Source: Microcella flavibacter
Lineage (GTDB): Bacteria > Actinomycetota > Actinomycetes > Actinomycetales > Microbacteriaceae
Reading direction: 5' to 3'
Assembly (NCBI RefSeq): GCF_012530535.1
Contig: NZ_CP051299.1
Coordinates: 558,001 to 622,000, forward strand
Length of the DNA stretch: 64,000 nucleotides
Each line of letters starts with the position of its first letter. Position 1 is the first letter of the stretch. Positions 1 to 64,000 of the stretch are shown piece by piece. Under the pieces are notes generated by a model. That model saw nothing but the letters and a program-made list of their open reading frames with translations, was not told the DNA's origin and ran no database searches. The position numbers and the translations under genes are program-made.

Positions 1-2
1 AG

Positions 3-1118
3 CAAGGATGGTCTCCCGCCGCCAACGTCGCCTACGAAATCTGGATCGAAGGCACCGGGAAGCAATACCGCGCCACTGCACAGGACATCCGAAACGGAAC
101 GCTCTACTCGTTTTCCAGCAGCGGCACTTTCAACGGACGTAATGCCGGCTCGGTGGGCGCAGCCTCTCCGCAGCCCGGCTACGCGCCTCCCACGGCTGGC
201 TTCATTGTGAACGACCTCAACTCCAGCCTCGACGTGGAGGCGCTCGCGGCGCTGATGGCTGGAGTGGCGCTCAACAAAATCTGCGAGGCAACGCTTTTCC
301 AACCGGGCACGCGTAACGCTCGCTCGAGCGTGAGCGACCAAACCCTCGCATGTCAGGCCGCTGCCGCCGCGCCCGGCGCTACCGTCCGGTCGGTCCTCCT
401 CGCAATCCGCACTGCCGGCGGCGCCGAGCAGCTGGCGATGCTCGCTGCGTACTTCGTCGGTGACGGCACGTCTCCTGCAACCGTCCCAGACTGGGTCGAC
501 GGCACGGACCGTGGTCCGCGCTCCTCGCCGCCAGTGCCGGAAACGCTTCCGCCTCTGTGGCGCCTGCCCAAGTCGGCACCGCAGTTCGGCACCCAGAACG
601 GTCTCGGCGACGAAGCCGCGAAAACAGCTCTCAAGCAGTGCTACGCGCTCGTTGCATTCGCCGGCACTTTCGGCGACCCATACAAGACGTGCCGCACGTT
701 GCCGATCTTCGCCTCGGGTCAATCCGACGTTCCCCAAGCGACCAACCACGACCTCGAAGCGCTACAGCAGACGCCTTCGTGGGTGAAGCTGGACTATCGC
801 CCGAGCACGGAAAATCCTTCTCCGAGGAGCTGGTACACCGGGGATCCGCGCTGTGCGTCCGCGGACCCGGCCGAAGGAACCAGTTGCGATGAGTACCCCT
901 TCTACTCGAGCGAGCAGGGCGGGCAGCTCGCCGTACCCGCGCCGAGCCTGAAAGTCATCGATAGCGGTCAAAACTCGTTCCAGGGGACGCTTTACAGCTC
1001 CTTCCTCGCCGCATGCAAGTTGACCGCGAAGCCCGTCGGCGAGCGGCAATTCCTGGCGATCCCGCTGCCTCCCGCCGCGTCGCCGTTGCCGACGCTCGCG
1101 ATCTGCAATGGCAACTAA
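3..1118 (+). CDS. NucA/NucB-type nuclease domain protein, 5' end outside the window
   Basis: The reading frame is open from base 3, so only the C-terminal part of a longer protein is seen. Its last third carries a CDEYPF motif at 885-902 followed by YSSEQGG and a QGTLYSSFLAACKL segment, the pattern of the NucA/NucB deoxyribonuclease domain (a metal-dependent DNase domain found in secreted nucleases and polymorphic toxins). The part before it is unassigned. The stop codon is 3 bases before an SMI1/KNR4-like gene, the usual toxin-then-immunity order. Codon use is less GC-biased than the window, and a recombinase lies downstream, so transfer is likely. Nuclease activity is inferred from the motif. 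The delivery part of the protein, if any, cannot be seen. Confidence 0.65.
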   Translation, partial: QGWSPAANVAYEIWIEGTGKQYRATAQDIRNGTLYSFSSSGTFNGRNAGSVGAASPQPGYAPPTAGFIVNDLNSSLDVEALAALMAGVALNKICEATLFQPGTRNARSSVSDQTLACQAAAAAPGATVRSVLLAIRTAGGAEQLAMLAAYFVGDGTSPATVPDWVDGTDRGPRSSPPVPETLPPLWRLPKSAPQFGTQNGLGDEAAKTALKQCYALVAFAGTFGDPYKTCRTLPIFASGQSDVPQATNHDLEALQQTPSWVKLDYRPSTENPSPRSWYTGDPRCASADPAEGTSCDEYPFYSSEQGGQLAVPAPSLKVIDSGQNSFQGTLYSSFLAACKLTAKPVGERQFLAIPLPPAASPLPTLAICNGN

Positions 1119-1121
1119 GCC

Positions 1122-1697
1122 GTGGCCTTCGACGAAGTCAGCGGCCTGCTTGAACAATATGAGCAGCTCGCCCGCGAACGGGGCTCCATCGCTGTCGAGT
1201 ACTTGCGACCAGGGCTCTCACTGGGGCAGATTGACGATGTCGAACAACGCCATGGATTCACCCTCAGCGAGGACGTCAAAGCGATTTGGTCTTGGCATAA
1301 CGGAATCGGCCCTCGACCGTCGCCCGAAACGCCCCGTCGGATCGGCGCGGCCTGGGACTTCATGGACCTCGATCGCTCCATCGATCACGCCAACAGTTCA
1401 CTCCTCAACCGGAACAGCGGCGACGCAGATCGCTACGTGTTCAGTCGCTGGGTGACCTTCGCGGCCTCCTCGGTGAGTGCCGTCATCGAAACCAGCAACA
1501 CCCGTATCCCCGACTCTCCTGTGCTCGTGGACGACGTCACGCAGTCGGTGCTGAACTACCCCATCGTGACCGTCGCCGAGAAGCTCCGCTGGTTCATTTG
1601 GGCTATAGAGAACGAGGCGTGGCACGTCGACGACAAGGGTGCCTGGCAGTCGAACTTCGACTTGTTCCCGAAGAACGCTTTCAAGGACGTCATCTGA
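1122..1697 (+). CDS. SMI1/KNR4-like immunity protein
   Basis: A 191-residue cytoplasmic protein with no signal peptide. Residues about 30-60 (LSLGQIDDVEQRHGFTLSED followed by an HNG tripeptide) match the start of SMI1/KNR4 (SUKH) domains, a superfamily that commonly supplies immunity proteins for polymorphic nuclease toxins. It starts at a GTG 3 bases after the nuclease stop codon, so the two are surely co-transcribed and probably translationally coupled. The likely role is to bind and block the nuclease in the producing cell; this is an inference from family and position. Start chosen by proximity; no strong ribosome site lies outside the upstream gene. Confidence 0.65.
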   Translation: MAFDEVSGLLEQYEQLARERGSIAVEYLRPGLSLGQIDDVEQRHGFTLSEDVKAIWSWHNGIGPRPSPETPRRIGAAWDFMDLDRSIDHANSSLLNRNSGDADRYVFSRWVTFAASSVSAVIETSNTRIPDSPVLVDDVTQSVLNYPIVTVAEKLRWFIWAIENEAWHVDDKGAWQSNFDLFPKNAFKDVI

Positions 1698-1982
1698 CCG
1701 CGGGCATATTTGCCGGCAAGCCCCATAGCGAGTGAAGGTGGCGGGCGCTGAGCCGTTGATGCTGATGGCGTGGGTGGAGGCATGTGCCGCTCGAGGTGAT
1801 TATCGGCGCTGGCCTCTATGGACGTCACTTGGAGGCAGCGATGAGCTGGATGATTGCGAGCGGTGCGCCGTCAAGCAGGTAGGGGCGAAGGCCCTGCGGG
1901 TGGCGCGGACGTTGCCGGTGGTGACGGGCGCGATCGCGACGATGAAATCGAGTAGTGAACGAAAGGCGGGGCGCACTCGTGC
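1698..1982. other. unassigned stretch between immunity gene and recombinase
   Basis: A 285-base stretch with lower GC than the window. A 100-codon open frame from a GTG at 1732 runs into the recombinase gene on the other strand, but its translation resembles no family I know and has no ribosome site. It may be debris of a mobile element. A 16-base sequence at 1702-1717 (GGGCATATTTGCCGGC) is matched 14 of 16 at 2603-2618, flanking the recombinase gene. Confidence 0.3.
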
Positions 1983-2570
1983 CTATTTGGCGTTGATCAG
2001 ATCGCGCTGGGCGGCTCGCTCGAGCGCGCGGTAAACCGTTGACCGCGCGACGCCGAACAACTCCGCGAGCTCACCCGAGGTGTGTGCGCCCGCATGGTGC
2101 AAGCTGACCAGGTGCGCTTCTTGCGTCGGCGAGAGCTTGGGCTGTTTCCCACGAAGCCGGCCTTTCGCGCGAGCGACGGCCATCCCCTCGCGCGTGCGGG
2201 CTCGGATGAGGTCAGCTTCGAACTCAGCGACCATGCCGAGCACGTTGAACAACAACCTACCAACGGGGTCTGTCGGGTCGTAGAGGCTTCCGCCGAGGCT
2301 CAGACGCACGCCCTTCGCAGCGAGCTCGTCGGCGATGTCGCGGGCGTCCGGCAGGGAGCGAGCGAGCCGGTCGAGCTTCGACACCACGAGAGTGTCGCCT
2401 TCGCGACACGCGGCGAGGGCCTCCCGCAGGCCCGGCCGAGCACGGTTCGTGCCGGTCAGTCCGTGGTCGACGTGGATGTTCCGTTCCTCGACCCCGAGCG
2501 CCATCAGCGCATCCCGCTGGACGGTCAGATCTTGCTCGATGGTGGAGACGCGTGCGTACCCGATCAGCAT
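1983..2570 (-). CDS. serine recombinase (resolvase/invertase family)
   Basis: A 195-residue small serine recombinase of the Tn3 resolvase/DNA invertase type. The N-terminal MLIGYARVS carries the catalytic Ser9; the LDRLARS motif and the GRLLFNVLGMVAEFEADLI E-helix stretch follow; residues about 145-187 hold the HTH_7 DNA-binding helix-turn-helix (GELAELFGVARSTVYRALE). Length and domain order are complete, so it looks functional. These enzymes cut and rejoin DNA at short paired sites through a phosphoserine link. It sits beside a toxin/immunity pair and no transposase is visible, so it may be a remnant of a transposon or a stand-alone invertase/resolvase. Two similar 16-base sequences at 1702 and 2603 are candidate sites only. 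Confidence 0.9.
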   Translation of the reverse strand: MLIGYARVSTIEQDLTVQRDALMALGVEERNIHVDHGLTGTNRARPGLREALAACREGDTLVVSKLDRLARSLPDARDIADELAAKGVRLSLGGSLYDPTDPVGRLLFNVLGMVAEFEADLIRARTREGMAVARAKGRLRGKQPKLSPTQEAHLVSLHHAGAHTSGELAELFGVARSTVYRALERAAQRDLINAK

Positions 2571-2745
2571 GCCGCGACTGTAGCGTTTGCCACCCCCTCA
2601 CCGGGCAGATTTGCGGGCGGGTCTTACGAGAATCGCCGAGACGAGCATCCAGCCCGGTCTCGAGGACCGCTCCGCCCGAATCGGGGTGTCCCGGTGAGGG
2701 TACAGCTAGCGGGCACGACCGCGCTCGACCGACGCATGGCCTCCC

Positions 2746-2751
2746 TATCCT
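2746..2751 (+). promoter_or_regulatory. -10 box TATCCT, leaderless PPTase transcript
   Basis: TATCCT ends 6 bases before the ATG at 2758. This spacing places the transcription start at or next to the start codon, as in leaderless actinobacterial mRNAs, and there is no ribosome site. Confidence 0.45.
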
Positions 2752-2757
2752 GAAGCG

Positions 2758-3390
2758 ATGGAGCCGGGGCGCGCGTCGTGGGGCCCAGTGCGCGTTGCCT
2801 GGGCGTCCGTGCCCGGAGACGCATCGGACCGACCGACACTGCGTGAGGCGCGGCGGGTGCTCGCCCGCGAGCTGCTCACGGCCCTCGTCGCCGAGCTCGC
2901 GCTCGAGGGCGTGGCGACCGTGACCGTTTCCCGCCGCTGCTCGATTTGCGGTGCCGAGGACCACGGCTCCCCGAGCATCCCGGGCGCGCCGGTCGTCGTG
3001 AGCATCGCCTACGCCGGGGGCGCGGTAGCGGTCGCGGTCGCCCTGCAGACGGAGACCGCCGCGGTCGGGGTGGACCTCGAGCGCGTGACGGCCGCGGGCC
3101 GGCATGCGCCGCTCGGGGAACTGGGGGCGCTGTTCGCGCCCGGAGCTGCTCCGAGCCTGGAGGCGTGGACGCTGCTCGAGGCTGCGCTCAAGGCCGATGG
3201 CCGGGGGCTGCGGGTCGAGCTCGCCGACTGCATCATCCGAGAGGCGCCGGCAGCGGCATCCCGAGACGGCGCCGCCGAGTACGAGGTCGGTGCACCCGGC
3301 CGAGCAGGCCCGATCGAGGCCGCCGTCCTGCCCGGCCCCGAGGGCTTCGTGCTCAGCGTCGCGGCGATACCGCCGACGCCGCCGTCCTGA
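2758..3390 (+). CDS. 4'-phosphopantetheinyl transferase superfamily protein
   Basis: A 210-residue enzyme that would move the phosphopantetheine arm of CoA onto the serine of carrier proteins. Visible landmarks are the CSICGAEDHGSP element at about residues 61-72 typical of the family, GVDLE at 104-108 (metal-binding Asp106 and Glu108) and WTLLEAALK at 137-145 with the third acidic residue Glu141 and Lys145. The usual first lysine of WxxKE is leucine here. It faces the synthetase operon and its 3' end overlaps the M1 peptidase gene by 38 bases (tail to tail). The obvious client is Ser557 of the neighbouring synthetase, an inference from adjacency. Confidence 0.85.
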   Translation: MEPGRASWGPVRVAWASVPGDASDRPTLREARRVLARELLTALVAELALEGVATVTVSRRCSICGAEDHGSPSIPGAPVVVSIAYAGGAVAVAVALQTETAAVGVDLERVTAAGRHAPLGELGALFAPGAAPSLEAWTLLEAALKADGRGLRVELADCIIREAPAAASRDGAAEYEVGAPGRAGPIEAAVLPGPEGFVLSVAAIPPTPPS

Positions 3391-4717
3391 CCGCGCGAGC
3401 GACCGCACGCCCCGCGCGCCCGGCCCTCGGCAGCGCCGGCAGTGGCAGCTCGTCGAGCCAGTCGTGCAGCAGCTCCGACACCGGCACGGGCGACAGCTGC
3501 TCGGCCAGCGCGACGAACTCGTCCGTCGTCGCCGTGCCCGAGGCGTGCTGCGCGCACCACGCCCGCAGCACCGCGAAGAAGGCCTCGTCCCCGGCCGTCA
3601 GTCGCAGCGCGTGCAGCGCGAGCGCGCCGCGCTTGTAGACGCGGTCGTCGAACATGAGGTCGGGGCCCGGGTCGCGCAGCAGCAGGTCCTGCGGCAGGGC
3701 GTCGAGGCGCGCGTGGTGGTGCATCGCGCGCTCGTGGGCGGTGTCGGCGCCCGAGTGCTCCGACCAGATCCACTCGGCGTAGCAGGCGAAGCCCTCGTTG
3801 AGCCAGATGTCGCTCCAGGCGGCGACGCCGACGCTGTTGCCGAACCACTGGTGCGCGAGCTCGTGGGCGATGAGCCGCTCGAGCCCGCCGACGCCGTCGA
3901 TGTGACTCGCGCCGAAGACGCCGATGCCCTGCGACTCGAGCGGGATCTCGAGGTCGTCGGCGGTGACGACGATCGTGTACTCCGGCAGCGGGTAGGGCCC
4001 GAACCGCTCCTGGAAGAGCGCCATCATCGCGCCCAGGTCGGCGAAGTCGGCGTGCACGCGGTCGGCCAGGGGCCGCGGATAGAACAGGCGCCCGGTGCGG
4101 TCGTCGAGCGGCACCGTCTCCTCGACGAAGCGGCCGAGCACGACGGTCATCAGGTACGTGGGGGTCGGGATGCTCTGCTCGAACTTCCACGTCGCCGTGC
4201 TGCCGCGCCCGCCCTTCTCGACGCGCACGCCGCTCGCCACGACGGTGTACGCCGCATCCGTGCTGATCGTGAGCCCGTAGGTGGCCTTGTCGGAGGGCAC
4301 GTCGTTGCAGGGGAACCAGGTCGGCGAGCCGGTGGGCTGCGAGGCGACGAGCGCGCCGTCCTCCAGCTCCTCCCACCCGATCGTGCCCCAGCGGGAACGG
4401 CGGGGCCGGGGTGCTCCGCCGTAGACGACGGTGAGCTCGACGCCGTCGCCCGCCTCGAGCGGTGCCGGCAGGGTGATGCGTAGCTTGCGGTCGCTCTGGT
4501 GGAACGCGGGCGCGCGCCGACCATCCACCAGCACCTTCGATGCCCGCAGCCCGACGAGGTCGAGCGAGACGGTCGAGATCGCGGCCGCCGCGTGCACGCG
4601 GATCACGGCGGTGCCGCTCAGCCGGTTGGTCGAGGCCTTGTAGTCGAGGGCGAGGTCGTAGTGGTCGACGCCGATCGAGGCGTCGCCGCTCTGCGGGGTG
4701 TAGCGGTCGCCGCTCAT
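3353..4717 (-). CDS. short M1 family zinc metallopeptidase, candidate poly-lysine hydrolase
   Basis: A 454-residue M1 aminopeptidase-type enzyme without the long C-terminal domains of PepN. Zinc ligands are seen in HELAHQWFGN (His285, Glu286, His289) and the distal Glu308 in NEGF. The GAMEN exopeptidase loop is replaced by PLESQGIGVFG, keeping the glutamate. No signal peptide is obvious. The start is the ATG at 4717, which overlaps the synthetase TGA as ATGA, so translation is coupled; an upstream start at 4759 would lie inside the synthetase. In Streptomyces albulus the epsilon-poly-L-lysine-degrading enzyme is a zinc-dependent exo-type aminopeptidase, so a role in trimming or detoxifying the polymer made by the upstream enzyme is a reasonable inference. 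Confidence 0.85.
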   Translation of the reverse strand: MSGDRYTPQSGDASIGVDHYDLALDYKASTNRLSGTAVIRVHAAAAISTVSLDLVGLRASKVLVDGRRAPAFHQSDRKLRITLPAPLEAGDGVELTVVYGGAPRPRRSRWGTIGWEELEDGALVASQPTGSPTWFPCNDVPSDKATYGLTISTDAAYTVVASGVRVEKGGRGSTATWKFEQSIPTPTYLMTVVLGRFVEETVPLDDRTGRLFYPRPLADRVHADFADLGAMMALFQERFGPYPLPEYTIVVTADDLEIPLESQGIGVFGASHIDGVGGLERLIAHELAHQWFGNSVGVAAWSDIWLNEGFACYAEWIWSEHSGADTAHERAMHHHARLDALPQDLLLRDPGPDLMFDDRVYKRGALALHALRLTAGDEAFFAVLRAWCAQHASGTATTDEFVALAEQLSPVPVSELLHDWLDELPLPALPRAGRAGRAVARAVRTAASAVSPRR

Positions 4718-7700
4718 CCGTTCGAGGCCTGGTAGGCGCGCACGGTGACGGCGCGCCACGGGCCGATGGGGTTGCCGCTCCAGCGGCTGCCGACGGGCAC
4801 GGTCTCGCCGCGCATGACGAGGGAGGCGGGGCCGACGGTCGCGTTCGCGCCGATGCTGGCCGCGGGCAGGATGACGCTGTGCGGGCCGAGGGTCGCGCCC
4901 GCCTCGAGGGTCACCGTGTCGATGCTCATCACCCGATCATGGAACAGATGCGTCTGAACCACACATCCGCGGTTGACGGTGGCGCCGTCGCCGAGGGTGA
5001 CGAGGTCGGGCTCGGGCAGCCAGTAGCTGTCCGTCCAGACGCCGCGGCCGATCGTCGCGCCGAGCGAGCGCAGCCAGACGGCGAGGGCGGGCGTGCCCGA
5101 GGCGGCGTTGGCGAACCAGGGCGCGGCGACCATCTCGGTGAAGGTGTCGGCGACCTCGGTGCGCCAGACGAAGCTCGACCAGAGCGGGTGCTCGCCGGGG
5201 CGGATGGGGCCGACGATCGTCCACTTCGCGAGCGTCGTCGCGGCCGCGGCGAGCACGCTGGCGACGAGCAGCACGACGCCCGAGGCGAGCACGGCGACGA
5301 GCAGGCCGGCGTCGAGCACGATGCGGGCCAGCACGAGCAGCACGCCGAGCCCGATCGCGCAGGTGACGACGACGGGCACGATGCGGCCGAGCTCCCACAG
5401 CGCGCGGGCGAGTCGCAGCGAGCGGCGGGGGCGGTAGGTGCGCTCGAGGTCGGCGTCGTTCACGACGCGCCGCAGGCGCACGGCGGGCGAGCCGAGCCAC
5501 GACGAGCCGGGCTTCGACTTCTCGGGCGCGACCGAGAGCACGGCGACGAGCCCGTCCTTCGGCACGCGGTGGCCGGCGCCCGCCATGCCCGAGTTGCCGA
5601 GGAACGCCCGCTTGCCGATGCGCGCGCGGCCCAGGCGCATCCACCCGCCTGAGAGCTCGTAGGTGGCGACCATCGTGTCGTCGGCGAGGAAGGCGCCGTC
5701 GTCGATCGTCGTGAGCGAGGGGATGAGCAGCACGGTCGACGCCTCGACGTCGCGGCCGACCTCGGCGCCGAGCGCGCGCAGCCACAGCGGCGTCAGCAGG
5801 CTCGAGTACAGCGGAAACAGCAGCGTGCGCGCCGAGTCGAGCAGCCGCTCGGTCGTCCACGCCTGCCAGGCGACGCGCCCGCGCACGGGATGCACGCCCT
5901 CGACGAGCCCGATCGACAGCAGCCGCACGAGCACCAGCACGGTGAGCGCGAAGACGAGGCCTGTCACGAGGGTCGCCGGCACGAGCCAGAGCAGCGCCGC
6001 CGGGACGGCCGCGGCGAGGGACTCGGCGCCGCGCATCCCGGTCGCGATGATGCCCGCACCGGCCGTCATCGCGACGAAGGGCAGCAGCCCGAGCAGGCTC
6101 GACGAGGCGCCGTAGGCCCACAGCCAGCGGCGCGGCGCAGGCGGGCGCTCGGGGGCGAGGGGGCGGGATGCTCCGCCGACGCGCACCGCCGGCGACCCCG
6201 CCCAGCGCTGCCCCGCGCGTACCCGGCCGAAGACCGCGGAACCCGGGGCGATCTCGGCCTCGCGCCCGATGCGCGTGCCGGGGGCGAGCGTGCTGCGCGA
6301 GCCGATCGTGGCGCCGGCCCCGATGCGGATGCCGCCGATGCGCACGGTGTCGCCGTCGATCCAGTAGCCCGAGAGGTCGACCTCGGGCTCGATCGCGGCG
6401 CCGTCGGCGATCGTGAGCATGCCGGTCACGGGCGGCAGCGAGTGCAGGTCGACGTTCGTGCCGATCGTCGCGCCGAGGGCGCGGGCGTAGTACGAGACCC
6501 AGGGCGCCCCGGCGAGCCCGACCGGGTCGATCTGGTGGGCGACCTGCTCGGCGAGCCACAGCCGCAGGTGCACGCCGCCGCCGCGCGGGTAGTCGCCGGG
6601 CTGCACGCCGCGCAGCAGCAGGCGCGCGATGGCGGCGGAGACGAACATGCGGCCCGCGGGCGTGATGAACAGCAGGAACCCGATGATGATGACCGGCAGC
6701 GGGGCGGCGGGCAGGAACTCGAAGCCGGGCATGAGGCGCAGGATCGCGCTCGCCGTGAGCAGCCACAGCAGCCAGCGCAGCCCGGCGAAGACGAACAGCG
6801 GCACGCCCGCGAGGGTCTGCACCCACTGCATGATGCGCGGGGTGGGGCGGGCGACGCTGAAGCCGTTCGGAACGGCGTCGAGCTCTGACGACTCCGCCTC
6901 GACGGCGTCGGCCATCTGGCGCAGGCGCGGCAGGTCGTAGACGTCGGCCATCGTGAACTCGGGCGCGCGCGTGCGGATGCGCGAGACGAGCTGCGCGGCC
7001 GCGAGCGAGCCGCCGCCGAGCTCGAAGAAGTCGGCGTCGTCGTCGGCGGGGCGGATGCCCAGCACGGCGACCCACTGCTCGGCGAGCCACGCGGCGGTGC
7101 CCGAGAGCGTCGAGTCGCCCTCATCGGTGCCGGTGAGCGGCCACGGCAGCGCGGCCTTGTCGACCTTGCCCGAGGTGCGGACGGGCAGGTCGTCGACGAT
7201 CGCGAGCAGCGGGATGAGCGGCGCGGGCAGCGCGAGCGCGAGCTCGGCCCGCGCGGTCTGCCGGTCGAAGCCCTCGGCGGGCACGACGTAGGCGACGAGC
7301 AGCGGGATGCCGCCCTCCGAGCGCTGCACGACGACGGCGGAGGCGGAGATCGCGCTCAGCGCGTCGAGAGCCGCCTCGACCTCGCCGAGCTCGATGCGGC
7401 GGCCGCCGATCTTCACCTGGTCGTCGGCGCGGCCCTGGAATACGAGGCCCTCGGCCTCGAGCCGCACGAGGTCACCGGAGCGGTAGGCGCGATCCCAGCC
7501 GATCGAGGGCATGGGCGCGTACTTCTCGGCGTCCTTCGCCGGGTCGAGGTAGCGGGCGAGGCCGACCCCGCCGATGACGAGCTCGCCGACCTCGCCGAGG
7601 GCGACCCGCTCGCCGGTCGGGTCGACGACCGCGAGCGACCAGCCGTCGAGCGGCAGGCCGATGCGCACGAGCCCCTCGCCGTCGAGCAGCGCGGCCGAGG

Positions 7701-8676
7701 CGACGACCGTGGCCTCGGTGGGGCCGTAGGTGTTCCAGACCTCGCGGCCCTCGGCGACGAGCCGCGCGACGAGCTCGGGCGGGCAGGCCTCGCCGCCGAA
7801 GATCAGCAGGCGCACGTTCTCGATCGCGTCGCGCGGCCACAGCGCGGCGAGCGTCGGCACGGTCGAGACGACGGTGATGCCGTGGCCGACCAGCCACGGG
7901 CCGAGATCCTCACCCGAGCGCACGAGGGCGCGCGGGGCGGGCACGAGGCAGGCGCCGTGCCGCCAGGCGAGCCACATCTCCTCGCACGAGGCGTCGAAGG
8001 CGACGGAGAGGCCGGCGAGCACGCGGTCCCCGGGCCCGAGCGGAGCATCCTGCAGGAAGAGGCGGGCCTCGGCGTCGACGAACGCGGCCGCCGAGCGATG
8101 CGTCACCGCAACGCCCTTCGGTACGCCCGTCGAGCCCGAGGTGAAGATGATCCAGGCGTCGTCGTCGACCGTCGGCGGCGGCACGGTCGGGATCGCCCGC
8201 GAGGCGGGGTGCGGGGCGTCGCCGGCGAAGAGGGCGGCGCTCGCCGCGGCATCGGCGCCGGTCGCGGTGGCGGGATGCTCGCTCGCGGCTCCATCCACGC
8301 GCTCGAGCACCCCGGCTCCCGTCACGACCCCGACGACTCCGGCCTCGCCGAACACGAGCCGCGCCCGCTCGGGCGGATCATCGGCGTCGACCGGCACGTA
8401 CGCCGCCCCGACCGCCATGATGCCGAGGATCGCGAGGTAGAGCTCCCGACCGCCGGAGGGCATCCGCACGCCGACGCGGTCGCCGCGGCGCACCCCCTGC
8501 TCACGCAGTCGAGCGGCGGTGCGGCCGACCTGCACGAGCAGCTCGGCGTAGCTGAGAGCCCCGGCGGCGTCCTCGATCGCGGAGGCCTGCGGGTGCCGTG
8601 CGCTCGTCTCGCGCAGGATGTCGAGGAGCGTGCGGGGCTCGGCGGCCAGCGCCCCGCGGTCGAGGAACTGCTGCAC
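4714..8676 (-). CDS. Pls/PosA-type non-ribosomal peptide synthetase, predicted lysine-activating
   Basis: A 1320-residue membrane-bound synthetase. The adenylation domain (about residues 15-515) has A3 IIFTSGSTGVPKG at 176-188, NTYGPTEATV at 315-324, YRSGDL at 398-403 and TSGKVDK at 501-507. The carrier domain has the GGGS motif with Ser557. The rest has about six membrane spans in three pairs, each pair followed by a hexapeptide left-handed-helix-like domain, exactly the layout of the epsilon-poly-L-lysine synthetase Pls; there is no condensation or thioesterase domain. Aligned by eye to GrsA-PheA, the specificity residues are D228 A229 E232 S271 I292 G294 T316 V324 V325 K504, very close to the published lysine code DAESIGSVCK. 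A homopolymer of lysine or a related diamino acid is the likely product. Confidence 0.88.
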   Translation of the reverse strand: MQQFLDRGALAAEPRTLLDILRETSARHPQASAIEDAAGALSYAELLVQVGRTAARLREQGVRRGDRVGVRMPSGGRELYLAILGIMAVGAAYVPVDADDPPERARLVFGEAGVVGVVTGAGVLERVDGAASEHPATATGADAAASAALFAGDAPHPASRAIPTVPPPTVDDDAWIIFTSGSTGVPKGVAVTHRSAAAFVDAEARLFLQDAPLGPGDRVLAGLSVAFDASCEEMWLAWRHGACLVPAPRALVRSGEDLGPWLVGHGITVVSTVPTLAALWPRDAIENVRLLIFGGEACPPELVARLVAEGREVWNTYGPTEATVVASAALLDGEGLVRIGLPLDGWSLAVVDPTGERVALGEVGELVIGGVGLARYLDPAKDAEKYAPMPSIGWDRAYRSGDLVRLEAEGLVFQGRADDQVKIGGRRIELGEVEAALDALSAISASAVVVQRSEGGIPLLVAYVVPAEGFDRQTARAELALALPAPLIPLLAIVDDLPVRTSGKVDKAALPWPLTGTDEGDSTLSGTAAWLAEQWVAVLGIRPADDDADFFELGGGSLAAAQLVSRIRTRAPEFTMADVYDLPRLRQMADAVEAESSELDAVPNGFSVARPTPRIMQWVQTLAGVPLFVFAGLRWLLWLLTASAILRLMPGFEFLPAAPLPVIIIGFLLFITPAGRMFVSAAIARLLLRGVQPGDYPRGGGVHLRLWLAEQVAHQIDPVGLAGAPWVSYYARALGATIGTNVDLHSLPPVTGMLTIADGAAIEPEVDLSGYWIDGDTVRIGGIRIGAGATIGSRSTLAPGTRIGREAEIAPGSAVFGRVRAGQRWAGSPAVRVGGASRPLAPERPPAPRRWLWAYGASSSLLGLLPFVAMTAGAGIIATGMRGAESLAAAVPAALLWLVPATLVTGLVFALTVLVLVRLLSIGLVEGVHPVRGRVAWQAWTTERLLDSARTLLFPLYSSLLTPLWLRALGAEVGRDVEASTVLLIPSLTTIDDGAFLADDTMVATYELSGGWMRLGRARIGKRAFLGNSGMAGAGHRVPKDGLVAVLSVAPEKSKPGSSWLGSPAVRLRRVVNDADLERTYRPRRSLRLARALWELGRIVPVVVTCAIGLGVLLVLARIVLDAGLLVAVLASGVVLLVASVLAAAATTLAKWTIVGPIRPGEHPLWSSFVWRTEVADTFTEMVAAPWFANAASGTPALAVWLRSLGATIGRGVWTDSYWLPEPDLVTLGDGATVNRGCVVQTHLFHDRVMSIDTVTLEAGATLGPHSVILPAASIGANATVGPASLVMRGETVPVGSRWSGNPIGPWRAVTVRAYQASNG

Positions 8677-8708
8677 GATCGCCTTCGAGGTCGGGCCGGA
8701 CGCGCCGG

Positions 8709-9323
8709 TCAGGAGGAGAGCCGGGCGAGCAGCTGCGCCTTGGTGAGGCGCGAGTAGCCGGTGATGCCGGCGGCGCGGGCGCGCCCGCGCAGCTGCGCGA
8801 CGGTGAGCACGGCGAGGTCGACCGCGGGAGCGGCCGGGTCAGCCGGGGCGGCGGTGGGGTCCGGAGCCGGCTCGGTCGTCGTCGCCGCCGCGGGCTTCCT
8901 CTCCGCGACCTTCTTCTCCGGCGTCGCGACCGAGGTCTTCTTCGACGACGTCTTCTTCGACGCCTTCTTCTCCGCCGCCTTCTTCTTTGCGGCGGCAGCC
9001 TTGTCCGCCTCCTTGGCGGCGCGCTTCCGCTCGGCCTCGGCGGTCTTCGTGGCGGCGGCGGCGAGGCGGGCCTCGGCCTTGTCGGTCGCCTTCTCGACGC
9101 GGGCGATCGCGGCGACGGCCTTCTTCACGACCTTCTTCGGCGAGCGCTCGACGGATTTGCGCGAGGCGGTCGAGGCCTCCTTGGCGTCCTCGGCGAGCGT
9201 GCGCAGCTTCTTCGCGTCGCGCTTCGGCAGCGTCTTCGCGAGCCGCTTCGCGTCCTTCGCGGCGGCGGCCGCGGCGTCCAGCGCGGCGTCGGCCGCTCGC
9301 ATCGTCTTCGTGGTCTTCGCCAT
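8709..9323 (-). CDS. lysine/alanine-rich protein with C-terminal Rho_N/SAP-like motif
   Basis: A 204-residue protein, strongly basic, with a long Ala/Lys/Glu-rich helical region (residues about 5-140, including KKKAAEKKASKKTSSKK) like actinobacterial histone H1-type tails, an acidic-proline linker, and a last 35 residues (LTVAQLRGRARAAG, LTKAQLLARL) matching the Rho N-terminal/SAP helix-extension-helix. The start ATG at 9323 was preferred to a longer frame reaching 9665 because the extra residues look non-coding. It is 32 bases upstream of the synthetase on the same strand and could share its transcript. Nucleic-acid binding is inferred; a tie to poly-lysine metabolism is only suggested by position. 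Confidence 0.75.
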   Translation of the reverse strand: MAKTTKTMRAADAALDAAAAAAKDAKRLAKTLPKRDAKKLRTLAEDAKEASTASRKSVERSPKKVVKKAVAAIARVEKATDKAEARLAAAATKTAEAERKRAAKEADKAAAAKKKAAEKKASKKTSSKKTSVATPEKKVAERKPAAATTTEPAPDPTAAPADPAAPAVDLAVLTVAQLRGRARAAGITGYSRLTKAQLLARLSS

Positions 9324-9515
9324 GGTCCGCCCGTTCCGCTCGTGCTCCTGCGGGGCTCGGCATGCGCCGGCTCCGTGCGGGGTGAAGAGTACAGGGGGCG
9401 GGCGAACGGTTCGGGATGCCCGGCTCGCCCCGCGCGGCACCGCGGGGCCGCGTCGCTGAGCGTGCGCCGAGCATCCCGTCACCGGATACCGAGGCGGCTG
9501 GGCCAGGATGCCGGT

Positions 9516-9749
9516 ATGAGACTCTCCGGCATCTTCTCCGCCGCGCGCCGCGCGCTCCAGACCGAGCAGGGCCGCAGCGCCGCCCGCAAGGCCGCCGATG
9601 CGGCCGCCGACGCCGGGCGCAGGTTCGGCGGCGGCAAGCACGCGCCCACCGTGGACAAGGCGCACCGCGCGGCGCGCAAGTACCTCGACGGCGGGCAGGG
9701 CGGCCCCGGTGCCGGCCGTCCCGGCGACGGCCAGCCGCCCCAGCGCTGA
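9516..9749 (+). CDS. small basic protein, Rv0909-antitoxin-like
   Basis: A 77-residue protein starting at the ATG at 9516 with AGGA 9 bases upstream. It is rich in Ala, Arg and Gly, with TVDKAHRAARKYLDGG near residues 45-60 that recalls the short actinobacterial family annotated as antitoxin Rv0909/MT0933. No toxin partner lies next to it, so the antitoxin label should not be taken as function. It is convergent with the AarF-type kinase gene. Confidence 0.55.
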   Translation: MRLSGIFSAARRALQTEQGRSAARKAADAAADAGRRFGGGKHAPTVDKAHRAARKYLDGGQGGPGAGRPGDGQPPQR

Positions 9750-9789
9750 CGCGGTCGGCCCTGCTGGCCGGCCCCGCTGACCGAACCCG

Positions 9790-11622
<1,833 letters not shown>

Positions 11623-11626
11623 GCGC

Positions 11627-12190
11627 TCAGTCCTCGGCGAGGATCGCGTAGAGACGGCGGCGCGTCTCGTCGAGCAGCTCGACGGCGCGCTGGCGCTGCT
11701 CGCGGCTGCCGTTCTGGGCGACCTGCGAGGCGGCCTGCGCGAGCTTGACGCCGGCGCGCGGCAGGGCGGAGCCGCGCTCGGCGCGCTCCTCCCAGCGGGC
11801 GCGGGTGCTCGAGCCGTGGCCGTGGTCGTCGTGGCCCGTGCCGTGCTCGTGGTCGGCGTGCGCGTGGTGATCGGCCTCGGCGGCGACGCGGCCGGCCGCG
11901 GTCAGGCTGTAGACCCGGCGGTCGCCGTCGATCGCCACCTCGACGAGCGCCTCGTCGGTGAGCAGCTGCAGCAACGGGTAGACCTCGCCGGGGGCGGGGC
12001 GCCAGGCGCCGCCCGAGTTCGCCGCGACCGCGTCGATGACGGAGGCGCCGGTGCGGCTCTCGTCGAGCAGGGCCCGCAGAACGGCCGTGCGCACGTCGCC
12101 GTGGGCGCGCTTGCGCGGCGGCCGGGAGGCGAAGGTCTCGCGCATCTCGTCGACGATCTCGCGGAGGTCGAAACCGGAATCGGAGCGCAT
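11627..12190 (-). CDS. PadR family regulator with histidine-rich insert
   Basis: A 187-residue transcription factor. Residues about 28-105 form the PadR winged helix (VRTAVLRALL, then APGEVYPLLQLLTDEALVE and a YSLTAAGR wing). Between the winged helix and the C-terminal dimerisation helices is a histidine-rich stretch, DHHAHADHEHGTGHDDHGHG, unusual for the family and suited to binding metal. The start ATG at 12190 follows GAAAGG at the proper spacing. It is upstream of and co-directional with the AarF-like kinase, with a 4-base gap, so it probably controls that operon. What signal it senses is unknown; metal is a guess from the insert. Confidence 0.8.
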   Translation of the reverse strand: MRSDSGFDLREIVDEMRETFASRPPRKRAHGDVRTAVLRALLDESRTGASVIDAVAANSGGAWRPAPGEVYPLLQLLTDEALVEVAIDGDRRVYSLTAAGRVAAEADHHAHADHEHGTGHDDHGHGSSTRARWEERAERGSALPRAGVKLAQAASQVAQNGSREQRQRAVELLDETRRRLYAILAED

Positions 12191-12326
12191 GACAGCCTTT
12201 CGCCGTGGGATACCGGGCGGCGAGCACCGCCCTGAGGACTTCAGCATGCGCCGCGCACCTGGGCGCAGGCTCGACGCGGATCCGGTGCGGGCTGGATGCG
12301 CGCGGTGCGCGGGCGGTGCGGCTCGG

Positions 12327-13133
12327 TCAGGCGGCGGTTGCCCCGAGCGGCCAGGTCGTCAGCCGCCCGCACATGCCGAACGCGGGGCGGCCCGGGCGGG
12401 CGTCCGCGTGCGCGACGCGGGCCTCGCCGAGCGCGCCGGTGCCGCCCGCGGCGAGGGTGGCGAGCTGCTGCGCGGTGCCGGAGGCGGCGCGCGCCGCGGA
12501 CGCGTCAAGGATGCGCTCCCACTCGACGAGGCGCGGCCGCACGAGCGCCGCAGCGAGGGCGTGCAGCTCGGCGAGGGCCTCGGGGCCGTGCTGCTCGACC
12601 GCGGCGCTCCACTCGCGGTGGCCGCGCAGGGCCAGGTCGCGGCGGGCGCGGGCGCGGTCGGCGAGCAGGTGCTCGGGAGCATCCCGGATCTCATCGGCGG
12701 TGCCGAGCGACGCGGCCGCCGCGTAGGCCGCGGGATCGGCGAGCACGGCGGCGGGGAAGGTCATGACGGCGTCGCCCGCCTCGGGCAGCCCCGCGTTCGC
12801 CATCACGACGAGCAGCTCGAGGGCGTCGTCGTCCACGAGGCGGTGCACGGTACCGGGCTCGAACCAGACGACGCGCCCCGGCTCGAGCTCGTGCTGCCCC
12901 GCGCCCGCCGACGAGAGCGTCTGCACGGCGCCGCGCCCGGAGAGCACGACGTAGCCCTCGGCCGAGGCGGTGTGCAGGTGCGGGGTGCCGCCGCGCAGGC
13001 CGTCCTCCGCGGGCCAGTCGTACACGGCGAGGCGGCTGACCGAGACGCCGCCGGGGAAGATCGGGCGGGCATCCGGCGCGGTCTCGTCGGGGGCGCCGTT
13101 CGGGATGCTCGCCCGCGCCTCCCCGGAGGTCAC
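12327..13133 (-). CDS. cupin domain protein
   Basis: A 268-residue protein with one cupin barrel in its N-terminal half: GGTPHLHTASAEGYVVLSGRG (first cupin motif, with two His and a Glu-like metal set) and FEPGTVHRLVDD (second motif). The C-terminal half, about residues 130-268, is helical and unassigned. It starts at a GTG whose TGA overlap (GTGA at 13130-13133) couples it to the frameshifted DUF6807 gene upstream. Paired with DUF6807 and near a ThuA-like gene, it may act in sugar or sugar-acid metabolism, but no reaction can be assigned. Confidence 0.8.
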   Translation of the reverse strand: MTSGEARASIPNGAPDETAPDARPIFPGGVSVSRLAVYDWPAEDGLRGGTPHLHTASAEGYVVLSGRGAVQTLSSAGAGQHELEPGRVVWFEPGTVHRLVDDDALELLVVMANAGLPEAGDAVMTFPAAVLADPAAYAAAASLGTADEIRDAPEHLLADRARARRDLALRGHREWSAAVEQHGPEALAELHALAAALVRPRLVEWERILDASAARAASGTAQQLATLAAGGTGALGEARVAHADARPGRPAFGMCGRLTTWPLGATAA

Positions 13134-14079
13134 AGGGCGAACTCCTCCGCGAGCGCGCGGATGCTCGCCGCATCGAGCCCCTCGTCGACGACGACGAAGC
13201 GGTGCCGCAGGTGCAGCTCCTCCTCCGGGGCCAGCACGATCTCCTCGGCGAAGGCGGGGGAGGGGGCGAGCACGGGGAAGGGCTCGGAGCGCACGAACCA
13301 GCGGATCGGCCCGGGCGCGGAGGAGGTGCCCGCGAAGGCGAGCAGGGTCGCCGCGCCGTCGATGTCGTCGTGCTCGCCGACGAGCGCCACCCAGGGCTGC
13401 TCGGTGCCCATGACGGCGTCGACGCCGCGGCTCGGGTCTCCCGTGCCCGCCTCGCCCGTGCCCGCCTCGGTGCCGAGGCCGACCGCGCTGTGCACGGCGC
13501 AGCCCGTCCACGAGCGCGGGGCGCGCCAGAACCAGCCCGTGTAGCCGGCGTTCTCGCGACCCGCGGTGGTGGGACTGCCGAGGCGCAGCTCGCTGCCGCG
13601 CACGTTGCGCAGCGTCGTCGCGACATCCAGCGCCCACAGGCCGCGGGCGGCATCGGCGTGGTGGAAGCGGTGCTCGCGCTGCTCGTCGAGCCAGCGCTCG
13701 CCCGTGCTCGTCACCCAGCCGAGCCGCTCGCGGAAGCGGGCATCCGCCCCCTCGTCGTGCTCGGCGGTGAAGCCCTCGTGCTCGATTCGGCCCAGGTTGT
13801 CCTGCCAGGCATAGCCGGTCTCCGGGGCGAAGGTCGGGCCGCCCCAGAAGTTCTGGCCGGAGACGTGCGACCACGTCATCTGCAGGCCTTGTGCCAGCGG
13901 TGATCCCATGGCCGGTGGCCCGTGACGATCGCACCGCCGAGCGTGCGCAGCGGGTGGAGGTAGGGCTTGGGCGCCTCGCTCGCAGGGGCGTCGGGGTGCA
14001 GAACGTAGCGGGCGATCTCGGTCTCGCCGGCGCGCACGACGAGCGCGCCCTCGGTCTCGGTGATGCGGAGCGCGGTCAT
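13130..14079 (-). pseudogene. PmoA-like DUF6807 family gene with a -1 frameshift
   Basis: The two halves of a DUF6807 (PmoA-like) protein lie in different frames. The N-terminal frame begins at the ATG at 14079 (good ribosome site GAAGGG 4 bases upstream) and reads to KPYLHPLRTLGG, GHRPWDHRWHK, then stops at 13876. The C-terminal frame continues the expected family sequence GLQMTWSHVSGQNFWGG and runs to 13130. The switch is at 13882-13890, where AAGGCCTGCAG would read correctly as AAGGGCCTGCAG, so one G/C is missing. This is either a real inactivating deletion or a sequencing error in a short GC run. The family is predicted to act on carbohydrates; the enzymatic role is not established. Confidence 0.8.
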
Positions 14080-14102
14080 GCTGCCCTTCGGTGGGATGGC
14101 GG

Positions 14103-14116
14103 CGGAAAGGGTTTTC
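14103..14116. promoter_or_regulatory. inverted repeat GGAAAGGGTTTTCC, possible operator
   Basis: GGAAA and TTTCC arms separated by 4 bases lie 24 bases upstream of the DUF6807-type start codon. The arms resemble LacI-family operators, though the usual central CG is absent. No LacI gene is in the window. Confidence 0.3.
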
Positions 14117-14204
14117 CCGTCCGACGCTCGCGACGGTACCCATCGTGGCAGGGGCTGTCAACGCGGGGGAGGGACGACTCGGATAGGGCTCCGTCGGTCT
14201 GAGC

Positions 14205-14633
14205 TCAGACGATGCCGCGCTCGTCGAGTGCGAGCGTCGCGCTGCGGTAGGCGCCGCTCGCCCCGCTGAACGAGAGGCTGATCCACTCGCCCGGCGCGAG
14301 GCCGCCGATCGCGCGGCTCAGGTCGTCGGCGCTCGCGACGGGCGCGCCGTTGACGGCGGTGATGACGTCGCCGCGCTGCAGGCCGCTCTCCCCGGCCGGG
14401 GTGCCGTCGATGACGCCGGCGATGCGCGCGCCCAGCGGCGCGTCGGAGCTGCCGCCGACGACGACCCCGAGCAGGCCCGCCGCGGCGAGCGCGCCGACCG
14501 TGCCGAGGGCGCCGACGGCCGAGACGGGTGAGCGACGACGGCCCGCCGCGCCGCCGGGGGGACGGGCCGGCGCCTCCTCATCCTCCCCGCCACCAGTACC
14601 GGGGAGGGGGAGCCGCGGGCCGTCGTCGCTCAT
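14205..14633 (-). CDS. membrane-anchored PDZ domain protein
   Basis: A 142-residue protein. A proline/arginine-rich cytoplasmic N terminus leads into one membrane span (about residues 37-60, VGALGTVGALAAAGLLGVVVG) and then a PDZ domain (about 65-135) with GARIAGVIDGTPAGESGLQ, GDVITAVNGAPV and an L-rich final strand. It has no protease domain, unlike HtrA/DegP. It could recruit or regulate a protease or other envelope protein; the partner is not in the window. Confidence 0.75.
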   Translation of the reverse strand: MSDDGPRLPLPGTGGGEDEEAPARPPGGAAGRRRSPVSAVGALGTVGALAAAGLLGVVVGGSSDAPLGARIAGVIDGTPAGESGLQRGDVITAVNGAPVASADDLSRAIGGLAPGEWISLSFSGASGAYRSATLALDERGIV

Positions 14634-14727
14634 GACCCCACTCCACCGCCCGCGGCTATGGCGGCGCGGGGGGATGCCTATGCGCGGGCCGCGGGTGTGC
14701 GCGGTGCGCGCCGTGAGTGCCCGCGCC

Positions 14728-14733
14728 TAGGGT
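14728..14733 (+). promoter_or_regulatory. -10 box TAGGGT, leaderless ThuA-like transcript
   Basis: TAGGGT ends 6 bases before the ATG at 14740 with no ribosome site, as for other leaderless genes here. Confidence 0.45.
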
Positions 14734-14739
14734 GGCCGC

Positions 14740-15474
14740 ATGGCCGCGTCGCGCATCCTCATCCTCTCCGGCTCCGGCCGGCATGGCGACCCCTGGCACC
14801 CCTTCGCCCGCACCTCCGCCCTCATCGCCGAGACGCTCGCCGGCCTCGACGACGTGACGATCGAGGTCGATGACGACGCGGATGCCCGCCTGCAGCACCT
14901 CGACGGCATCGACCTGCTCGTGCTGAATCTGGGCGACGCGAGCCGCCCCGACGCCGAGCCCGCCCCCGCCGACCCCGAGGGCGCGGAGCGGCGGCGCACC
15001 GCGGCCGCCGCCTTCACGGCGGCGGGCGGCGCGCTGCTCGTCGTGCACGCGGGCAGCTCGAGCCTCGGCGAGATCCCGCCGCTCACCGCGCGCATGCCGG
15101 CGCGGTGGCTGCGCCCCGACGCATGGCATCCCGAGTTCGGCACGATGACCGCGGCGCCGACGGCGGCGGGGGAGGGGCATCCCGTGACGGCGGGCCTCGG
15201 GCCCGTCACGACGCAGGACGAGAGCTACCGCGGCATGACGCGGCACCCGGCGGCGGTCGCGCTGCTCGAGCACCGCGAGGACGGCGCGCACCCGATCGTG
15301 CTCGCGCTCGAGCAGGCCGCGCTCGAGCAGGCCGCGCTCGAACCGGCGGCGCCCGAGGGCGCGGGGCCCCGCTCGATCGCGGACCTGCTCGGGCACGACG
15401 AGCGCTCCTACGCCTCCGCCGCGCGACGCGCGCTGCTCGTGCGCGAGGCGGAGTGGCTGCTGCGGCGGCGCTGA
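14740..15474 (+). CDS. ThuA-like domain protein
   Basis: A 244-residue protein of the ThuA-like class I glutamine-amidotransferase fold (trehalose-utilisation family). Visible are LILSGSGRHGDPWHPF at the N terminus, the LLVLNLGDA core strand, GGALLVVHAGSSS at the position of the amidotransferase elbow, and WHPEFGTM and DESYRGM later. The usual nucleophile cysteine of true amidotransferases is absent, as in most of this family. Near residue 190 there is a tandem copy of LEQAALEQAALEPAA caused by a 15-base repeat (CTCGAGCAGGCCGCG). Function is likely linked to sugar metabolism, in line with the cupin and DUF6807 neighbours, but no reaction is established. Confidence 0.8.
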   Translation: MAASRILILSGSGRHGDPWHPFARTSALIAETLAGLDDVTIEVDDDADARLQHLDGIDLLVLNLGDASRPDAEPAPADPEGAERRRTAAAAFTAAGGALLVVHAGSSSLGEIPPLTARMPARWLRPDAWHPEFGTMTAAPTAAGEGHPVTAGLGPVTTQDESYRGMTRHPAAVALLEHREDGAHPIVLALEQAALEQAALEPAAPEGAGPRSIADLLGHDERSYASAARRALLVREAEWLLRRR

Positions 15475-15565
15475 GCCAGGCAACCATCGCCTGGGCGGAG
15501 GGCTCCGAACCGACTCAGCCCGTCATCGCTGACGGAACCCGGTTCCCCCTCTCGAAAGGCACATC

Positions 15566-16294
15566 ATGGTCACGAAGAGCGGCACCCGAATCCTCAGCAC
15601 GGGCGGAGCCCTCGGCATCGTCGCCGCGCTCGCCCTCCCCGCCGCCCCCGCACACGCCGAGACCGAGGTCGCCGAGCCGGCGAGCTTCAGGAGCGCGTTC
15701 ACCGTCATGGCGACGCCCGACCAGGTCATCAACACCGAGGGCGTCGCGACCCCCGGCCAGGAGGGCGCGACGGGCGAGTTCACCTTCCGCGTCAACTCCG
15801 ACCTCGAGATCATCTGCTACGACATCACCCTCGAGGGCGTCTCGGGCGACTACATGAGCCCGGCGATGACCGCCACCCACCTGCACGAGGCCGCCGCCGG
15901 CCAGTCCGGCCCGCCGCGCATCGCCTTCCCGAACCCGCAGCCCGTCGGTGAGGGCCCCCGCACCAGCTCCGGCTGCCTGCAGGGCCCCTTCACCACCGGC
16001 GTCGCCCCCATGGGCACCGACACGGGCGACGGCTTGAGCCTCGCCCGGATCGAGGCCAACCCGGCCGGCTTCGTCGGCGACTCGCACACGGTCGACTTCC
16101 CGGCCGGCGTCGTGCGCGGCCAGCTGCAGCAGATCCCCGTCGGGGGCATCGAGACCGGTGCCGGCGGAACCGCCGCCGATGCCGGCGTCGACGCGGGCGC
16201 CCTCGCCATCGGCGTCGCCGGCATCGGAGCCGCGGCACTCGCCGTCGGCCTCATCGCCAGCCGTCGTCGCGAGCTCGCCCGCGCGAGCCGCTGA
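15566..16294 (+). CDS. secreted CHRD domain protein with C-terminal anchor
   Basis: A 242-residue exported protein. It has a signal peptide (about residues 1-32, cut near AHA), a CHRD domain (about 40-190: FRSAFTVMA, then TGEFTFRVN, ICYDITLEGV, THLHEAAAGQSGPP, VVRGQL), then QIPVGGIETGAGG, a hydrophobic span at about 210-232 and an RRRELARASR tail. The last three elements have the order of a sortase sorting signal, though without LPxTG. The class F sortase gene 8 bases downstream strengthens this. CHRD domains are named from chordin; their bacterial role is unknown. The ribosome site GAAAGG is 6 bases before the ATG. Confidence 0.85.
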   Translation: MVTKSGTRILSTGGALGIVAALALPAAPAHAETEVAEPASFRSAFTVMATPDQVINTEGVATPGQEGATGEFTFRVNSDLEIICYDITLEGVSGDYMSPAMTATHLHEAAAGQSGPPRIAFPNPQPVGEGPRTSSGCLQGPFTTGVAPMGTDTGDGLSLARIEANPAGFVGDSHTVDFPAGVVRGQLQQIPVGGIETGAGGTAADAGVDAGALAIGVAGIGAAALAVGLIASRRRELARASR

Positions 16295-16302
16295 ACGGCG
16301 TC

Positions 16303-16941
16303 ATGCGCTGCTCCTCGCGCCTGAGGCTCGCGGGCCCGGCGGTCACCATCGCGGTGATCGTCGGGCTCGCGGGCTGCGCGGGGGCGGTCGAGCCCGAGGG
16401 CGCGGGGCGGGATGCTGCGCCCGCGCCGAGCGCGGCTCCGAGCATCCCGACCCCGCCGCCCGCACCCGCACCGGCGGCCCCCGCCCCGCCGCCCATCGGC
16501 GTCGCCGTGCCCGCGATCGGGCTCGAGGCGCCCCTCATCGATCTCGGCATCGAGGCCGATGGCACCATGGAGGTGCCCGTCGACTTCGACGACGTCGGCT
16601 GGTTCACCGGCGGCGGCCGCCCCGGCGGCGGCCGCCCCGGCGGCTCGGGCCCGACGGTCATCGCGGCCCACGTCGACTCGCCGACCGGGCCCGCCGCGTT
16701 CATCGACCTCGACGAGCTCGTCGTCGGCGACGCCGTCGCGGTGACGGGAGGCGACGGCACCGTGCACGACTCCGTCGTCACGCGGGTCGAGCAGTACGCG
16801 AAGAACGCCTTCCCGACGGCCGAGGTCTTCGGCGCCTCCGCGCGCGACGAGCTGCGGCTCATCACCTGCACGGGCGTCTTCGATCCCGGGGCGTCGAGCT
16901 ACGTCGACAACCTCGTCGTCTACGCCGAGCGCGTCGGCTGA
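16303..16941 (+). CDS. class F sortase
   Basis: A 212-residue sortase. The N terminus is a lipoprotein-like signal (GLAGC, Cys25) followed by a 40-residue Pro/Ala linker; the catalytic domain has the His of AAHVDS (His123), Cys189 in LITCTG and a C-terminal Arg region ending VVYAERVG. Class F sortases in actinobacteria are single-span or lipid-anchored transpeptidases with poorly defined substrates. Its position 8 bases after the CHRD gene makes that protein the likely substrate. Confidence 0.85.
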   Translation: MRCSSRLRLAGPAVTIAVIVGLAGCAGAVEPEGAGRDAAPAPSAAPSIPTPPPAPAPAAPAPPPIGVAVPAIGLEAPLIDLGIEADGTMEVPVDFDDVGWFTGGGRPGGGRPGGSGPTVIAAHVDSPTGPAAFIDLDELVVGDAVAVTGGDGTVHDSVVTRVEQYAKNAFPTAEVFGASARDELRLITCTGVFDPGASSYVDNLVVYAERVG

Positions 16942-16951
16942 GCACGCGCGA

Positions 16952-16980
16952 CGCGGACGCGCATCCGAGCCGCGTCCGCG
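16952..16980. terminator. hairpin between convergent genes
   Basis: Perfect 10-base arms CGCGGACGCG and CGCGTCCGCG with a 9-base loop lie between the sortase stop and the Lrp-type gene stop. No U-tract follows; GC-rich hairpins without U-tracts are common actinobacterial terminators. Confidence 0.5.
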
Positions 16981-16995
16981 GGCTGCCCGGGGGGC

Positions 16996-17478
16996 TCAGC
17001 CCGCGGGCGCCTCGGGCAGCAGCTGCGCCACGCGGTGCGCGATGAGCTCCTTGAGCACGAGCGAGGTCGCCGTGCGCCGGATGCCCGGGCAGCGCAGCAC
17101 CTGCTGGCCGATGCGGTAGAGGTCGTCGGCGTCGCGCGCGACCACCTGGCACAGCAGGTCGTCCTCGCCCGAGGTCGCCACGCACTCGATGATCTCGGGG
17201 ATCTCGCGCAGCGCGAGCATCGCCTCGTCGAAGCGGCTCTGGTCGACCTCGGCCGTGACGATCGCGCGGATCGCGTAGCCGAGCGACTCCGGCAGCACCG
17301 TCACCGAGTGCGGGCGCAGCGTGCGGCCGTCGAAGAGCTGCCCGATGCGGTTCTGCACGGTGCCGCGCGCGAGGCCGAGCGTCTCGGCGATCCAGCCCAC
17401 CGAGGCGCGCGGATCGCGGTCGAGCGCGGCGAGCACGGCGCGGGAGGTGCTGTCGAGGATTCTGGACGCTCTGACCAT
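16996..17478 (-). CDS. Lrp/AsnC family transcriptional regulator
   Basis: A 160-residue regulator with the N-terminal winged helix (DRDPRASVGWIAETLGLARGTVQNRIGQL, seen at about residues 18-48) and a C-terminal RAM/AsnC ligand-binding domain (TAEVDQSRFDEAMLALREIPEI and the GEDDLLCQVVARDADDLYRI strand-helix pair). The ATG at 17478 was chosen over the 17511 start because it begins the family alignment. It is divergent from the leucine dehydrogenase gene 143 bases away and most likely controls it in response to an amino acid. Confidence 0.85.
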   Translation of the reverse strand: MVRASRILDSTSRAVLAALDRDPRASVGWIAETLGLARGTVQNRIGQLFDGRTLRPHSVTVLPESLGYAIRAIVTAEVDQSRFDEAMLALREIPEIIECVATSGEDDLLCQVVARDADDLYRIGQQVLRCPGIRRTATSLVLKELIAHRVAQLLPEAPAG

Positions 17479-17620
17479 GATCGGGCCATGATACGGGCAT
17501 CCATTGATCAATTCGACGATATCGAGGGGGCGGTCTAGCGCAATCTGCTCGATCGCGGTTCACTGCTCTCGCGAGGCTCACACGACGACGCCTCGCGACG
17601 GACCGCCCAGGAGGCTCTCG

Positions 17621-18691
17621 ATGACGACCGCACCCCTTCCCGAGTTCACCCACGAGCGGGTGTCGACCGCCGTCGGCGAGCGCTCCGGCCTCACCATGAC
17701 GGTGGCGCTGCACAGCTCGGCCATCGGCCCCGCGCTCGGCGGCTGCCGCCTGTGGCGCTACCCCAGCTGGATCGACGGCGTCGCCGACGCGATGCGCCTC
17801 GCGAGCGCCATGACGATGAAGAACGCCCTCGCCGGCATCGGTGCGGGCGGCGGCAAGTCGGTCATCGCCCTCGGCCCCGACGACGTGCTCGACGGCGACC
17901 GGCGACGGGATGCCCTGCTCGACCTCGGCGACCTGGTGCAGACCTTCGACGGCCTCTACCGCACGGCGGAGGACGTGGGAACCACCGAGCACGACATGCT
18001 CGTCGTCAGCGAGCGGACGGAGCACGTACTCGGCCTGCCCGCCGCGAACGGCGGCGCGGGCGAACCGGCCGAGGGCACCGCCCTCGGCGTCTACGTCTCG
18101 ATCGAGCGCGTCGTCGAGCAGGTCTTCGAGAGCGGCATCGTCAGCGGTCGCAGCTTCGTCATCTCGGGTCTGGGGCAGGTCGGCTCGCGCCTCGCGACGC
18201 GCCTCGCTGCGGCGGGAGCCCGCCTGAGCGTCACCGACATCGACGCCACCAAGCAGGCCTTCGCCTCGAGCATCGGCGCGCGCTGGATCGCGCCCGACGA
18301 GGCCCTGACGACGCCGGCCGACGTCTTCGTGCCCGCGGGGCTCGGCGGCGTGCTGACCCCCGCCGCGATCGCGGCGCTGCCGGTCAAGGCCGTCGTCGGC
18401 CCCGCCAACAACCCGCTCGCCTACGCCTCGGGCGCCGAGCACCTCGCCAGCCGCGGCATCCTCTACGCCCCCGACTTCGTCGTCAACGCGGGCGGCGTCA
18501 TCCACCTGGCGATGGTCGGCGAGGGCGCCTCCGAGCGCGAGATCGAGGGCCGCCTGCGCGGCATCGGCGACACCCTCTCCGAGGTCTTCCACGCCGCGCG
18601 CTCGCAGGGCGTCACGCCGCTCGCCGCGGCCCAGGCCCTCGCGGTGGAACGCGTCGAGCAGGCGCGCGAGCGGCGCGGGGCGCTGGTCTAG
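17621..18691 (+). CDS. Glu/Leu/Phe/Val dehydrogenase, leucine dehydrogenase type
   Basis: A 356-residue NAD-dependent amino acid dehydrogenase, the length of leucine dehydrogenases. Lys67 in MTMKNALAG and Lys79 in GAGGGKSVI match the substrate-binding and catalytic lysines of leucine dehydrogenase; GLGQVGSRLA is the nucleotide-binding loop, followed by the acidic VTDID, pointing to NAD rather than NADP. It deaminates branched-chain amino acids to 2-oxoacids. The ATG at 17621 follows a strong GGAGG. The divergent Lrp-type regulator supports an amino-acid-responsive catabolic role. Valine or phenylalanine as the main substrate cannot be excluded. Confidence 0.85.
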   Translation: MTTAPLPEFTHERVSTAVGERSGLTMTVALHSSAIGPALGGCRLWRYPSWIDGVADAMRLASAMTMKNALAGIGAGGGKSVIALGPDDVLDGDRRRDALLDLGDLVQTFDGLYRTAEDVGTTEHDMLVVSERTEHVLGLPAANGGAGEPAEGTALGVYVSIERVVEQVFESGIVSGRSFVISGLGQVGSRLATRLAAAGARLSVTDIDATKQAFASSIGARWIAPDEALTTPADVFVPAGLGGVLTPAAIAALPVKAVVGPANNPLAYASGAEHLASRGILYAPDFVVNAGGVIHLAMVGEGASEREIEGRLRGIGDTLSEVFHAARSQGVTPLAAAQALAVERVEQARERRGALV

Positions 18692-18758
18692 CGCGCAGGG
18701 CCGCTCGGGCGCTGCCTGCCGGCACCGCTGCCTGCCGACCCGTCGCAGACCGTCCGCG

Positions 18759-18845
18759 TGCACAAATGCAGGACTTCTGCGCCCGACATCGGCGTGTCGC
18801 CGCTGAGGTGAGGGCGACACGCCGAGCTGCTCCTGCATTTGGGTA
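18759..18845. repeat. large intergenic palindrome, AGGA/TCCT family, copy 1
   Basis: Outer arms TGCACAAATGCAGGA (18759-18773) and TCCTGCATTTGGGTA (18831-18845) match at 13 of 15; inner arms GGCGTGTCGCC (18791-18801) and GGCGACACGCC (18813-18823) match perfectly. It lies between the convergent dehydrogenase and ArfB genes. The same outer arm sequence recurs at 52497. Confidence 0.85.
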
Positions 18846-18925
18846 CGACGACGCGAGTGGGTCGGGCAGGAGAGGGTCGGGTGGGGCGTTTCGTCGAGGT
18901 TGCGCCGCCGCCGCGCCGCCCGCGG

Positions 18926-19348
18926 TCAGTCGGCGGGCGGGCGGCGGCGCTGCTGCTTGGTCGCCGACCGCTGCTGCTTCGCGGCGAGGTGCCGTCGCGC
19001 CGATCCGCGGGTCGGCCGCGTCGCCCGTCGACGCGGGCCGGGAGGCGCCAGCGCGTTGCGGACGAGCTCGGCGAGCGCCGCCAGGGCGAGCTCGCGGTTG
19101 CGCAGCTGCGAGCGCTCCTGCGAGGCGGTGACGGTCACGGCGCCGTCGACGAGCCTGCGGGCGAGGCGGTCGAGCAGCCTCGTACGCTGATCGTCGGTCA
19201 GAGCATCCGATCGGGCGATGTCCCAGGTCAGCTGCACGCGGCTGTCGGAGGTGTTGACATGCTGGCCGCCGGGCCCGGAGGAGCGCGAGAACCGCCAACT
19301 GAGCTCAGCGGCGCGGATCGTGAGGGCGGGCGACACCTCGAGGTCCAT
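18926..19348 (-). CDS. arfB: ribosome-rescue peptidyl-tRNA hydrolase ArfB
   Basis: A 140-residue ArfB/YaeJ-type hydrolase that frees stalled ribosomes. The release-factor domain carries SSGPGGQHVNTSDSRV with the catalytic GGQ, and the C terminus is the expected basic, disordered tail (RRRATRPTRG...KQQRSATKQQRRR) that reaches into the empty mRNA channel. Length and order match the family. The start ATG at 19348 is preceded by GGAGG. It is a stand-alone gene. Confidence 0.9.
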   Translation of the reverse strand: MDLEVSPALTIRAAELSWRFSRSSGPGGQHVNTSDSRVQLTWDIARSDALTDDQRTRLLDRLARRLVDGAVTVTASQERSQLRNRELALAALAELVRNALAPPGPRRRATRPTRGSARRHLAAKQQRSATKQQRRRPPAD

Positions 19349-19415
19349 GCCTCCAGGGTCGCACGCCGGGCGATCCGGGGCGAGGTCGCCGCTCGCCGTC
19401 GGATCACGCAGCGCC

Positions 19416-20075
19416 TCAGCCCGAGAGCGCCCCGGTCTCCAGCCCGAGCTCGTGCTCGAAGGAGTGGGCGATGAGCTCGACGTTGACCCGGCCGGGTCGG
19501 TGCCCGATCACCGAGTGCGCGTTGAGCCCGTCGACCATGCCGAGCAGCTGCGCGGCCAGACGGTCGGCTGCCGCATCGGTGAGCGGCGGGTCGGCGGGGA
19601 TGCGCAGCACCAGCGTGACGAGCCGGTCGTGCCACGCGCGCGTCTGCTCGAGCACCTCCTGGCCCAGGAGCGGGTGGCGGCGGGCCATGCTGAAGGCGTC
19701 CGTCCAGACGAGGTTGATGTCATCGCGCCCGCCGTCGAGCAGGGCGACGATGAGGATGCGCAGCGCGCGCACGGGGTCGCGCTGCAGTGACACGTGCCCG
19801 AAGACCTCGACGAGCTCCTCGCGCGCGATGGAGCGGAAGGTCTCGGCGATGAGCGCCTCCATGCTGGGCTGGTAGTGGGCGACGAGCGAGGCGGCGACGC
19901 CGGCGCGCTCCGCCACCGCGCGCTGGGTCAGGCCGCTGAGGCCGTCCTCGAGGGCGACCGCCCGGGCGGCGGCGGCGATCTCGGCCGACCGCTCGGCGGG
20001 GGCGAGCCTCGCACCGCGGTTCTCGGGGGCGGGCTCGTGCCCGGGCTCCTGCTCATGGGGGTCGTTCGTTGACAC
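19416..20075 (-). CDS. TetR family regulator of the agmatine deiminase operon
   Basis: A 219-residue TetR-type repressor. Residues about 28-75 form the HTH (AARAVALEDGLSGLTQRAVAERAGV, SLVAHYQPSMEALIAET), and the C-terminal region is an all-helical ligand domain. The GTG at 20075 was taken as the start because GAAGG lies upstream and the longer frame is antisense to the next gene. It is divergent from agmatine deiminase, with a palindromic operator between the two starts, so it most likely represses both and is relieved by agmatine or a related amine. Confidence 0.85.
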   Translation of the reverse strand: MSTNDPHEQEPGHEPAPENRGARLAPAERSAEIAAAARAVALEDGLSGLTQRAVAERAGVAASLVAHYQPSMEALIAETFRSIAREELVEVFGHVSLQRDPVRALRILIVALLDGGRDDINLVWTDAFSMARRHPLLGQEVLEQTRAWHDRLVTLVLRIPADPPLTDAAADRLAAQLLGMVDGLNAHSVIGHRPGRVNVELIAHSFEHELGLETGALSG

Positions 20076-20110
20076 TGCGCCGCCTTCCTCGATACCGTCG
20101 GCACATCCTA

Positions 20111-20126
20111 TTGACCAGGTGGTCAA
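20111..20126. promoter_or_regulatory. TetR-type operator palindrome
   Basis: TTGACCAGGTGGTCAA has perfect 7-base arms around GG. It is centred 43 bases from the TetR start (20075) and 43 bases from the agmatine deiminase start (20161), the position expected for a shared operator in a divergent promoter region. Confidence 0.75.
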
Positions 20127-20160
20127 CAATGGAAGAGCCGCGACCCGCGAAGGAGCATCC

Positions 20161-21195
20161 ATGACCTGGCGCATGCCCGCCGAGACGGCGCCGCACGACC
20201 GCATCTGGATGGCGTTCCCGCGCGAGGGCGAGACCATGGGCGACTCCTCCGCCGCGCGCGAGTCGACGTACGCCGCCTGGGCCGCGGTCGCCCACGCGAT
20301 CCTGCCGTTCGAGCCCGTGACGATGGTGGTCGACCCGAGCGAGCGCGAGCGGGCGCGTCGTCTGCTCGACCCGGCGATCGAGCTGGTGGATGCTCCGCTC
20401 GACGACTTCTGGATGCGCGACATCGGCCCGACCTTCGTCGTCGACGACGCGACGGGCGCCCTCGGCGCGGTCGACTGGATCTTCAACGGCTGGGGGGACC
20501 AGGGCGGCTCCTTCGAGCGGGATGCGCGCATCGCCTCGTTCGTCGCCGAGCGCGCGGGCGCCGAGGTCGTGAGCTCGCTGCTCGTCAACGAGGGCGGCGC
20601 CATCCACGTCGACGGCGAGGGCACCGTGCTCGTCACCGAGACCGTGCAGCTCGATCCGCAGCGCAACCGCTACGCCACGAAGCAGGCCGTGGAGGCCGAG
20701 CTCGCGCGCACGATCGGCGCCCGCCACGCGGTGTGGCTGCCGCGCGGCCTCACGCGCGACTACGAGCCGCTCGGCACCCGCGGCCACGTCGACATGGTCG
20801 CCGCGATCGCGAGCCCCGGGGTGCTGCTGCTGCACGCGCAGCCCGATGCCGGGCATCCCGATCACGCGGTCATGCGCGAGATCCGCGCCGTCGTCGAGGC
20901 GTCGACGGACGCCGCCGGGCGGGAGTGGCGCATCGTCGAGCTGCCCGCACCCGCGCAGCTGCGCGACGACGAGGGCTTCGTCGACTGGAACTACGTCAAC
21001 CACCTCGTCGTCAACGGCGGCGTCATCGCCTGCGGCTACGGCGACGAGCGAGCGGATGCCCGGGCCCGCGCCCTGCTGGGCGAGGCGTACCCCGGTCGCG
21101 AGGTCGTCACCGTCGACGCGCGCGAGATCCTCGCGCGGGGCGGCGGCATCCACTGCATCACCCAGCAGCAGCCGACCGTGGCGCCCGCGCGATGA
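20161..21195 (+). CDS. aguA: agmatine deiminase
   Basis: A 344-residue peptidylarginine-deiminase-fold enzyme that turns agmatine into N-carbamoylputrescine and ammonia. It has the family marks FWMRDIGPTFV, FNGWG, the HVDM box (GTRGHVDMVAAI) and the catalytic cysteine in GGGIHCITQQQP (Cys332). Length is normal. The ATG at 20161 follows AAGGAG at proper spacing; a GTG at 20119 would run through the operator. Its stop overlaps the next gene's ATG (ATGA). Confidence 0.9.
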   Translation: MTWRMPAETAPHDRIWMAFPREGETMGDSSAARESTYAAWAAVAHAILPFEPVTMVVDPSERERARRLLDPAIELVDAPLDDFWMRDIGPTFVVDDATGALGAVDWIFNGWGDQGGSFERDARIASFVAERAGAEVVSSLLVNEGGAIHVDGEGTVLVTETVQLDPQRNRYATKQAVEAELARTIGARHAVWLPRGLTRDYEPLGTRGHVDMVAAIASPGVLLLHAQPDAGHPDHAVMREIRAVVEASTDAAGREWRIVELPAPAQLRDDEGFVDWNYVNHLVVNGGVIACGYGDERADARARALLGEAYPGREVVTVDAREILARGGGIHCITQQQPTVAPAR

Positions 21196-22904
21196 GCCTG
21201 CCCCTCGTCGAGGCCTCGATCATCGAGCTGGGCCGCGCCCTCGCCGAGGGCCGCACGACCGCGGTCGAGCTCGTGCAGGGCTACCTCGACCGGATCGCCG
21301 CCTACGACCAGCGGGGGCCTCTCCTGAACGCGGTGCCGGTGCTCAACCCGGATGCCCTCGCCGAGGCCTGGGCGAGCGACGACCGCCGCGCGCTCGGGCG
21401 CGCGCTCGGGCCGCTCGACGGCATCCCGTACGCGGCGAAGGACTCGTACATGGTGCGCGGCCTCACCGTGGCGAGCGGCTCGCCCGCCTTCGCCGAGCTC
21501 GTCGCGCAGCGCGACGCCTTCACGATCGAGCGGCTGCGCACGGCCGGCGCGATCTGCCTCGGGCTCACGACCATGCCCCCGATGGCGAACGGCGGCATGC
21601 AGCGCGGGCTCTACGGCCGCGCCGAGAGCCCGTACAACCCCGACTACCTGACGGCGCCGTTCGGCTCGGGCTCCTCCAACGGCTCGGGCACGGCGCTCGC
21701 GGCGTCGCTGTGCGCCTTCGCGCTCGCCGAGGAGACCTGGTCGAGCGGCCGCGGCCCCGCTTCGAACAACGGGCTGTGCTGCTACACCCCGAGCCCGGGC
21801 GTGATCTCGGTGCGGGGCAACTGGCCGCTCGTGCCGACGATGGACGTCGTCGTTCCGTACACCCGCACGATGGCCGAGCTGCTCGTGGTGCTCGACGCGG
21901 TGGTCGCCGACGACCCCGAGCCGCGCGGCGACTTCTGGCGCGTGCAGCCGTGGGTGAGCATCCCGCCCGCCTCGCAGCTGCGGCCCGCCTCGTACCCGGC
22001 GCTCGCCGCGGACGCGTCGCTCGAGGGCGTGCGCCTCGGGGTGCCGCGCCTCTACATCGGCGGCGAGGCGGCCGAGCCGATCGCGACCCGGCCGAGCGTC
22101 ATCGCGCAGTGGCAGCTCGCCCGGCGCGACCTCGAGGCCGCCGGTGCCGAGGCCATCGAGGTCGACCTGCCCGTCGTGGCCGACTACGAGTCGCGCGGCC
22201 GCACCCCCGACCGCTCGCTCGTCGCGCAGGGCTACGTGCCCGAGGGCTTCGCCGAGAGCGAGCTCTGGCAGCTGTCGATGCTCGGCTGGGAGGAGTTCCT
22301 GCAGGCGAACGGCGACCCCGCCCTGCACCGGCTCGTCGACGTCGAGCCGGAGCTCATCTTCCCGACGCCGCCCGGCAGCCTGCCCGGCCGCTACGACGAC
22401 CACCTCAGCCGCTTCGCGCCGGAGGACGTGCCGCTCGAGGAGTACGTGCACCGCGCGCGCCGCGACGGCGTGCCCGCGCTCGAGGCCATCCCGCACCTCG
22501 CCGAGGGCGTGCCGGGCCTCGGGCGCGCGCGGCGAGAGCTCTTCGACGCATGGCTCGACGACCTCGGCCTCGACGCGATCGTCTTCCCGGCGGTCGCCGA
22601 CATCGGCCCGGCCGACGCCGACGTGAATCCGGCCTCCGCGGAGATCGCCTGGCGCAACGGCACCTGGGTCGCCAACGGCAACCTGGTGTGGCGCCACCTC
22701 GGCATCCCGACCGTGCAGGTGCCGATGGGCCTGCTCAGCGACATCGGGATGCCCATCGGGCTGACCCTCGCGGGCCGCGGCTACGACGACGCGCGTCTGC
22801 TCGCGCTCGGCTGCGCCGTCGAGGAGGCAGCGACTCGGCCCGGCAGCGCGCTCGGAGCGACCCGTCGCGCGCCCTCGGCGACCCCGGAGCTCGCCGCACC
22901 ATGA
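21192..22904 (+). CDS. amidase signature family hydrolase
   Basis: A 570-residue amidase-signature protein. The catalytic lysine is in GIPYAAKDSYMV (about residue 80); the glycine/serine-rich signature is GSGSSNGSGTALAASLC, and the ETWSSGRGPASNNGL stretch carries the nucleophile region. It is translationally coupled to agmatine deiminase by an ATGA overlap. A role in taking N-carbamoylputrescine to putrescine, normally done by the nitrilase-type AguB, is suggested by the operon but not shown; other amides are possible. Confidence 0.8.
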   Translation: MSLPLVEASIIELGRALAEGRTTAVELVQGYLDRIAAYDQRGPLLNAVPVLNPDALAEAWASDDRRALGRALGPLDGIPYAAKDSYMVRGLTVASGSPAFAELVAQRDAFTIERLRTAGAICLGLTTMPPMANGGMQRGLYGRAESPYNPDYLTAPFGSGSSNGSGTALAASLCAFALAEETWSSGRGPASNNGLCCYTPSPGVISVRGNWPLVPTMDVVVPYTRTMAELLVVLDAVVADDPEPRGDFWRVQPWVSIPPASQLRPASYPALAADASLEGVRLGVPRLYIGGEAAEPIATRPSVIAQWQLARRDLEAAGAEAIEVDLPVVADYESRGRTPDRSLVAQGYVPEGFAESELWQLSMLGWEEFLQANGDPALHRLVDVEPELIFPTPPGSLPGRYDDHLSRFAPEDVPLEEYVHRARRDGVPALEAIPHLAEGVPGLGRARRELFDAWLDDLGLDAIVFPAVADIGPADADVNPASAEIAWRNGTWVANGNLVWRHLGIPTVQVPMGLLSDIGMPIGLTLAGRGYDDARLLALGCAVEEAATRPGSALGATRRAPSATPELAAP

Positions 22905-23239
22905 GCGCCGTCGACGACTACATCGCCCGTTTCCCCGACGACGTGCGCGCGATCCTCACCGCCGTGCGCCGGGCGATCCACGCGGGCGTGCCCGACGCCA
23001 CCGAGCAGATCCGGTACGGGATGCCCGCCGTCATGCTCGGCGGCCGCTACGCGCTGCACTTCGCGGGCTGGAAGAACCACGTCAGCCTCTACCCCGTTCC
23101 GCGCGGGGATGAGGAGTTCGAGCAGCTCGTCGGCCCGTATCGCTCCACGAAGGACAGCGTGACGCTGCTCTACTCCAAGCCGCTGCCGGTCGAGCTCATC
23201 ACCCGCATCGCGGAGGAGTGCGCCGAGCAGCACGGGTAG
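22901..23239 (+). CDS. DUF1801/YdhG family protein
   Basis: A 112-residue protein of the DUF1801 family with the fold of frataxin-like iron chaperones: VDDYIARFPDDVRAILTAVRRAI, then the IRYGMPAVMLGGRYALHFAGWKNHV core and a basic YSKPLP near the end. The ATG overlaps the amidase stop as ATGA, so it is the third gene of the TetR-controlled operon. Its role is unknown; iron or small-molecule binding is only suggested for the family. Confidence 0.8.
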   Translation: MSAVDDYIARFPDDVRAILTAVRRAIHAGVPDATEQIRYGMPAVMLGGRYALHFAGWKNHVSLYPVPRGDEEFEQLVGPYRSTKDSVTLLYSKPLPVELITRIAEECAEQHG

Positions 23240-23269
23240 CCGGCCGGAAGCCGGAGCGGCGCGCGGCCG

Positions 23270-23602
23270 CTACTCGCGCACGATCGGCGCGCCCCACCCG
23301 TCGTAATCGCCGCGGCAGGCCTCGACGACGCCGAAGACCTGCTCGACCATGGCGTCGGCGGTCTCGACGTCGACCGTCGACACGCGCCGGGCGACGAGCA
23401 CGGCCTGCAGCACGCGACGGCGCGAGACCTCGACGGTGAACCCGAGCTGCTCCAGCCGGCGCGCCGCGGTGCGGGCGTCCTTGATGTTCATGAAGTTGGC
23501 GAAGTGCTCGACCTCGCGCGGAGCATCCACGTCGTCGCGCATCTTGATGCGCTGCGTGTACTGCTCGACGTTCGTCGTCAGATGCGGTCCGATGTCGCCC
23601 AC
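23270..23602 (-). CDS. RraB-type ribonuclease E regulator
   Basis: A 110-residue protein matching RraB: DVDAPREVEHFANF at the N-terminal third, a central RRLEQLGFTVEVSRR strand-helix, and the C-terminal YDGWGAPIV typical of the family. In enterobacteria RraB binds RNase E and changes its substrate choice; here it is an inference that it does likewise. It starts at a GTG at 23602 with a TACGCT box ending 6 bases upstream (23609-23614), a leaderless arrangement. Confidence 0.75.
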   Translation of the reverse strand: MGDIGPHLTTNVEQYTQRIKMRDDVDAPREVEHFANFMNIKDARTAARRLEQLGFTVEVSRRRVLQAVLVARRVSTVDVETADAMVEQVFGVVEACRGDYDGWGAPIVRE

Positions 23603-23680
23603 CCCGCGAGCGTAGACCAGGCGGGAGCGCGATCTGAACCCCGGCCGGTCACGACCCGGTCTCGACCGCGTCCGGCCAGG

Positions 23681-24106
23681 TCAGCCGAGAGGGGCGTCGT
23701 CGACGAGCCGCTTGCCGAGACTGACCGCGGCGTCGGGGGAGTAGCCGAGGGCGGCGTAGAAGCCCAGCGCCGCCTCGTTGTCGGCCCGCACCTGCAGGTT
23801 CAGCTTGGGGCAGCCGAGCGCCGTGAGCAGCCGCTCGATCTCGGCCATGAGGGCGCGCGCGTGCCCCCGGCCGCGGTGCGCGGGGTCGACGGCGAGGTAG
23901 TTGACCCAGCCGCGGTGGCCGTCGTACCCCGCCATCGCGCTCGCGATGACGCGCCCCTCGACCTCGCCGACGAGGAACAGCTCGGGCTGCACCGTCCGCT
24001 TGCGCGCGATGTCGCGGTGCGGGTCGTTCCAGGGGCGGGTGAGGCCCGCCGCGCGCCAGAGCGCGACCACGGCCTCGGTGTCGTCGTGGAAGGGGCGGAT
24101 GAGCAT
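23681..24106 (-). CDS. GNAT family N-acetyltransferase, YpeA type
   Basis: A 141-residue acetyltransferase close to YpeA in length and layout. The acetyl-CoA site is seen in VNYLAVDPAHRGRGHARALMAEIE and the C-terminal NLQVRADNEAALGFYAALGY. The N-terminal MLIRPFHDDTEAVVALWRAAGL is typical. The substrate is unknown. Confidence 0.85.
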   Translation of the reverse strand: MLIRPFHDDTEAVVALWRAAGLTRPWNDPHRDIARKRTVQPELFLVGEVEGRVIASAMAGYDGHRGWVNYLAVDPAHRGRGHARALMAEIERLLTALGCPKLNLQVRADNEAALGFYAALGYSPDAAVSLGKRLVDDAPLG

Positions 24107-24162
24107 CCCGCCATCATCGCGGGCGCCGGCGCGATTTCGAGAAACTGAGCAATCGTGATCTC

Positions 24163-24891
24163 ATGTCCCTCATGACGCGCGCGATGACCTGGGGCGGCCT
24201 GCACAACGTCTGGGATCTCGGCGGCCTGCCCGCGGCCGAGGCCGACACGGTGCGCGGCCGGGTCTTCCGCTCGCCGCGGCTCGACGACCTCGACGCGGCG
24301 GGGTGGGATGCCCTGCTCGCCTCGGGCGTGCGCACCGTCGTCGACCTGCGTAACGACGACGAGGTCGCTCCCCTCGCGCTGCCCGCCGGCGTCACCGTGC
24401 ACCGCCGCCCGGTCGAGGACCAGGGCGACGCCGCCTTCATGGGGGAGTGGGGCCGCCGCCTCAACAGCCCCGCCGCGTGGCGGCCGACGCTCGAGGCGTT
24501 CCCCGACAAGGTCGTCGCGGCCCTGCGCGCCGTCGCCGAGGCGCCGGAGGACGGCGCCGTGCTCGTGCACTGCGCGGGCGGGCGCGACCGCACCGGCCTC
24601 ATCAGCGCGATGCTGCTGAAGCTCGCCGGCACCGCCCGCGAGGGCATCGTCAACGACTACTGGCTCGGCGTCATCGCCGCGAACTTCCACCTGCGCGACC
24701 ATCCTCGGCCGCACGAGCGCGGGCGCACCGACGCCGAGCTCGGGCCCTGGCTCGACGAGGTCACCGAGCACCTCGAGGCGTTCCTCGACGAGGTCGACGC
24801 CGCCGACTGGCTGCGCGCGCAGGGGGCGGGCGAGCTCGTCGCGCCGCTGCGTCGCCGACTGCTGACGCCGGTGGGGCATCCCCTCGGCTGA
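24163..24891 (+). CDS. tyrosine-protein phosphatase
   Basis: A 242-residue phosphatase of the DUF/Tyr_phosphatase_3 type. The P-loop is HCAGGRDRTG with Cys137 and Arg143 (CX5R). The N-terminal WDLGGLPA and VFRSPRLDDLD elements are also typical. No signal peptide. It may act on phosphotyrosine proteins or on phosphorylated small molecules; the substrate cannot be told. It is followed by 124 non-coding bases. Confidence 0.85.
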   Translation: MSLMTRAMTWGGLHNVWDLGGLPAAEADTVRGRVFRSPRLDDLDAAGWDALLASGVRTVVDLRNDDEVAPLALPAGVTVHRRPVEDQGDAAFMGEWGRRLNSPAAWRPTLEAFPDKVVAALRAVAEAPEDGAVLVHCAGGRDRTGLISAMLLKLAGTAREGIVNDYWLGVIAANFHLRDHPRPHERGRTDAELGPWLDEVTEHLEAFLDEVDAADWLRAQGAGELVAPLRRRLLTPVGHPLG

Positions 24892-25015
24892 CCACCCGCG
24901 CGCCGGCGCCGCCGCTCCCGACCCGACTCCCCGCCCGCCCGCTCCGAATCCCGGGGGCGGGCGGCCTACGCACAGCAGTGCGGCCCCGCCGCCGCATCCC
25001 GAGCGAAGGAGCCCC

Positions 25016-25801
25016 GTGCCGACGCGACGCACCCCGCCGAGCCCGACCCCGCCGCTGCCGACCCGCGGGGCGGTCGTCACCGAGGCGCTCGACGCCCGCG
25101 CGCGCGAGCGGGCCCGCGCGGCCGCGATCGACGGCGCCGACAGCCGCGCCGCCTCGAACGCCCTGCTCGACGGCCTGCGGCAGGGCCGCTTCGGCCCGCG
25201 CGCCTGGGGCCGCTTCGCCGCCGAGATCACCGTGCGCAGCGTGCGAGAGGCCCGCAAGCGCCCGATCGCGGTCGCCGAGGCCACCGCGGTGCACCTCGCC
25301 ATGGGCGCGCTCGCCCACCCGAAGGGCCGGGCCTGGGTGGTCACCAGCTGGGTCATGACGGTCACCCATCTCGGGATGCTCGAGCAGCGCCGCACGATGG
25401 GCATCCCCAATCTGCTCACCGTCGCCCGGGCCAATCTGCCGGCCGCCGCGCACCGCCTCGGCGACGCCGTGCCGGTGCTCGCTCTCGTCACCGACTTCGT
25501 CGACGGCAAGGTCGCCCGCGCCACGGGCACCGTCACGAGGTTCGGAACGCAGGGCGACTACCTCAGCGACACCGCGTTGTGGACGTGGTTCGTGCTCACG
25601 CACGAGAAGAGCCGGCCCTGGCAGGTCGCGACCTTCGCCGCCTGGGCGCTGCCCGTCGCCGCGCTGACCGCGGTGAGCATCGCGAAGGGCGGGGTGGTGG
25701 ATCTGCCGCGCTCGCGCTGGATCCGGCCCGCGGCGCTCATGGAGGTGCTCATCGGCGGGCGGGTCGTCGCCCGGATGGTGCAGGCCCGGCGCGCGGGCTG
25801 A
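25016..25801 (+). CDS. CDP-alcohol phosphatidyltransferase family protein
   Basis: A 261-residue membrane enzyme. The complete family signature lies at residues 160-185: D-FV-DG-KV-AR, eight residues, G, three, D, three, D (ending DYLSD). The N-terminal 90 residues are an unusual basic, helical extension; GIPNLLTVARA opens the conserved domain. Several hydrophobic segments follow. Enzymes of this family join an alcohol to a CDP-activated lipid or polyol. The GTG at 25016 follows AAGGAG. Which lipid it makes cannot be said. Confidence 0.8.
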   Translation: MPTRRTPPSPTPPLPTRGAVVTEALDARARERARAAAIDGADSRAASNALLDGLRQGRFGPRAWGRFAAEITVRSVREARKRPIAVAEATAVHLAMGALAHPKGRAWVVTSWVMTVTHLGMLEQRRTMGIPNLLTVARANLPAAAHRLGDAVPVLALVTDFVDGKVARATGTVTRFGTQGDYLSDTALWTWFVLTHEKSRPWQVATFAAWALPVAALTAVSIAKGGVVDLPRSRWIRPAALMEVLIGGRVVARMVQARRAG

Positions 25802-25872
25802 GGCGTCGCGCGGCCCGGCCGCTCGCCTCAGCCCGCGCCGGGCATCCCGTCGCCGCCTCGCAGCCCGCTCGC

Positions 25873-25878
25873 TAGGGT
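25873..25878 (+). promoter_or_regulatory. -10 box TAGGGT, leaderless SMP-30-type transcript
   Basis: TAGGGT ends 7 bases before the ATG at 25886; no ribosome site is visible. Confidence 0.4.
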
Positions 25879-25885
25879 CGAGGCC

Positions 25886-26794
25886 ATGCCCGCGACCCCC
25901 GAGCCCCGCGCCCTGCCCACCGACCGCTACGTGCTGGGGGAGGGCCCGCAGTGGGACGCCGGCACCGGCACGGTCAGCTGGATCGACGTCGAGGAGGGCC
26001 TGCTCGTCGTCGCGCGCCCGATGCCCGACGCCGGCATCGAGGTGCTGCGCACGCACGACCTCGGCGAGCGGGTCGGCTTCGCCACGCGCTTCGGCGACGC
26101 CAAGTTCCTCGTCGCGATCGAACGCCGCCTCGCGATCGTCGACGCGCTCGGCGAGGTCACGACGAGCCGCGAGCTCGTGCCCGATGGGCGCCGCTTCAAC
26201 GACGGCGTCATCGACCCGCTGGGGCGCCTGCTCGTCGGCACCCTGACCCTCGACGAGTCGCAGCCGGGCGAGGGCAACCAGCTGCTGCGCCTCGAGCACG
26301 ACGGCGCGGTCACCGTGATCGATGACGACCTGCGGCTCAGCAACGGGCTCGGCTTCTCGCCCGCGGGCGACGTGCTGCACCACGTCGACTCGCAGCGCTC
26401 CACGATCTTCGCCCGCTCCTACGACGCGGCCACGGGCGCCGTCGGCGAGCGGCACGCCCTCGTCGAGCTCGCCGACGCCATCCCCGACGGGCTCGCCGTC
26501 GACGCGGCCGGCGACCTCTGGGTCGGGCTGTGGGACGCCTCGGCGGTGCGCCGCTTCAGCGCCGACGGCACCGCGCACGGCGACGTGCCGCTGCCCGTGC
26601 CGCACGTCACGAGCCTCGCCTTCATGGGCAGCGCGCTCGATCACCTGCTCGTCACGACCGCGAGCCGCGATCTCGACGCGGATGCCCGGCACGCGGCCCC
26701 CGACGCCGGCCGGGTCTTCTCGATCGACCTGAGCGGGCTCGGCGTCACCGGTGCACCCACGACGCGCTGGCGCCCCGTACCGTTGCCGGTGTGA
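25886..26794 (+). CDS. SMP-30/gluconolactonase family protein
   Basis: A 302-residue six-bladed beta-propeller of the SMP-30/gluconolactonase/LRE family, enzymes that open sugar lactones with a bound divalent metal. Seen are YVLGEGPQWD with the metal-ligand Glu, RRFNDGVIDPLGRLLVGT with the Asn/Asp ligand, SNGLGFSPAG and DGLAVDAAGDLWVGLW. It is complete. Its stop overlaps the next gene as GTGA. The sugar is unknown. Confidence 0.85.
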   Translation: MPATPEPRALPTDRYVLGEGPQWDAGTGTVSWIDVEEGLLVVARPMPDAGIEVLRTHDLGERVGFATRFGDAKFLVAIERRLAIVDALGEVTTSRELVPDGRRFNDGVIDPLGRLLVGTLTLDESQPGEGNQLLRLEHDGAVTVIDDDLRLSNGLGFSPAGDVLHHVDSQRSTIFARSYDAATGAVGERHALVELADAIPDGLAVDAAGDLWVGLWDASAVRRFSADGTAHGDVPLPVPHVTSLAFMGSALDHLLVTTASRDLDADARHAAPDAGRVFSIDLSGLGVTGAPTTRWRPVPLPV

Positions 26795-27630
26795 ACACCC
26801 TCGAGTCGGCCTTCGACATCCTCCAGTGCCCGAGCTGCGGTGAGCCGCTCGCGCCCGCCGAGGGCGGCGCCACCTGCGCCAACCGCCACCACTTCGACAG
26901 CGCCCGCCAGGGCTACCTCAGCCTGCGCGCCGCGCACAAGGGCAAGGGCAAGCCGGCGAGCGGCGACACCGTCGAGATGCTCGAGGCGCGCGAGCGGTTC
27001 CAGGGCGCGGGGTTCCACGACGAGATCACCGCGGCCGTGCTCGCGCAGGTGCCCGCCGAGGCCTCCGGCTGGCTCGCCGACATCGGCGGCGGCACCGGGC
27101 ACTACGCCGCGCGCATCCTCGACGACCGCCCGGCGATGCGCGGGCTCGTGCTCGACGCCTCCACCTCGGCCGTGCGCATCGCGACCCGCGCGCACGAGCG
27201 CCTCGCCGCGGTGAGCGCCGACGTGTGGACGGGCATCCCGCTGCGCGATGCGAGCGTCGACCTGGCGCTGCGCGTGTTCGCGCCGGGCAGCGCGGGCGAA
27301 CTGCGGCGCGTGCTCGCTCCCGGCGGCACGGCCATCGTGGTGGTGCCCGAGGCGGAGCACCTGCGCGAGCTCGGGCACGGGCTCAAGCTCATGCGCGTGC
27401 CGGCCGGCAAGGCGGAGGAGATGGCGGCGAGCATCCCGGATGCGTCGTCGGTCGTCTCGGTGCCCGTGCGCCGTCGCGTCGAGCTCACCGTCGAGCAGGC
27501 GCTCGACGCCGTCTTCATGGGGCCGAACGCGTTCCACCAGGATCGCGAGAAGGTCGCCGCCGTGCTCGAGGAGTGGAAGGCGCCGATCAGCGTGACCATC
27601 GCCGTGACGGTCGTGGCGTTCACGGTCTGA
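26791..27630 (+). CDS. RlmA-type 23S rRNA guanine methyltransferase
   Basis: A 279-residue methyltransferase. The N terminus is a zinc module (Cys13-x2-Cys16, Cys29, His33/34 in CANRHHFDSARQGYLSL), the signature of the RlmA/TlrB rRNA (guanine-N1) methyltransferases, followed by the SAM-binding motif DIGGGTGHYAARIL. Family members modify G745 or G748 of 23S rRNA; Gram-positive forms mostly act on G748 and can lower sensitivity to some macrolides. The GTG at 26791 overlaps the preceding stop. Confidence 0.8.
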   Translation: MNTLESAFDILQCPSCGEPLAPAEGGATCANRHHFDSARQGYLSLRAAHKGKGKPASGDTVEMLEARERFQGAGFHDEITAAVLAQVPAEASGWLADIGGGTGHYAARILDDRPAMRGLVLDASTSAVRIATRAHERLAAVSADVWTGIPLRDASVDLALRVFAPGSAGELRRVLAPGGTAIVVVPEAEHLRELGHGLKLMRVPAGKAEEMAASIPDASSVVSVPVRRRVELTVEQALDAVFMGPNAFHQDREKVAAVLEEWKAPISVTIAVTVVAFTV

Positions 27631-27649
27631 TCGCGCGCGGGGTGGCGCG

Positions 27650-27668
27650 CCCCCGCCGGATGCGGGGG
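27650..27668 (+). terminator. short hairpin after the methyltransferase gene
   Basis: Arms CCCCCGC and GCGGGGG around a 5-base loop start 20 bases after the stop codon. No U-tract follows, so the call is weak. Confidence 0.35.
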
Positions 27669-27767
27669 TCAGCCCCCCTCTCGTTACGGTGGCGGGCCCG
27701 GTGGGATGCTGGGCGCACGATCGCGAGGCTGAAGGGGTCCTTCATCACCGACCACCAGGAGCTCCCC

Positions 27768-29144
27768 ATGACCACCGCCGCCCCCGACACCTCGGCCCCC
27801 GGGCCCGACGTCGCCTCGTACCCCGCGCCCGCGCCGGCCGTCGCCGATCCCGCGCGCCCGCCCGTCGACTGGTCGTACGGCGCCCTATGGCGCGCCGTGC
27901 CCCGCGGCCTCGTCTACCTCGTCCCCACCTTCGTCATCGCGATCGCCGTCTCGGCGCTGCTCAACTCGATGTTCTCCGGCTCGGTGGGGCTGCTGCTCCT
28001 CGTCATCGGCGTGCCCCTGCTGCTGCTGACGCTGCTCGTCGCCCGCTGGACGGGCGCGCTCGAGGTGCTGCGCCTGCGCTGGGCCGGCCACGCCGAGATC
28101 GTCGAGCCGCACTGGCGCCTCGAGGGCGAGACGAGCGCGTGGCGGCGCATGCTGCACCCCTTCGCCAACGGCCACTACTGGCTGAGCCTGCTGCACGGCG
28201 CGATCGTCGCGCCGCTCATCGCGACGCTGACGTTCATCGTCACCGTGCTGTGGCTCTCGCTCATCGCCGCGCTCGTCGTCCTGCCGTTCTCCTTCATCGG
28301 CGGCTGGGACGGCCTGGTGGGCGTCGGCCCCTTCGACGGCGAGCTGCGCGCCGTCGGCATCGTGCTCGCCGTCGTGCTCGGCGTCGTCGCGCTCGTCACC
28401 CTGCCCTACGTCGTGCGGGCATCCGTCTGGCTGCACGCGGTCGTCGCGCGCCCCTTCCTCGGCCGCTTCAAGAGCGAGGCGCTCGAGAACCAGGTCTCGA
28501 GCCTGTTCAGCTCGCGCCAGGCCGCCGTCGCCGCCGAGGGCACCTCATTGCGCCGCATCGAGCGCGACATCCACGACGGCCCGCAGCAGCGCCTCATCCG
28601 CCTGCAGATGGATCTCGCCGCCGCCGAGCGCCGCGTCGACACCGCGCCCGAGGAGGCGCGCGAGCTGCTGCAGGCCGCCCGCCGCCAGGCGCAGGACGCG
28701 CTCGACGAGCTGCGCGCCCTCTCGCGCGGCTTCGCGCCGCCGCTGCTCATGGACCGCGGGCTGTTCGCCGCGCTGGAGTCCCTCGCGACGCGGTCGAGCA
28801 TCCCGGTCAGCCTGCGCTCAACCCTCGGCTCGTCGGTCGACCTGCCCGACGAGGTCGCCCGCACCGCGTACTTCACCGCCAGCGAGCTCATCGCCAACGT
28901 CGCCAAGCACTCCGGCGCGACCGCCGCGACGCTCGAGGTGGTGCGCACCGAGGCCGAGCTCGTCATCCGGGTCACCGACGACGGGCACGGCGGCGCGGTC
29001 GAGCGCACGGGCCACGGGCTCGCCGGCCTGCGCGAGCGCAGCGCGGGCCTCGGCGGCACGATCGAGCTGTCGAGCCCCGCGGGCGGCCCGACCGTCGTCA
29101 CCGTCAGCCTGCCCGTGCTCGGCGTCGCCCAGCCGGGTGCCTAG
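27768..29144 (+). CDS. sensor histidine kinase (HisKA_3, NarL-type)
   Basis: A 458-residue membrane kinase. A disordered Pro/Ala N terminus is followed by a sensor domain with about four membrane spans (residues about 50-235), then the HisKA_3 box RRIERDIHDGPQQRLIRLQMDL with the phosphorylated His, and an HATPase domain with ASELIANVAKHSGA, VTDDGHGG and GHGLAGLRERSAG. It is coupled to the LuxR-type response regulator that follows. The ATG at 27768 has AGGAG upstream. The signal is unknown; envelope stress is common for this architecture. Confidence 0.9.
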   Translation: MTTAAPDTSAPGPDVASYPAPAPAVADPARPPVDWSYGALWRAVPRGLVYLVPTFVIAIAVSALLNSMFSGSVGLLLLVIGVPLLLLTLLVARWTGALEVLRLRWAGHAEIVEPHWRLEGETSAWRRMLHPFANGHYWLSLLHGAIVAPLIATLTFIVTVLWLSLIAALVVLPFSFIGGWDGLVGVGPFDGELRAVGIVLAVVLGVVALVTLPYVVRASVWLHAVVARPFLGRFKSEALENQVSSLFSSRQAAVAAEGTSLRRIERDIHDGPQQRLIRLQMDLAAAERRVDTAPEEARELLQAARRQAQDALDELRALSRGFAPPLLMDRGLFAALESLATRSSIPVSLRSTLGSSVDLPDEVARTAYFTASELIANVAKHSGATAATLEVVRTEAELVIRVTDDGHGGAVERTGHGLAGLRERSAGLGGTIELSSPAGGPTVVTVSLPVLGVAQPGA

Positions 29145-29154
29145 TCTGGTCGCT

Positions 29155-29814
29155 GTGCCAGCCCTTCGCGTCGCCGTCGCCGATGACTCGGTGCTGCTGC
29201 GCGAGGGGCTCGTGCGCGTGCTCGAGGACGCGGGGCTCGAGGTCGTCGGCGCCTACGGCGATGCGGATGCCCTGCTCGCGGCCCTGCCGACGCTCCAGCC
29301 CGACGCGGTCGTGCTCGACGTGCGCATGCCGCCGACGTTCCGCGACGAGGGGGTGCGCGCGGCGATCGAGCTGCGGCGGCGGCACCCGCGGGTCGGCATC
29401 CTGCTGCTCTCGCAGTACGTCGAGGTCGCCTACGCTCAGGAGCTGCTCGCGGCCGGCACGGGCGGCATCGGCTACCTGCTGAAGGATCGCGTTGTCTCGC
29501 TCGACGAGGTGCGCGAGGCCCTCGAGCGCGTGGCGGCGGGCGGCACCGTGCTCGACCCCGAGGTCGTGGGGCAGCTCATGGCCCGCCGGGTCGACCCGCT
29601 GCAGTCGCTCACCGGCCGCGAGCGCGAGGTGCTCGAGCGCATGGCCCAGGGCCGCTCGAACGCGGCTATCGCGCAGGCCCTCGTGATCCGCACCGGTGCG
29701 GTCGAGAAGCACATCTCGGCGATCTTCTCCAAGCTCGGCCTCGAGGAGGGCGGCGGCGACCACCGCCGCGTGCTCGCCGTCATCGCGTGGCTGCAGCGGG
29801 GCGCCGCGGGCTGA
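29155..29814 (+). CDS. LuxR/NarL-type response regulator
   Basis: A 219-residue partner of the kinase. The receiver domain has the acidic pair in VAVADDSVLLREGL, the phospho-acceptor Asp in VVLDVRMPP and the conserved Lys in GYLLKDRV. The LuxR-type HTH is at the C terminus (LTGREREVLERMAQGRSNAAIAQAL and VEKHISAIFSKLGL). Two GTG starts exist, 29137 and 29155; the second was chosen because a TAGTCT box at 29142-29147 ends 7 bases before it. That box contains the kinase stop codon, so an extra internal promoter may be present. Confidence 0.88.
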   Translation: MPALRVAVADDSVLLREGLVRVLEDAGLEVVGAYGDADALLAALPTLQPDAVVLDVRMPPTFRDEGVRAAIELRRRHPRVGILLLSQYVEVAYAQELLAAGTGGIGYLLKDRVVSLDEVREALERVAAGGTVLDPEVVGQLMARRVDPLQSLTGREREVLERMAQGRSNAAIAQALVIRTGAVEKHISAIFSKLGLEEGGGDHRRVLAVIAWLQRGAAG

Positions 29815-29906
29815 GCCCGGCGGCGCGCTCGCACCCCGATCAGCGCACCGATCAGCGCACCGACCCGCGCACCGACCCGCGGCGCGGCCCGCTCGCGCCC
29901 GCGCCC

Positions 29907-29976
29907 GCCGAGTCGCGGGTTCCGCGCCGAGATGAGGGTTCGGTCGGCGCAACTCGGCTGGAACGCGCAACTCGGC
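29907..29976. repeat. imperfect palindrome between convergent genes
   Basis: Left arm 29907-29931 (GCCGAG, GCG, GTTCC, GCCGAG) pairs with 29953-29976 with a few mismatches. It sits between the response regulator and the coiled-coil gene and could work as a two-way terminator. Its sequence differs from the AGGA/TCCT palindromes. Confidence 0.6.
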
Positions 29977-30028
29977 GTCGCGCCTCCGCCGCCGCGGGCC
30001 GGGTCGCCGCGCGGGCCGCGGCGCGGCG

Positions 30029-31276
30029 CTAGTACTTCGCGAGCACCTCGGCGTCGCGCGCGTGCACGAGCGCGCGCCGCGCCGCGTCGAGCGCCTCGAC
30101 GGGGTCGTGCTCGTAGGCCCCGCGCGAGGCCCGCAGCTCGACGAGCGCGTCCTCCAGGCGGGCCCGCGCCGAGGCCGGGGCGCCGCCGCCCATGGCGTCG
30201 CGCGCGGCGGCGATCTGCGCCTCGGCCTGCACCCGGGCCGCGTGGTACGCCTCGCGCGCGTGGCTCAGCCGCTGCGTCTGCGTGCGACTCGAGGCCTGCG
30301 CCGTCTCGAGCCGGTCGAGCGCCTGCTGGATGCCCTCCAGCGCCCGCAGCGGATCCCGCGAGCCCTCCGCCGCATCCGCGATCGCGGCATCGGTCTCGGC
30401 GACGGCCCGGGTCAGCCCGTCCGCCGTCGCCGGGTCGGGAGCCGCCGCGACGGCGCCGAGCGCCTCGTCGCGCGCGAGCCGGGCGTCGAGCCGCAGGCGG
30501 TCGAGCGCCTCGGCCGCGTCGTCGAGCCGCGCGAGCCGGGCATCCAGGCGCTCGAGCCCTTCCTCCGCGGCGTAGAGCAGCCGCTCGGCGTCGGCGAGGC
30601 GCTCGGCGACGGCGCTCGCCGCGGAGGCGGCGAGCTGCGCGGCGGCCTCCGAGGCCAGGCTCTCGGCACGGGTCAGCTGGCGGGCGGCGCGCTCGGGGGC
30701 GTCGACCTCGGCGCCGAGCGCGGGGGCGTCGAAGGTCTCGCGCCGCGCATCCCGTCGCCGCGCCGCGGCCTCGATGCGGCGGCCGGTCTCGCCGATGCGG
30801 TCGCGCAGGCGCTGCAGCCGCTCGGGCGCGCCGGTCTCGACGGCCCGCTGCTGCCGGAACCGGTCGGCCTGCTCGCCGAGCCCGCGGTCGATGCGGTCGG
30901 CGAGCATGGCGATGCGCGCGGCGCGCTCGCGGTGACGCAGGTTGGCGCCGGGGTCGCTCTGCAGCAGCCCGTGCAGCCGGAACACCTCCTCGCGGTCGCC
31001 CTGCGCGCGGCGCAGCGCGGCGCGGTACTCCTGCGTGGCGCGCTCGCCGAACTGCGCGGCGGCGAACTCGAGATCCTGCTCGGCCTCGGCGACGCGGGCT
31101 TCGGCGCGCACGAGGGCCGAGCCGGCGGTGAGCCGAACCTCGTCGAGGGCCGCCTGCGGCTTCGGGCGGCGGCGCGCGACGATCACCAGGCCGCCGACGA
31201 CGACGCCCGCGACGAGCACGAGCACGAGGCCCCCGGCGGCGACGAGGCCGCCCACGACCCCGCCGATCAGCTCCAT
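30029..31276 (-). CDS. membrane-anchored coiled-coil protein, TPM-like C-terminal part
   Basis: A 415-residue protein with a strong N-terminal membrane span (residues about 5-35) and then almost 380 residues of Ala/Arg/Glu/Leu-rich helix with coiled-coil character. The helical part resembles the C-terminal region of actinobacterial TPM-domain proteins, but the TPM domain itself is missing. The ATG at 31276 has a TAGACT box ending 7 bases upstream, so this start looks native and the protein is not simply truncated. Function unknown; a scaffold or envelope role is a guess. Confidence 0.7.
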   Translation of the reverse strand: MELIGGVVGGLVAAGGLVLVLVAGVVVGGLVIVARRRPKPQAALDEVRLTAGSALVRAEARVAEAEQDLEFAAAQFGERATQEYRAALRRAQGDREEVFRLHGLLQSDPGANLRHRERAARIAMLADRIDRGLGEQADRFRQQRAVETGAPERLQRLRDRIGETGRRIEAAARRRDARRETFDAPALGAEVDAPERAARQLTRAESLASEAAAQLAASAASAVAERLADAERLLYAAEEGLERLDARLARLDDAAEALDRLRLDARLARDEALGAVAAAPDPATADGLTRAVAETDAAIADAAEGSRDPLRALEGIQQALDRLETAQASSRTQTQRLSHAREAYHAARVQAEAQIAAARDAMGGGAPASARARLEDALVELRASRGAYEHDPVEALDAARRALVHARDAEVLAKY

Positions 31277-31347
31277 GCGCCGCAGTCTACGAGCCGCGTC
31301 GGAGCGCCGACCGTGCGCGCTCCCGGGCCGCGCGGCATGATGTGGTC

Positions 31348-31896
31348 ATGCTCCTGCGCCTCGCCCGCCGCTGGCAGTCGCTCGACGTCGAGCCCGCCCG
31401 CGTCGAGCGCGCCACCGTGGAGCACGGCACGGCCGGCGGCAGGGCGACGGGGGCGATCGTCGACGCGGCCGGCGGCATCGTGCTGCGCTACCTGGTGACG
31501 TGGGATGCCCGCTGGTGCACGCGCTCGGTCGACGTCGAGCGGGCATCCGGCCCCGCTCTCGCCCTCGTGGCCGACGGGCGCGGCGGCTGGGCCGATGCGG
31601 CCGGAGCCCTGCCGCGCCTCGACGGCGCCCTCGACGTCGACCTCGCCGGGTCGCCGCTCACGAACACCCTGCCGATCCGCCGCCTCCGGCTCGCGGTCGG
31701 CGGCACCGCCGACATCGTCACCGCGTACGTGCCCGACGACGGCGGCCCGGTCAGGACGAGCCCGCAGCGCTACGAGCGGCTCGGCGCGATGCAGTACCGC
31801 TACTCCTCGCTCGACAGCGATTTCTCGGCGCTCGTCGACGTCGATCCGGTCGGCATGGTCGAGCGCTACGAGGGGCTCTTCGCGCGCATCCCGTGA
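31348..31896 (+). CDS. putative glycolipid-binding protein (DUF1089)
   Basis: A 182-residue protein of the DUF1089 putative glycolipid-binding family, all-beta in prediction, with LRYLVTWDARWCTRSVDV, the WADAAG turn, IDVDL-like and PIRRLRL strands and the closing YRYSSLDSDFSALVDVDPVGMVERYEGLF. No signal peptide. The ATG at 31348 was preferred to a GTG two codons upstream. The ligand is not proven for any close relative. Confidence 0.8.
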   Translation: MLLRLARRWQSLDVEPARVERATVEHGTAGGRATGAIVDAAGGIVLRYLVTWDARWCTRSVDVERASGPALALVADGRGGWADAAGALPRLDGALDVDLAGSPLTNTLPIRRLRLAVGGTADIVTAYVPDDGGPVRTSPQRYERLGAMQYRYSSLDSDFSALVDVDPVGMVERYEGLFARIP

Positions 31897-31990
31897 CGCC
31901 CGGGGCGGTCGAGGCGCCCCAGCGGCGCCCGGATCCGCCTGATTCCGCGCCGGGCGGGCCGCAATGCCGCCCTCGGCGCCGCACCGCGCG

Positions 31991-31996
31991 TAGGGT
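31991..31996 (+). promoter_or_regulatory. -10 box TAGGGT, leaderless helicase-like transcript
   Basis: TAGGGT ends 6 bases before the GTG at 32003; no ribosome site. Confidence 0.45.
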
Positions 31997-32002
31997 GACC
32001 GC

Positions 32003-35000
32003 GTGTGGCGACCCGAGCGATATGACGACCCCGATGAGGTCGAGACCCCTGACGACGCCCCGACCCCCGACGCGACGAGCGCCGGCCGGGCCGGTGCGCT
32101 CACCCTCGGCGACCCCGCGGTGAGCGTCGGCAACATCGCGGCCCCCGTCTGGGAGCGCTGGCGCGACGAGATCGCCCACCTCGGCGGCGAGACCCCGCTG
32201 CTGCACTTCGACGACGCCGATCGCACCCGCATCGAGCTCGGCACGAGCCACCCCGGCGGTCTCGCCCGCTTCATCGCCGGCAGCCCGACCCTGCTCAGCA
32301 ACCTCGTGCGCGACGACATCGCCCTCCGCCGCGCCCGCACCGCGGCCGAGCGCATCGCCGACAAGGGCCTCGAGCTCGCGAGCGTGCGCGGCCTCGACGC
32401 CGTCGCCCTCGGCATCGGCATGGTGCAGTGGAGCCACGGCGGCGTCGACTTCCGCGCCCCGCTGCTGCTGCGCCCGCTGCGCCTGCGCCGTCGCGGGCGC
32501 GACGTCGAGCTGACCCTGCGCGGCCGCGTGCAGGTCAACCCCGCCCTCGTGCGCTCGCTCGCCCAGCAGTTCTCGCTGCACCTCGACACCGAGGCCTTCG
32601 TCGCGCTCACCGACGACGAGGGCACCTTCAAGCCGAACCCGCCGCTCGACCGCCTGCGCGGCATCACGGCGCACCTCGACGGCTTCACCATCACGCCGCG
32701 GCTCGTCGTCAGCACCTTCGCCGAGGTCGGCGCGCCCATGGCGGCCGATGCCCACGATCTGGCGCATCCCGTGCTCGACGCCCTCGCCGGCAACTCGAGC
32801 GCCCGCTGGGCGGTGAAAGAGAGCGCGAGCCCCGTCGAGGTCACGCCCGCCGACCGCCGCGCCCCCGAGACCGACCTCATGCTGCTCGACGCCGACACCG
32901 AGCAGGAGACGGTCATCGCGCACATAGCGGCCGGCAACTCGCTCGTCGTCAAGACGCTGCCCGGCACGGGCGGCACGCAGACCGTCATCAATGCGCTCGG
33001 TCAGCTCATCGCGCAGAACAAGCGCGTGCTCGTCGTCAGCTCGCGCCGTGCGAGCCTGCGCTCGATCGCCGGCCGCTTCACCGAGATCGGGCTGCCCGGC
33101 GTCGCCGTGAGCCCGGCCGGCCTGCGCCGCGACCTCATCCGCGGCATCGGCCGCAACGAGAAGGCCGAGAAGCCGCAGGTGGGCGAGGTCAATGAGGCGC
33201 TCAGCCGCCTGCGCGGCGTGCTCGTCGACTACCGCGAGGCGCTCTCGCGCCCCGACCCCGCGCTCGGCATCAGCGTCTACGACTGCGTCACCGAGCTCAG
33301 CCGCCTCGCGCTGCTGCCCGTGCCGCCGACGACGCGCGCCCGCCTCAGCCGCACCGCGGTCGAGCTGCTCGCGCACGACCGCGCCCACGCCAGCGACGTC
33401 ATGGTGAAGGCCGCGCAGCTCGGGCAGTTCAAGTACGGGCCCGACGACTCACCCTGGTTCAACGCCCGCTTCGGCACGAGCGAGGAGGCGCACCGCGCGC
33501 ACGACCGCGCCAAGCGCCTGCACAGGGAGCTGCTGCCGCGCCTGCTCGAGCGCGCCGGCGCCCTCATCGCCGCCACGCCCATGCGGCCCTTCGACACGCT
33601 CGCCGAGCTCGGCATCTACCTGCGCCTGCTCACCGACATCCGCGACACGCTCGACAAGTTCCAGCCCGCGGTGTTCGACCGCTCGCTCAGCGAGCTCATC
33701 GCCGCGACCGCCCCGCGCCGCGAGGGCTCGAGCATGCCCGCCGCCACGCGCCGCCGACTCAAGGGCCTCGCCAAGGAGTACCTGCGCCCCGGCGTGCACG
33801 TCGGCGACCTGCACGAGGCGCTCACGCGCATCCAGCAGCAGCGCATCCTCTGGCAGCGCTACGTGCCGATCGGCATCACGCCCGAGGTGCCGGTGGGCAT
33901 CGCCGACGTGCACCACGCGTATCAGCAGGTCGAGCAGGATCTCGAGGCGCTGGATGCCCCGCTCGGGCACGACGCCAAGGAGCAGCTGCTGCGCCACCGC
34001 CGCCTCGCCGACCTCGTCGTGCTGGTCGAGGGCCTCGCCGCCGACAGCGACGTGCTCGCGAACCTGCAGGAGCGCACCGCCCTGCTGCAGGAGATGGAGC
34101 GCTGGGAGGTCGGGCCGCTGCTGAGCGACCTCGCCGTGCGCCACGTGCCGCACGAGCAGGTCTCGGCCGAGCTCGAGCTGGCCTGGTGGCGCTCGGCCCT
34201 CGACGCCCTGCTGCAGGCCGACCGCGCCCTCCTCGGCGCCGACACCGCCGTGCTCGACCGCCTCGAGGCCGACTTCCGCCTCGTCGACGAGGCGCACGCC
34301 GCCGGCACGGCCGCCCTTCTCGGGTGGCAGCTCGCCGAGAGCTGGTCGATCGGCATCACCGACTGGCCCGACGAGGCCGCCGAGCTCAAGGCGCTGCTGA
34401 AGAGCGGCTCGATCACGGCCGCGCAGCTGCAGCGCGCCGCCCCGCACCTCAGCCGCCCGCTCGCGCCGGTCTGGCTCGCCTCGCCCTACGACGTGCACCG
34501 CATCAGCGACGACGTGCCCTTCGACACGGTCATCCTGCTCGACGCCGGGGCGGTCACCGTGCCCGAGGTCGCCGGGGCGATCCGGCGCGGGCGCCAGGTG
34601 GTCGCCGTCGGCGACCCCGTCACGCAGAGCCCCTCGCCCTTCACGGTCGGGCTGGGCGACGCGGCCGAGAGCGCGCAGGGCGACGGCGACGTGGATGCCC
34701 GGCACGCGGCATCCGCCCTGTTCCAGCTCGCCGACCTCCTGCCCGTCATGTCGCTCACGCGCTCGTACCGCGCCGGCGGCGAGGATCTCGCCGAGCTCGT
34801 CAACCGCCGCTTCTACGGCGGCCGCATCGACTCGCTGCCCTGGGCCGGCTCCTTCCTCGGCCACCCGAGCATCGCCGTCGACTACCTCGACGACGGCCAC
34901 GGCATGCCCGACGACGAGTCGGGAGCGGTCGAGAGCGTCGACGTCGAGGTGCGCCGCGTCGTCGACCTCGTGCTCGAGCACGCGAGCGCCCGCCCCAAGG

Positions 35001-35821
35001 AGTCGCTCATGGTCATCACCGCGAGCGTCAAGCACGCCGCGCGCGTGCAGACCGCGGTGCTCGAGGCCATCGGCACCCGCCCCGACCTGCACGACTTCGT
35101 GCTCGGCGACCGGCCCGAGCCCTTCGCCGTCATGACGATCGAGCAGGCCGTCGCGCAGAGCCGCGACCGCGTCGTCTTCTCGATCGGCTTCGGCCGCACC
35201 CCGCACGGCCGCGTGCTGAGCGAGTTCGGCGCCCTCGGCCGACCGGGCGGCGACCGCCTGCTCGCCGTCGCGATGACCCGCGCCCGCCGATTCGTGCGCA
35301 TCGTCAGCTGCATCCGCGCGGACGACCTCGACGACGACCGCCTGTCGCACGGCGCGCGCGCGCTCGCCGACCTGCTCGCCGACATCGAGGAGCGTCGCGC
35401 CGCCGTGCCGGTGCCCGACGACTCCGACCCGATGCTCGTCGACCTCGCCCGCCGCCTCGAGCTGCGCGGCATGCGCGTCGCCCTCGGCCACCGCGGCAAG
35501 TTCCCGCTCGTCGCGAGCCGCGGCGGCTACTGCGTCGCCGTCGACACCGATGCCGCGCTCGCGGGGACGAGCCTGCGCGAGTCGCTGCGCCTGCGCCCCG
35601 ACCTGCTGCGCCGCCTCGGCTGGCACTACGCGCGCGTGCACGTGTTCGAGCTGTTCAGCCGGCCCGACGCGGTCGCCGACCACATCGCCTCGATGGCGGG
35701 CATCGTGCCCGGTCAGGCTCCGATCGACCCGGCTCCGGCCCCGCGACCGGCGGGCACCCACGCCAACGCCCGCGCCGCTGCGGCGATGGTCGAGACCCAG
35801 CCGATCACGACGGTCGGCTGA
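32003..35821 (+). CDS. large SF1/Upf1-like helicase-type protein with degenerate ATPase motifs
   Basis: A 1272-residue protein with the layout of bacterial Upf1-like (DUF4011/AAA) helicases: an N-terminal domain (1-280), a nucleotide-binding region, a long helical insert (400-800) and a second RecA-like half with LTRSYRAGGEDLAELVNRRF and AVAMTRARRF. However, the P-loop reads LPGTGGTQT, with Gly324 where the essential lysine of GTGKT should be, and the Walker B is LLDAGA (Asp847-Ala848) instead of DEA; GDPxQL is also altered. ATP hydrolysis is therefore doubtful, although the frame is intact and the arginine motifs are kept. It may be a conserved non-hydrolysing DNA or RNA binder. GTG start. 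Confidence 0.8.
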   Translation: MWRPERYDDPDEVETPDDAPTPDATSAGRAGALTLGDPAVSVGNIAAPVWERWRDEIAHLGGETPLLHFDDADRTRIELGTSHPGGLARFIAGSPTLLSNLVRDDIALRRARTAAERIADKGLELASVRGLDAVALGIGMVQWSHGGVDFRAPLLLRPLRLRRRGRDVELTLRGRVQVNPALVRSLAQQFSLHLDTEAFVALTDDEGTFKPNPPLDRLRGITAHLDGFTITPRLVVSTFAEVGAPMAADAHDLAHPVLDALAGNSSARWAVKESASPVEVTPADRRAPETDLMLLDADTEQETVIAHIAAGNSLVVKTLPGTGGTQTVINALGQLIAQNKRVLVVSSRRASLRSIAGRFTEIGLPGVAVSPAGLRRDLIRGIGRNEKAEKPQVGEVNEALSRLRGVLVDYREALSRPDPALGISVYDCVTELSRLALLPVPPTTRARLSRTAVELLAHDRAHASDVMVKAAQLGQFKYGPDDSPWFNARFGTSEEAHRAHDRAKRLHRELLPRLLERAGALIAATPMRPFDTLAELGIYLRLLTDIRDTLDKFQPAVFDRSLSELIAATAPRREGSSMPAATRRRLKGLAKEYLRPGVHVGDLHEALTRIQQQRILWQRYVPIGITPEVPVGIADVHHAYQQVEQDLEALDAPLGHDAKEQLLRHRRLADLVVLVEGLAADSDVLANLQERTALLQEMERWEVGPLLSDLAVRHVPHEQVSAELELAWWRSALDALLQADRALLGADTAVLDRLEADFRLVDEAHAAGTAALLGWQLAESWSIGITDWPDEAAELKALLKSGSITAAQLQRAAPHLSRPLAPVWLASPYDVHRISDDVPFDTVILLDAGAVTVPEVAGAIRRGRQVVAVGDPVTQSPSPFTVGLGDAAESAQGDGDVDARHAASALFQLADLLPVMSLTRSYRAGGEDLAELVNRRFYGGRIDSLPWAGSFLGHPSIAVDYLDDGHGMPDDESGAVESVDVEVRRVVDLVLEHASARPKESLMVITASVKHAARVQTAVLEAIGTRPDLHDFVLGDRPEPFAVMTIEQAVAQSRDRVVFSIGFGRTPHGRVLSEFGALGRPGGDRLLAVAMTRARRFVRIVSCIRADDLDDDRLSHGARALADLLADIEERRAAVPVPDDSDPMLVDLARRLELRGMRVALGHRGKFPLVASRGGYCVAVDTDAALAGTSLRESLRLRPDLLRRLGWHYARVHVFELFSRPDAVADHIASMAGIVPGQAPIDPAPAPRPAGTHANARAAAAMVETQPITTVG

Positions 35822-35841
35822 GCAGGGGCGAGCGCCGTCGC

Positions 35842-36117
35842 ATGAGCACCGAGCCCGCCCCGCCCGGTCGCGGAGCGGACGCCGACTCCGCGCCGCCCCC
35901 CGACGAGGGTCGGGATGCTGACGCCGACGCCGCGGCCCCGGCGGAGCATCCCGCCGCCGAGTCATCGGCCGAGACCCTCGTCGCGCGCCGCCCGCGGCGA
36001 CGCGCGACCACGTCGCCGCCCGCCGGCAGCGACCCGGCTCCCGCCCCCGAGCCGGAGCGGCACCGCCTCGACGAGAACGACGACCGCCTCCGCGCCGAGA
36101 AGCCCCCGCACTACTGA
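35842..36117 (+). CDS. small acidic/proline-rich protein, function unknown
   Basis: A 91-residue, low-complexity protein (Ala, Pro, Asp, Glu) ending in RLDENDDRLRAEKPPHY. The C-terminal motif is the only part that looks constrained. The ATG at 35842 is 21 bases after the helicase-like stop, so the two are probably co-transcribed. I do not recognise a function. Confidence 0.55.
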   Translation: MSTEPAPPGRGADADSAPPPDEGRDADADAAAPAEHPAAESSAETLVARRPRRRATTSPPAGSDPAPAPEPERHRLDENDDRLRAEKPPHY

Positions 36118-36216
36118 GCCGGGCGCGGGCGGCGGCGCGCGCGTCTACAGTGGAGCACCGCTCGCTGCGGCACCCCGTGCACGACCTCTGCTCCCGACCC
36201 CGCCGAGGAGGCGCCC

Positions 36217-36651
36217 GTGACCGATGCACTGCCGCACGGCGAGCGCGACCTGCGCCGCCTGCTCGGGGGACTCAGCCCGCGCCGCGAGCCGGGGGAGTGG
36301 GTCTTCGCCGTCATGCCCGAGCCCGCTCCGGACGCGCTGCTGCGGGTCGCCGCGATCACCGTGCGCGAGCGCGAGGGCCTCACCCTCGTGCTGCGCGCGG
36401 CCGATGCGGCCGCGGCCGGGGTGCCCGGCTCGGCCGCCTACGCCTGGATCACGCTCGACGTGCACTCGGCGCTCGACTCGGTCGGCCTCACGGCGGCGAT
36501 CAGCACCGCCCTCGCGCAGGTCGGCATCAGCGCGAACGTCGTCGCCGGCTACCACCACGACCACCTGCTCGTGCCGCTCGCCCGCGCCGACGACGCGCTC
36601 GTCGTGCTGCGCCGGCTCGGCGCGCGCCCGCCGACGCGCCCGCTCGGCTAG
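36217..36651 (+). CDS. ACT-type domain protein
   Basis: A 144-residue protein with a duplicated ACT-like fold: WVFAVMPEPAPDALLRVAAITVREREGLTLVL, then WITLDVHSALDSVGLTAAISTALAQVGISANVVAGYHHDHLLVP. These stand-alone ACT proteins are thought to bind amino acids; no partner is evident. The GTG at 36217 follows a strong GAGGAGG. Its stop codon falls in a 28-base sequence repeated at the end of mscL. Confidence 0.75.
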   Translation: MTDALPHGERDLRRLLGGLSPRREPGEWVFAVMPEPAPDALLRVAAITVREREGLTLVLRAADAAAAGVPGSAAYAWITLDVHSALDSVGLTAAISTALAQVGISANVVAGYHHDHLLVPLARADDALVVLRRLGARPPTRPLG

Positions 36652-36674
36652 GCGCGCGGCTCGTCCGGCGTCGC
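36647..36674. repeat. 28-base direct repeat, copy at the ACT gene stop
   Basis: Identical to 36905-36932, beginning GCTAGGCGCGCGGCTCGTCC. This copy contains the ACT gene stop codon, and its sequence equals the 3' end of mscL. The 230 bases in between hold no gene I can see. Confidence 0.85.
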
Positions 36675-36904
36675 CTGCACTCCTGCCCGCGCCCGCACTC
36701 GCACCCGTAGCTCGATCGCCTCGTCGACTTCCTCGTCTGTCCGGCTGGCGCGGTCGAGCGTACGACGCGCCGACGTCGAAGGGCGGATCGCCGGTGTTGA
36801 CTGCGATCGACCGCGCAGGCCGGACACCGCCCGTCCACTGCCGCGTCGCGACGAGCAGGAGGGACGGACGCCGGGGACCCCGCGACGGAACCCGGGGCTG
36901 AGGA

Positions 36905-36932
36905 GCTAGGCGCGCGGCTCGTCCGGCGTCGC
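36905..36932. repeat. 28-base direct repeat, copy at the mscL 3' end
   Basis: Second perfect copy, covering the mscL stop codon and its last eight codons. See the copy at 36647. Confidence 0.85.
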
Positions 36933-37382
36933 GACGTGCGCGCCGGTCGCGGTCGAGTTGCCGGCCGCGTCGCGCTCGGCGAGCAGGTCGCGGATCTGCG
37001 CGAGCAACTCGATCTCGGTGGGCGGGGCGTTCTCCGACACAGCGGGTGCGCCCGCCTTGCGGCGGGCCTCGGCGCGGTGCGCGAGGTAGTTCATGGGCAT
37101 GACGAGGGCGAAGTAGACGACGGCCGCGACGATGATGAAGTTGAGCACGGCCGCGACGACCGCGCCGAACAGCAGCTCGGCGTTGCCGCCGTCGAGGGTC
37201 GGGATGCGCACGACGAAGGCGTCGGCCAGGCTCTCTGCGTTGAACAGCGCGCCGATCGCGGGGTTGATCACCGCGGTGACGATCGAGTTCACCAGCGCGG
37301 TGAACGCCGTGCCCACGACGACCGCGACGGCCAGCTCGATGACGTTGCCGCGCAGGATGAATTCCTTGAAGCCCTTGAGCAT
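36906..37382 (-). CDS. mscL: large-conductance mechanosensitive channel
   Basis: A 158-residue inner-membrane channel that opens under osmotic downshock. MLKGFKEFILRGNVIELAVAVVVG is the N-terminal helix and first span, a periplasmic loop (ESLADAFVVRIPTLDGGNAELLFG) follows, then the second span (VVAAVLNFIIVAAVVYFALV) and the cytoplasmic helix (PPTEIELLAQIRDLL). The C-terminal extension after that helix is about 15 residues longer than in E. coli. The ATG at 37382 follows AAGGAG 6 bases upstream. The gene stands alone. Confidence 0.95.
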   Translation of the reverse strand: MLKGFKEFILRGNVIELAVAVVVGTAFTALVNSIVTAVINPAIGALFNAESLADAFVVRIPTLDGGNAELLFGAVVAAVLNFIIVAAVVYFALVMPMNYLAHRAEARRKAGAPAVSENAPPTEIELLAQIRDLLAERDAAGNSTATGAHVATPDEPRA

Positions 37383-37476
37383 GACGCTCTCCTTAATAAT
37401 CTCTTCCGGCGTGCCCCCGGTCGGCACGACTGTAGCGTGCCGTCGGCAACGGCGGGGTCGGGATGCTCGGCGCGCG

Positions 37477-37812
37477 TCAGCCCGCAGCGGCGGGCGCGGC
37501 GCTCGACGACGAGCCCGAGCTGCTCGACCCCGCGCTCGAACCCGAACCGGAGGAGCTCTTCTCCCCGCTCGAGCCGGAGGAGCTCGAGGCACCCGTCTCC
37601 CCGCCCGAGCTCTTCTTCTCCCCGCCGCCCGCCGCCGCGCGGCTGTCGGTGCGGTAGAAGCCGGAGCCGTTGAAGGTCACGCCGGTGACCGAGAACAGCT
37701 TGCGCAGCTTGCCCTGGCAGGCGGGGCAGGCGGTGAGCGCGTCGTCGGTGAAGGCCTGCTGGATGTCGAACGCCGTCGAGCATTCGGTGCAGCGGTACGA
37801 GTACGTGGGCAT
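37477..37812 (-). CDS. FmdB family zinc ribbon protein
   Basis: A 111-residue protein. The first 45 residues are the FmdB zinc ribbon (MPTYSYRCTEC, then ACPACQGKLRKLF with the second pair of Cys) and a GSGFYRTDSR segment; the remaining half is a low-complexity Ser/Gly tail (SSSSGSSG...). The family was first linked to formamidase regulation, but most members have no known role. Start ATG at 37812. It may be co-transcribed with the cyclo-ligase gene upstream (89-base gap). Confidence 0.85.
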   Translation of the reverse strand: MPTYSYRCTECSTAFDIQQAFTDDALTACPACQGKLRKLFSVTGVTFNGSGFYRTDSRAAAGGGEKKSSGGETGASSSSGSSGEKSSSGSGSSAGSSSSGSSSSAAPAAAG

Positions 37813-37900
37813 GGATCCTCCGAGGGTCAAGGATACGGGCGGCCGCCCGTGCCCCCGACCGCGGACGCCCGCGCCCCGACCGCGAGCCGACCCGGCCGCC

Positions 37901-38494
37901 TCAGCGGTCGAAGCGCCGGATGCCGGTCGGCGTGACGACCCCGTCGACCCCCTGGTCGTGCGTCTCGGCCGGCAGCGCGTCGACCACCTCGTGGTCGAAG
38001 ACGACGGCGAACACCGGCGGGCGGCGATCCATCGAGCCGAGGGTCTTGTCGAAGTAGCCGCGGCCCCAGCCCATCCGCATCCCCGAGGCGTCGACGGCGG
38101 CGGCGGGCACGAGCATGAGGTCGACCTCGTTGACGGCGATCGGGCCGAGCACCTCGCCGTCGGGCGCGGGCATCCCCTGGGCATCCTCGATCTCGTCGGC
38201 GTCGGTGAAGAGCGCCCAGTCGAGCAGTCCGTCCTCGCGCGAGACGGGGACGAGCACGCGCACGCCCCGCTCGCAGGCCCACCGCAGGAACGGCCGGGTG
38301 TCGGGCTCGTCGGCGGTGGAGAGGTAGCAGCTGAGGGATCGGGCGCCGAGCGTCTGGGCGAGGGCGACGAGCTGCGTCGTGAGGGCATCCCGCGCCTCAT
38401 CGCGCTCGGCGCAGGGCCTGATCCGGCGACGCTCGCGCAGCTCCGCCCGCAGGGCCCGCTTGGCGTGGGCTGTGTCGCTCGACATGGGGCTCAT
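37901..38494 (-). CDS. 5-formyltetrahydrofolate cyclo-ligase
   Basis: A 197-residue enzyme that converts 5-formyl-THF to 5,10-methenyl-THF using ATP. Seen are the basic N-terminal KRALRAELRERRR, the PDTRPFLRWACERGVRVLVP stretch and the nucleotide/folate motif RMGWGRGYFDKTL. Two ATGs (38494 and 38485, three codons apart) are possible; the first was used. The divergent galU promoter lies directly upstream. Confidence 0.9.
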   Translation of the reverse strand: MSPMSSDTAHAKRALRAELRERRRIRPCAERDEARDALTTQLVALAQTLGARSLSCYLSTADEPDTRPFLRWACERGVRVLVPVSREDGLLDWALFTDADEIEDAQGMPAPDGEVLGPIAVNEVDLMLVPAAAVDASGMRMGWGRGYFDKTLGSMDRRPPVFAVVFDHEVVDALPAETHDQGVDGVVTPTGIRRFDR

Positions 38495-38514
38495 TGTAGA
38501 AGGCCCCTCACCAG

Positions 38515-38520
38515 TACGCT
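38515..38520 (+). promoter_or_regulatory. -10 box TACGCT, leaderless galU transcript
   Basis: TACGCT ends 7 bases before the galU ATG at 38528. Confidence 0.45.
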
Positions 38521-38527
38521 GGGCCCC

Positions 38528-39415
38528 ATGACCCGCCTCACCAAAGCCGTGATCCCCGCAGCCGGCCTCGGAACCCGATTCCTCCCCGCCACCAAGGCGA
38601 TGCCCAAGGAGATGCTCCCCGTCGTCGACAAGCCCGCGATCCAGTACGTCGTCGAGGAGGCGGTCGCCGCCGGCCTCACCGACGTGCTCATGATCACCGG
38701 GCGCAACAAGACCGCCCTCGAGAACCACTTCGACCGCGTCGGCGAGCTCGAGGCCACCCTCACCAAGAAGGGCGACACCGAGAAGCTCGCGAAGGTCGAG
38801 TACTCCACCGACCTCGCCGACATGCACTACGTGCGCCAGGGCGACCCCCTCGGGCTCGGCCACGCCGTGCTGCGCGCCAAGATGCACGTCGGGCACGAGC
38901 CCTTCGCCGTGCTGCTCGGCGACGACATCATCGACCCCCGCGACCCGCTGCTCACCCGCATGAGCGACGTGCACGAGGCCCGCGACACCACCGTCGTCGC
39001 GCTGCTCGAGGTCGACCCCTCGCAGACCCACCTCTACGGAATCGCCACGGTCGAGAAGACCGACGAGAGCGACGTCGTGCGCATCACCGGCCTCGTCGAG
39101 AAGCCCGCGCCCGGCACCGCCCCCTCCAACTACGCCATCATCGGCCGCTACGTGCTCAAGCCCGAGATCTTCGGCATCCTCGAGACCACCGCGCCCGGCA
39201 AGGGCAATGAGATCCAGCTGACGGATGCCCTGCTCGAGCTCGCTGAGAACCCCGAGCACGGCGGCGTCCACGGCGTCGTGTTCGACGGCCGCCGCTACGA
39301 CACGGGCGACCGCCTCGACTACATCAAGGCGATCGTGCAGCTCGCCGTCGAGCGCGACGACCTCGGGCCCGAGCTCCGGCCGTGGCTGCGCGACTTCGCC
39401 GCCGGGCTCGAGTAG
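38528..39415 (+). CDS. galU: UTP-glucose-1-phosphate uridylyltransferase
   Basis: A 295-residue nucleotidyltransferase making UDP-glucose from UTP and glucose 1-phosphate. It has KAVIPAAGLGTRFLPATKAMPKEMLPV at the N terminus, YVRQGDPLGLGHAVLRAK, VLLGDDIID (metal-binding Asp), VEKPAPGTAPSNYAIIGRYV and GNEIQLTDAL, all at the usual spacing for GalU. UDP-glucose feeds cell-wall and exopolysaccharide synthesis. Confidence 0.95.
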   Translation: MTRLTKAVIPAAGLGTRFLPATKAMPKEMLPVVDKPAIQYVVEEAVAAGLTDVLMITGRNKTALENHFDRVGELEATLTKKGDTEKLAKVEYSTDLADMHYVRQGDPLGLGHAVLRAKMHVGHEPFAVLLGDDIIDPRDPLLTRMSDVHEARDTTVVALLEVDPSQTHLYGIATVEKTDESDVVRITGLVEKPAPGTAPSNYAIIGRYVLKPEIFGILETTAPGKGNEIQLTDALLELAENPEHGGVHGVVFDGRRYDTGDRLDYIKAIVQLAVERDDLGPELRPWLRDFAAGLE

Positions 39416-39431
39416 CCCGGCCCCGCCGAGT

Positions 39432-39465
39432 CGAGACGTGAGCCAGACCGAGACGTGAGCCAGAG
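39432..39465 (+). repeat. 17-base tandem duplication creating a six-codon leader frame
   Basis: CGAGACGTGAGCCAGA occurs at 39432 and again at 39449. The first copy's GTG (39438) opens a six-codon frame, VSQTET, whose TGA overlaps the second copy's GTG (39455), the start of the acetyltransferase gene. Confidence 0.75.
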
Positions 39466-40108
39466 CATCCCGACCCTGCGCGAGGGGGCGACGACGCTGC
39501 GCCCCGTGCGGGTGCGCGATGCGCGCGCCCTCGAGCGCGAGCTGCTCGCGAACCGCGCCTGGCTGCGGCCGTGGGAGGCGACGAGCCCCGTCGCGCCCGT
39601 GTCGTGGGACACCAAGGGCTCGATCCGCAGTCTGCTCGCCGGCGCGCGGGCCGGCACGGGCATCCCCTTCGTCATCGAGACGGAGGGCGAGCTCGCCGGC
39701 CAGCTCAACGTCTCGGGCCTCACCTACGGCTCGCTCGCCTCGGCGACCATCGGCTACTGGGTGGGCGAGCGCTTCGCCGGCCGGGGGCTCACCCCCACCG
39801 CCGTCGCGCTCGCCACCGACCACATCTTCTTCGGCGCGGGACTGCACCGCATGGAGATCTGCATCCGGCCCGAGAACGCGCCATCGCTGCGGGTCGTCGA
39901 GAAGCTCGGCTTCCGCTACGAGGGGCTGCGCCGGCGGTACATCCACATCAACGGCGACTGGCGCGACCACTTCTGCTTCGCGCTCACCGTCGAGGAGGTG
40001 CCGCAGGGCGTGCTGCGCCGCTGGCTCGACGGGCGGGTGCCGCGAGGGGTCGCCGAGGTTCCCGAGGTCGATCGCATCGCGGCGCGCCGCGGCATCTCAC
40101 TGGCCTAG
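39455..40108 (+). CDS. GNAT family N-acetyltransferase, RimJ/RimL type
   Basis: A 217-residue acetyltransferase related to ribosomal-protein alanine acetyltransferases. Motifs: TLRPVRVRDARALERELLANRAWLRPWE, IGYWVGERFAGRGLTPTAVALATDHIF with the CoA loop, HRMEICIRPENAPSLRVVEKLGFRYEGLRRRYIHINGDWRDH. In actinobacteria this gene often neighbours galU, as here (40 bases downstream). It starts at the second GTG of a 17-base duplication; the first GTG opens a six-codon frame that overlaps it. Confidence 0.88.
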   Translation: MSQSIPTLREGATTLRPVRVRDARALERELLANRAWLRPWEATSPVAPVSWDTKGSIRSLLAGARAGTGIPFVIETEGELAGQLNVSGLTYGSLASATIGYWVGERFAGRGLTPTAVALATDHIFFGAGLHRMEICIRPENAPSLRVVEKLGFRYEGLRRRYIHINGDWRDHFCFALTVEEVPQGVLRRWLDGRVPRGVAEVPEVDRIAARRGISLA

Positions 40109-40134
40109 AGCCCGCTCGGCCCTACCGTGAGCGC

Positions 40135-41127
40135 ATGGAGTTCACGGGCGGCGGCACGGCCATCCTCATCGCGGCATCAGCGGTGCTCTGGCTCGTCTAC
40201 CTCGTGCCCACCTGGCGCCGGCGCCGCGAGTACCTCGCGACCGAGCGCAACGCCATCCGCCTGCAGCAGACGCTGCGCATCATGGCCCAATCGACCGAAC
40301 TGCCGCCCGAGGTGCGTGCCGAGATGACCGCTCGAGAGATCGCCGCCCAGGAGCGCACGCTCGCCGCCCGCCAGCGCGAGGAGGCCGCCATCGCCCGCGC
40401 CCGCGAGGAGGCCGCCCAGCGCGCCGTCCGCGAGCGGCTCGCGCAGACCGCTCCGGGCCTGGTCGCCGAGGTGGATGCTGCGCGCCGCGGTCAGGCGCGG
40501 CTGCGCCGATCCCGCGCCGCGACGTCGGCGCTCACGCTCGTCGCCCTCGTGGGTCTCGCCGCCGCCGTCGCGAGCGGAGCGTGGGCCTTCGCCGCGCTCG
40601 CCGCGTTCGTGGGCCTGAGCGGGGCATCCCTGCTCGTCGCCCTCGCCCGCGCGCACCGCCGTCGCGACGCCGTGACGGGCGAGGTCGCCCGCCCCGCCGC
40701 GCCGCGCTTCGTCGACCTGGCGCCCGCCGCGCGCGCCCCGCGTACCGCCGCCGGGGCCGAGCGCGCCTGGACGCCCGTGCCGTTGCCCCGCTCGCGCTAC
40801 ATGACGCAGCCCGACTACGACGAGGGCGCCCGCCCCGGGCTCGGCGGCATCGACCACACCGCGGTGCTCGCCGCCGCCGCCGTCGAGGCCGAGCGCGCCG
40901 AGCGCAGCGCCGCCGTCGCCGCCGCGGAGGCCGCGCGGCCCCGGCCGGTCGCCGCTCCCGCCGCGTCGGCGGCCGCTTCCGTCGCCGAGAGGCCGACCGC
41001 GCCCGCCCGCCTCACCGCCGTCGAGAACGCCCCCAGCCGCTTCGCCAGCATGGGAATCGTCGACGATCTCGCGGGCGGTGCGCCCGACCTCGACGAGGTG
41101 CTGCAGCGCCGTCGCGCCGTCGGCTGA
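40135..41127 (+). CDS. membrane protein with cytoplasmic coiled coil, function unknown
   Basis: A 330-residue protein. Its N terminus is a membrane span (GGTAILIAASAVLWLVYLVPTW) followed by a basic RRRREYLATERNAIRLQQTLR segment and an Ala/Arg/Glu-rich helix (residues about 65-120); two more spans lie at about 130-180, and the C-terminal half is a low-complexity Ala/Pro stretch ending DDLAGGAPDLDEVLQRRRAVG. It is close to the GNAT and galU genes, and a TACCGT box ends 6 bases before its ATG. I recognise the arrangement from Microbacteriaceae but not a function. Confidence 0.7.
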   Translation: MEFTGGGTAILIAASAVLWLVYLVPTWRRRREYLATERNAIRLQQTLRIMAQSTELPPEVRAEMTAREIAAQERTLAARQREEAAIARAREEAAQRAVRERLAQTAPGLVAEVDAARRGQARLRRSRAATSALTLVALVGLAAAVASGAWAFAALAAFVGLSGASLLVALARAHRRRDAVTGEVARPAAPRFVDLAPAARAPRTAAGAERAWTPVPLPRSRYMTQPDYDEGARPGLGGIDHTAVLAAAAVEAERAERSAAVAAAEAARPRPVAAPAASAAASVAERPTAPARLTAVENAPSRFASMGIVDDLAGGAPDLDEVLQRRRAVG

Positions 41128-41207
41128 GCGCTCCTCCCGCGGCCCTCGCGGCGGCCCGCGTGGTGCGAGCCGCCCGTTCCCGTGGTGATAAGGTTGACGA
41201 CGTTCGA

Positions 41208-41280
41208 GGGCCTGTGGCGCAGTTGGTAGCGCGCTTCGTTCGCAATGAAGAGGTCAGGGGTTCGATTCCCCTCAGGTCCA
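41208..41280 (+). tRNA. tRNA-Ala (anticodon CGC)
   Basis: A 73-base cloverleaf: acceptor GGGCCTG/CAGGTCC, D arm with AGTTGGTA loop, anticodon stem CTTCG/TGAAG around TTCGCAA (anticodon CGC for the GCG codon), T arm AGGGG-TTCGATT-CCCCT, discriminator A. CCA is not encoded. A TAAGGT box at 41189-41194 lies 13 bases upstream and a strong terminator directly downstream, so it is a single-gene transcript. Confidence 0.95.
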
Positions 41281-41283
41281 CCG

Positions 41284-41328
41284 AAACACGCGAGAACCCC
41301 GGTCACCCGACCGGGGTTCTCGCGTTTC
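41284..41328 (+). terminator. strong intrinsic terminator of the tRNA gene
   Basis: Perfect 16-base arms (41289-41304 and 41309-41324) with a 4-base loop, flanked by AAA and TTT. It begins 9 bases after the tRNA and can also stop transcription from the opposite strand gene. Confidence 0.92.
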
Positions 41329-41349
41329 CCGGCTGAGTAATCTCGGGCG

Positions 41350-41910
41350 TCAGGCCGCTCGCTCGTACGTGACCTGCACCATCCCGTTCGGGAACCGCCG
41401 CTCGCGCGCCAGCCGCAGGTCGAGCCGCACCCCGGGCGGGAACACCGGCGTCCCGCCGCCGACGACGGCCGGGCAGATGAGCAGCTCGACGACGTCGACG
41501 ACGCCGAGCCGCAGGGCGTTCGCCGCGAGGGTCGGGCCTTCGACGGTCAGATCGCCCGGCGCCTCGGCCTTCGCCCGCTCGACCGCCTCGACGGTGAGGG
41601 CGCGCTCGATGCGCGTGCGCGAGGTCGTCACCGACTCGAGGGTGGTCGAGAAGACGACCTTCTCGGCGCGCGTCCAGACCTGGGCGAAGCGGGCCGACTC
41701 GGGCGAGCCCTCGGCCCAGGAGGGGTCGGTCTCCCACCCGGCCATCGTCTCGTACATGCGCCGGCCGTAGAGGTAGGTGCTGACGGATGCCGCATCCGCG
41801 GTCAGCGCGGCGATGACCTCCTCGTCCGGCATCGCCCATGCGAAACCGCCGTCGCCGTCGGTGTTGAACCCGTCGAGCGATGAGGCCACGGAGTAGATGA
41901 TGCGTCCCAT
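41350..41910 (-). CDS. dihydrofolate reductase-fold protein (RibD C-terminal type)
   Basis: A 186-residue member of the DHFR-like RibD C-terminal family. Visible are MGRIIYSVASSLDGFNTDGDGGFAW, TYLYGRRMYETMAGWE (the nucleotide-binding GRR/YETM motif) and VVELLICPAVVGGGTPVF. These proteins are common in actinobacteria and reduce unknown pterin- or flavin-like compounds with NADPH. The ATG at 41910 was chosen over a TTG four codons upstream. Confidence 0.85.
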   Translation of the reverse strand: MGRIIYSVASSLDGFNTDGDGGFAWAMPDEEVIAALTADAASVSTYLYGRRMYETMAGWETDPSWAEGSPESARFAQVWTRAEKVVFSTTLESVTTSRTRIERALTVEAVERAKAEAPGDLTVEGPTLAANALRLGVVDVVELLICPAVVGGGTPVFPPGVRLDLRLARERRFPNGMVQVTYERAA

Positions 41911-41985
41911 CGGCTCATCCAAGGCGGTCGCGCGACCGACCGCAAGGGGCGCGCGAGGCGGGGCTCGCGGCTACGCTCGACCCGC

Positions 41986-42930
41986 ATGAGGGCATCCCGC
42001 ATCGTCTCGACCGCCGCCGTGCTCGCCCCGCCGCTCGCCTGGGCGGCCGTGCACGCGAGCTCGCGGCAGGCGCGGCGCTGGCGCCCGGGCGAGGGGGAGC
42101 GGTCGACGGTCGCCGGACTCGGCGTGCGGCGCTTCGGCGCCGGGCAGCCCGTGATCGTGCTGCTCTCGGGACTCGCCTCGAGCGAGCGGATGTGGGGCGC
42201 CGAGTACGACGTGCTCGGTCGCCGCGCGACGGTCGTGGCGGTCGATCCGATCGGCTTCGGCGCCTCGATGAGCAGCCCGCTGCTCGACGGACCGCTCGAT
42301 GCCGCGGCCCACGTCGACGCGGTGCTCGGCGTGCTGCGCGCGCTCGACCTGGATTCCCGCCCGACGATCCTCGTCGGCCACTCGATGGGGGCCTCGCTCG
42401 CGCTGCGGGTGGCCGCGCGCCTGCCCTCCGCCCGCGCCGTCGTCGCCTTCGACGCCCCGCTCTACCGCACGGTCGAGGAGGCGGATGCGCGCGTGCGGCA
42501 CATGGGCTGGTTCGAGTCGCTGCTGGCGCAGGGCCCGCTCGCCGAGCGCGTCTGCCACTGGATGTGCGAGAACCGCGCCGTCGCCGAGTCGGTCGCGGTG
42601 GCCGTAAGCCCGCGCCTGCCCGTCGCCGTCGCCCGGGACGTCATCCGCCACACCTGGCGGGGCTACCTCGCCGGCTTCGACGCGATCGTGCGCGACGGCG
42701 GGTGGGCGGATGCTCTGCGCGCGCTCGACGAGCGCGAGGTGCCCGTGTGGCTCGTCGACGGCGTCGACGACCCGGTGCCCGTGCCGGGCCGCGCGGACGC
42801 GCTCGCCGAGGACTCCGCCTCGGTCACCGCCGCGCGCCTGCCGGGCAGCCACCGGCTGCCGCTCGACGATCCGATGGGGTGCGCCTCGATCGTGCTCGGC
42901 GTCGTCAGCGGGTACGCGGCCGCGCGCTGA
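41986..42930 (+). CDS. alpha/beta hydrolase
   Basis: A 314-residue hydrolase. An N-terminal hydrophobic stretch (about residues 6-24) may be a membrane anchor or signal. The nucleophile Ser is in LVGHSMGAS, the oxyanion side in LLSGLASSERMW, an acid in DGVDDPVPVPG and the His in GSHRLPLDD. A TACGCT box ends 8 bases before the ATG. The substrate is unknown. Confidence 0.85.
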   Translation: MRASRIVSTAAVLAPPLAWAAVHASSRQARRWRPGEGERSTVAGLGVRRFGAGQPVIVLLSGLASSERMWGAEYDVLGRRATVVAVDPIGFGASMSSPLLDGPLDAAAHVDAVLGVLRALDLDSRPTILVGHSMGASLALRVAARLPSARAVVAFDAPLYRTVEEADARVRHMGWFESLLAQGPLAERVCHWMCENRAVAESVAVAVSPRLPVAVARDVIRHTWRGYLAGFDAIVRDGGWADALRALDEREVPVWLVDGVDDPVPVPGRADALAEDSASVTAARLPGSHRLPLDDPMGCASIVLGVVSGYAAAR

Positions 42931-42963
42931 GGCGCGCGACGTCGGCCGCTCGGGCCCGGTGGC

Positions 42964-43698
42964 TCAGTCGCGCAGTCCGCGGCGCCGGTGCACCACGGGC
43001 TTCGGCACGCGGTTGACGCGCATCGTGCGACGGCCGCGGCGCACGCGCTTGACGAGTGCGACGGGATCGGCGAACGGGCGCGCCGAGATCGGCACCGACG
43101 CCTCGGTGAGCAGCAGCACCCGCGAGCCCGGGGCGAGCGCGTAGCTGAGGTCGAGGTCGTCGTGCACCTCTGAGTCGTGGCGGTGCACGGCGTCGCGCGC
43201 CGCGAGCCACGTCTCGCGCGTCATGGCGAAGTTCGAGCCGAAGAGCGGCGGGTGCCCGAGCCGCTTCGTGAACACGCGGAAGTACGGCCGCATGTACAGC
43301 AGCATCGCGAGGCGGGCCGCAGCCGACGGCAGCGAGGAGAAGTCGCCCGGCCCCGTCACCGCGCTGAGGCCGGGGTCGGCGTCGAGCGCGCCCCCGAGCC
43401 GCTGCAGCCAGTCGTCGTGCGGCACGGAGTCGGCGTCGAGGCGCGCGATGATCTCGCCGCGCGCGGCGTCGTAGCCGGTCGACGCGGCGGCGGGGATGCC
43501 CGGCTCGGCCTCAACGACCACGCGGGCGCCCGCCGCGCGCGCGCCCCCGGCGCTGTCGTCGGTGCTGCCGTTGTCGACGACGACGATCTCGAGCGGCTTC
43601 CGGGTCTGGCGGGCGAGGGCGGCGAGGCAGACCTCGAGGTGACGGGCGTCGTCCTTGACCGGGATGACGACGGTGATCGTGCGGGGTGCGGAGGGCAT
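42964..43698 (-). CDS. family 2 glycosyltransferase
   Basis: A 244-residue inverting glycosyltransferase of the GT-A fold. [25 protein letters not shown] opens the family; [10 protein letters not shown] and the metal-binding DAD triad in [15 protein letters not shown] follow. The C-terminal third is basic ([15 protein letters not shown]) and may meet the membrane. The ATG at 43698 begins the conserved fold. The sugar donor cannot be told. Confidence 0.88.
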
Positions 43699-43785
43699 CC
43701 CCCCATCATGATCGATCGCGGTGGTGCGCTGCGGGCCCTTGCGCGGTCGGCGAGGAGTGTGGCACCGGCCTGGCACGATGGCCCC

Positions 43786-44136
43786 ATGACCGTCGCGCGC
43801 ATCGCCATCCTGTTCGTGCTCGCCGCCGTCGCCGAGATCGGGGGAGCCTGGCTCGTCTGGCAGGCCGTGCGCGAGTCGAAGCCGTGGTGGTTCGCCGGGC
43901 TGGGGGTCGCGCTGCTCGGCGCCTACGGCTTCATCGCCGCGCTGCAACCCGACGCGAGCTTCGGGCGGGTGCTCGCGGCGTACGGCGGCATCTTCATCGC
44001 GGGCTCGCTCGCCTGGGGCGTCATCGTCGACGGCTTCGCGCCGACGCGCTGGGACTGGATCGGCGCGACGGTGGCGCTGGTGGGCGCCGCGATCATCATC
44101 GGCGCACCGACGGCCACGGCCACCCCGCCGGAGTGA
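43786..44136 (+). CDS. YnfA/UPF0060 family membrane protein
   Basis: A 116-residue protein with four membrane spans (about residues 5-26, 34-52, 62-84, 91-107), the length and profile of Ynf[17 protein letters not shown] and the [29 protein letters not shown] segments are typical. YnfA is related to small multidrug transporters; transport here is not shown. Confidence 0.88.
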
Positions 44137-44154
44137 TGGTGGCGGAGGCGGCGC

Positions 44155-44643
44155 TCAGGCGTCGTTGCGCTGGAACCTGGTCCAGTCGGGCGACTGGTGG
44201 CCGAGCATGAGCGGCAGACGGAGCGACTTCGAGGTCGCGTGCCACACCCCGGGACGGCTCTCATCGGGGCTCAGACCCACCTCGCGCATGATCTCGAGCC
44301 GCGGCCCGGTCGGTACGACGGTCTGCACGGCGAAGCATTCCGCGCCGCCGAGCGACGCCCAGTCGATCATCGCCCACACCGCCTCGACGCCGTAGGTCAT
44401 CCGATCGGCGACGTCATCGGTGAGGACGAGAGCGGTGAGCTCGCTCCCCTTGTCGAGCCCGCCCGGCGTGTACCCGAGGTCGATCGTGCCGATGCGCGTG
44501 AATGTCTCGAGCACGGAGATGGACCAGCGGCCGAGGAAGCGGCGGGCGCCCGCCGGCGGACTGACCGTACCGATGGCGTCGTCCGGCAGGCGCCGGAGCA
44601 CGGTGTGCTGGCACCAGACGGTCTCGGCGATGGTCAACGGCAC
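44155..44643 (-). CDS. hypothetical protein, weakly GNAT-like
   Basis: A 162-residue protein I cannot assign. It contains LTALVLTDDVADRMTYGVEAVWAMIDWA and TVVPTGPRLEIMREVGL, a strand-helix-strand pattern that recalls acetyltransferase folds without a clear CoA loop. The GTG at 44643 was chosen rather than an ATG at 44706 because a TATGGT box ends 6 bases upstream and the extra N-terminal residues look non-coding. It faces the YnfA-type gene tail to tail (18 bases). Confidence 0.6.
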   Translation of the reverse strand: MPLTIAETVWCQHTVLRRLPDDAIGTVSPPAGARRFLGRWSISVLETFTRIGTIDLGYTPGGLDKGSELTALVLTDDVADRMTYGVEAVWAMIDWASLGGAECFAVQTVVPTGPRLEIMREVGLSPDESRPGVWHATSKSLRLPLMLGHQSPDWTRFQRNDA

Positions 44644-44729
44644 CCGGTAACCATAGGCGCGCGGGCCGAGGGCGGTTGACCGCCGCGCGAAACGTGGAGC
44701 GCGCATCCAGGCCCGCTAGCCTCGATCGC

Positions 44730-44954
44730 ATGGATGCCCCCGCCGTCGTCGCCGTCGCCGTGCTGCTGCTCGGCGCACTGTTCAACGTCGTCGCCTGGCC
44801 GCGGTTCTACCCGCGGATCGCGGCGGACCCGCGCTCGCGCGACGCCGGGGGGCGGCGCACCGCGTTCTTCCGCGTGCACGTCGTGCTCATCACGATCGCG
44901 CTCGTGATCGCCGCGCTCTCGGTGCTCGCGGCGGTGCTGCTGCTGCTCGCCTGA
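44730..44954 (+). CDS. SCO4848-type small membrane protein
   Basis: A 74-residue protein with two membrane spans (about 4-25 and 50-73) around AWPRFYPRIAADPRSRDAGGRRTAFFRVH. The WPRF, DPRSRD and TAFFRVH elements fit the actinobacterial SCO4848 family of unknown function. A TAGCCT box ends 7 bases before the ATG. Confidence 0.75.
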   Translation: MDAPAVVAVAVLLLGALFNVVAWPRFYPRIAADPRSRDAGGRRTAFFRVHVVLITIALVIAALSVLAAVLLLLA

Positions 44955-44960
44955 TCGCCC

Positions 44961-45629
44961 CTAGCGCTGGTGCTGCACCGCGCGGGCGATGCGGTTGCCG
45001 GCGACCTGCGCCAGTTGCACGAGCACGATGAGCGTGACGATCACGGCGACCATCACGAACCAGTCGAAGCGCTGGTAGCCGTAGGTCAGCGCGAGGCTGC
45101 CGAGGCCGCCGGCGCCGACCAACCCCGCGACGGCAGTGGCATCCACGAGCGCGACGAAGATGTAGGTCAGCCCGAGGGTGAGCGGGCCGAGCGACTCGGG
45201 GATCACGATCGTGAACAGCACGCGCGGGGGCGAGGCGCCCATCGCCGCGCCGGCCTCGACGGTGCCGGGGTCGACGGCGACGAGGTTCGACTCCGCGATG
45301 CGGGCGATCGCGACGGTCGCCACGAGGGCGAGCGCCGGCACGGCCGCGCTCGTGCCGATGCTCGTGCCGATGAGGGCCCGCGTCACGGGGATGAGCGCGA
45401 TGATGATGATGATGAACGGGATGGGGCGGACGATGTTGATGGCGGCGTTGAGCACCGCGAACACGGCCCGGTTCTCGAGCAGATTGCCCGGGCGGGTGGC
45501 GTAGAGCAGGATCCCGAGCAGCACCCCCAGCACTCCCGCGATGATGAACGAGAACGTGATCATCTGCAGCGTCTGGAGGAGCGCCTCACCCAGTTTCGGC
45601 AGCAGGGTCTCGAGGTCGATGTCACGCAC
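44961..45629 (-). CDS. metI: MetI-type ABC transporter permease
   Basis: A 222-residue permease with about five membrane spans. The EAA/coupling loop is DPGTVEAGAAMGASPPRVLFTIVIPESLGPL, typical of MetI. It overlaps the metN stop by 8 bases, giving the operon order metQ-metN-metI. It forms the channel for import of methionine or a related organosulfur compound. Confidence 0.9.
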   Translation of the reverse strand: MRDIDLETLLPKLGEALLQTLQMITFSFIIAGVLGVLLGILLYATRPGNLLENRAVFAVLNAAINIVRPIPFIIIIIALIPVTRALIGTSIGTSAAVPALALVATVAIARIAESNLVAVDPGTVEAGAAMGASPPRVLFTIVIPESLGPLTLGLTYIFVALVDATAVAGLVGAGGLGSLALTYGYQRFDWFVMVAVIVTLIVLVQLAQVAGNRIARAVQHQR

Positions 45630-46677
45630 GGGCGAGCTCCTCTGCAGGGGTGGTGGCCGTGATCTCCGTGATGGCCGCGGTGATGGCGATGTCGGAGATG
45701 GCGAGGTCGACGGCGCGGTCGTCGCCCAGCAGCTCGACCGTGAGCGTGCCGAAGAGGCGCGACTGCAGCTCGCTCACGCCGCCGTACACGACGTTGTAGT
45801 CGACGCCCCGCTCGCGGGCGATGCGGGAGAGGAACGGGTCGTTCGACTCGCGGTTCTCGACGTGGATCTGCACGATGCGGCCGCGGTGCACCCGGCGGAT
45901 GCGCTTGAGCGCGCCGGTGTCGGGGATGTGGTGGAGCACGGAGGAGACGAACCGGCGCGAGGTCTCGTGCTGCGGGTCGGCGAAGACGTCGTAGACGCTG
46001 CCCTGCTCGACCACCCGGCCGAGCTGCATGACGGCGACCTTGTTCGCGATCTCGCGGACGACCTCCATCTCGTGGGTCACGAGGGCGATGGTGACGCCGT
46101 ACTCGGTGTTCACCCGGCGCAGGAGGTCGAGCACCTCGCCCGTCGTCTGCGGATCGAGGGCGCTCGTCGCCTCGTCGCTGAGGAGCACGTCGGGCCGGTT
46201 CGCGAGCGCCCGTGCGATGCCCACGCGCTGCTTCTGCCCGCCGGAGAGTCGCGCGGGGTACTCGAGCGCCTTGTCGGTGAGCCCGACGAAGTGCAGCAGC
46301 TCCTCCACACGGTCGAGGATCTGCTCCTTCGGCACCCCCGCCACCTGCAGGGGGTAGGCGATGTTCTTGTAGACCGTGCGCGATTGCAGCAGGTTGAACT
46401 GCTGGAAGATCATCCCGACGCGCTGGCGCGCGCGATGCAGGGGGCGGCCGCGCAGGGCCGACACCTCGATGCCGTCGACGACGACCCGCCCCGCGCTGGG
46501 GCGCTCGAGGGCGTTGATGGTGCGCAGCAGCGTCGACTTGCCCGCGCCGGAGTAGCCGACGATGCCGAAGACGTCGCCGCGCTCGATCTCGAGGTTCACA
46601 TCGCTGAGGGCGGCGAAGTCGCGCTTGCCGACGGTGTAGGTCTTCGACACGTTCTCGAACGAGATGGCCGTGGTCAT
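45622..46677 (-). CDS. metN: methionine-type ABC importer ATPase with NIL domain
   Basis: A 351-residue ATPase: Walker A GYSGAGKST (about residues 41-49), Q-loop FQQFNLL, signature LSGGQKQRVGIARAL, Walker B VLLSDEATSALDP and the H-loop VTHEM. Residues about 270-345 form the NIL/ACT-like regulatory domain, which in MetN binds the substrate and closes the importer when the inside concentration is high. It is the middle gene of the metQNI operon. Confidence 0.93.
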   Translation of the reverse strand: MTTAISFENVSKTYTVGKRDFAALSDVNLEIERGDVFGIVGYSGAGKSTLLRTINALERPSAGRVVVDGIEVSALRGRPLHRARQRVGMIFQQFNLLQSRTVYKNIAYPLQVAGVPKEQILDRVEELLHFVGLTDKALEYPARLSGGQKQRVGIARALANRPDVLLSDEATSALDPQTTGEVLDLLRRVNTEYGVTIALVTHEMEVVREIANKVAVMQLGRVVEQGSVYDVFADPQHETSRRFVSSVLHHIPDTGALKRIRRVHRGRIVQIHVENRESNDPFLSRIARERGVDYNVVYGGVSELQSRLFGTLTVELLGDDRAVDLAISDIAITAAITEITATTPAEELARA

Positions 46678-46748
46678 GGGGAGCCTTTCGACGGGGGCGG
46701 GTGAGCGGTCGGGGCGGCGTCAGCCGCCCCGACCGCGGTACGGCGCGA

Positions 46749-47753
46749 CTACTGCAGCTCGCGGGCGAGCTCCTCGAGGTCGGCGAGGCGGTCGCGCAGG
46801 TCGTCCACCGAGACGTCGACGAGCACGCTGTTGCCGAAGGAGTCGGCGTCGAGGCCGGCGGCGACGCGCTCGTCCTGGTAGACCTCCTGCAGCACCTCGA
46901 AGGCCGGGTCGTCGACGTTGTCGGCGGTCGTCGCCACGACGTTCACGTACGGCAGCGAGGACTCGGCGAGCGAGTCGTCGAGGAACAGCGCGTCGTCCTT
47001 GGTGATGCCCTGCGAGGGATCGAAGTACGAGGTACCGACGACGACGGCCGCGATGCTCGGGTCGGAGTACTGCTGGGGGATGGTCGTGGCCTGCACGGGC
47101 ACGAACTCGAGCGCGAGCTCGTTGCCGGTCACGTCATCGACGGTGGGGTACAGCCCCGCGTCGTCCGAGAGCTCGATGAGTCCGGCGTCCTCGAGGATGA
47201 AGAGCGCCCGGCCCCCGTTCGACGCATCGTCGGGGATGACCACCCGGTCTCCCTGCACCAGCTCGTCGAGGGCGGTGATCGAGTTCGAGAAGATGCCCCA
47301 CTGCGTGATGACGGTCGAGAACACGGGGGTGAGATCCGCGTCGTTCGCGACGTTGAACGCGCTGAGGAAGGCGATGTGCTGGAAGGCGTTGGCGTCGACC
47401 TCGCCCGCGACGAGCGACGAGTTCGGCAGCACCCAGTCGTTCTCGAAGTTGACCCACTCGACGTCGAGGCCCTTCTCCTCGGCGACGAGCTCGATCGCGT
47501 CCTGGAACTCGCTCTCGCCGCTGCCGGCGATCGTGATGCTGAGCCGCTCCTCCTGCGCACCCCCGGCCGCGGCCTCCGCAGGGCCGGAGCCGTCGGAGAG
47601 GAGCGAGGAGCCGAGCACCACGCCGCCGACGAGGAGTCCGACGCCGACGACGGAGCCTGCCCCGATGAGCACGTTCCGACGACGGCGCTTCGAGTCGTCG
47701 AGCGCGGCGCGGAGATCGCTGGACGGTGCGGGGGGCGGGGTGGTGGTGGACAT
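46749..47753 (-). CDS. metQ: MetQ/NlpA substrate-binding protein with an N-terminal membrane anchor
   Basis: A 334-residue periplasmic-type binding protein of the NlpA/MetQ family (LSITIAGSGESEFQDAIELVAEEKGLDVEWVNFENDWVLPN, NAFQHIAFLSAFN, VVIPDDASNGGRALFILEDAGLI). It has no lipobox cysteine at all; instead residues about 27-52 make an uncleaved signal-anchor span. That is different from the usual lipoprotein attachment. The ATG at 47753 heads the metQNI operon, divergent from an organosulfur-type monooxygenase pair. Confidence 0.88.
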   Translation of the reverse strand: MSTTTPPPAPSSDLRAALDDSKRRRRNVLIGAGSVVGVGLLVGGVVLGSSLLSDGSGPAEAAAGGAQEERLSITIAGSGESEFQDAIELVAEEKGLDVEWVNFENDWVLPNSSLVAGEVDANAFQHIAFLSAFNVANDADLTPVFSTVITQWGIFSNSITALDELVQGDRVVIPDDASNGGRALFILEDAGLIELSDDAGLYPTVDDVTGNELALEFVPVQATTIPQQYSDPSIAAVVVGTSYFDPSQGITKDDALFLDDSLAESSLPYVNVVATTADNVDDPAFEVLQEVYQDERVAAGLDADSFGNSVLVDVSVDDLRDRLADLEELARELQ

Positions 47754-47780
47754 GCTGCGCCTGCTTTCGGTGAGGGCGGC

Positions 47781-47803
47781 GGGATGCCCGCGACGGGCAT
47801 CCC
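47781..47803. promoter_or_regulatory. perfect hairpin in the metQ leader
   Basis: GGGATGCCCG and CGGGCATCCC around CGA lie 28-50 bases upstream of the metQ ATG. It could fold in the leader RNA or be a regulator site. I see no known SAM riboswitch core around it. Confidence 0.4.
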
Positions 47804-47940
47804 GCTCAGGAAGGTGATCCGCTCGATGCGGTGCGGCCATGCTGGGGGCGGCCTCGGGCGTGCCGCCAGTTCGTGGCGCACTGTGACGCGAGGTTTCGTA
47901 ACAATTGCCGGCACCGCCGCGGTCGTGTGATCTAGGGGCC

Positions 47941-49389
47941 ATGAGCGACTACATCGGCCTCAACCTCTTCGAGATGAACACCGTCGGCCACATCTCCCAC
48001 GGCCTCTGGGTGCACCCCGAGAACACCCGCCACCGCTACGCCGATATCGACTTCTGGGTCGAGCAGGCGAGGCTCCTCGAGGAAGGGCTCTTCGACGCGG
48101 TCTTCCTCGCCGACGTCATCGGCGCCTACGACGGGTACCGCGGCGGGCCGGAGACGGCCATCCGCGAGGCGGTGCAGATCCCGAGCAACGATCCGCTGCT
48201 CGTCATCCCGGCGATGGCGACGGCAACGAAGCACCTCGCCTTCGCCGCGACGTTCAGCACGACGTACGAGCCCCCGTTCGCGTTCGCGCGCCGGGCATCC
48301 ACCCTCGATCACCTCACCAAGGGGCGCTTCGGCTGGAACGTCGTCACCTCGTACCTGCCGAACGCCGCCCGCAACTTCGGCCTCGAGGATGAGATCGCGC
48401 ACGACGACCGCTACGGCATCGCCGAGGAGTACCTGCAGGTGCTCTACAAGCTGTGGGAGGGCTCGTGGGACGACGACGCGGTGGTCGTCGACCGCGGCCG
48501 GCGCGTTTACACCGACCCGGCCAAGGTGCGCGCGATCGACCACGTCGGCGAGCACTTCCGGGTCGCCGGGCCGCACCTCGCCGAGCCGTCGCTGCAGCGA
48601 ACGCCCGTCATCTTCCAGGCGGGCAGCAGCGACCGCGGGCGCGAGTTCGCCGCGCAGCACGCCGAGGGCGTCTTCGTCGGCGGGCGCTCGCTGGAGGTGT
48701 ACCGCGAGAACGTCGCCGACATCCGCCGCCGGGCCGTCGAGCACGGTCGCCGCGCCGACGACGTCAAGACCTACGCGAGCGCCGTCGTCATCGTCGGCCG
48801 CGACACCGCCGACGCCCAGGAGAAGGCCTCGGAGTTCCGGCGGCTGTCGAGCCCGGAGGGCTACCTCGCGCACGCGGGCGGCGGCGGCATCGACCTCGCC
48901 GCTCACCCCCGAGACGCCATCGTCGACGACATCATCGCCGCCGAGGCGCGCGCCGGCCGCGACAACAGCCAGTCGGGCCGCCGCTTCCACGCCCCCGGCA
49001 CGACCGTCGGCGAGGCGCTCGACGCCGTCACCGCCTTCGACCGCAACCCCTTCTTCGTCGCCGGCTCGGCCGTCGAGGTCGCCGATGCGCTCGAGCGCTG
49101 GACGGACGAGACCGGGCTCGACGGCTTCAACCTGCGGCAGTTCCTCACTCCCGGCACCGCCGAGGACTTCATCGAGCACGTCATCCCCGAGCTGCAGCGC
49201 CGCGGCCGGTACCGCACGCGGTACGAGGAGTCGACCTTCCGCGAGCGGCTGTTCGGGCCCGGCGCTCAGCGCGTGCCCGAGCGGCATCCGGCGGCGCGGT
49301 ACCGCGGGGGCGCGAACCTCGGGCCGTCCGCCCCGGCGCGCGCCGCGCGCGCGAGCGTCGAGCGCGAGCGCATCGAGGTGGCCTCGTGA
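47941..49389 (+). CDS. NtaA/SnaA/DmoA-type FMN-dependent monooxygenase
   Basis: A 482-residue class C flavin monooxygenase of the bacterial luciferase fold, related to NtaA, SnaA, SoxA, DmoA and DszA. MSDYIGLNLFEMNTVGHISHG is the start; LFDAVFLADV, GRFGWNVVTSYLPNAARNFG and QAGSSDRGREFAAQHAEGVF carry the FMN-binding pattern. It oxidises and often splits a C-S or C-N bond with FMNH2 and oxygen. Divergence from a MetNIQ importer and coupling to an acyl-CoA dehydrogenase-like gene favour an organosulfur substrate (for example a dialkyl sulfide or sulfone). The reductase partner is not here. Confidence 0.9.
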   Translation: MSDYIGLNLFEMNTVGHISHGLWVHPENTRHRYADIDFWVEQARLLEEGLFDAVFLADVIGAYDGYRGGPETAIREAVQIPSNDPLLVIPAMATATKHLAFAATFSTTYEPPFAFARRASTLDHLTKGRFGWNVVTSYLPNAARNFGLEDEIAHDDRYGIAEEYLQVLYKLWEGSWDDDAVVVDRGRRVYTDPAKVRAIDHVGEHFRVAGPHLAEPSLQRTPVIFQAGSSDRGREFAAQHAEGVFVGGRSLEVYRENVADIRRRAVEHGRRADDVKTYASAVVIVGRDTADAQEKASEFRRLSSPEGYLAHAGGGGIDLAAHPRDAIVDDIIAAEARAGRDNSQSGRRFHAPGTTVGEALDAVTAFDRNPFFVAGSAVEVADALERWTDETGLDGFNLRQFLTPGTAEDFIEHVIPELQRRGRYRTRYEESTFRERLFGPGAQRVPERHPAARYRGGANLGPSAPARAARASVERERIEVAS

Positions 49390-50654
49390 CGGGCATCCTG
49401 CAGGTGGATGCTCACCGCCCGCACGACGCCGGCCGCGAGCCGACCCCCGCCGAGGTCGACGCGCGCATCGACCGAGCGTTCACCCCGATCCTCGCCGAGA
49501 TCGCCGCCGGAGCCGCCGACCGCGAGACGCAGCGCCGGCTGCCCGTGGCCGAGGTGACGGCGCTGCGCGACGCGGGGTTCGGCGCGCTGCGCGTGCCCGT
49601 GCAGTACGGCGGCTGGGGGGCGAGCCTCGAGCAGCTGTTCCGCCTGCTCATCGCGCTCGGCGAGGCCGACGCGAACCTGCCGCAGTTGCTGCGCGGCCAC
49701 ATCGCCTTCGTCGAGACCCAGCGGGCTCTGCCGCCGAGCGCCCTGCGCACCGAGTGGCTGAGCCGCATCGCCGGCGGCGAGGTGCTGTTCGGCAACGCGC
49801 AGGCGGAGCGGGGCGAGTCGTCGACGGCGACCACCGAGATCGTCGAGGTCGACGGGCGTCTGCTGCTGCGCGGGCGCAAGTTCTACAGCACGGGCACGCT
49901 CTACGCCGACTGGATCTGGACGGGCGGCCGCTACGGCGAGCAGTTCGTCGCGCTCGCCGTGGCCGCCGACGCGCCCGGGGTGACCCGCATCGACGACTGG
50001 GGCGGCTTCGGTCAGCGACTCACCGGCAGCGGCACGACGGTCTTCGACGACGTCGAGGTCGACCCGCGGCACATCCTCGCGTGGAGCGACAACGACGAGA
50101 ACCGGTCGCTGGCCTACGTCACCGGCCTCTACCAGCTCATCCTGCTCTCGGCGCTCGCCGGGGTCGCGAAGGCGATCGTGCGCGACGCCGTCGACTTCGT
50201 GCGGCCGCGCACCCGCACCTTCGGCGTGCCCGGTCTCTCGTCGCCGCGGCACGACCCGCTCGTGCAGCAGGTCGTCGGGCGGCTCGGGGCCCAGGCCTTC
50301 GCCGTCGAGTCGACCGTGCTCGAGGCGGTGCGCCGGCTCGACGCCGCCGACCGCGAGCGCCGCTTCGACGAGAGCGACGAGGCGCGGTACTACGGCGCAC
50401 TGGCGCACGTGTTCGAGGCGCAGCAGGTGGTGATCGACCTCGTGCTCGACGCCGCGAGCCGCCTGTTCGAGGTGGGCGGAGCATCCGCCGTCGACGCCGA
50501 TCGGGCACTCGATCGGCACTGGCGCAACGCCCGCACCCTCGCGTCGCACAATCCGGCGATCCTGCGCGCCCAGCTGCTCGGCGACTACCGGCTCAACGAC
50601 GTGCTGCCGAAGAGCCCGCTGCATCGGGCCCGAGGCGACGCCGGGGAGAAGTAG
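49386..50654 (+). CDS. acyl-CoA dehydrogenase-fold monooxygenase, SfnB/DszC-like
   Basis: A 422-residue protein of the acyl-CoA dehydrogenase superfamily. It has AGFGALRVPVQYGGWGAS and QLFRLLIALGEADANLPQLLRGH, the SfnB/DszC-type flavin pocket, and a C-terminal helix domain with EVGGASAVDADRALDRHWRNARTLASHNP. Relatives oxidise sulfides to sulfones or are needed for dimethylsulfone use. The GTG overlaps the monooxygenase stop as GTGA, so the two enzymes are made together. Confidence 0.85.
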   Translation: MTGILQVDAHRPHDAGREPTPAEVDARIDRAFTPILAEIAAGAADRETQRRLPVAEVTALRDAGFGALRVPVQYGGWGASLEQLFRLLIALGEADANLPQLLRGHIAFVETQRALPPSALRTEWLSRIAGGEVLFGNAQAERGESSTATTEIVEVDGRLLLRGRKFYSTGTLYADWIWTGGRYGEQFVALAVAADAPGVTRIDDWGGFGQRLTGSGTTVFDDVEVDPRHILAWSDNDENRSLAYVTGLYQLILLSALAGVAKAIVRDAVDFVRPRTRTFGVPGLSSPRHDPLVQQVVGRLGAQAFAVESTVLEAVRRLDAADRERRFDESDEARYYGALAHVFEAQQVVIDLVLDAASRLFEVGGASAVDADRALDRHWRNARTLASHNPAILRAQLLGDYRLNDVLPKSPLHRARGDAGEK

Positions 50655-50681
50655 CCGATCCGGCCCCGATACCCTGGTGGG

Positions 50682-51968
50682 GTGACCGCCGCCCCGCTCG
50701 AGCCCGCCGAGGTCGACGGCCTGCGCGCGCAATTCCCGATCCTCGCGCAGACGGTGAACGGGCATCCCCTCGTCTACCTCGACTCGGCCGCGACGGCGCA
50801 GAAGCCCGAGCGCGTCATCGCCGCCGAGGGCGCCTTCTACCGCGAGGCGAACGCGGCCGTGCACCGCGGCGCGCACACCCTCGCCGCCGAGGCGACCGAG
50901 CGCTACGAGGATGCCCGCGCCGAGGTCGCCCGCTTCCTCGCCGTCGACGAGAACGAGGTCGTCTTCACCTCGAACGCCACCGAGGGCCTCAACCTCATCG
51001 CCTACGCGATCGGCAACGCGAGCCTCGGCATGGGCGGCGCGGCGGCGGCGCCCTACGCGCTGCGCCCCGGCGACGAGATCGTCACGACCGAGCTCGAGCA
51101 TCACGCGAACCTCATCCCCTGGCAGGAGCTCGCGGCCCGCACCGGCGCGACGCTGCGGCACATCCCCGTCGACGACGAGGGCCGCCTGTGGGTGGATGCC
51201 GCTGCCGAGGTCATCACCGAGCGCACGCGCCTGCTCGCCCTCACCCACGTGTCGAACGTCACCGGCGTCGTCTCCCCGCTCGAGCAGCTCGTGCCCCTCG
51301 CCCGGGCGGTCGGCGCGCTCGTCGTGCTCGACGCCTGCCAGTCGGCGCCGCACGGCGTGCTGCACCCGCGCGCGCTCGACGTCGACCTCGCCGTGTTCAG
51401 CGGCCACAAGGTCTACGGCCCGACGGGGATCGGCGTGCTCTACGGCCGCGCCGCGCTGCTCGACGCCCTGCCCCCGTTCCTGTTCGGCGGCTCGATGATC
51501 ACGACCGTCACGCTCGAGAAGGCCGAGTACCTGCCCTCCCCGCAGCGCTTCGAGCCCGGAACCCCGCGCATCGCGCAGGCCGTGGGCCTCGCCGAGGCGC
51601 TGCGGTTCGTGACCGAGATCGGCATGCTGCGCATCGCCGCGACTGAGGAGGCGCTCGGTCGCCGCCTGCTCGACGGGCTCGCGGGCATCCCGGGCGTTCG
51701 CGTGCTCGGCGGCACCGACCCCGACGGCCGCGTCGGCCTCGCGAGCGTCGTCGTCGACGGCGTGCACGCGCACGACGCGGGCCAGTTCCTCGACGACCGC
51801 GGCATCGCCGCCCGCGTCGGCCACCACTGCGCCCAGCCCCTGCACCGCCGCCTCGGCGCCACCGCGAGCCTGCGCCTCAGCTGCGGCGTGCACACGACCG
51901 CCGCCGAGATCGACCTCGCGCTCGAGGCCGTCGCCGGCGTGCGCCCCTACTTCGGAGTCGCCGCATGA
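50682..51968 (+). CDS. sufS: SufS-type cysteine desulfurase
   Basis: A 428-residue PLP enzyme (class V aminotransferase fold). LVYLDSAATAQKPERVI, NAAVHRGAHTLA, LEHHANLIPWQ, the PLP lysine in FSGHKVYGPTGIG and the active cysteine in RVGHHCAQPLH are all present. It takes sulfur from cysteine for iron-sulfur clusters and hands it to SufU encoded next (ATGA overlap). A TACCCT box ends 6 bases before the GTG. Confidence 0.95.
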   Translation: MTAAPLEPAEVDGLRAQFPILAQTVNGHPLVYLDSAATAQKPERVIAAEGAFYREANAAVHRGAHTLAAEATERYEDARAEVARFLAVDENEVVFTSNATEGLNLIAYAIGNASLGMGGAAAAPYALRPGDEIVTTELEHHANLIPWQELAARTGATLRHIPVDDEGRLWVDAAAEVITERTRLLALTHVSNVTGVVSPLEQLVPLARAVGALVVLDACQSAPHGVLHPRALDVDLAVFSGHKVYGPTGIGVLYGRAALLDALPPFLFGGSMITTVTLEKAEYLPSPQRFEPGTPRIAQAVGLAEALRFVTEIGMLRIAATEEALGRRLLDGLAGIPGVRVLGGTDPDGRVGLASVVVDGVHAHDAGQFLDDRGIAARVGHHCAQPLHRRLGATASLRLSCGVHTTAAEIDLALEAVAGVRPYFGVAA

Positions 51969-52420
51969 GCAGCCTCGATGCCCTCTACCAGCAGATCATC
52001 CTCGACCACTCGAAGCACCCGCACGGCCGCGGGCTCGAGGCGGGGGAGGAGACCAGCCACCAGCGCAACCCGGTCTGCGGCGACGAGATCACGCTCGCGC
52101 TGCGCTGGGAAGGGGATGCGCTCGCCGTTGTCGCCTGGGAGGGTGCCGGCTGCAGCATCTCGCAGTCGAGCGCCTCGCTGCTCGTCACCCTCGTCGAGGA
52201 GCTGCGCGAGGAGGGCCCGGTCAGCGCGGCCGACCTCTCGCAGTTGATCGAGGAGTTCCGCACCGCGATGCGCTCGCGCGGCACGATCGAGCTCGACGAG
52301 GAGCGCTTCGGCGACGCCGCCGCGCTCAGCGGGGTCTCCCGCTACGTCGCGCGGGTCAAGTGCGCGATGCTCGCCTGGGTCGCGGCCGAGGACCTGCTGG
52401 CCCGACGCGCCGCCGGCTGA
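51965..52420 (+). CDS. sufU: SufU-type sulfur acceptor
   Basis: A 151-residue zinc protein of the SufU/NifU-IscU-like family. Zinc ligands Cys38, Asp40, Cys63 and Cys133 are seen in NPVCGDEI, GAGCSISQSSAS and RVKCAMLAW. It accepts persulfide from SufS for cluster assembly. The rest of the suf operon is not in the window. Confidence 0.93.
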   Translation: MSSLDALYQQIILDHSKHPHGRGLEAGEETSHQRNPVCGDEITLALRWEGDALAVVAWEGAGCSISQSSASLLVTLVEELREEGPVSAADLSQLIEEFRTAMRSRGTIELDEERFGDAAALSGVSRYVARVKCAMLAWVAAEDLLARRAAG

Positions 52421-52496
52421 GAGCCGCGCCGCGGCTGGGCCGCGCCACCGGTCCGCGTGCGGGAGGCCGCCCGACCCGAGCCGAGCGCCCCCGACG

Positions 52497-52585
52497 GTGC
52501 ACAAATGCAGGAGCCGAGCATCCCGACCCGGCGTGTCGCCGCGGCGCTCCGACCGACACGCTGCGCGAGTCCTGCATTTGTGCAC
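52497..52585. repeat. large intergenic palindrome, AGGA/TCCT family, copy 2
   Basis: Perfect 16-base outer arms GTGCACAAATGCAGGA (52497-52512) and TCCTGCATTTGTGCAC (52570-52585). Inside, GGCGTGTCGCC at 52530-52540 is partly matched by CGACACG. The outer arm is the same as in copy 1 at 18759. Confidence 0.88.
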
Positions 52586-52600
52586 GCTGCTCGCGGTGCG

Positions 52601-52691
52601 GCTGCCCGCGATCAGGATGCGCGGGCTCGGGCTCGGCGTGTCGCCGCACTCATCGGGTCGGCACGCCGTGCGGCTCCTGATCGCGGGCAGC
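52601..52691. repeat. large intergenic palindrome, AGGA/TCCT family, copy 3
   Basis: Perfect 17-base outer arms GCTGCCCGCGATCAGGA (52601-52617) and TCCTGATCGCGGGCAGC (52675-52691), with GGCGTGTCGCCGC at 52635-52647 inside. The outer stem differs from copies 1 and 2 but the AGGA/TCCT borders and GGCGTGTCG core are kept. Together with copy 2 it fills the 314-base gap between convergent sufU and the next gene. Confidence 0.85.
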
Positions 52692-52734
52692 GCGCGGGCC
52701 GATCGTGCCTCGCCGCCGAGCGGACCGAGTCGGC

Positions 52735-53196
52735 TCAGGCCGCCGGCGCGCCAGGGTCGAAGGCCTCGAGCACGAAGATCGGGATGAGCCGGTCGGTCTT
52801 CTGCTGGTAGTTCTCGTAGTCGGGCCAGACCGCGCAGGCGCGCTGCCACCACGCGGCGCGGTCGGGGTCGTCGGCCCCGAGCTCGCGGGCGCGGTAGTCG
52901 CGCTTCTCGGCGCCGTCCTGCAGCTCGCAGTGCGGGTGCTCGACGAGGTTCGCGTACCAGGCCGGGTTCTCGGGGGCGCCGCCCTTCGACGCGACGACGA
53001 GGTAGTCGCCCTCGTGCTCGACCCGCATGAGGGCGGTCTTGCGCAGCTTGCCGCTCGCGGCGCCGACGGTGGTCAGCACGATGATCGGAACGCCGCGCAG
53101 CAGGTTCATCTCCTGCCCGTTCGTGCGCTCGTAGGTCTCGGCCTGCTCGCGCGCCCACTCGGATGTGCTCGGCGCGTACTCCCCGGTCAATGGCAT
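52735..53196 (-). CDS. deazaflavin (F420)-dependent nitroreductase family protein
   Basis: A 153-residue protein of the Ddn family, split-barrel oxidoreductases that use F420 or [64 protein letters not shown] and [20 protein letters not shown] are family hallmarks. The start ATG at 53196 has a TACGCT box ending 6 bases upstream (53203-53208). Substrate unknown. Confidence 0.88.
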
Positions 53197-53267
53197 GCAT
53201 CGAGCGTATCGGGATGCCCGCACGCGGTCTTGGCGTGTCGCACCCGCTCGGCCTACCATCGGAGCAT

Positions 53268-53283
53268 TCGAACACATGTTCGA
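53268..53283. promoter_or_regulatory. LexA (SOS) box
   Basis: TCGAACACATGTTCGA matches the actinobacterial and Gram-positive LexA consensus (GAAC, four bases, GTTC) with a perfect palindromic frame. It lies 67 bases before the GTG of the DUF6504-like gene and 72 bases from the divergent oxidoreductase gene. Confidence 0.8.
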
Positions 53284-53349
53284 ACAGCTTCCACCCTCGA
53301 CCACCCAACTAGACCCCGACGTCGGCCGGCCGTCGTGACAGGAGGATCC

Positions 53350-53724
53350 GTGTTCGCCGCTCGCCCCGCGACCGCTGCCTGCCCCGCCGCCGCCCGCCCC
53401 GCGGATCCCGCGGCGCACCCCCGCCCATCCGGCGCGCGCCCCGCCCCGCAGCCCGCCGTGCTCTGGGCCGACGCCGAGGGCCTCCCGCTGCGCCTCGTCG
53501 TCGGCGGCGAGCGTTGGCGCGTCTCCGACCGCCCGACGGTGATCACCGAGCCCATCTCGTGGTGGTCGCGGCTCGACCCCGACGGGGCGGCGCTCGCCGC
53601 GGCGCCGCGCACGGCGTGCGGCTGGCGGTTCCAGGCGACGGCGGAGGACGGCCGCTCGTGCGTCTTCGATGTGCGCGACGGCGGTGACGCCGCCCGCTGG
53701 CTCGTCGTGAAGGTCTACGAGTAG
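53350..53724 (+). CDS. DUF6504-like protein, predicted SOS-induced
   Basis: A 124-residue protein. The first 45 residues are low-complexity Ala/Pro; the rest ([67 protein letters not shown]) fits the DUF6504 family, whose genes usually lie in the imuA-imuB-dnaE2 damage-tolerance operon. Here it stands alone, after a LexA box and a strong GGAGG. The family role is unknown; a link to SOS mutagenesis is inferred. Confidence 0.75.
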
Positions 53725-53772
53725 CGGCGACCCGCGAAGCGCGGCGCACCGCGCCCGCCGACGCGAGCGCCC

Positions 53773-55686
53773 CTAGCGCCCCTCGATGAGGTGCGCGAGC
53801 TCGGCGATGAAGCCGTCGAACCCCTCGGAGGTGCGCACGAGCTCGGTGACGTCGCGACGCGAGGCGAAGACGTCGACGAACTGGTCGAACAGGGGCTGGA
53901 ACCGCGCCCGGCCCTCGGCGCTGAACGCGATGAGGGCGACGACCGAGACGCGGGCATCCCCCCATTGCACCGGCGTGGGGCAGAGGGCCACGGCGATGGC
54001 GGTGCGCGCGGCGGTGAGGCCCATGGCGTGCGGCATGGCGAGCGTCTCGGTGAAGGCCGTCGACGACATGCGCTCGCGCTCGATGGCGCCCTCGACGTAC
54101 TCCTGCCCGACGGCGCCCGAGGCGGCCATCGCCTCGCCGAGCGCGCGGATGATCGACTCGGGGTCGTTGCCGGGCGGCTCGGCGAAGAACAGCTCGCGGT
54201 CGAAGTACTCGAGCAGCTCGTCGGTGATGCGGGCCCGGCGGCGCTGCCGGCGCACGCGCGAGATCGCGGCGCGGATGGCGTCGACGTCGTCGTCGGTGAG
54301 GAAGGGCTGCACCACCACGACGCCCTCGCGCAGGGCCGCGGTGGGGATGGTCGAGATGACGAGGTCGCTCGTGAGCTCGCGCGGGTCGACGTCGGTGCGC
54401 GTGACGACGAACTCGATCGACAGGTCCGCGCCGAGCTCGCGCTCGATGCGCGTGCGCAGGATGGCGTGCAGGTCGTAGTAGCTGGGGCAGACGATCGTGC
54501 CGGTCACGCGCTCCTCGCGGCGCGACATGCGCTCGAGGTGCGAGCCGAGGTGCAGAGCGATGTACGAGATCTCGTCGTCGTCGACCTGGATGCTGCGCTC
54601 GCGCTGCACGATCGAGGCGATGAACACCGCGATGTCGAAGATCAGCGGGTACGAGCTCTTGATGGATCGGGTGAGCGGGTTGCGGGTGTGCGCGTTCTCG
54701 CGGGCCCGCGAGACGAGGTTGCCCAAGTGGATGGCGAGCCGGGCGATGAAGGCGTCGTCGCGGAAGTCGACGAGGTACTCCTCGGCGACGAGGTCGACGA
54801 TGCGCCGCACGGTCGCCAGATCCTCGGGGTCGACGGTCGGCGCGCTGCCGGCGTCCGCCCCGGGGGCGATGACGCGCGTGGTGAGCAGGCGCGCGAGGTA
54901 GTCGACGTCGCTGTCGGTGACCTCGACGGCGAAGTGCTCGGGGATCAACCGGTGCAGCGCGGCGGCGATCGGCGCGGTCTGCGCGACGGCGGCGGGGCGC
55001 GCGCTCGGCGGCAGGTGCTGGTCGCGCCGCACGCGGTCGACGGCGATGGCCACGTGCAGGATGACGGCGTCGATGCCGTACTCGTTGATGAAGAAGCCCT
55101 CGCCGTCGAGCGACTGGATCAGCTCGGTCTTGAACGCGCCGAGGCCGGCGAGCCCGAACTCGGCCTCGATGGCGTCGAGCTCGAGCACGCCCTGGGTGCT
55201 CTCGCCCTGCAGCAGCCGGCTGAGCAGCCGGCGCTTGGCCGACTCGGTGCCGCTGAGCTCGACGGTCGCGCCGCGGCGGCTCAGCACCGCCCCGCTCTCG
55301 TCGGCGAGCGACTTCACCTTGCGCAGATCGGCCTCGAGCGTCGACTCGCTCACGAACAGGCCGTCGGCGAGGCCGTGCAGGTCGAGCCCGCCCGGGGCCT
55401 CGGTGAGCCGGCGCACGAGGTGGTGCACGCGCGCCTGCGGTGTCTCCGGTCCGGACGCGCGGCCGCGGCTCAGCGCCGCGAAGTCGGCGTACGCCTCGCG
55501 GTTGAGGCGGTAGCCGGAGGTCGAGGCGGTGAGGATGGCGAGGGGATGCGCCGCCGACTTCGCGGCGGCGACGTAGCTGCGCACCGAGCGCGTCGTCACC
55601 CCGAGCTGCTCGGCGAGGTCGGCCGCGGTCACCCAGTCGTCCTGCTGCAGCAGGAGCTCGAGCATCCGCTCGTACTTGTCGGCCAT
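53773..55686 (-). CDS. mtlR: MtlR-type PRD-containing activator with EIIB- and EIIA-like domains
   Basis: A 637-residue regulator of the BglG/MtlR type. N-terminal HTH (WVTAADLAEQLGVTTRSVRSYV), a second winged-helix-like region (about 80-165), two PRD domains (about 180-290 and 300-410, with HVAIAVDRVRRD and RLAIHLGNLVSRARE, YIALHLGSHLERM), a GatB-like EIIB domain (VTGTIVCPSYYDLHAIL) and an EIIA Fru/Mtl domain at the C terminus with the active His in AMPHAMG. PTS-dependent phosphorylation of PRD and EII domains would tune its activity. It is divergent from the PTS operon it most likely activates. Confidence 0.88.
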   Translation of the reverse strand: MADKYERMLELLLQQDDWVTAADLAEQLGVTTRSVRSYVAAAKSAAHPLAILTASTSGYRLNREAYADFAALSRGRASGPETPQARVHHLVRRLTEAPGGLDLHGLADGLFVSESTLEADLRKVKSLADESGAVLSRRGATVELSGTESAKRRLLSRLLQGESTQGVLELDAIEAEFGLAGLGAFKTELIQSLDGEGFFINEYGIDAVILHVAIAVDRVRRDQHLPPSARPAAVAQTAPIAAALHRLIPEHFAVEVTDSDVDYLARLLTTRVIAPGADAGSAPTVDPEDLATVRRIVDLVAEEYLVDFRDDAFIARLAIHLGNLVSRARENAHTRNPLTRSIKSSYPLIFDIAVFIASIVQRERSIQVDDDEISYIALHLGSHLERMSRREERVTGTIVCPSYYDLHAILRTRIERELGADLSIEFVVTRTDVDPRELTSDLVISTIPTAALREGVVVVQPFLTDDDVDAIRAAISRVRRQRRRARITDELLEYFDRELFFAEPPGNDPESIIRALGEAMAASGAVGQEYVEGAIERERMSSTAFTETLAMPHAMGLTAARTAIAVALCPTPVQWGDARVSVVALIAFSAEGRARFQPLFDQFVDVFASRRDVTELVRTSEGFDGFIAELAHLIEGR

Positions 55687-55922
55687 CGTCTGGCCACTGT
55701 AGACCAGCGGCCGCCGCGCCGAACGGGGCCCGGCGGGCCCGAGCGCGCGGCCCCGAAGGCCGGGGCGGAAGCCCCTTTCCGCGGGGGAGGAAGGAAGTCT
55801 GCTGGAGCGCGCGGCGCGCGGCGGGCACGATCACTAGTGCAGGTGCTCTGCGCCCGCGCTCCACCCACCGTTCCCGCAGCACTGCTCGACAGCACGACGC
55901 TCACGACCGCGAGGAGGCGATC
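55687..55922. promoter_or_regulatory. control region between mtlR and the PTS operon
   Basis: 236 bases without a gene. It holds two nearby inverted repeats: CCCCG/CGGGG (55751-55765) and GCGGAA/TTCCGC (55765-55782), plausible binding sites for the MtlR-type activator, and GAGGAGG 6 bases before the ATG at 55923. The promoter cannot be placed with confidence. Confidence 0.45.
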
Positions 55923-56300
55923 ATGACCCGCACCGTCGCCGTCGTCTGCGGATCCGGGGTGTCGAGCACCTTCCTCGCCCGCGGCCTGCGTTCGCTGCTC
56001 TCCGCCCGCGGCCAGTTCTGGCACGTGCTGCCCCTCGCGCTCGACGAGCTCGACGACCGCGCCGACGAGCTCGACGTCGTGCTGCTCGGCCAGCACGTGA
56101 GCGCCGAGCACGCCGCCGTGAGCGCGCGCGTGCCCGGCGCGATCGTCGTGCCGCTGAGCGTCGGCGGCATCGACGAGCCCGCGGCGCGCGAGGCCCTCGA
56201 TCTGCTGCAGGGCATCCCCTCGCCCGATACGTCCGACGCCGACGCATCCGTCGCCGCCGATCACCGTCCCGCCCCTCACGAAGGAGACCCCCATGGCTGA
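55923..56300 (+). CDS. EIIB-like PTS protein (lactose/cellobiose fold), orphan
   Basis: A 125-residue protein whose N terminus, VAVVCGSGVSSTFLARGL, is the P-loop of Lac-type EIIB domains with the phospho-acceptor at Cys9; residues 10-100 keep the small Rossmann-like fold, and the last 25 residues are disordered. No IIC of the lactose class is in the window, and mannitol EIICB has its own B domain, so its partner is unclear. Its stop overlaps the HPr start by 8 bases. It may phosphorylate the MtlR-type regulator or serve another permease. Confidence 0.7.
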   Translation: MTRTVAVVCGSGVSSTFLARGLRSLLSARGQFWHVLPLALDELDDRADELDVVLLGQHVSAEHAAVSARVPGAIVVPLSVGGIDEPAAREALDLLQGIPSPDTSDADASVAADHRPAPHEGDPHG

Positions 56301-56556
56301 TCGCACCCTCGTCGTCGCATCCGCGCACGGCCTGCACGCCCGCCCCGCCGCGCTGTTCGTCAAGGCGGCGACCGACTCGGGGGCCTCGGTGCACCTGCGC
56401 AAGGGCGATCGCACCGTCGACGCCAAGAGCATCCTCGGGGTCATCTCGCTCGGCATCGACCACGGCGACGAGGTCACCCTCGCCGTCGAGGGCGAGAACG
56501 ACGAGGCCGTGCTGAACGAGCTCGCGGCCTTCCTCGAGCAGGACCACGACGCGTGA
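56293..56556 (+). CDS. ptsH: HPr phosphocarrier
   Basis: An 87-residue HPr. The phosphorylated His15 is in SAHGLHARPAA; Ser46 in DAKSILGVISLG is the regulatory site used by HPr kinase in Firmicutes. It carries phosphate from EI to the EIIA domains. Coupled to the EI gene by a GTGA overlap. Confidence 0.95.
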   Translation: MADRTLVVASAHGLHARPAALFVKAATDSGASVHLRKGDRTVDAKSILGVISLGIDHGDEVTLAVEGENDEAVLNELAAFLEQDHDA

Positions 56557-58256
56557 GCGCCCCCGTGAGCGCCCCCGCCCTGCTGCGCGGCACCGGCATC
56601 GGCCGCGGCACCGCCGTCGGCCCCGTGCTGCGCATGCCCGATCCCGTGCCCGACCCGACCGACACCCCGAGCGCCCTCACGCCCGATGAGGAGAAGGCGC
56701 GCGCCACCGAGGCGCTCGCCGCGACCGCGGCCCAGCTGCGCGAGCGCGGCCAGGCCGCCGGCGGCACCGCGGCCGAGGTGCTCGACGCCCTCGCCATGAT
56801 GGCCGAGGACCCGTCGCTGGCGACGGACGTGCAGCAGCGCATCGAGAAGGGCGCGACCGCCGAGTACGCCGTCTTCGCCGCCATGGATGCCTTCCGCGAG
56901 CTGCTCGCCGGCATGGGCGGGTACCTCGGCGAGCGCGCCGACGACCTCGGCGACGTGGCGAGGCGCGCGATCGCGCGCCTGCAGGGGCTGCCCGCTCCCG
57001 GCGTGCCCGAGTCGGAGCATCCCTTCATCCTCGTCGCCCGCGACCTCGCCCCCGCCGACACCGCGACGCTCGACCTCGACCGCGTGCTCGCGCTCGTCAC
57101 CACCGAGGGCGGCCCCACCTCGCACACGGCGATCCTCGCCCGAGAGAAGGGCATCACCGCGATCGTCGGCGCGCTGCAGGCCGCCGAGCTGAACGACGGC
57201 GACCTCGTGCTCGTCGACGCCGAGAACGGCACGATCGAGCTCGACCCGGCGCAGGAGCGCATCGACCTCGCCGTGCAGCGCACCGCGACGCTGCAGGCCA
57301 TCCGCGCCGCGAGCTCGGGCCCGGGGCGCCTCGCCGACGGCCACGCGGTGCCGCTGCTCGCCAACATCGGTTCGCCCGAGTCGGCCCGCGAAGCCGCCGC
57401 GCGCGGCGCCGAGGGCGTGGGGCTCTTCCGCACCGAGGTACTGTTCCTCGGTGCCGAGAAGGCGCCCTCCGTCGAGGAGCAGGCCGCCACGTACCGCGAG
57501 GTCTTCGCGAACTTCCCCGGCCAGAAGGTCGTCGTGCGCGTGCTCGACGCCGGCGCCGACAAGCCGCTCGCCTTCCTCACCGACGCGGGGGAGGAGAACC
57601 CCGCGCTCGGCCGCCGCGGCCTGCGGGCGCTCGCCGCGCACGAGGAGGTGCTGCGCGACCAGCTGACCGCGCTCGCGCAGGCCGCCGAGGGCTCCGAGGC
57701 GGAGGTGCAGGTCATGGCCCCGATGGTCTCGACGGCGCAGGAGGCGACGTACTTCCGCGACCTCGCGCACGAGCTGGGCATCCGCATCGCCGGCGTCATG
57801 GTCGAGGTGCCGTCCTGCGCGATCATGGCCGACCACGTCGTGCCGAACGCCGACTTCGTCTCGATCGGCACCAACGACCTGACGCAGTACGTCTTCGCCG
57901 CCGACCGGCTGCTCGGCAGCGTCGCAGGATTCCAGAACCCCTGGCACCCGGCGGTGCTGCGGCTCATCCAGCAGGTCGGCTCGGCGGGCACCGAGCACGG
58001 CGTGCCGGTGGGCATCTGCGGCGAGGCCGCGGCCGACCCGCTGCTCGCCGTCGTGCTCGTCGGGCTCGGCGCCACCACGCTGTCGATGTCGTCGACGTCG
58101 ATCGCCGACGTGCGCGCCGAGATCTCGCAGTACACCCTCGACGAGGCCCGCGCCCTGGCGGCGATCGCCGTCGCCGCCGACAGCGCCGAGTCGGCGCGCG
58201 ACGCCGTCGCGGCCGCAGCCGACGAGCTCGACCCGGTCGAGCCCGCGGCTCCCTGA
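56553..58256 (+). CDS. ptsI: PTS enzyme I
   Basis: A 567-residue PEP-protein phosphotransferase. The active His191 is in GGPTSHTAILAR; the PEP-binding domain has GAEGVGLFRTEVLFL, VRVLDAGADKPLAF, MVEVPSCAIMADH, DFVSIGTNDLTQYVFAADR and the catalytic Cys in GICGEAAAD. It starts with a duplicated 12-base unit (GTGAGCGCCCCC twice), giving two possible GTG starts at 56553 and 56565; the first overlaps the ptsH stop. Confidence 0.95.
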   Translation: MSAPVSAPALLRGTGIGRGTAVGPVLRMPDPVPDPTDTPSALTPDEEKARATEALAATAAQLRERGQAAGGTAAEVLDALAMMAEDPSLATDVQQRIEKGATAEYAVFAAMDAFRELLAGMGGYLGERADDLGDVARRAIARLQGLPAPGVPESEHPFILVARDLAPADTATLDLDRVLALVTTEGGPTSHTAILAREKGITAIVGALQAAELNDGDLVLVDAENGTIELDPAQERIDLAVQRTATLQAIRAASSGPGRLADGHAVPLLANIGSPESAREAAARGAEGVGLFRTEVLFLGAEKAPSVEEQAATYREVFANFPGQKVVVRVLDAGADKPLAFLTDAGEENPALGRRGLRALAAHEEVLRDQLTALAQAAEGSEAEVQVMAPMVSTAQEATYFRDLAHELGIRIAGVMVEVPSCAIMADHVVPNADFVSIGTNDLTQYVFAADRLLGSVAGFQNPWHPAVLRLIQQVGSAGTEHGVPVGICGEAAADPLLAVVLVGLGATTLSMSSTSIADVRAEISQYTLDEARALAAIAVAADSAESARDAVAAAADELDPVEPAAP

Positions 58257-58318
58257 CCCCTTCCCGCATCACCCACCACCACCAGCACTCCCAACCCACC
58301 AGCAAGGAGACCCACCTC

Positions 58319-59830
58319 ATGACGACGACGTCAGCACCACCCGCCAAGGGGAACGCGCGCGTGCGCGTTCAGCGCTTCGGCACCTTCCTCAGCGGCATGA
58401 TCATGCCGAACATCGCGGCGTTCATCGCCTGGGGATTCATCACCGCGTTCTTCATCCCGACCGGGTGGACGCCCGTCCCGCAGCTCGGCGGCTTCCCCGA
58501 CGCCGACGGCAACGAGTACATCGGGCTCGTCGGCCCGATGATCACCTACCTGCTGCCGCTGCTCATCGCCAACACCGGCGGGCGCATGATCTACGGCGCC
58601 CGCGGCGGCGTGGTCGCCACGATCGCGACGATGGGCGTCATCGTCGGCAGCCCCGTGCCGATGTTCATCGGCGCGATGATCGTCGGCCCTCTCGCGGCCT
58701 ACCTCATGAAGAAGGTCGACGCCCTGTGGGCCGGCAAGATCCGCGCCGGCTTCGAGATGCTCGTGGACAACTTCTCCGCCGGCATCCTCGGGTTCCTGCT
58801 CGCCCTCGGTGCCTTCTTCGGCATCGCTCCCGTCGTGACCGCGCTGAGCAACGCGCTCGGCGAGGGCGCGCGCTTCCTCACCGAGACCGGCCTCCTGCCG
58901 CTGGCGAGCATCGTGATCGAGCCGGCCAAGGTGCTGTTCCTCAACAACGCGATCAACCAGGGCGTCCTCACGCCTCTCGGCGCGCAGGAGGCGCAGGAGA
59001 GCGGCCAGTCGATCCTGTTCCTGCTCGAGGCCAACGCGGGCCCCGGACTCGGTCTGCTGCTCGCCTTCACCTTCTTCGGCGTCGGCATCGCGAAGGCCTC
59101 GGCGCCGGGTGCGATCATCATCCAGTTCCTCGGCGGCATCCACGAGATCTACTTCCCGTACGTGCTCATGAAGCCGATCCTCGTGCTCGCCCTCATCGGC
59201 GGCGGCGCCACCGGTGTCGCGACGAACCTGCTCCTGGGCGGCGGGCTCCGCGCCCCGGCCTCGCCGGGCTCGATCTTCGCCATCGCGCTGCAGTCCCCCG
59301 CGGGCAGCATCGTCGCCGTCATGCTCTCGGTCGTGCTCTCGGCGACGGTCACCTTCCTCATCGCGTCGCTCATCCTGCGCGCGAGCCGCAAGCGGGATCT
59401 CGCCGCGCTCGAGGAGAAGGGCGACTCCTTCACCTCGGCCGTCGACCAGAACGCGTCGAACAAGGGCCGCGACTCCGACGTGGGCCGCCTCCTCGGCACC
59501 GAGGGCGCTGCCGCCGGAACCGCCTCGGCGACCGACGTGCGCATCCAGAACATCGTGTTCGCCTGCGACGCGGGCATGGGCTCGAGCGCCATGGGCGCCA
59601 CGGTGCTGCGCAAGAAGCTGAAGGACGCCGGCGTCGAGGGCGTGACCGTCACGAACAAGGCGATCGCGAACCTGGATGCTGAGGCCGACCTCATCGTCAC
59701 GCACCAGGATCTGACCCCGCGGGCCAAGCAGGCCGCCCCCGGCGCCGTGCACGTCTCGGTCGACAACTTCATGTCGAGCCCGACGTACGACGACGTCGTC
59801 GCGCGGGTGCGCGCGCAGCAGTCCGAGTAG
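58319..59830 (+). CDS. mtlA: mannitol PTS permease EIICB
   Basis: A 503-residue mannitol transporter. The IIC domain (residues about 15-355) has about eight hydrophobic segments and the signature GGIHEIYFPYVLM (272-284). A linker leads to the IIB domain (about 408-500) with the phospho-Cys416 in VFACDAGMGSSAMG. The IIA domain of E. coli MtlA is absent and is supplied by the separate downstream gene. It imports mannitol as mannitol 1-phosphate. GGAG lies upstream of the ATG at 58319. Confidence 0.93.
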   Translation: MTTTSAPPAKGNARVRVQRFGTFLSGMIMPNIAAFIAWGFITAFFIPTGWTPVPQLGGFPDADGNEYIGLVGPMITYLLPLLIANTGGRMIYGARGGVVATIATMGVIVGSPVPMFIGAMIVGPLAAYLMKKVDALWAGKIRAGFEMLVDNFSAGILGFLLALGAFFGIAPVVTALSNALGEGARFLTETGLLPLASIVIEPAKVLFLNNAINQGVLTPLGAQEAQESGQSILFLLEANAGPGLGLLLAFTFFGVGIAKASAPGAIIIQFLGGIHEIYFPYVLMKPILVLALIGGGATGVATNLLLGGGLRAPASPGSIFAIALQSPAGSIVAVMLSVVLSATVTFLIASLILRASRKRDLAALEEKGDSFTSAVDQNASNKGRDSDVGRLLGTEGAAAGTASATDVRIQNIVFACDAGMGSSAMGATVLRKKLKDAGVEGVTVTNKAIANLDAEADLIVTHQDLTPRAKQAAPGAVHVSVDNFMSSPTYDDVVARVRAQQSE

Positions 59831-59854
59831 AGGCGGCGGCGCTACCCTCGCGCT

Positions 59855-59889
59855 GAGCCGGCCGCGGCCCCTGAGGTCGCGGCCGGCTC
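59855..59889 (+). terminator. hairpin between mtlA and the EIIA gene
   Basis: Perfect 12-base arms GAGCCGGCCGCG and CGCGGCCGGCTC with an 11-base loop begin 24 bases after the mtlA stop. No U-tract follows. It may partly stop transcription or shield the upstream mRNA inside the operon. Confidence 0.6.
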
Positions 59890-59953
59890 GGCCCCCGCCG
59901 CGCGGCACCACCCCGCTCGGCACCGACCGATCACGAGAGAGACCAGGCATCCC

Positions 59954-60400
59954 ATGAGCTCCGCCGTTCTGACCACCGACCGCATCATCCTCGACGGGAC
60001 CGCCCGCACCCGGGAGGAGGCGATCGAGGAGGGCGCGCGACTGCTGGAGCGCGCCGGAGCCGTGACCGCCGACTACGCGGCGGCGATGCACGAGCGCGAG
60101 GCGCTCACCTCCACCTACATGGGCAGCCACCTCGCCATCCCGCACGGCACGAACGAGGCGAAGGCCGCCATCCTCGCCTCGGCCATGACGGTCGTGCGCT
60201 ACGCCGAGCCCATCGACTGGGCCGGCAACCCCGTGCGCGTCGTCGCCTGCATCGCGGGCAAGGACGGCGGGCACATGGCCGTGCTGTCCTCCCTCGCGCT
60301 CGTCTTCAGCGACGAGGCCGCGGTCGAGCAGATGCTCGCCGCCCCCGACGCCGAGACCGTGCTCGCCCTGCTCGGCGACGTCAACGACGCGGCGGAGTAG
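59954..60400 (+). CDS. mtlF: mannitol PTS EIIA
   Basis: A 148-residue EIIA of the fructose/mannitol class. The active His64 is in [14 protein letters not shown]. It passes phosphate from HPr to the B domain of MtlA. Four bases before the mtlD start. Upstream AGAGAG lies close to the ATG. Confidence 0.92.
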
Positions 60401-60404
60401 CGGC

Positions 60405-61537
60405 ATGACCGCCGTGCACTTCGGCGCCGGCAACATCGGGCGCGGCTTCATCGGCCTGCTGCTGCACGAGGCCGGGCACGACCTCGTCTTCGTCGACGTC
60501 AACGGCCCGCTCATCGCCCAGATCGCCGCGGCCGACTCGTACCGGGTCATCGAGATCGGCGAGGACGAGCGCGAGAAGACCGTCACGGGCTTCACCGCGA
60601 TCGACTCCTCCGCCGACCGCGACGCCGCCGTCGCCGCGGTCGCGAGCGCCGACATCGTCACCTGCGCCGTCGGCCCGACCGTGCTGCGCTTCATCGCGCC
60701 GGTGATCGCCGACGGCCTGCGCGCGCGCCCGGCCGAACTCCCGCCCGTCGTCGTCATGGCCTGCGAGAACGCGCTCGGCGCTACCGATCTGCTGCACGGT
60801 CACATCGCCGAGGCGCTCGGGGACGACGCCGCGGCCGTGCTCGCGCGCGGCGTCTTCGCGAACACCGCGGTCGACCGCATCGTGCCGGCGCAGGACGCGT
60901 CGGGTCTCGACGTGCGCGTCGAGCCGTTCTGCGAGTGGGCGATCGAGTCGGGGCCGTTCGCGGGCGCCGTGCCGAGCATCCCGGGCGCGCACTTCGTGCC
61001 CGAGCTCGCCCCCTACATCGAGCGCAAGCTCTTCACCGTGAACGCGGGCCACGCGGCCTGCGCCTACTTCGGCCACCTCGCCGGGGCGGCCACGATCGAC
61101 GAGGGGATGCGCGTTCCGAGCGTGCGCGCCGCCGTCGAGGCCGTGCTGCTCGAGACCTCGCGGCTGCTCGTCGACCGCCACGGCTTCGCCGCCGCCGAGC
61201 AGGACGCCTACCGCGAGACCTCGCGAACCCGGCGCTCGCCGACGGCGTCGACCGGGTCGGCCGCCAGCCGATGCGCAAGCTCTCACGGGACGAGCGGTTC
61301 CTCTCGCCCGCGCGCGGCCTCGCCGACCTCGGCATCGCGCCGGTCGCGATCCTCGCGGCGGTCGGCGCCGGGCTGCGGTTCGACGTCGCCGACGATCCCG
61401 AGAGCGTCGCCCTGCAGCAGCTGCTCGCCTCCGAGGCGAGCGACGAGCAGATCGTCGCCGAGGTCATGGGCGTCGCCGCGGGGGAGCCGCTCGCGGCCGC
61501 GCTCGCGAGCGTCGTCGCCGAGGTGCGCGCGGGCTAG
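60405..61537 (+). pseudogene. mtlD: mannitol-1-phosphate 5-dehydrogenase broken by a frameshifting deletion
   Basis: The first 270 codons encode a normal MtlD: the NAD loop [14 protein letters not shown] (residues 4-17), [23 protein letters not shown] and [20 protein letters not shown]. The frame then shifts near 61221: AYRETS is followed by nonsense, while another frame continues as [28 protein letters not shown] to the stop at 61537. Compared with the usual RFxNP segment about three to four residues are missing, so 10 bases (or another 3n+1 number) have been lost. Without ribosomal shifting the product lacks its C-terminal 100 residues and is likely dead, unless this is an assembly error. 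The stop shares CTAG with the opposite gene's stop. Confidence 0.85.
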
Positions 61538-62679
61538 TCGGTCGCCAAGGGGGCCGGGGCGGACGCGGGCCCGGCCTGCGTCGGCTCGGCCGGCGTCGAC
61601 ATCGACGCGGATGCGGCTGCGGCGCGCGCGGCGTCGTGGCGCCGGCGCGCGCGCCGCAGCACGAGCAGCGCGATGAGCACGATCAGACCGATGGCGAGCA
61701 TCCACGGCAGCAGCACGCCGACGGCGACGAGGGCGCCGCCGAGGAAGGCGAGCAGAGCATCCCACCCGGTCTCGAGGCCAGAGAGGAAGGTGTCGGGCTC
61801 GTCGACCGGCGCCGTCTGCTCGCTGCCGAGGGTGAGCCGCAGCGTCGAGAGGCTGACCTGGTCGGCGAGGGACCGCTGCTGCGACTGCAGGCTCTCGAGC
61901 TGCGCCTGCCGGTCGCTGATGGCGGTCTCGAGCGCGATGAGCTCCTCGACGTCTCCCGCCGAGCCCTGCAGGGCGAGCAGCCGCTCGACCGACGACGTCA
62001 GCGCGCCGATGCGGGCCTCGACGTCGCGCACCTCGCGGGTCACGTCGCTCGCGCTGAGGCTGAGCTCCTCCGACTCGCCGAGCTTCTGCAGCGACTCGAT
62101 CACCTCGGTGAGCTGCGCCGACGGGATGCGGAGCACGAGCTCGGCCCCGCCCCGGTCGCCCTGCCGCGGTGCGTACTCGTCGCGGCCGTCGACGCGGCCG
62201 CCCGCGCGCTCCACGATCCGGGCCGCCTCGGCCGCGGCGTCCAGGGGCTCGTCGACGGTGACGTAGAGGCTGCCGGTGGTGATGACCTCGCGCCCCGAGC
62301 CGGAGCCGTCGACGAGGTCGCCCGTCCCGTCCCCGACCTCCTCGCCGAGCCCGCCGCCGGCATCCCCGTCGCCGCCGCCGCCGCTCTCGGCGGTCGGTGC
62401 CTCGATGCCGGGCTGGAACGTCTCGGCGGGCAGCGGCCCGCCGTCGATGCCGCCGAACCCGCCGCGCTCGTCGGCGGCCGAGTCGGCTGCGCTCGTGCAG
62501 CCCGCGAGCAGGAGCAGCAGCGCGAGCGGAGCGGCGAGGGCGGCAGCGCGGGCGCCGCGGGCCCCGCGGGGTGTGCGGGCGGCGCTGGTGCGCCGCGCAC
62601 CGTGTGAATCGCAGGTGGAGCGCGCCGCGCCGGGGGCGACGGTGCGGCGGGGCGTCGTGCGGGCGTCGTGTGCGGTCAT
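61534..62679 (-). CDS. DUF4349 lipoprotein
   Basis: A 381-residue lipoprotein. A basic N terminus and [10 protein letters not shown] (lipobox Cys at about residue 61) are followed by a Gly/Asp-rich linker, the DUF4349 domain (about 130-330: [30 protein letters not shown], a coiled-coil around [31 protein letters not shown]) and one C-terminal membrane span with an RRARRRH tail. The long N terminus before the lipobox is odd; a later start could be used, but no better one is seen. Function unknown. It converges on mtlD with a 4-base stop overlap. Confidence 0.8.
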
Positions 62680-62890
62680 GGGGCGACCGTACGGAGCGCT
62701 CTCCGCGCGCCGCCACCCAACGTTTCGCGCAGAGACGTGTTCGTTATCTGATCGCTCGCCGACAGTGCACTGGGCGGATTCTGCAGACGAGCGGGCGAGG
62801 GCTTCGGCGTCGGTACGGTCTGACCAGGCCCTGTTCGCGACGCATCCGGGGAGGGCCGACAACCTGCGCGACTAGGGGTGGACGCGAAGG

Positions 62891-62921
62891 ACGGAGGGGC
62901 CGGCTGAGCCGGCCCCTCCGT
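62891..62921 (+). terminator. strong hairpin terminator with no assigned gene upstream
   Basis: Perfect 14-base arms ACGGAGGGGCCGGC and GCCGGCCCCTCCGT around TGA, followed by TGCGTT. It is oriented for a plus-strand transcript from the unassigned region 62680-62880. Confidence 0.7.
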
Positions 62922-63044
62922 TGCGTTCCGCCTGCTGCGACGCGAGCCCGCGTTGCGAATCCTCGGGGCTGCCGGCTTTGCCGGCTGGCTCCCCGGCCCG
63001 CCTCCCGGACGCCGACGCCTCGCGTATTCCGTGCCGTCATCCTC

Positions 63045-63111
63045 GCGCCTTCCACTCTGCAGGACATGCTCGACGATTCGTCACCGAAGTCCTGCGCAGT
63101 GGAAGGAGCGC
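63045..63111. repeat. large intergenic palindrome, AGGA/TCCT family, variant copy 4
   Basis: Arms CTTCCACT-CT-GCAGGAC (63049-63065) and GTCCTGC-GC-AGTGGAAG (63089-63105) pair with one internal mismatch pair, and flanking GCGC extends the stem. It shares the GCAGGA/TCCTGC step with copies 1 and 2 but lacks the GGCGTGTCG core. Confidence 0.75.
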
Positions 63112-63214
63112 GAACACGAAACCGCCTCCGCCGGATCAGCGCCGGCGAGAGCGGGTCGGATCCGCACGCAGAACGCCGAGACACGTCATAGCCCCGCCCG
63201 CCATACTCGAGCCC

Positions 63215-64000
63215 ATGGGCATCCTCGATCGCTGGCTCCGGCCGGCCCCCGAGCTGCACGTCGCCGGCGACACGGCCGATCCCGAGCGCGCCGGCGAGGG
63301 CGTGCCCGTCACGCCGCCCGACGCGCCGGGCCCCGTCGTCGTCATGATCCACGGCATCGCGAGCTCGTCGGTCACGTTCCAGAACCTCGTGCCGCTGCTC
63401 TCGCCCACGCACCGCTGCATCACGATCGACCTCCTCGGCTTCGGCCGATCGCCGGCTCCCGCCGACGCCACGTACACCCTCGAGGAGCACACCGCGGCGG
63501 TCGAGGCCGCCATCCGCGCCCTGCGCCTGCGCGAGCCCTTCGTGCTCGTCGGGCACTCGCTCGGCAGCCTCATCGCCACCCGCTACGCCGCCACCCACCG
63601 GCGCGAGCTCGAGCGCCTCGTGCTCATCAGCCCGCCCCTCTACCTGCCGCCGAGCGTCATCGGGGATCAGCGCGACCGCGCCTCGATGGGCCTCTACTTC
63701 TCGCTCTACGAGTTCATGCGCGCCAACCGGCAGTTCACGACCGCGACCGCGGCGGCGCTCGCGCGCATCGCTCCCATCAAGAACGTGCTCGAGGTGACCG
63801 AGCGCAACTGGCAGGCCTTCGTGCTCTCGCTGCAGAACGCCATCGAGACGCAGACCACCATCGCCGACCTCGCGTCCGTGCCCGTCGCCGTCGACGTCGT
63901 CTACGGAACCCTCGACCCCTTCCTCGCGCCCGGGGGCCTCAAGATCGCCGAGCAGCTGCGGCACGTCACCACCACCCGGGTGAACGGCGTCGACCACATC
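63215..64000 (+). CDS. alpha/beta hydrolase, 3' end outside the window
   Basis: 262 codons are seen, ending in VNGVDHI at the base of the catalytic His, so only a short C-terminal part is missing. HGIASSSVTFQNLVPLL is the oxyanion region, LVGHSLGSLIATRYA carries the nucleophile, YGTLDPFLAPGG the acid. No signal peptide. The ATG at 63215 was chosen as the first with full family alignment. It resembles esterases and C-C hydrolases of the epoxide hydrolase-like class; the substrate is unknown. Confidence 0.85.
   Translation, partial: MGILDRWLRPAPELHVAGDTADPERAGEGVPVTPPDAPGPVVVMIHGIASSSVTFQNLVPLLSPTHRCITIDLLGFGRSPAPADATYTLEEHTAAVEAAIRALRLREPFVLVGHSLGSLIATRYAATHRRELERLVLISPPLYLPPSVIGDQRDRASMGLYFSLYEFMRANRQFTTATAAALARIAPIKNVLEVTERNWQAFVLSLQNAIETQTTIADLASVPVAVDVVYGTLDPFLAPGGLKIAEQLRHVTTTRVNGVDHI

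Follow-up and report, generated by a model that had tools for sequence, protein, structure and literature searches.

A probable horizontally acquired epsilon-poly-L-lysine cassette in Microcella flavibacter

The window, a 64,000-nucleotide stretch of the Microcella flavibacter genome, contains a compact gene set which is most probably a horizontally acquired epsilon-poly-L-lysine cassette, operating by the mechanism proposed below (probability approximately 0.9). Judged from its sequence, this small-genome actinobacterium has a little-altered version of the genes already known to direct synthesis of epsilon-poly-lysine, a natural preservative. The evidence comprises the anatomy of the genes, the identity of the specificity code, the operon structure, the co-distribution of the genes and a pattern of occurrence that fits transfer. 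The relevant features are:

1983..2570 (-), serine resolvase/invertase adjoining the cassette (context; PF00239, 138 bits)
2758..3390 (+), small Sfp-like 4'-phosphopantetheinyl transferase (PPTase), 210 aa, convergent with the M1 gene (PF01648, motif and co-occurrence)
3353..4717 (-), pldII-like M1 metallopeptidase of 454 aa with translational coupling to pls by an ATGA overlap (PF01433/PF17900)
4714..8676 (-), pls, epsilon-poly-L-lysine synthetase-like NRPS, 1320 aa (TIGR02353; PDB entry 7WEW; code DAESIGTVVK)
7132..8640 (-), adenylation domain of pls, approximately residues 13-515, with predicted lysine pocket (7WEW alignment and code)
6901..7089 (-), carrier domain of pls, residues 530-592, with phosphopantetheine serine S557 in GGGS (PF00550, 46.5 bits)
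4765..6876 (-), putative C-terminal polymerising region of pls, approximately residues 601-1304, with three membrane-helix pairs and three hexapeptide/beta-helix-type domains (TIGR02353, AlphaFold2, conservation)
8709..9323 (-), 204-aa protein rich in Lys and Ala whose C-terminus carries a Rho_N-like motif (match to PF07498 of 20.8 bits, below cut-off)

Architecture of the synthetase

The pls reading frame (8676-4714, minus strand) starts with a GTG codon, and the coordinates 2758-8676 given for the gene set in an initial annotation are correct. Residues 619-1304 in the C-terminal part match the NCBIfam family TIGR02353 ('Pls/PosA family', which takes in both Pls and PosA) with 708.5 bits, above the cut-off of 423.1, and chance cannot account for a family match of such strength. 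Pfam models identify an AMP-binding region (residues 22-375, 226 bits), a PP-binding region (residues 530-592) and a Hexapep region (residues 782-815), while no condensation or thioesterase family is found at E ≤ 0.001. The carrier serine S557 is invariant in all 88 aligned rows. In an AlphaFold2 model of residues 600-1320 (39-row alignment, mean pLDDT 80.3, pTM 0.85), there are three pairs of long helices, and after every pair comes a stretch of short strands; these predicted stretches are read as beta-helix domains. Pfam, TIGR02353 and the AlphaFold2 model together confirm the layout that the initial annotation had described, i.e., an adenylation (A) domain, a carrier domain, three pairs of membrane spans and three soluble domains, with neither condensation nor thioesterase domain. 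This A-T-six-TM/three-domain arrangement without C or TE domain is the one expected of a Pls protein.

A structure search returned only weak local matches (best E 1.1e-4, query TM-score at most 0.17 among the 50 matches listed), and a search for a solved structure of the polymerising domain gave nothing pertinent. Conservation in this region highlights the motif QTHLFHDR at residues 1241-1248, and on the same grounds His1243 and Asp1247 of the third domain may be part of the polymerising site.

Substrate specificity

The closest solved structure to pls is 7WEW, the adenylation domain of Streptomyces albulus Pls (599.7 bits), compared with 196.9 bits for the A domain of the poly-ornithine synthetase PosA (8G95). 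Because the gene tree discussed below contains Pls-type rows only, it is these A-domain scores, with PosA as the synthetase compared, that place the protein closer to Pls than to other homopolymer synthetases, a group that also includes the poly-diaminobutyrate (Dab) and poly-diaminopropionate (Dap) enzymes. By program alignment the specificity code consists of D228, A229, E232, S271, I292, G294, T316, V324, V325 and K504. The resulting DAESIGTVVK reproduces the ten letters that had been read by eye, which rules out a misalignment of the earlier reading. The lysine code quoted there for comparison is DAESIGSVCK. The sequence DAESIGTVVK is the same in 7WEW and in 134 of 134 aligned Pls rows, a set that includes duplicates and N-terminally cut rows. 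In a review (PMC11253843), the residues contacting lysine in 7WEW are given as D213, E217, S256, T301 and K495; in our mapping these correspond to code positions 1, 3, 4, 7 and 10, all of which are conserved in the aligned pls sequence.

A synthetase of the same family could in principle make a cationic homopolymer of another diamino acid, such as ornithine, 2,4-diaminobutyrate, 2,3-diaminopropionate or beta-lysine. The initial annotation had kept this possibility, and TIGR02353 spans both Pls and PosA. The code nevertheless makes it very improbable. Position 2 is occupied by Met in ornithine synthetases and by Phe in Dap and Dab synthetases (PMC10522769), whereas Ala229 in the window is the residue of Pls, and ten out of ten code residues are shared with 7WEW. 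In addition, no diaminobutyrate transaminase, aspartokinase or lysine aminomutase is present in the selection of neighbouring ORFs that was scanned. Ornithine, Dab, Dap and beta-lysine were therefore rejected as substrates on the basis of the code. Layout, code and neighbouring genes support the original proposal of a lysine-type homopolymer synthetase, and the product is very probably poly-lysine.

Neighbouring genes, distribution and transfer

The peptidase that had been noted beside the synthetase is confirmed as an intact M1 frame, and the PPTase noted there is a small, convergent gene for a putative Sfp-like enzyme. The ATG of the M1 gene overlaps the pls stop codon by 4 nt (junction GGATGAGC), and its HEXXH motif at residues 285-289 is retained together with E308 in 84 of 84 rows. 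An M1 zinc site and a 4-nt overlap downstream of pls are the marks of PldII, and both are present. All 80 named loci have an M1 homologue 3' of pls in the same orientation, within 1 kb in 79 and with exactly the 4-nt overlap in 44; for two of five plasmid pls copies (one from Streptomyces, one from Rhodococcus) the fetched stretch contains no M1 match. The overlap has been reported for S. albulus pls/pldII (PMC4361855) and is also annotated in a Streptomyces record with a gene named pls.

The 3' ends of the PPTase and M1 genes overlap by 38 nt. The match of the PPTase to the Pfam ACPS family (PF01648) reaches 20.0 bits, under the curated threshold of 25. Sfp-type PPTases are characterized by the motifs GxD and W-x3-E-A-x2-K, of which G104, D106, W137, E141 and K145 are each retained in 37-40 of 41 aligned rows, and A142 is retained as well. 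Of 80 named loci, 39 have a PPTase gene close to pls. None was found near pls in the remaining 41, nor next to any of the five plasmid copies, among which are those of Streptomyces and Kitasatospora, so that a linked PPTase is not a general requirement. The sole mention of PPTases in PMC4361855 is as a class enriched among strain-specific genes, and neither 'phosphopantetheinyl' nor 'PPTase' appears in the main text of Jiang et al. 2021 (PMC8117764). Position and co-distribution suggest that the enzyme serves the carrier domain of pls. Should carrier loading depend on this recurrent partner, it might have to be provided when pls genes of this group are expressed in other hosts.

On the other side of pls, the gene for the Lys/Ala-rich protein ends 32 nt ahead of the pls start codon and is possibly a further member of the operon. 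Of 31 named Microbacteriaceae loci, 12 encode its C-terminal Rho_N-like motif directly upstream of pls (E ≤ 2e-5, with ORF ends); this count uses the motif, and filtering the upstream proteins by their number of lysines gives 5 of 31. An Rfam scan of the whole window detected one tRNA and nothing else.

Within the genus, pls, M1 and PPTase genes co-occur in 2 of 26 genomes and none of them was found in the other 24. Two congeners lack the ∼24-kb segment, and their flanking sequences are joined instead. In the window, pls lies in a segment with the resolvase and two identical inverted copies of an IS110-type element. In a gene tree from a quick search, restricted to Pls-type rows and without PosA, poly-Dab or poly-Dap synthetases, the window pls lies inside a Microbacterium group (SH-aLRT 100); a long-branch warning concerns the Streptomyces/Kitasatospora outgroup rows, and this placement lies a long way from the root concerned. 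Outside the genus, M. suaedae has the pls of highest similarity (78% identity), while galU of the same species shows 69% and ranks 10th among 12 other-genus genomes, a placement unlike that of pls. The restricted distribution, the gene tree and the contrast with galU disfavour core inheritance in the genus; together with the joined flanks, the distribution and the nesting in Microbacterium suggest a transferred cassette.

The copy in the second genome of the genus (G203) shows 95-96% identity for Pls, 94% for M1 and 80% for the PPTase, and retains the code as well as the HEXXH site of M1 and the motifs of the PPTase. A 6.1-kb block is 92.4% identical between the genomes G000 and G203, compared with 85.6-90.3% for the other aligned blocks longer than 1 kb. 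On balance, we favour the view that in Micrococcales the genes for poly-lysine can move together as a self-sufficient unit, consisting of pls, the pldII gene coupled to it, a convergent PPTase gene of its own and, in some Microbacteriaceae, the gene for the upstream Lys/Ala-rich Rho_N-type protein, by which a small genome without any other pls-like synthetase would gain poly-lysine production in one transfer, with the window as a recent case. The set of genomes with and without the cassette could serve to test the effect of gaining poly-lysine synthesis.

Proposed mechanism and relation to known systems

By analogy with characterised relatives, which point to lysine as substrate, an isopeptide linkage, export and self-protection, the A domain would convert L-lysine to Lys-AMP and load it onto S557 of the carrier domain, previously turned into its holo form by the convergent PPTase. 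The membrane-bound C-terminal region would then form isopeptide bonds between alpha-carboxyl and epsilon-amino groups iteratively, without a thioesterase, and a polymer some tens of lysines long would be released outside the cell. There the translationally coupled PldII-like peptidase may trim or degrade the polymer outside the membrane and thus protect the producer.

An operon of pls and a peptidase gene has been described in coryneform actinobacteria, Microbacterium included, by Jiang et al. 2021 (PMC8117764), and the homologue from Corynebacterium variabile produced epsilon-poly-lysine when expressed in S. coelicolor. C. variabile itself and C. glutamicum expressing its gene yielded no detectable epsilon-poly-lysine (PMC8117764), so the cluster in the window may be silent. 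The presence of pls in so few genomes of the genus, and the resolvase and IS110-type copies in its segment, would also agree with an island gene that is silent or decaying and at present serves no function in the strain. We nevertheless regard this as unlikely, given that the pls, M1 and PPTase frames are all intact, that the G203 copy is highly similar with its motifs preserved, and that the 6.1-kb block exceeds the other aligned blocks in identity. It is tentatively conceivable that the polymer acts mainly as a surface polycation (in adhesion, biofilm formation or the handling of phosphate or metals) rather than mainly as an antibiotic, with the peptidase as a regulator of its length. The occurrence of pls across many genera would fit such a role, as would the description of its regulation and natural function as less well understood (PMC8117764), but nothing in the window points that way, and epsilon-poly-lysine is antimicrobial (PMC8117764, PMC10522769).

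A literature search combining poly-L-lysine with Microbacteriaceae returned nothing pertinent by title and start of abstract. The novelty outside Streptomyces and Kitasatospora that the initial annotation had implied does not hold, since coryneform Pls with a peptidase and a proven product was published in 2021 (PMC8117764). The S. albulus pls-pldII system shares with the window the A-T-C layout, the identical code and the 4-nt overlap with the M1 gene. In three other Streptomyces pls copies, none of them from S. albulus, the C-terminal region is only 48-49% identical to that of the window copy, and no PPTase was found beside them, unlike the window pls. The delta-poly-L-ornithine synthetase PosA of Acinetobacter baumannii (PMC10522769; 8G95) belongs to the same TIGR02353 family and has the same overall design, but its code is DMEHNGTVSK instead of DAESIGTVVK, and it is reported as a single-gene operon (PMC10522769), in contrast to the overlapping pls and M1 genes observed here. 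The poly-Dab and poly-Dap synthetases, compared by description, have a similar architecture (PMC8117764) but differ by the Phe at code position 2 (PMC10522769) and by their gene context (PMC8117764). The nearest published kind is the coryneform Pls of C. variabile, its relatives and Microbacterium (PMC8117764), with the same architecture, peptidase operon and pocket, and with the window copy this operon for an antimicrobial polymer, characterised elsewhere, reaches a further genus of actinobacteria with small genomes.

Gene content and predicted substrate

The host genome consists of one contig of 2.62 Mb (completeness 99.99%), and the GC content of the window is 73.8%. The three genes described in the initial annotation, a synthetase flanked by a phosphopantetheinyl transferase (PPTase) and an M1 peptidase, are all real and intact, and a further reading frame lies upstream of the synthetase gene:

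2758-3390, plus strand: PPTase-like gene, intact
4717-3353, minus strand: M1 peptidase gene, intact
8676-4714, minus strand: synthetase gene pls, 1320 aa, intact
9323-8709, minus strand: Lys/Ala-rich protein of 204 aa with a C-terminal Rho_N-like motif, ending 32 nt before pls

With 708.5 bits against TIGR02353 (cut-off 423.1), the synthetase is a member of this curated Pls/PosA family. Its Pfam matches at E <= 0.001 are confined to AMP-binding and carrier domains and hexapeptide repeats. The window copy is the only full-length pls match in the host genome; three other places match weakly, in the adenylation region only.

Among solved proteins the synthetase is nearest to 7WEW, the S. albulus Pls adenylation domain, at 599.7 bits; the poly-ornithine synthetase PosA (8G95) reaches 196.9 bits. 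The specificity code was placed by mapping the GrsA positions onto the motifs, and in the program alignment it comprises D228, A229, E232, S271, I292, G294, T316, V324, V325 and K504. All 134 Pls rows scoring 300 bits or more, 7WEW among them, share these ten letters; the count includes duplicates (of the window and its close relative) and N-terminally cut rows. The lysine contacts of 7WEW, D213, E217, S256, T301 and K495 (PMC11253843), map onto conserved code positions in our own mapping. Side-chain length has been argued to depend on code position 2, with Phe selecting Dap/Dab, Met selecting Orn and Ala selecting Lys (PMC10522769); the window synthetase has Ala there. In two genomes of the same class (loci L145 and L146) a split type is observed, in which a protein with a carrier and Pls-type C-terminal region is accompanied by a separate adenylation protein with the code DIWQSTADDK, far from that of Pls.

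Homologues of pls have been reported from Corynebacterium, Brevibacterium, Arthrobacter, Microbacterium and others, the C. variabile product being obtained after expression in S. coelicolor (PMC8117764), and a survey of Antarctic Actinomycetota describes non-alpha poly-amino acid (NAPAA) clusters in every strain (PMC11078813). The proposal of a lysine-like poly(amino acid) cluster was therefore correct, but the cluster is of a kind already known. We add two modest points, the association with a PPTase and a pattern that fits transfer.

Partner genes of pls

The M1 start codon lies inside the pls stop codon (ATGA). This is the arrangement of S. albulus pls and pldII, for which a 4-nt overlap (PMC4361855) and translational coupling (PMC9223678) are reported; a Streptomyces record with annotated pls likewise has a 4-nt overlap. 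Among the named loci (L034-L113, the best 80 of 582 named relatives found in the scan), an M1 homologue is located downstream of pls on the same strand in all 80, less than 1 kb away in 79, and with the exact 4-nt overlap in 44. The HEXXH motif and second glutamate are conserved in all 84 aligned M1 rows (the 80 named loci, three Streptomyces/Kitasatospora plasmid loci and the window). Three of five fetched plasmid copies of pls (L137, L138, L140) have an M1 match, and L139 and L141 have none within the fetched stretch.

A PPTase of the window type is found near pls in 39 of these best 80 loci, namely in 28/31 Microbacteriaceae, 9/10 Micrococcaceae, 1/1 Propionibacteriaceae and 1/1 Intrasporangiaceae, and in none of the 26 Nocardiaceae, five Mycobacteriaceae, three Tsukamurellaceae and three other loci. 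In 38 of the 39 it lies downstream of the M1 gene on the strand opposite to pls, the exception being L057, where it precedes pls on the pls strand. No PPTase could be detected next to any of the five plasmid copies. The Pfam ACPS model matches two places in the host genome, one elsewhere above the cut-off and the window PPTase below it.

The Rho_N-like motif is encoded just upstream of pls in 12 of the 31 named Microbacteriaceae loci (L034, L035, L036, L039, L041, L042, L044, L045, L049, L050, L051 and L054; reading frame ending 2 to ~330 nt before pls) and in 0 of the remaining 49 named loci at E <= 2e-5. Homologues of the 204-aa protein occur in the pls-bearing congener G203 and in G189, a genome with no pls match.

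Distribution, probable transfer and flanks

Within the genus, pls, M1 and PPTase co-occur in the same two of 26 genomes, the host and G203; at the thresholds applied, the remaining 24 yielded no match to any of these genes. Of the 24, seven fall outside the quality set (at least 90% complete, at most 5% contaminated), within which the ratio is 2/19. In the family, 79 of 199 sampled genomes have a pls match (E <= 1e-150). The match is split in two in six of the sampled genomes (G007, G076, G090, G093, G096, G153) and has one in-frame TGA in six others (G060, G072, G077, G089, G140, G192), which may reflect insertions, broken copies or match edge effects.

A quick maximum-likelihood tree built from 88 full-length proteins places the window copy and that of G203 on one branch, nested in a group that also includes M. 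rhizomatis, M. album, M. suaedae and Microbacterium sp. Leaf320 (SH-aLRT 100); this group connects first to a MAG bearing the label Propionibacteriaceae and after that to the remaining Microbacterium copies. Outside the genus, M. suaedae has the most similar pls (78%, all others <= 71%); when host galU was compared with 15 genomes, 12 of them from other genera, M. suaedae ranked tenth of those 12 (69%). Between the host and G203 the 6.1-kb three-gene block is 92.4% identical, and other aligned blocks of more than 1 kb are 85.6-90.3% identical. Of the probable pls transfer, donor and direction are matters of inference.

At E <= 1e-50, all but one of the 26 genus genomes match the ABC1-type kinase gene of the right flank, although the match in G209 is probably a paralogue, since its identity is only 37%. 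In two of six fetched congeners (G201 and G207) the aligned part of this gene lies 312 and 80 bases, respectively, from sequence homologous to 540.0-543.7 kb of the host genome; this joined-flank junction was not seen in the other four. In the host the two are ~24 kb apart, and the interval holds pls, a resolvase and two inverted, letter-for-letter identical copies of an IS110-type element, each ~1.5 kb long and ~1.4 kb apart (coordinates in L142, the host sequence left of the window):

L142:13060-14579, IS110-type element, one copy
L142:15947-17466, IS110-type element, inverted identical copy

Window positions 1-2570 have a lower GC content and encode a serine resolvase together with a NucA/NucB-type DNase-domain protein and an SMI1/KNR4 (SUKH-1) protein; the stretch has the appearance of a toxin-immunity pair within the accessory segment. 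In the conserved flank (L142:19-3677), a ketoacyl-synthase III-like gene adjoins one that encodes alpha/beta-hydrolase and AMP-binding domains, and the two resemble OleA and an OleB-OleC fusion of olefin synthesis.

The C-terminal region

The segment Q1241-R1248 of the third domain (QTHLFHDR) is invariant across 88 Pls rows, and Q1241, H1243 and D1247 are also kept in two split-type members. It is one motif among many, as 142 positions are invariant from residue 520 on in the same rows. On the strength of this conservation, the third domain may carry the polymerising site.

An AlphaFold2 model of residues 600-1320 (mean pLDDT 80.3) has three pairs of helices, with a region of short strands after each pair; confidence is low at the third-domain motif (mean 65 over the block of model residues 641-650, where H1243 lies). 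Hexapeptide acyltransferases and gamma-carbonic anhydrases are among the best 60 of 92 rows of a profile search and among the best 50 of 389 rows of a fold search, the latter with low TM-scores. The model and both searches are in line with the published model of PosA, which is described as having three left-handed beta-helices that pack like sugar-nucleotide acyltransferases (PMC10522769).
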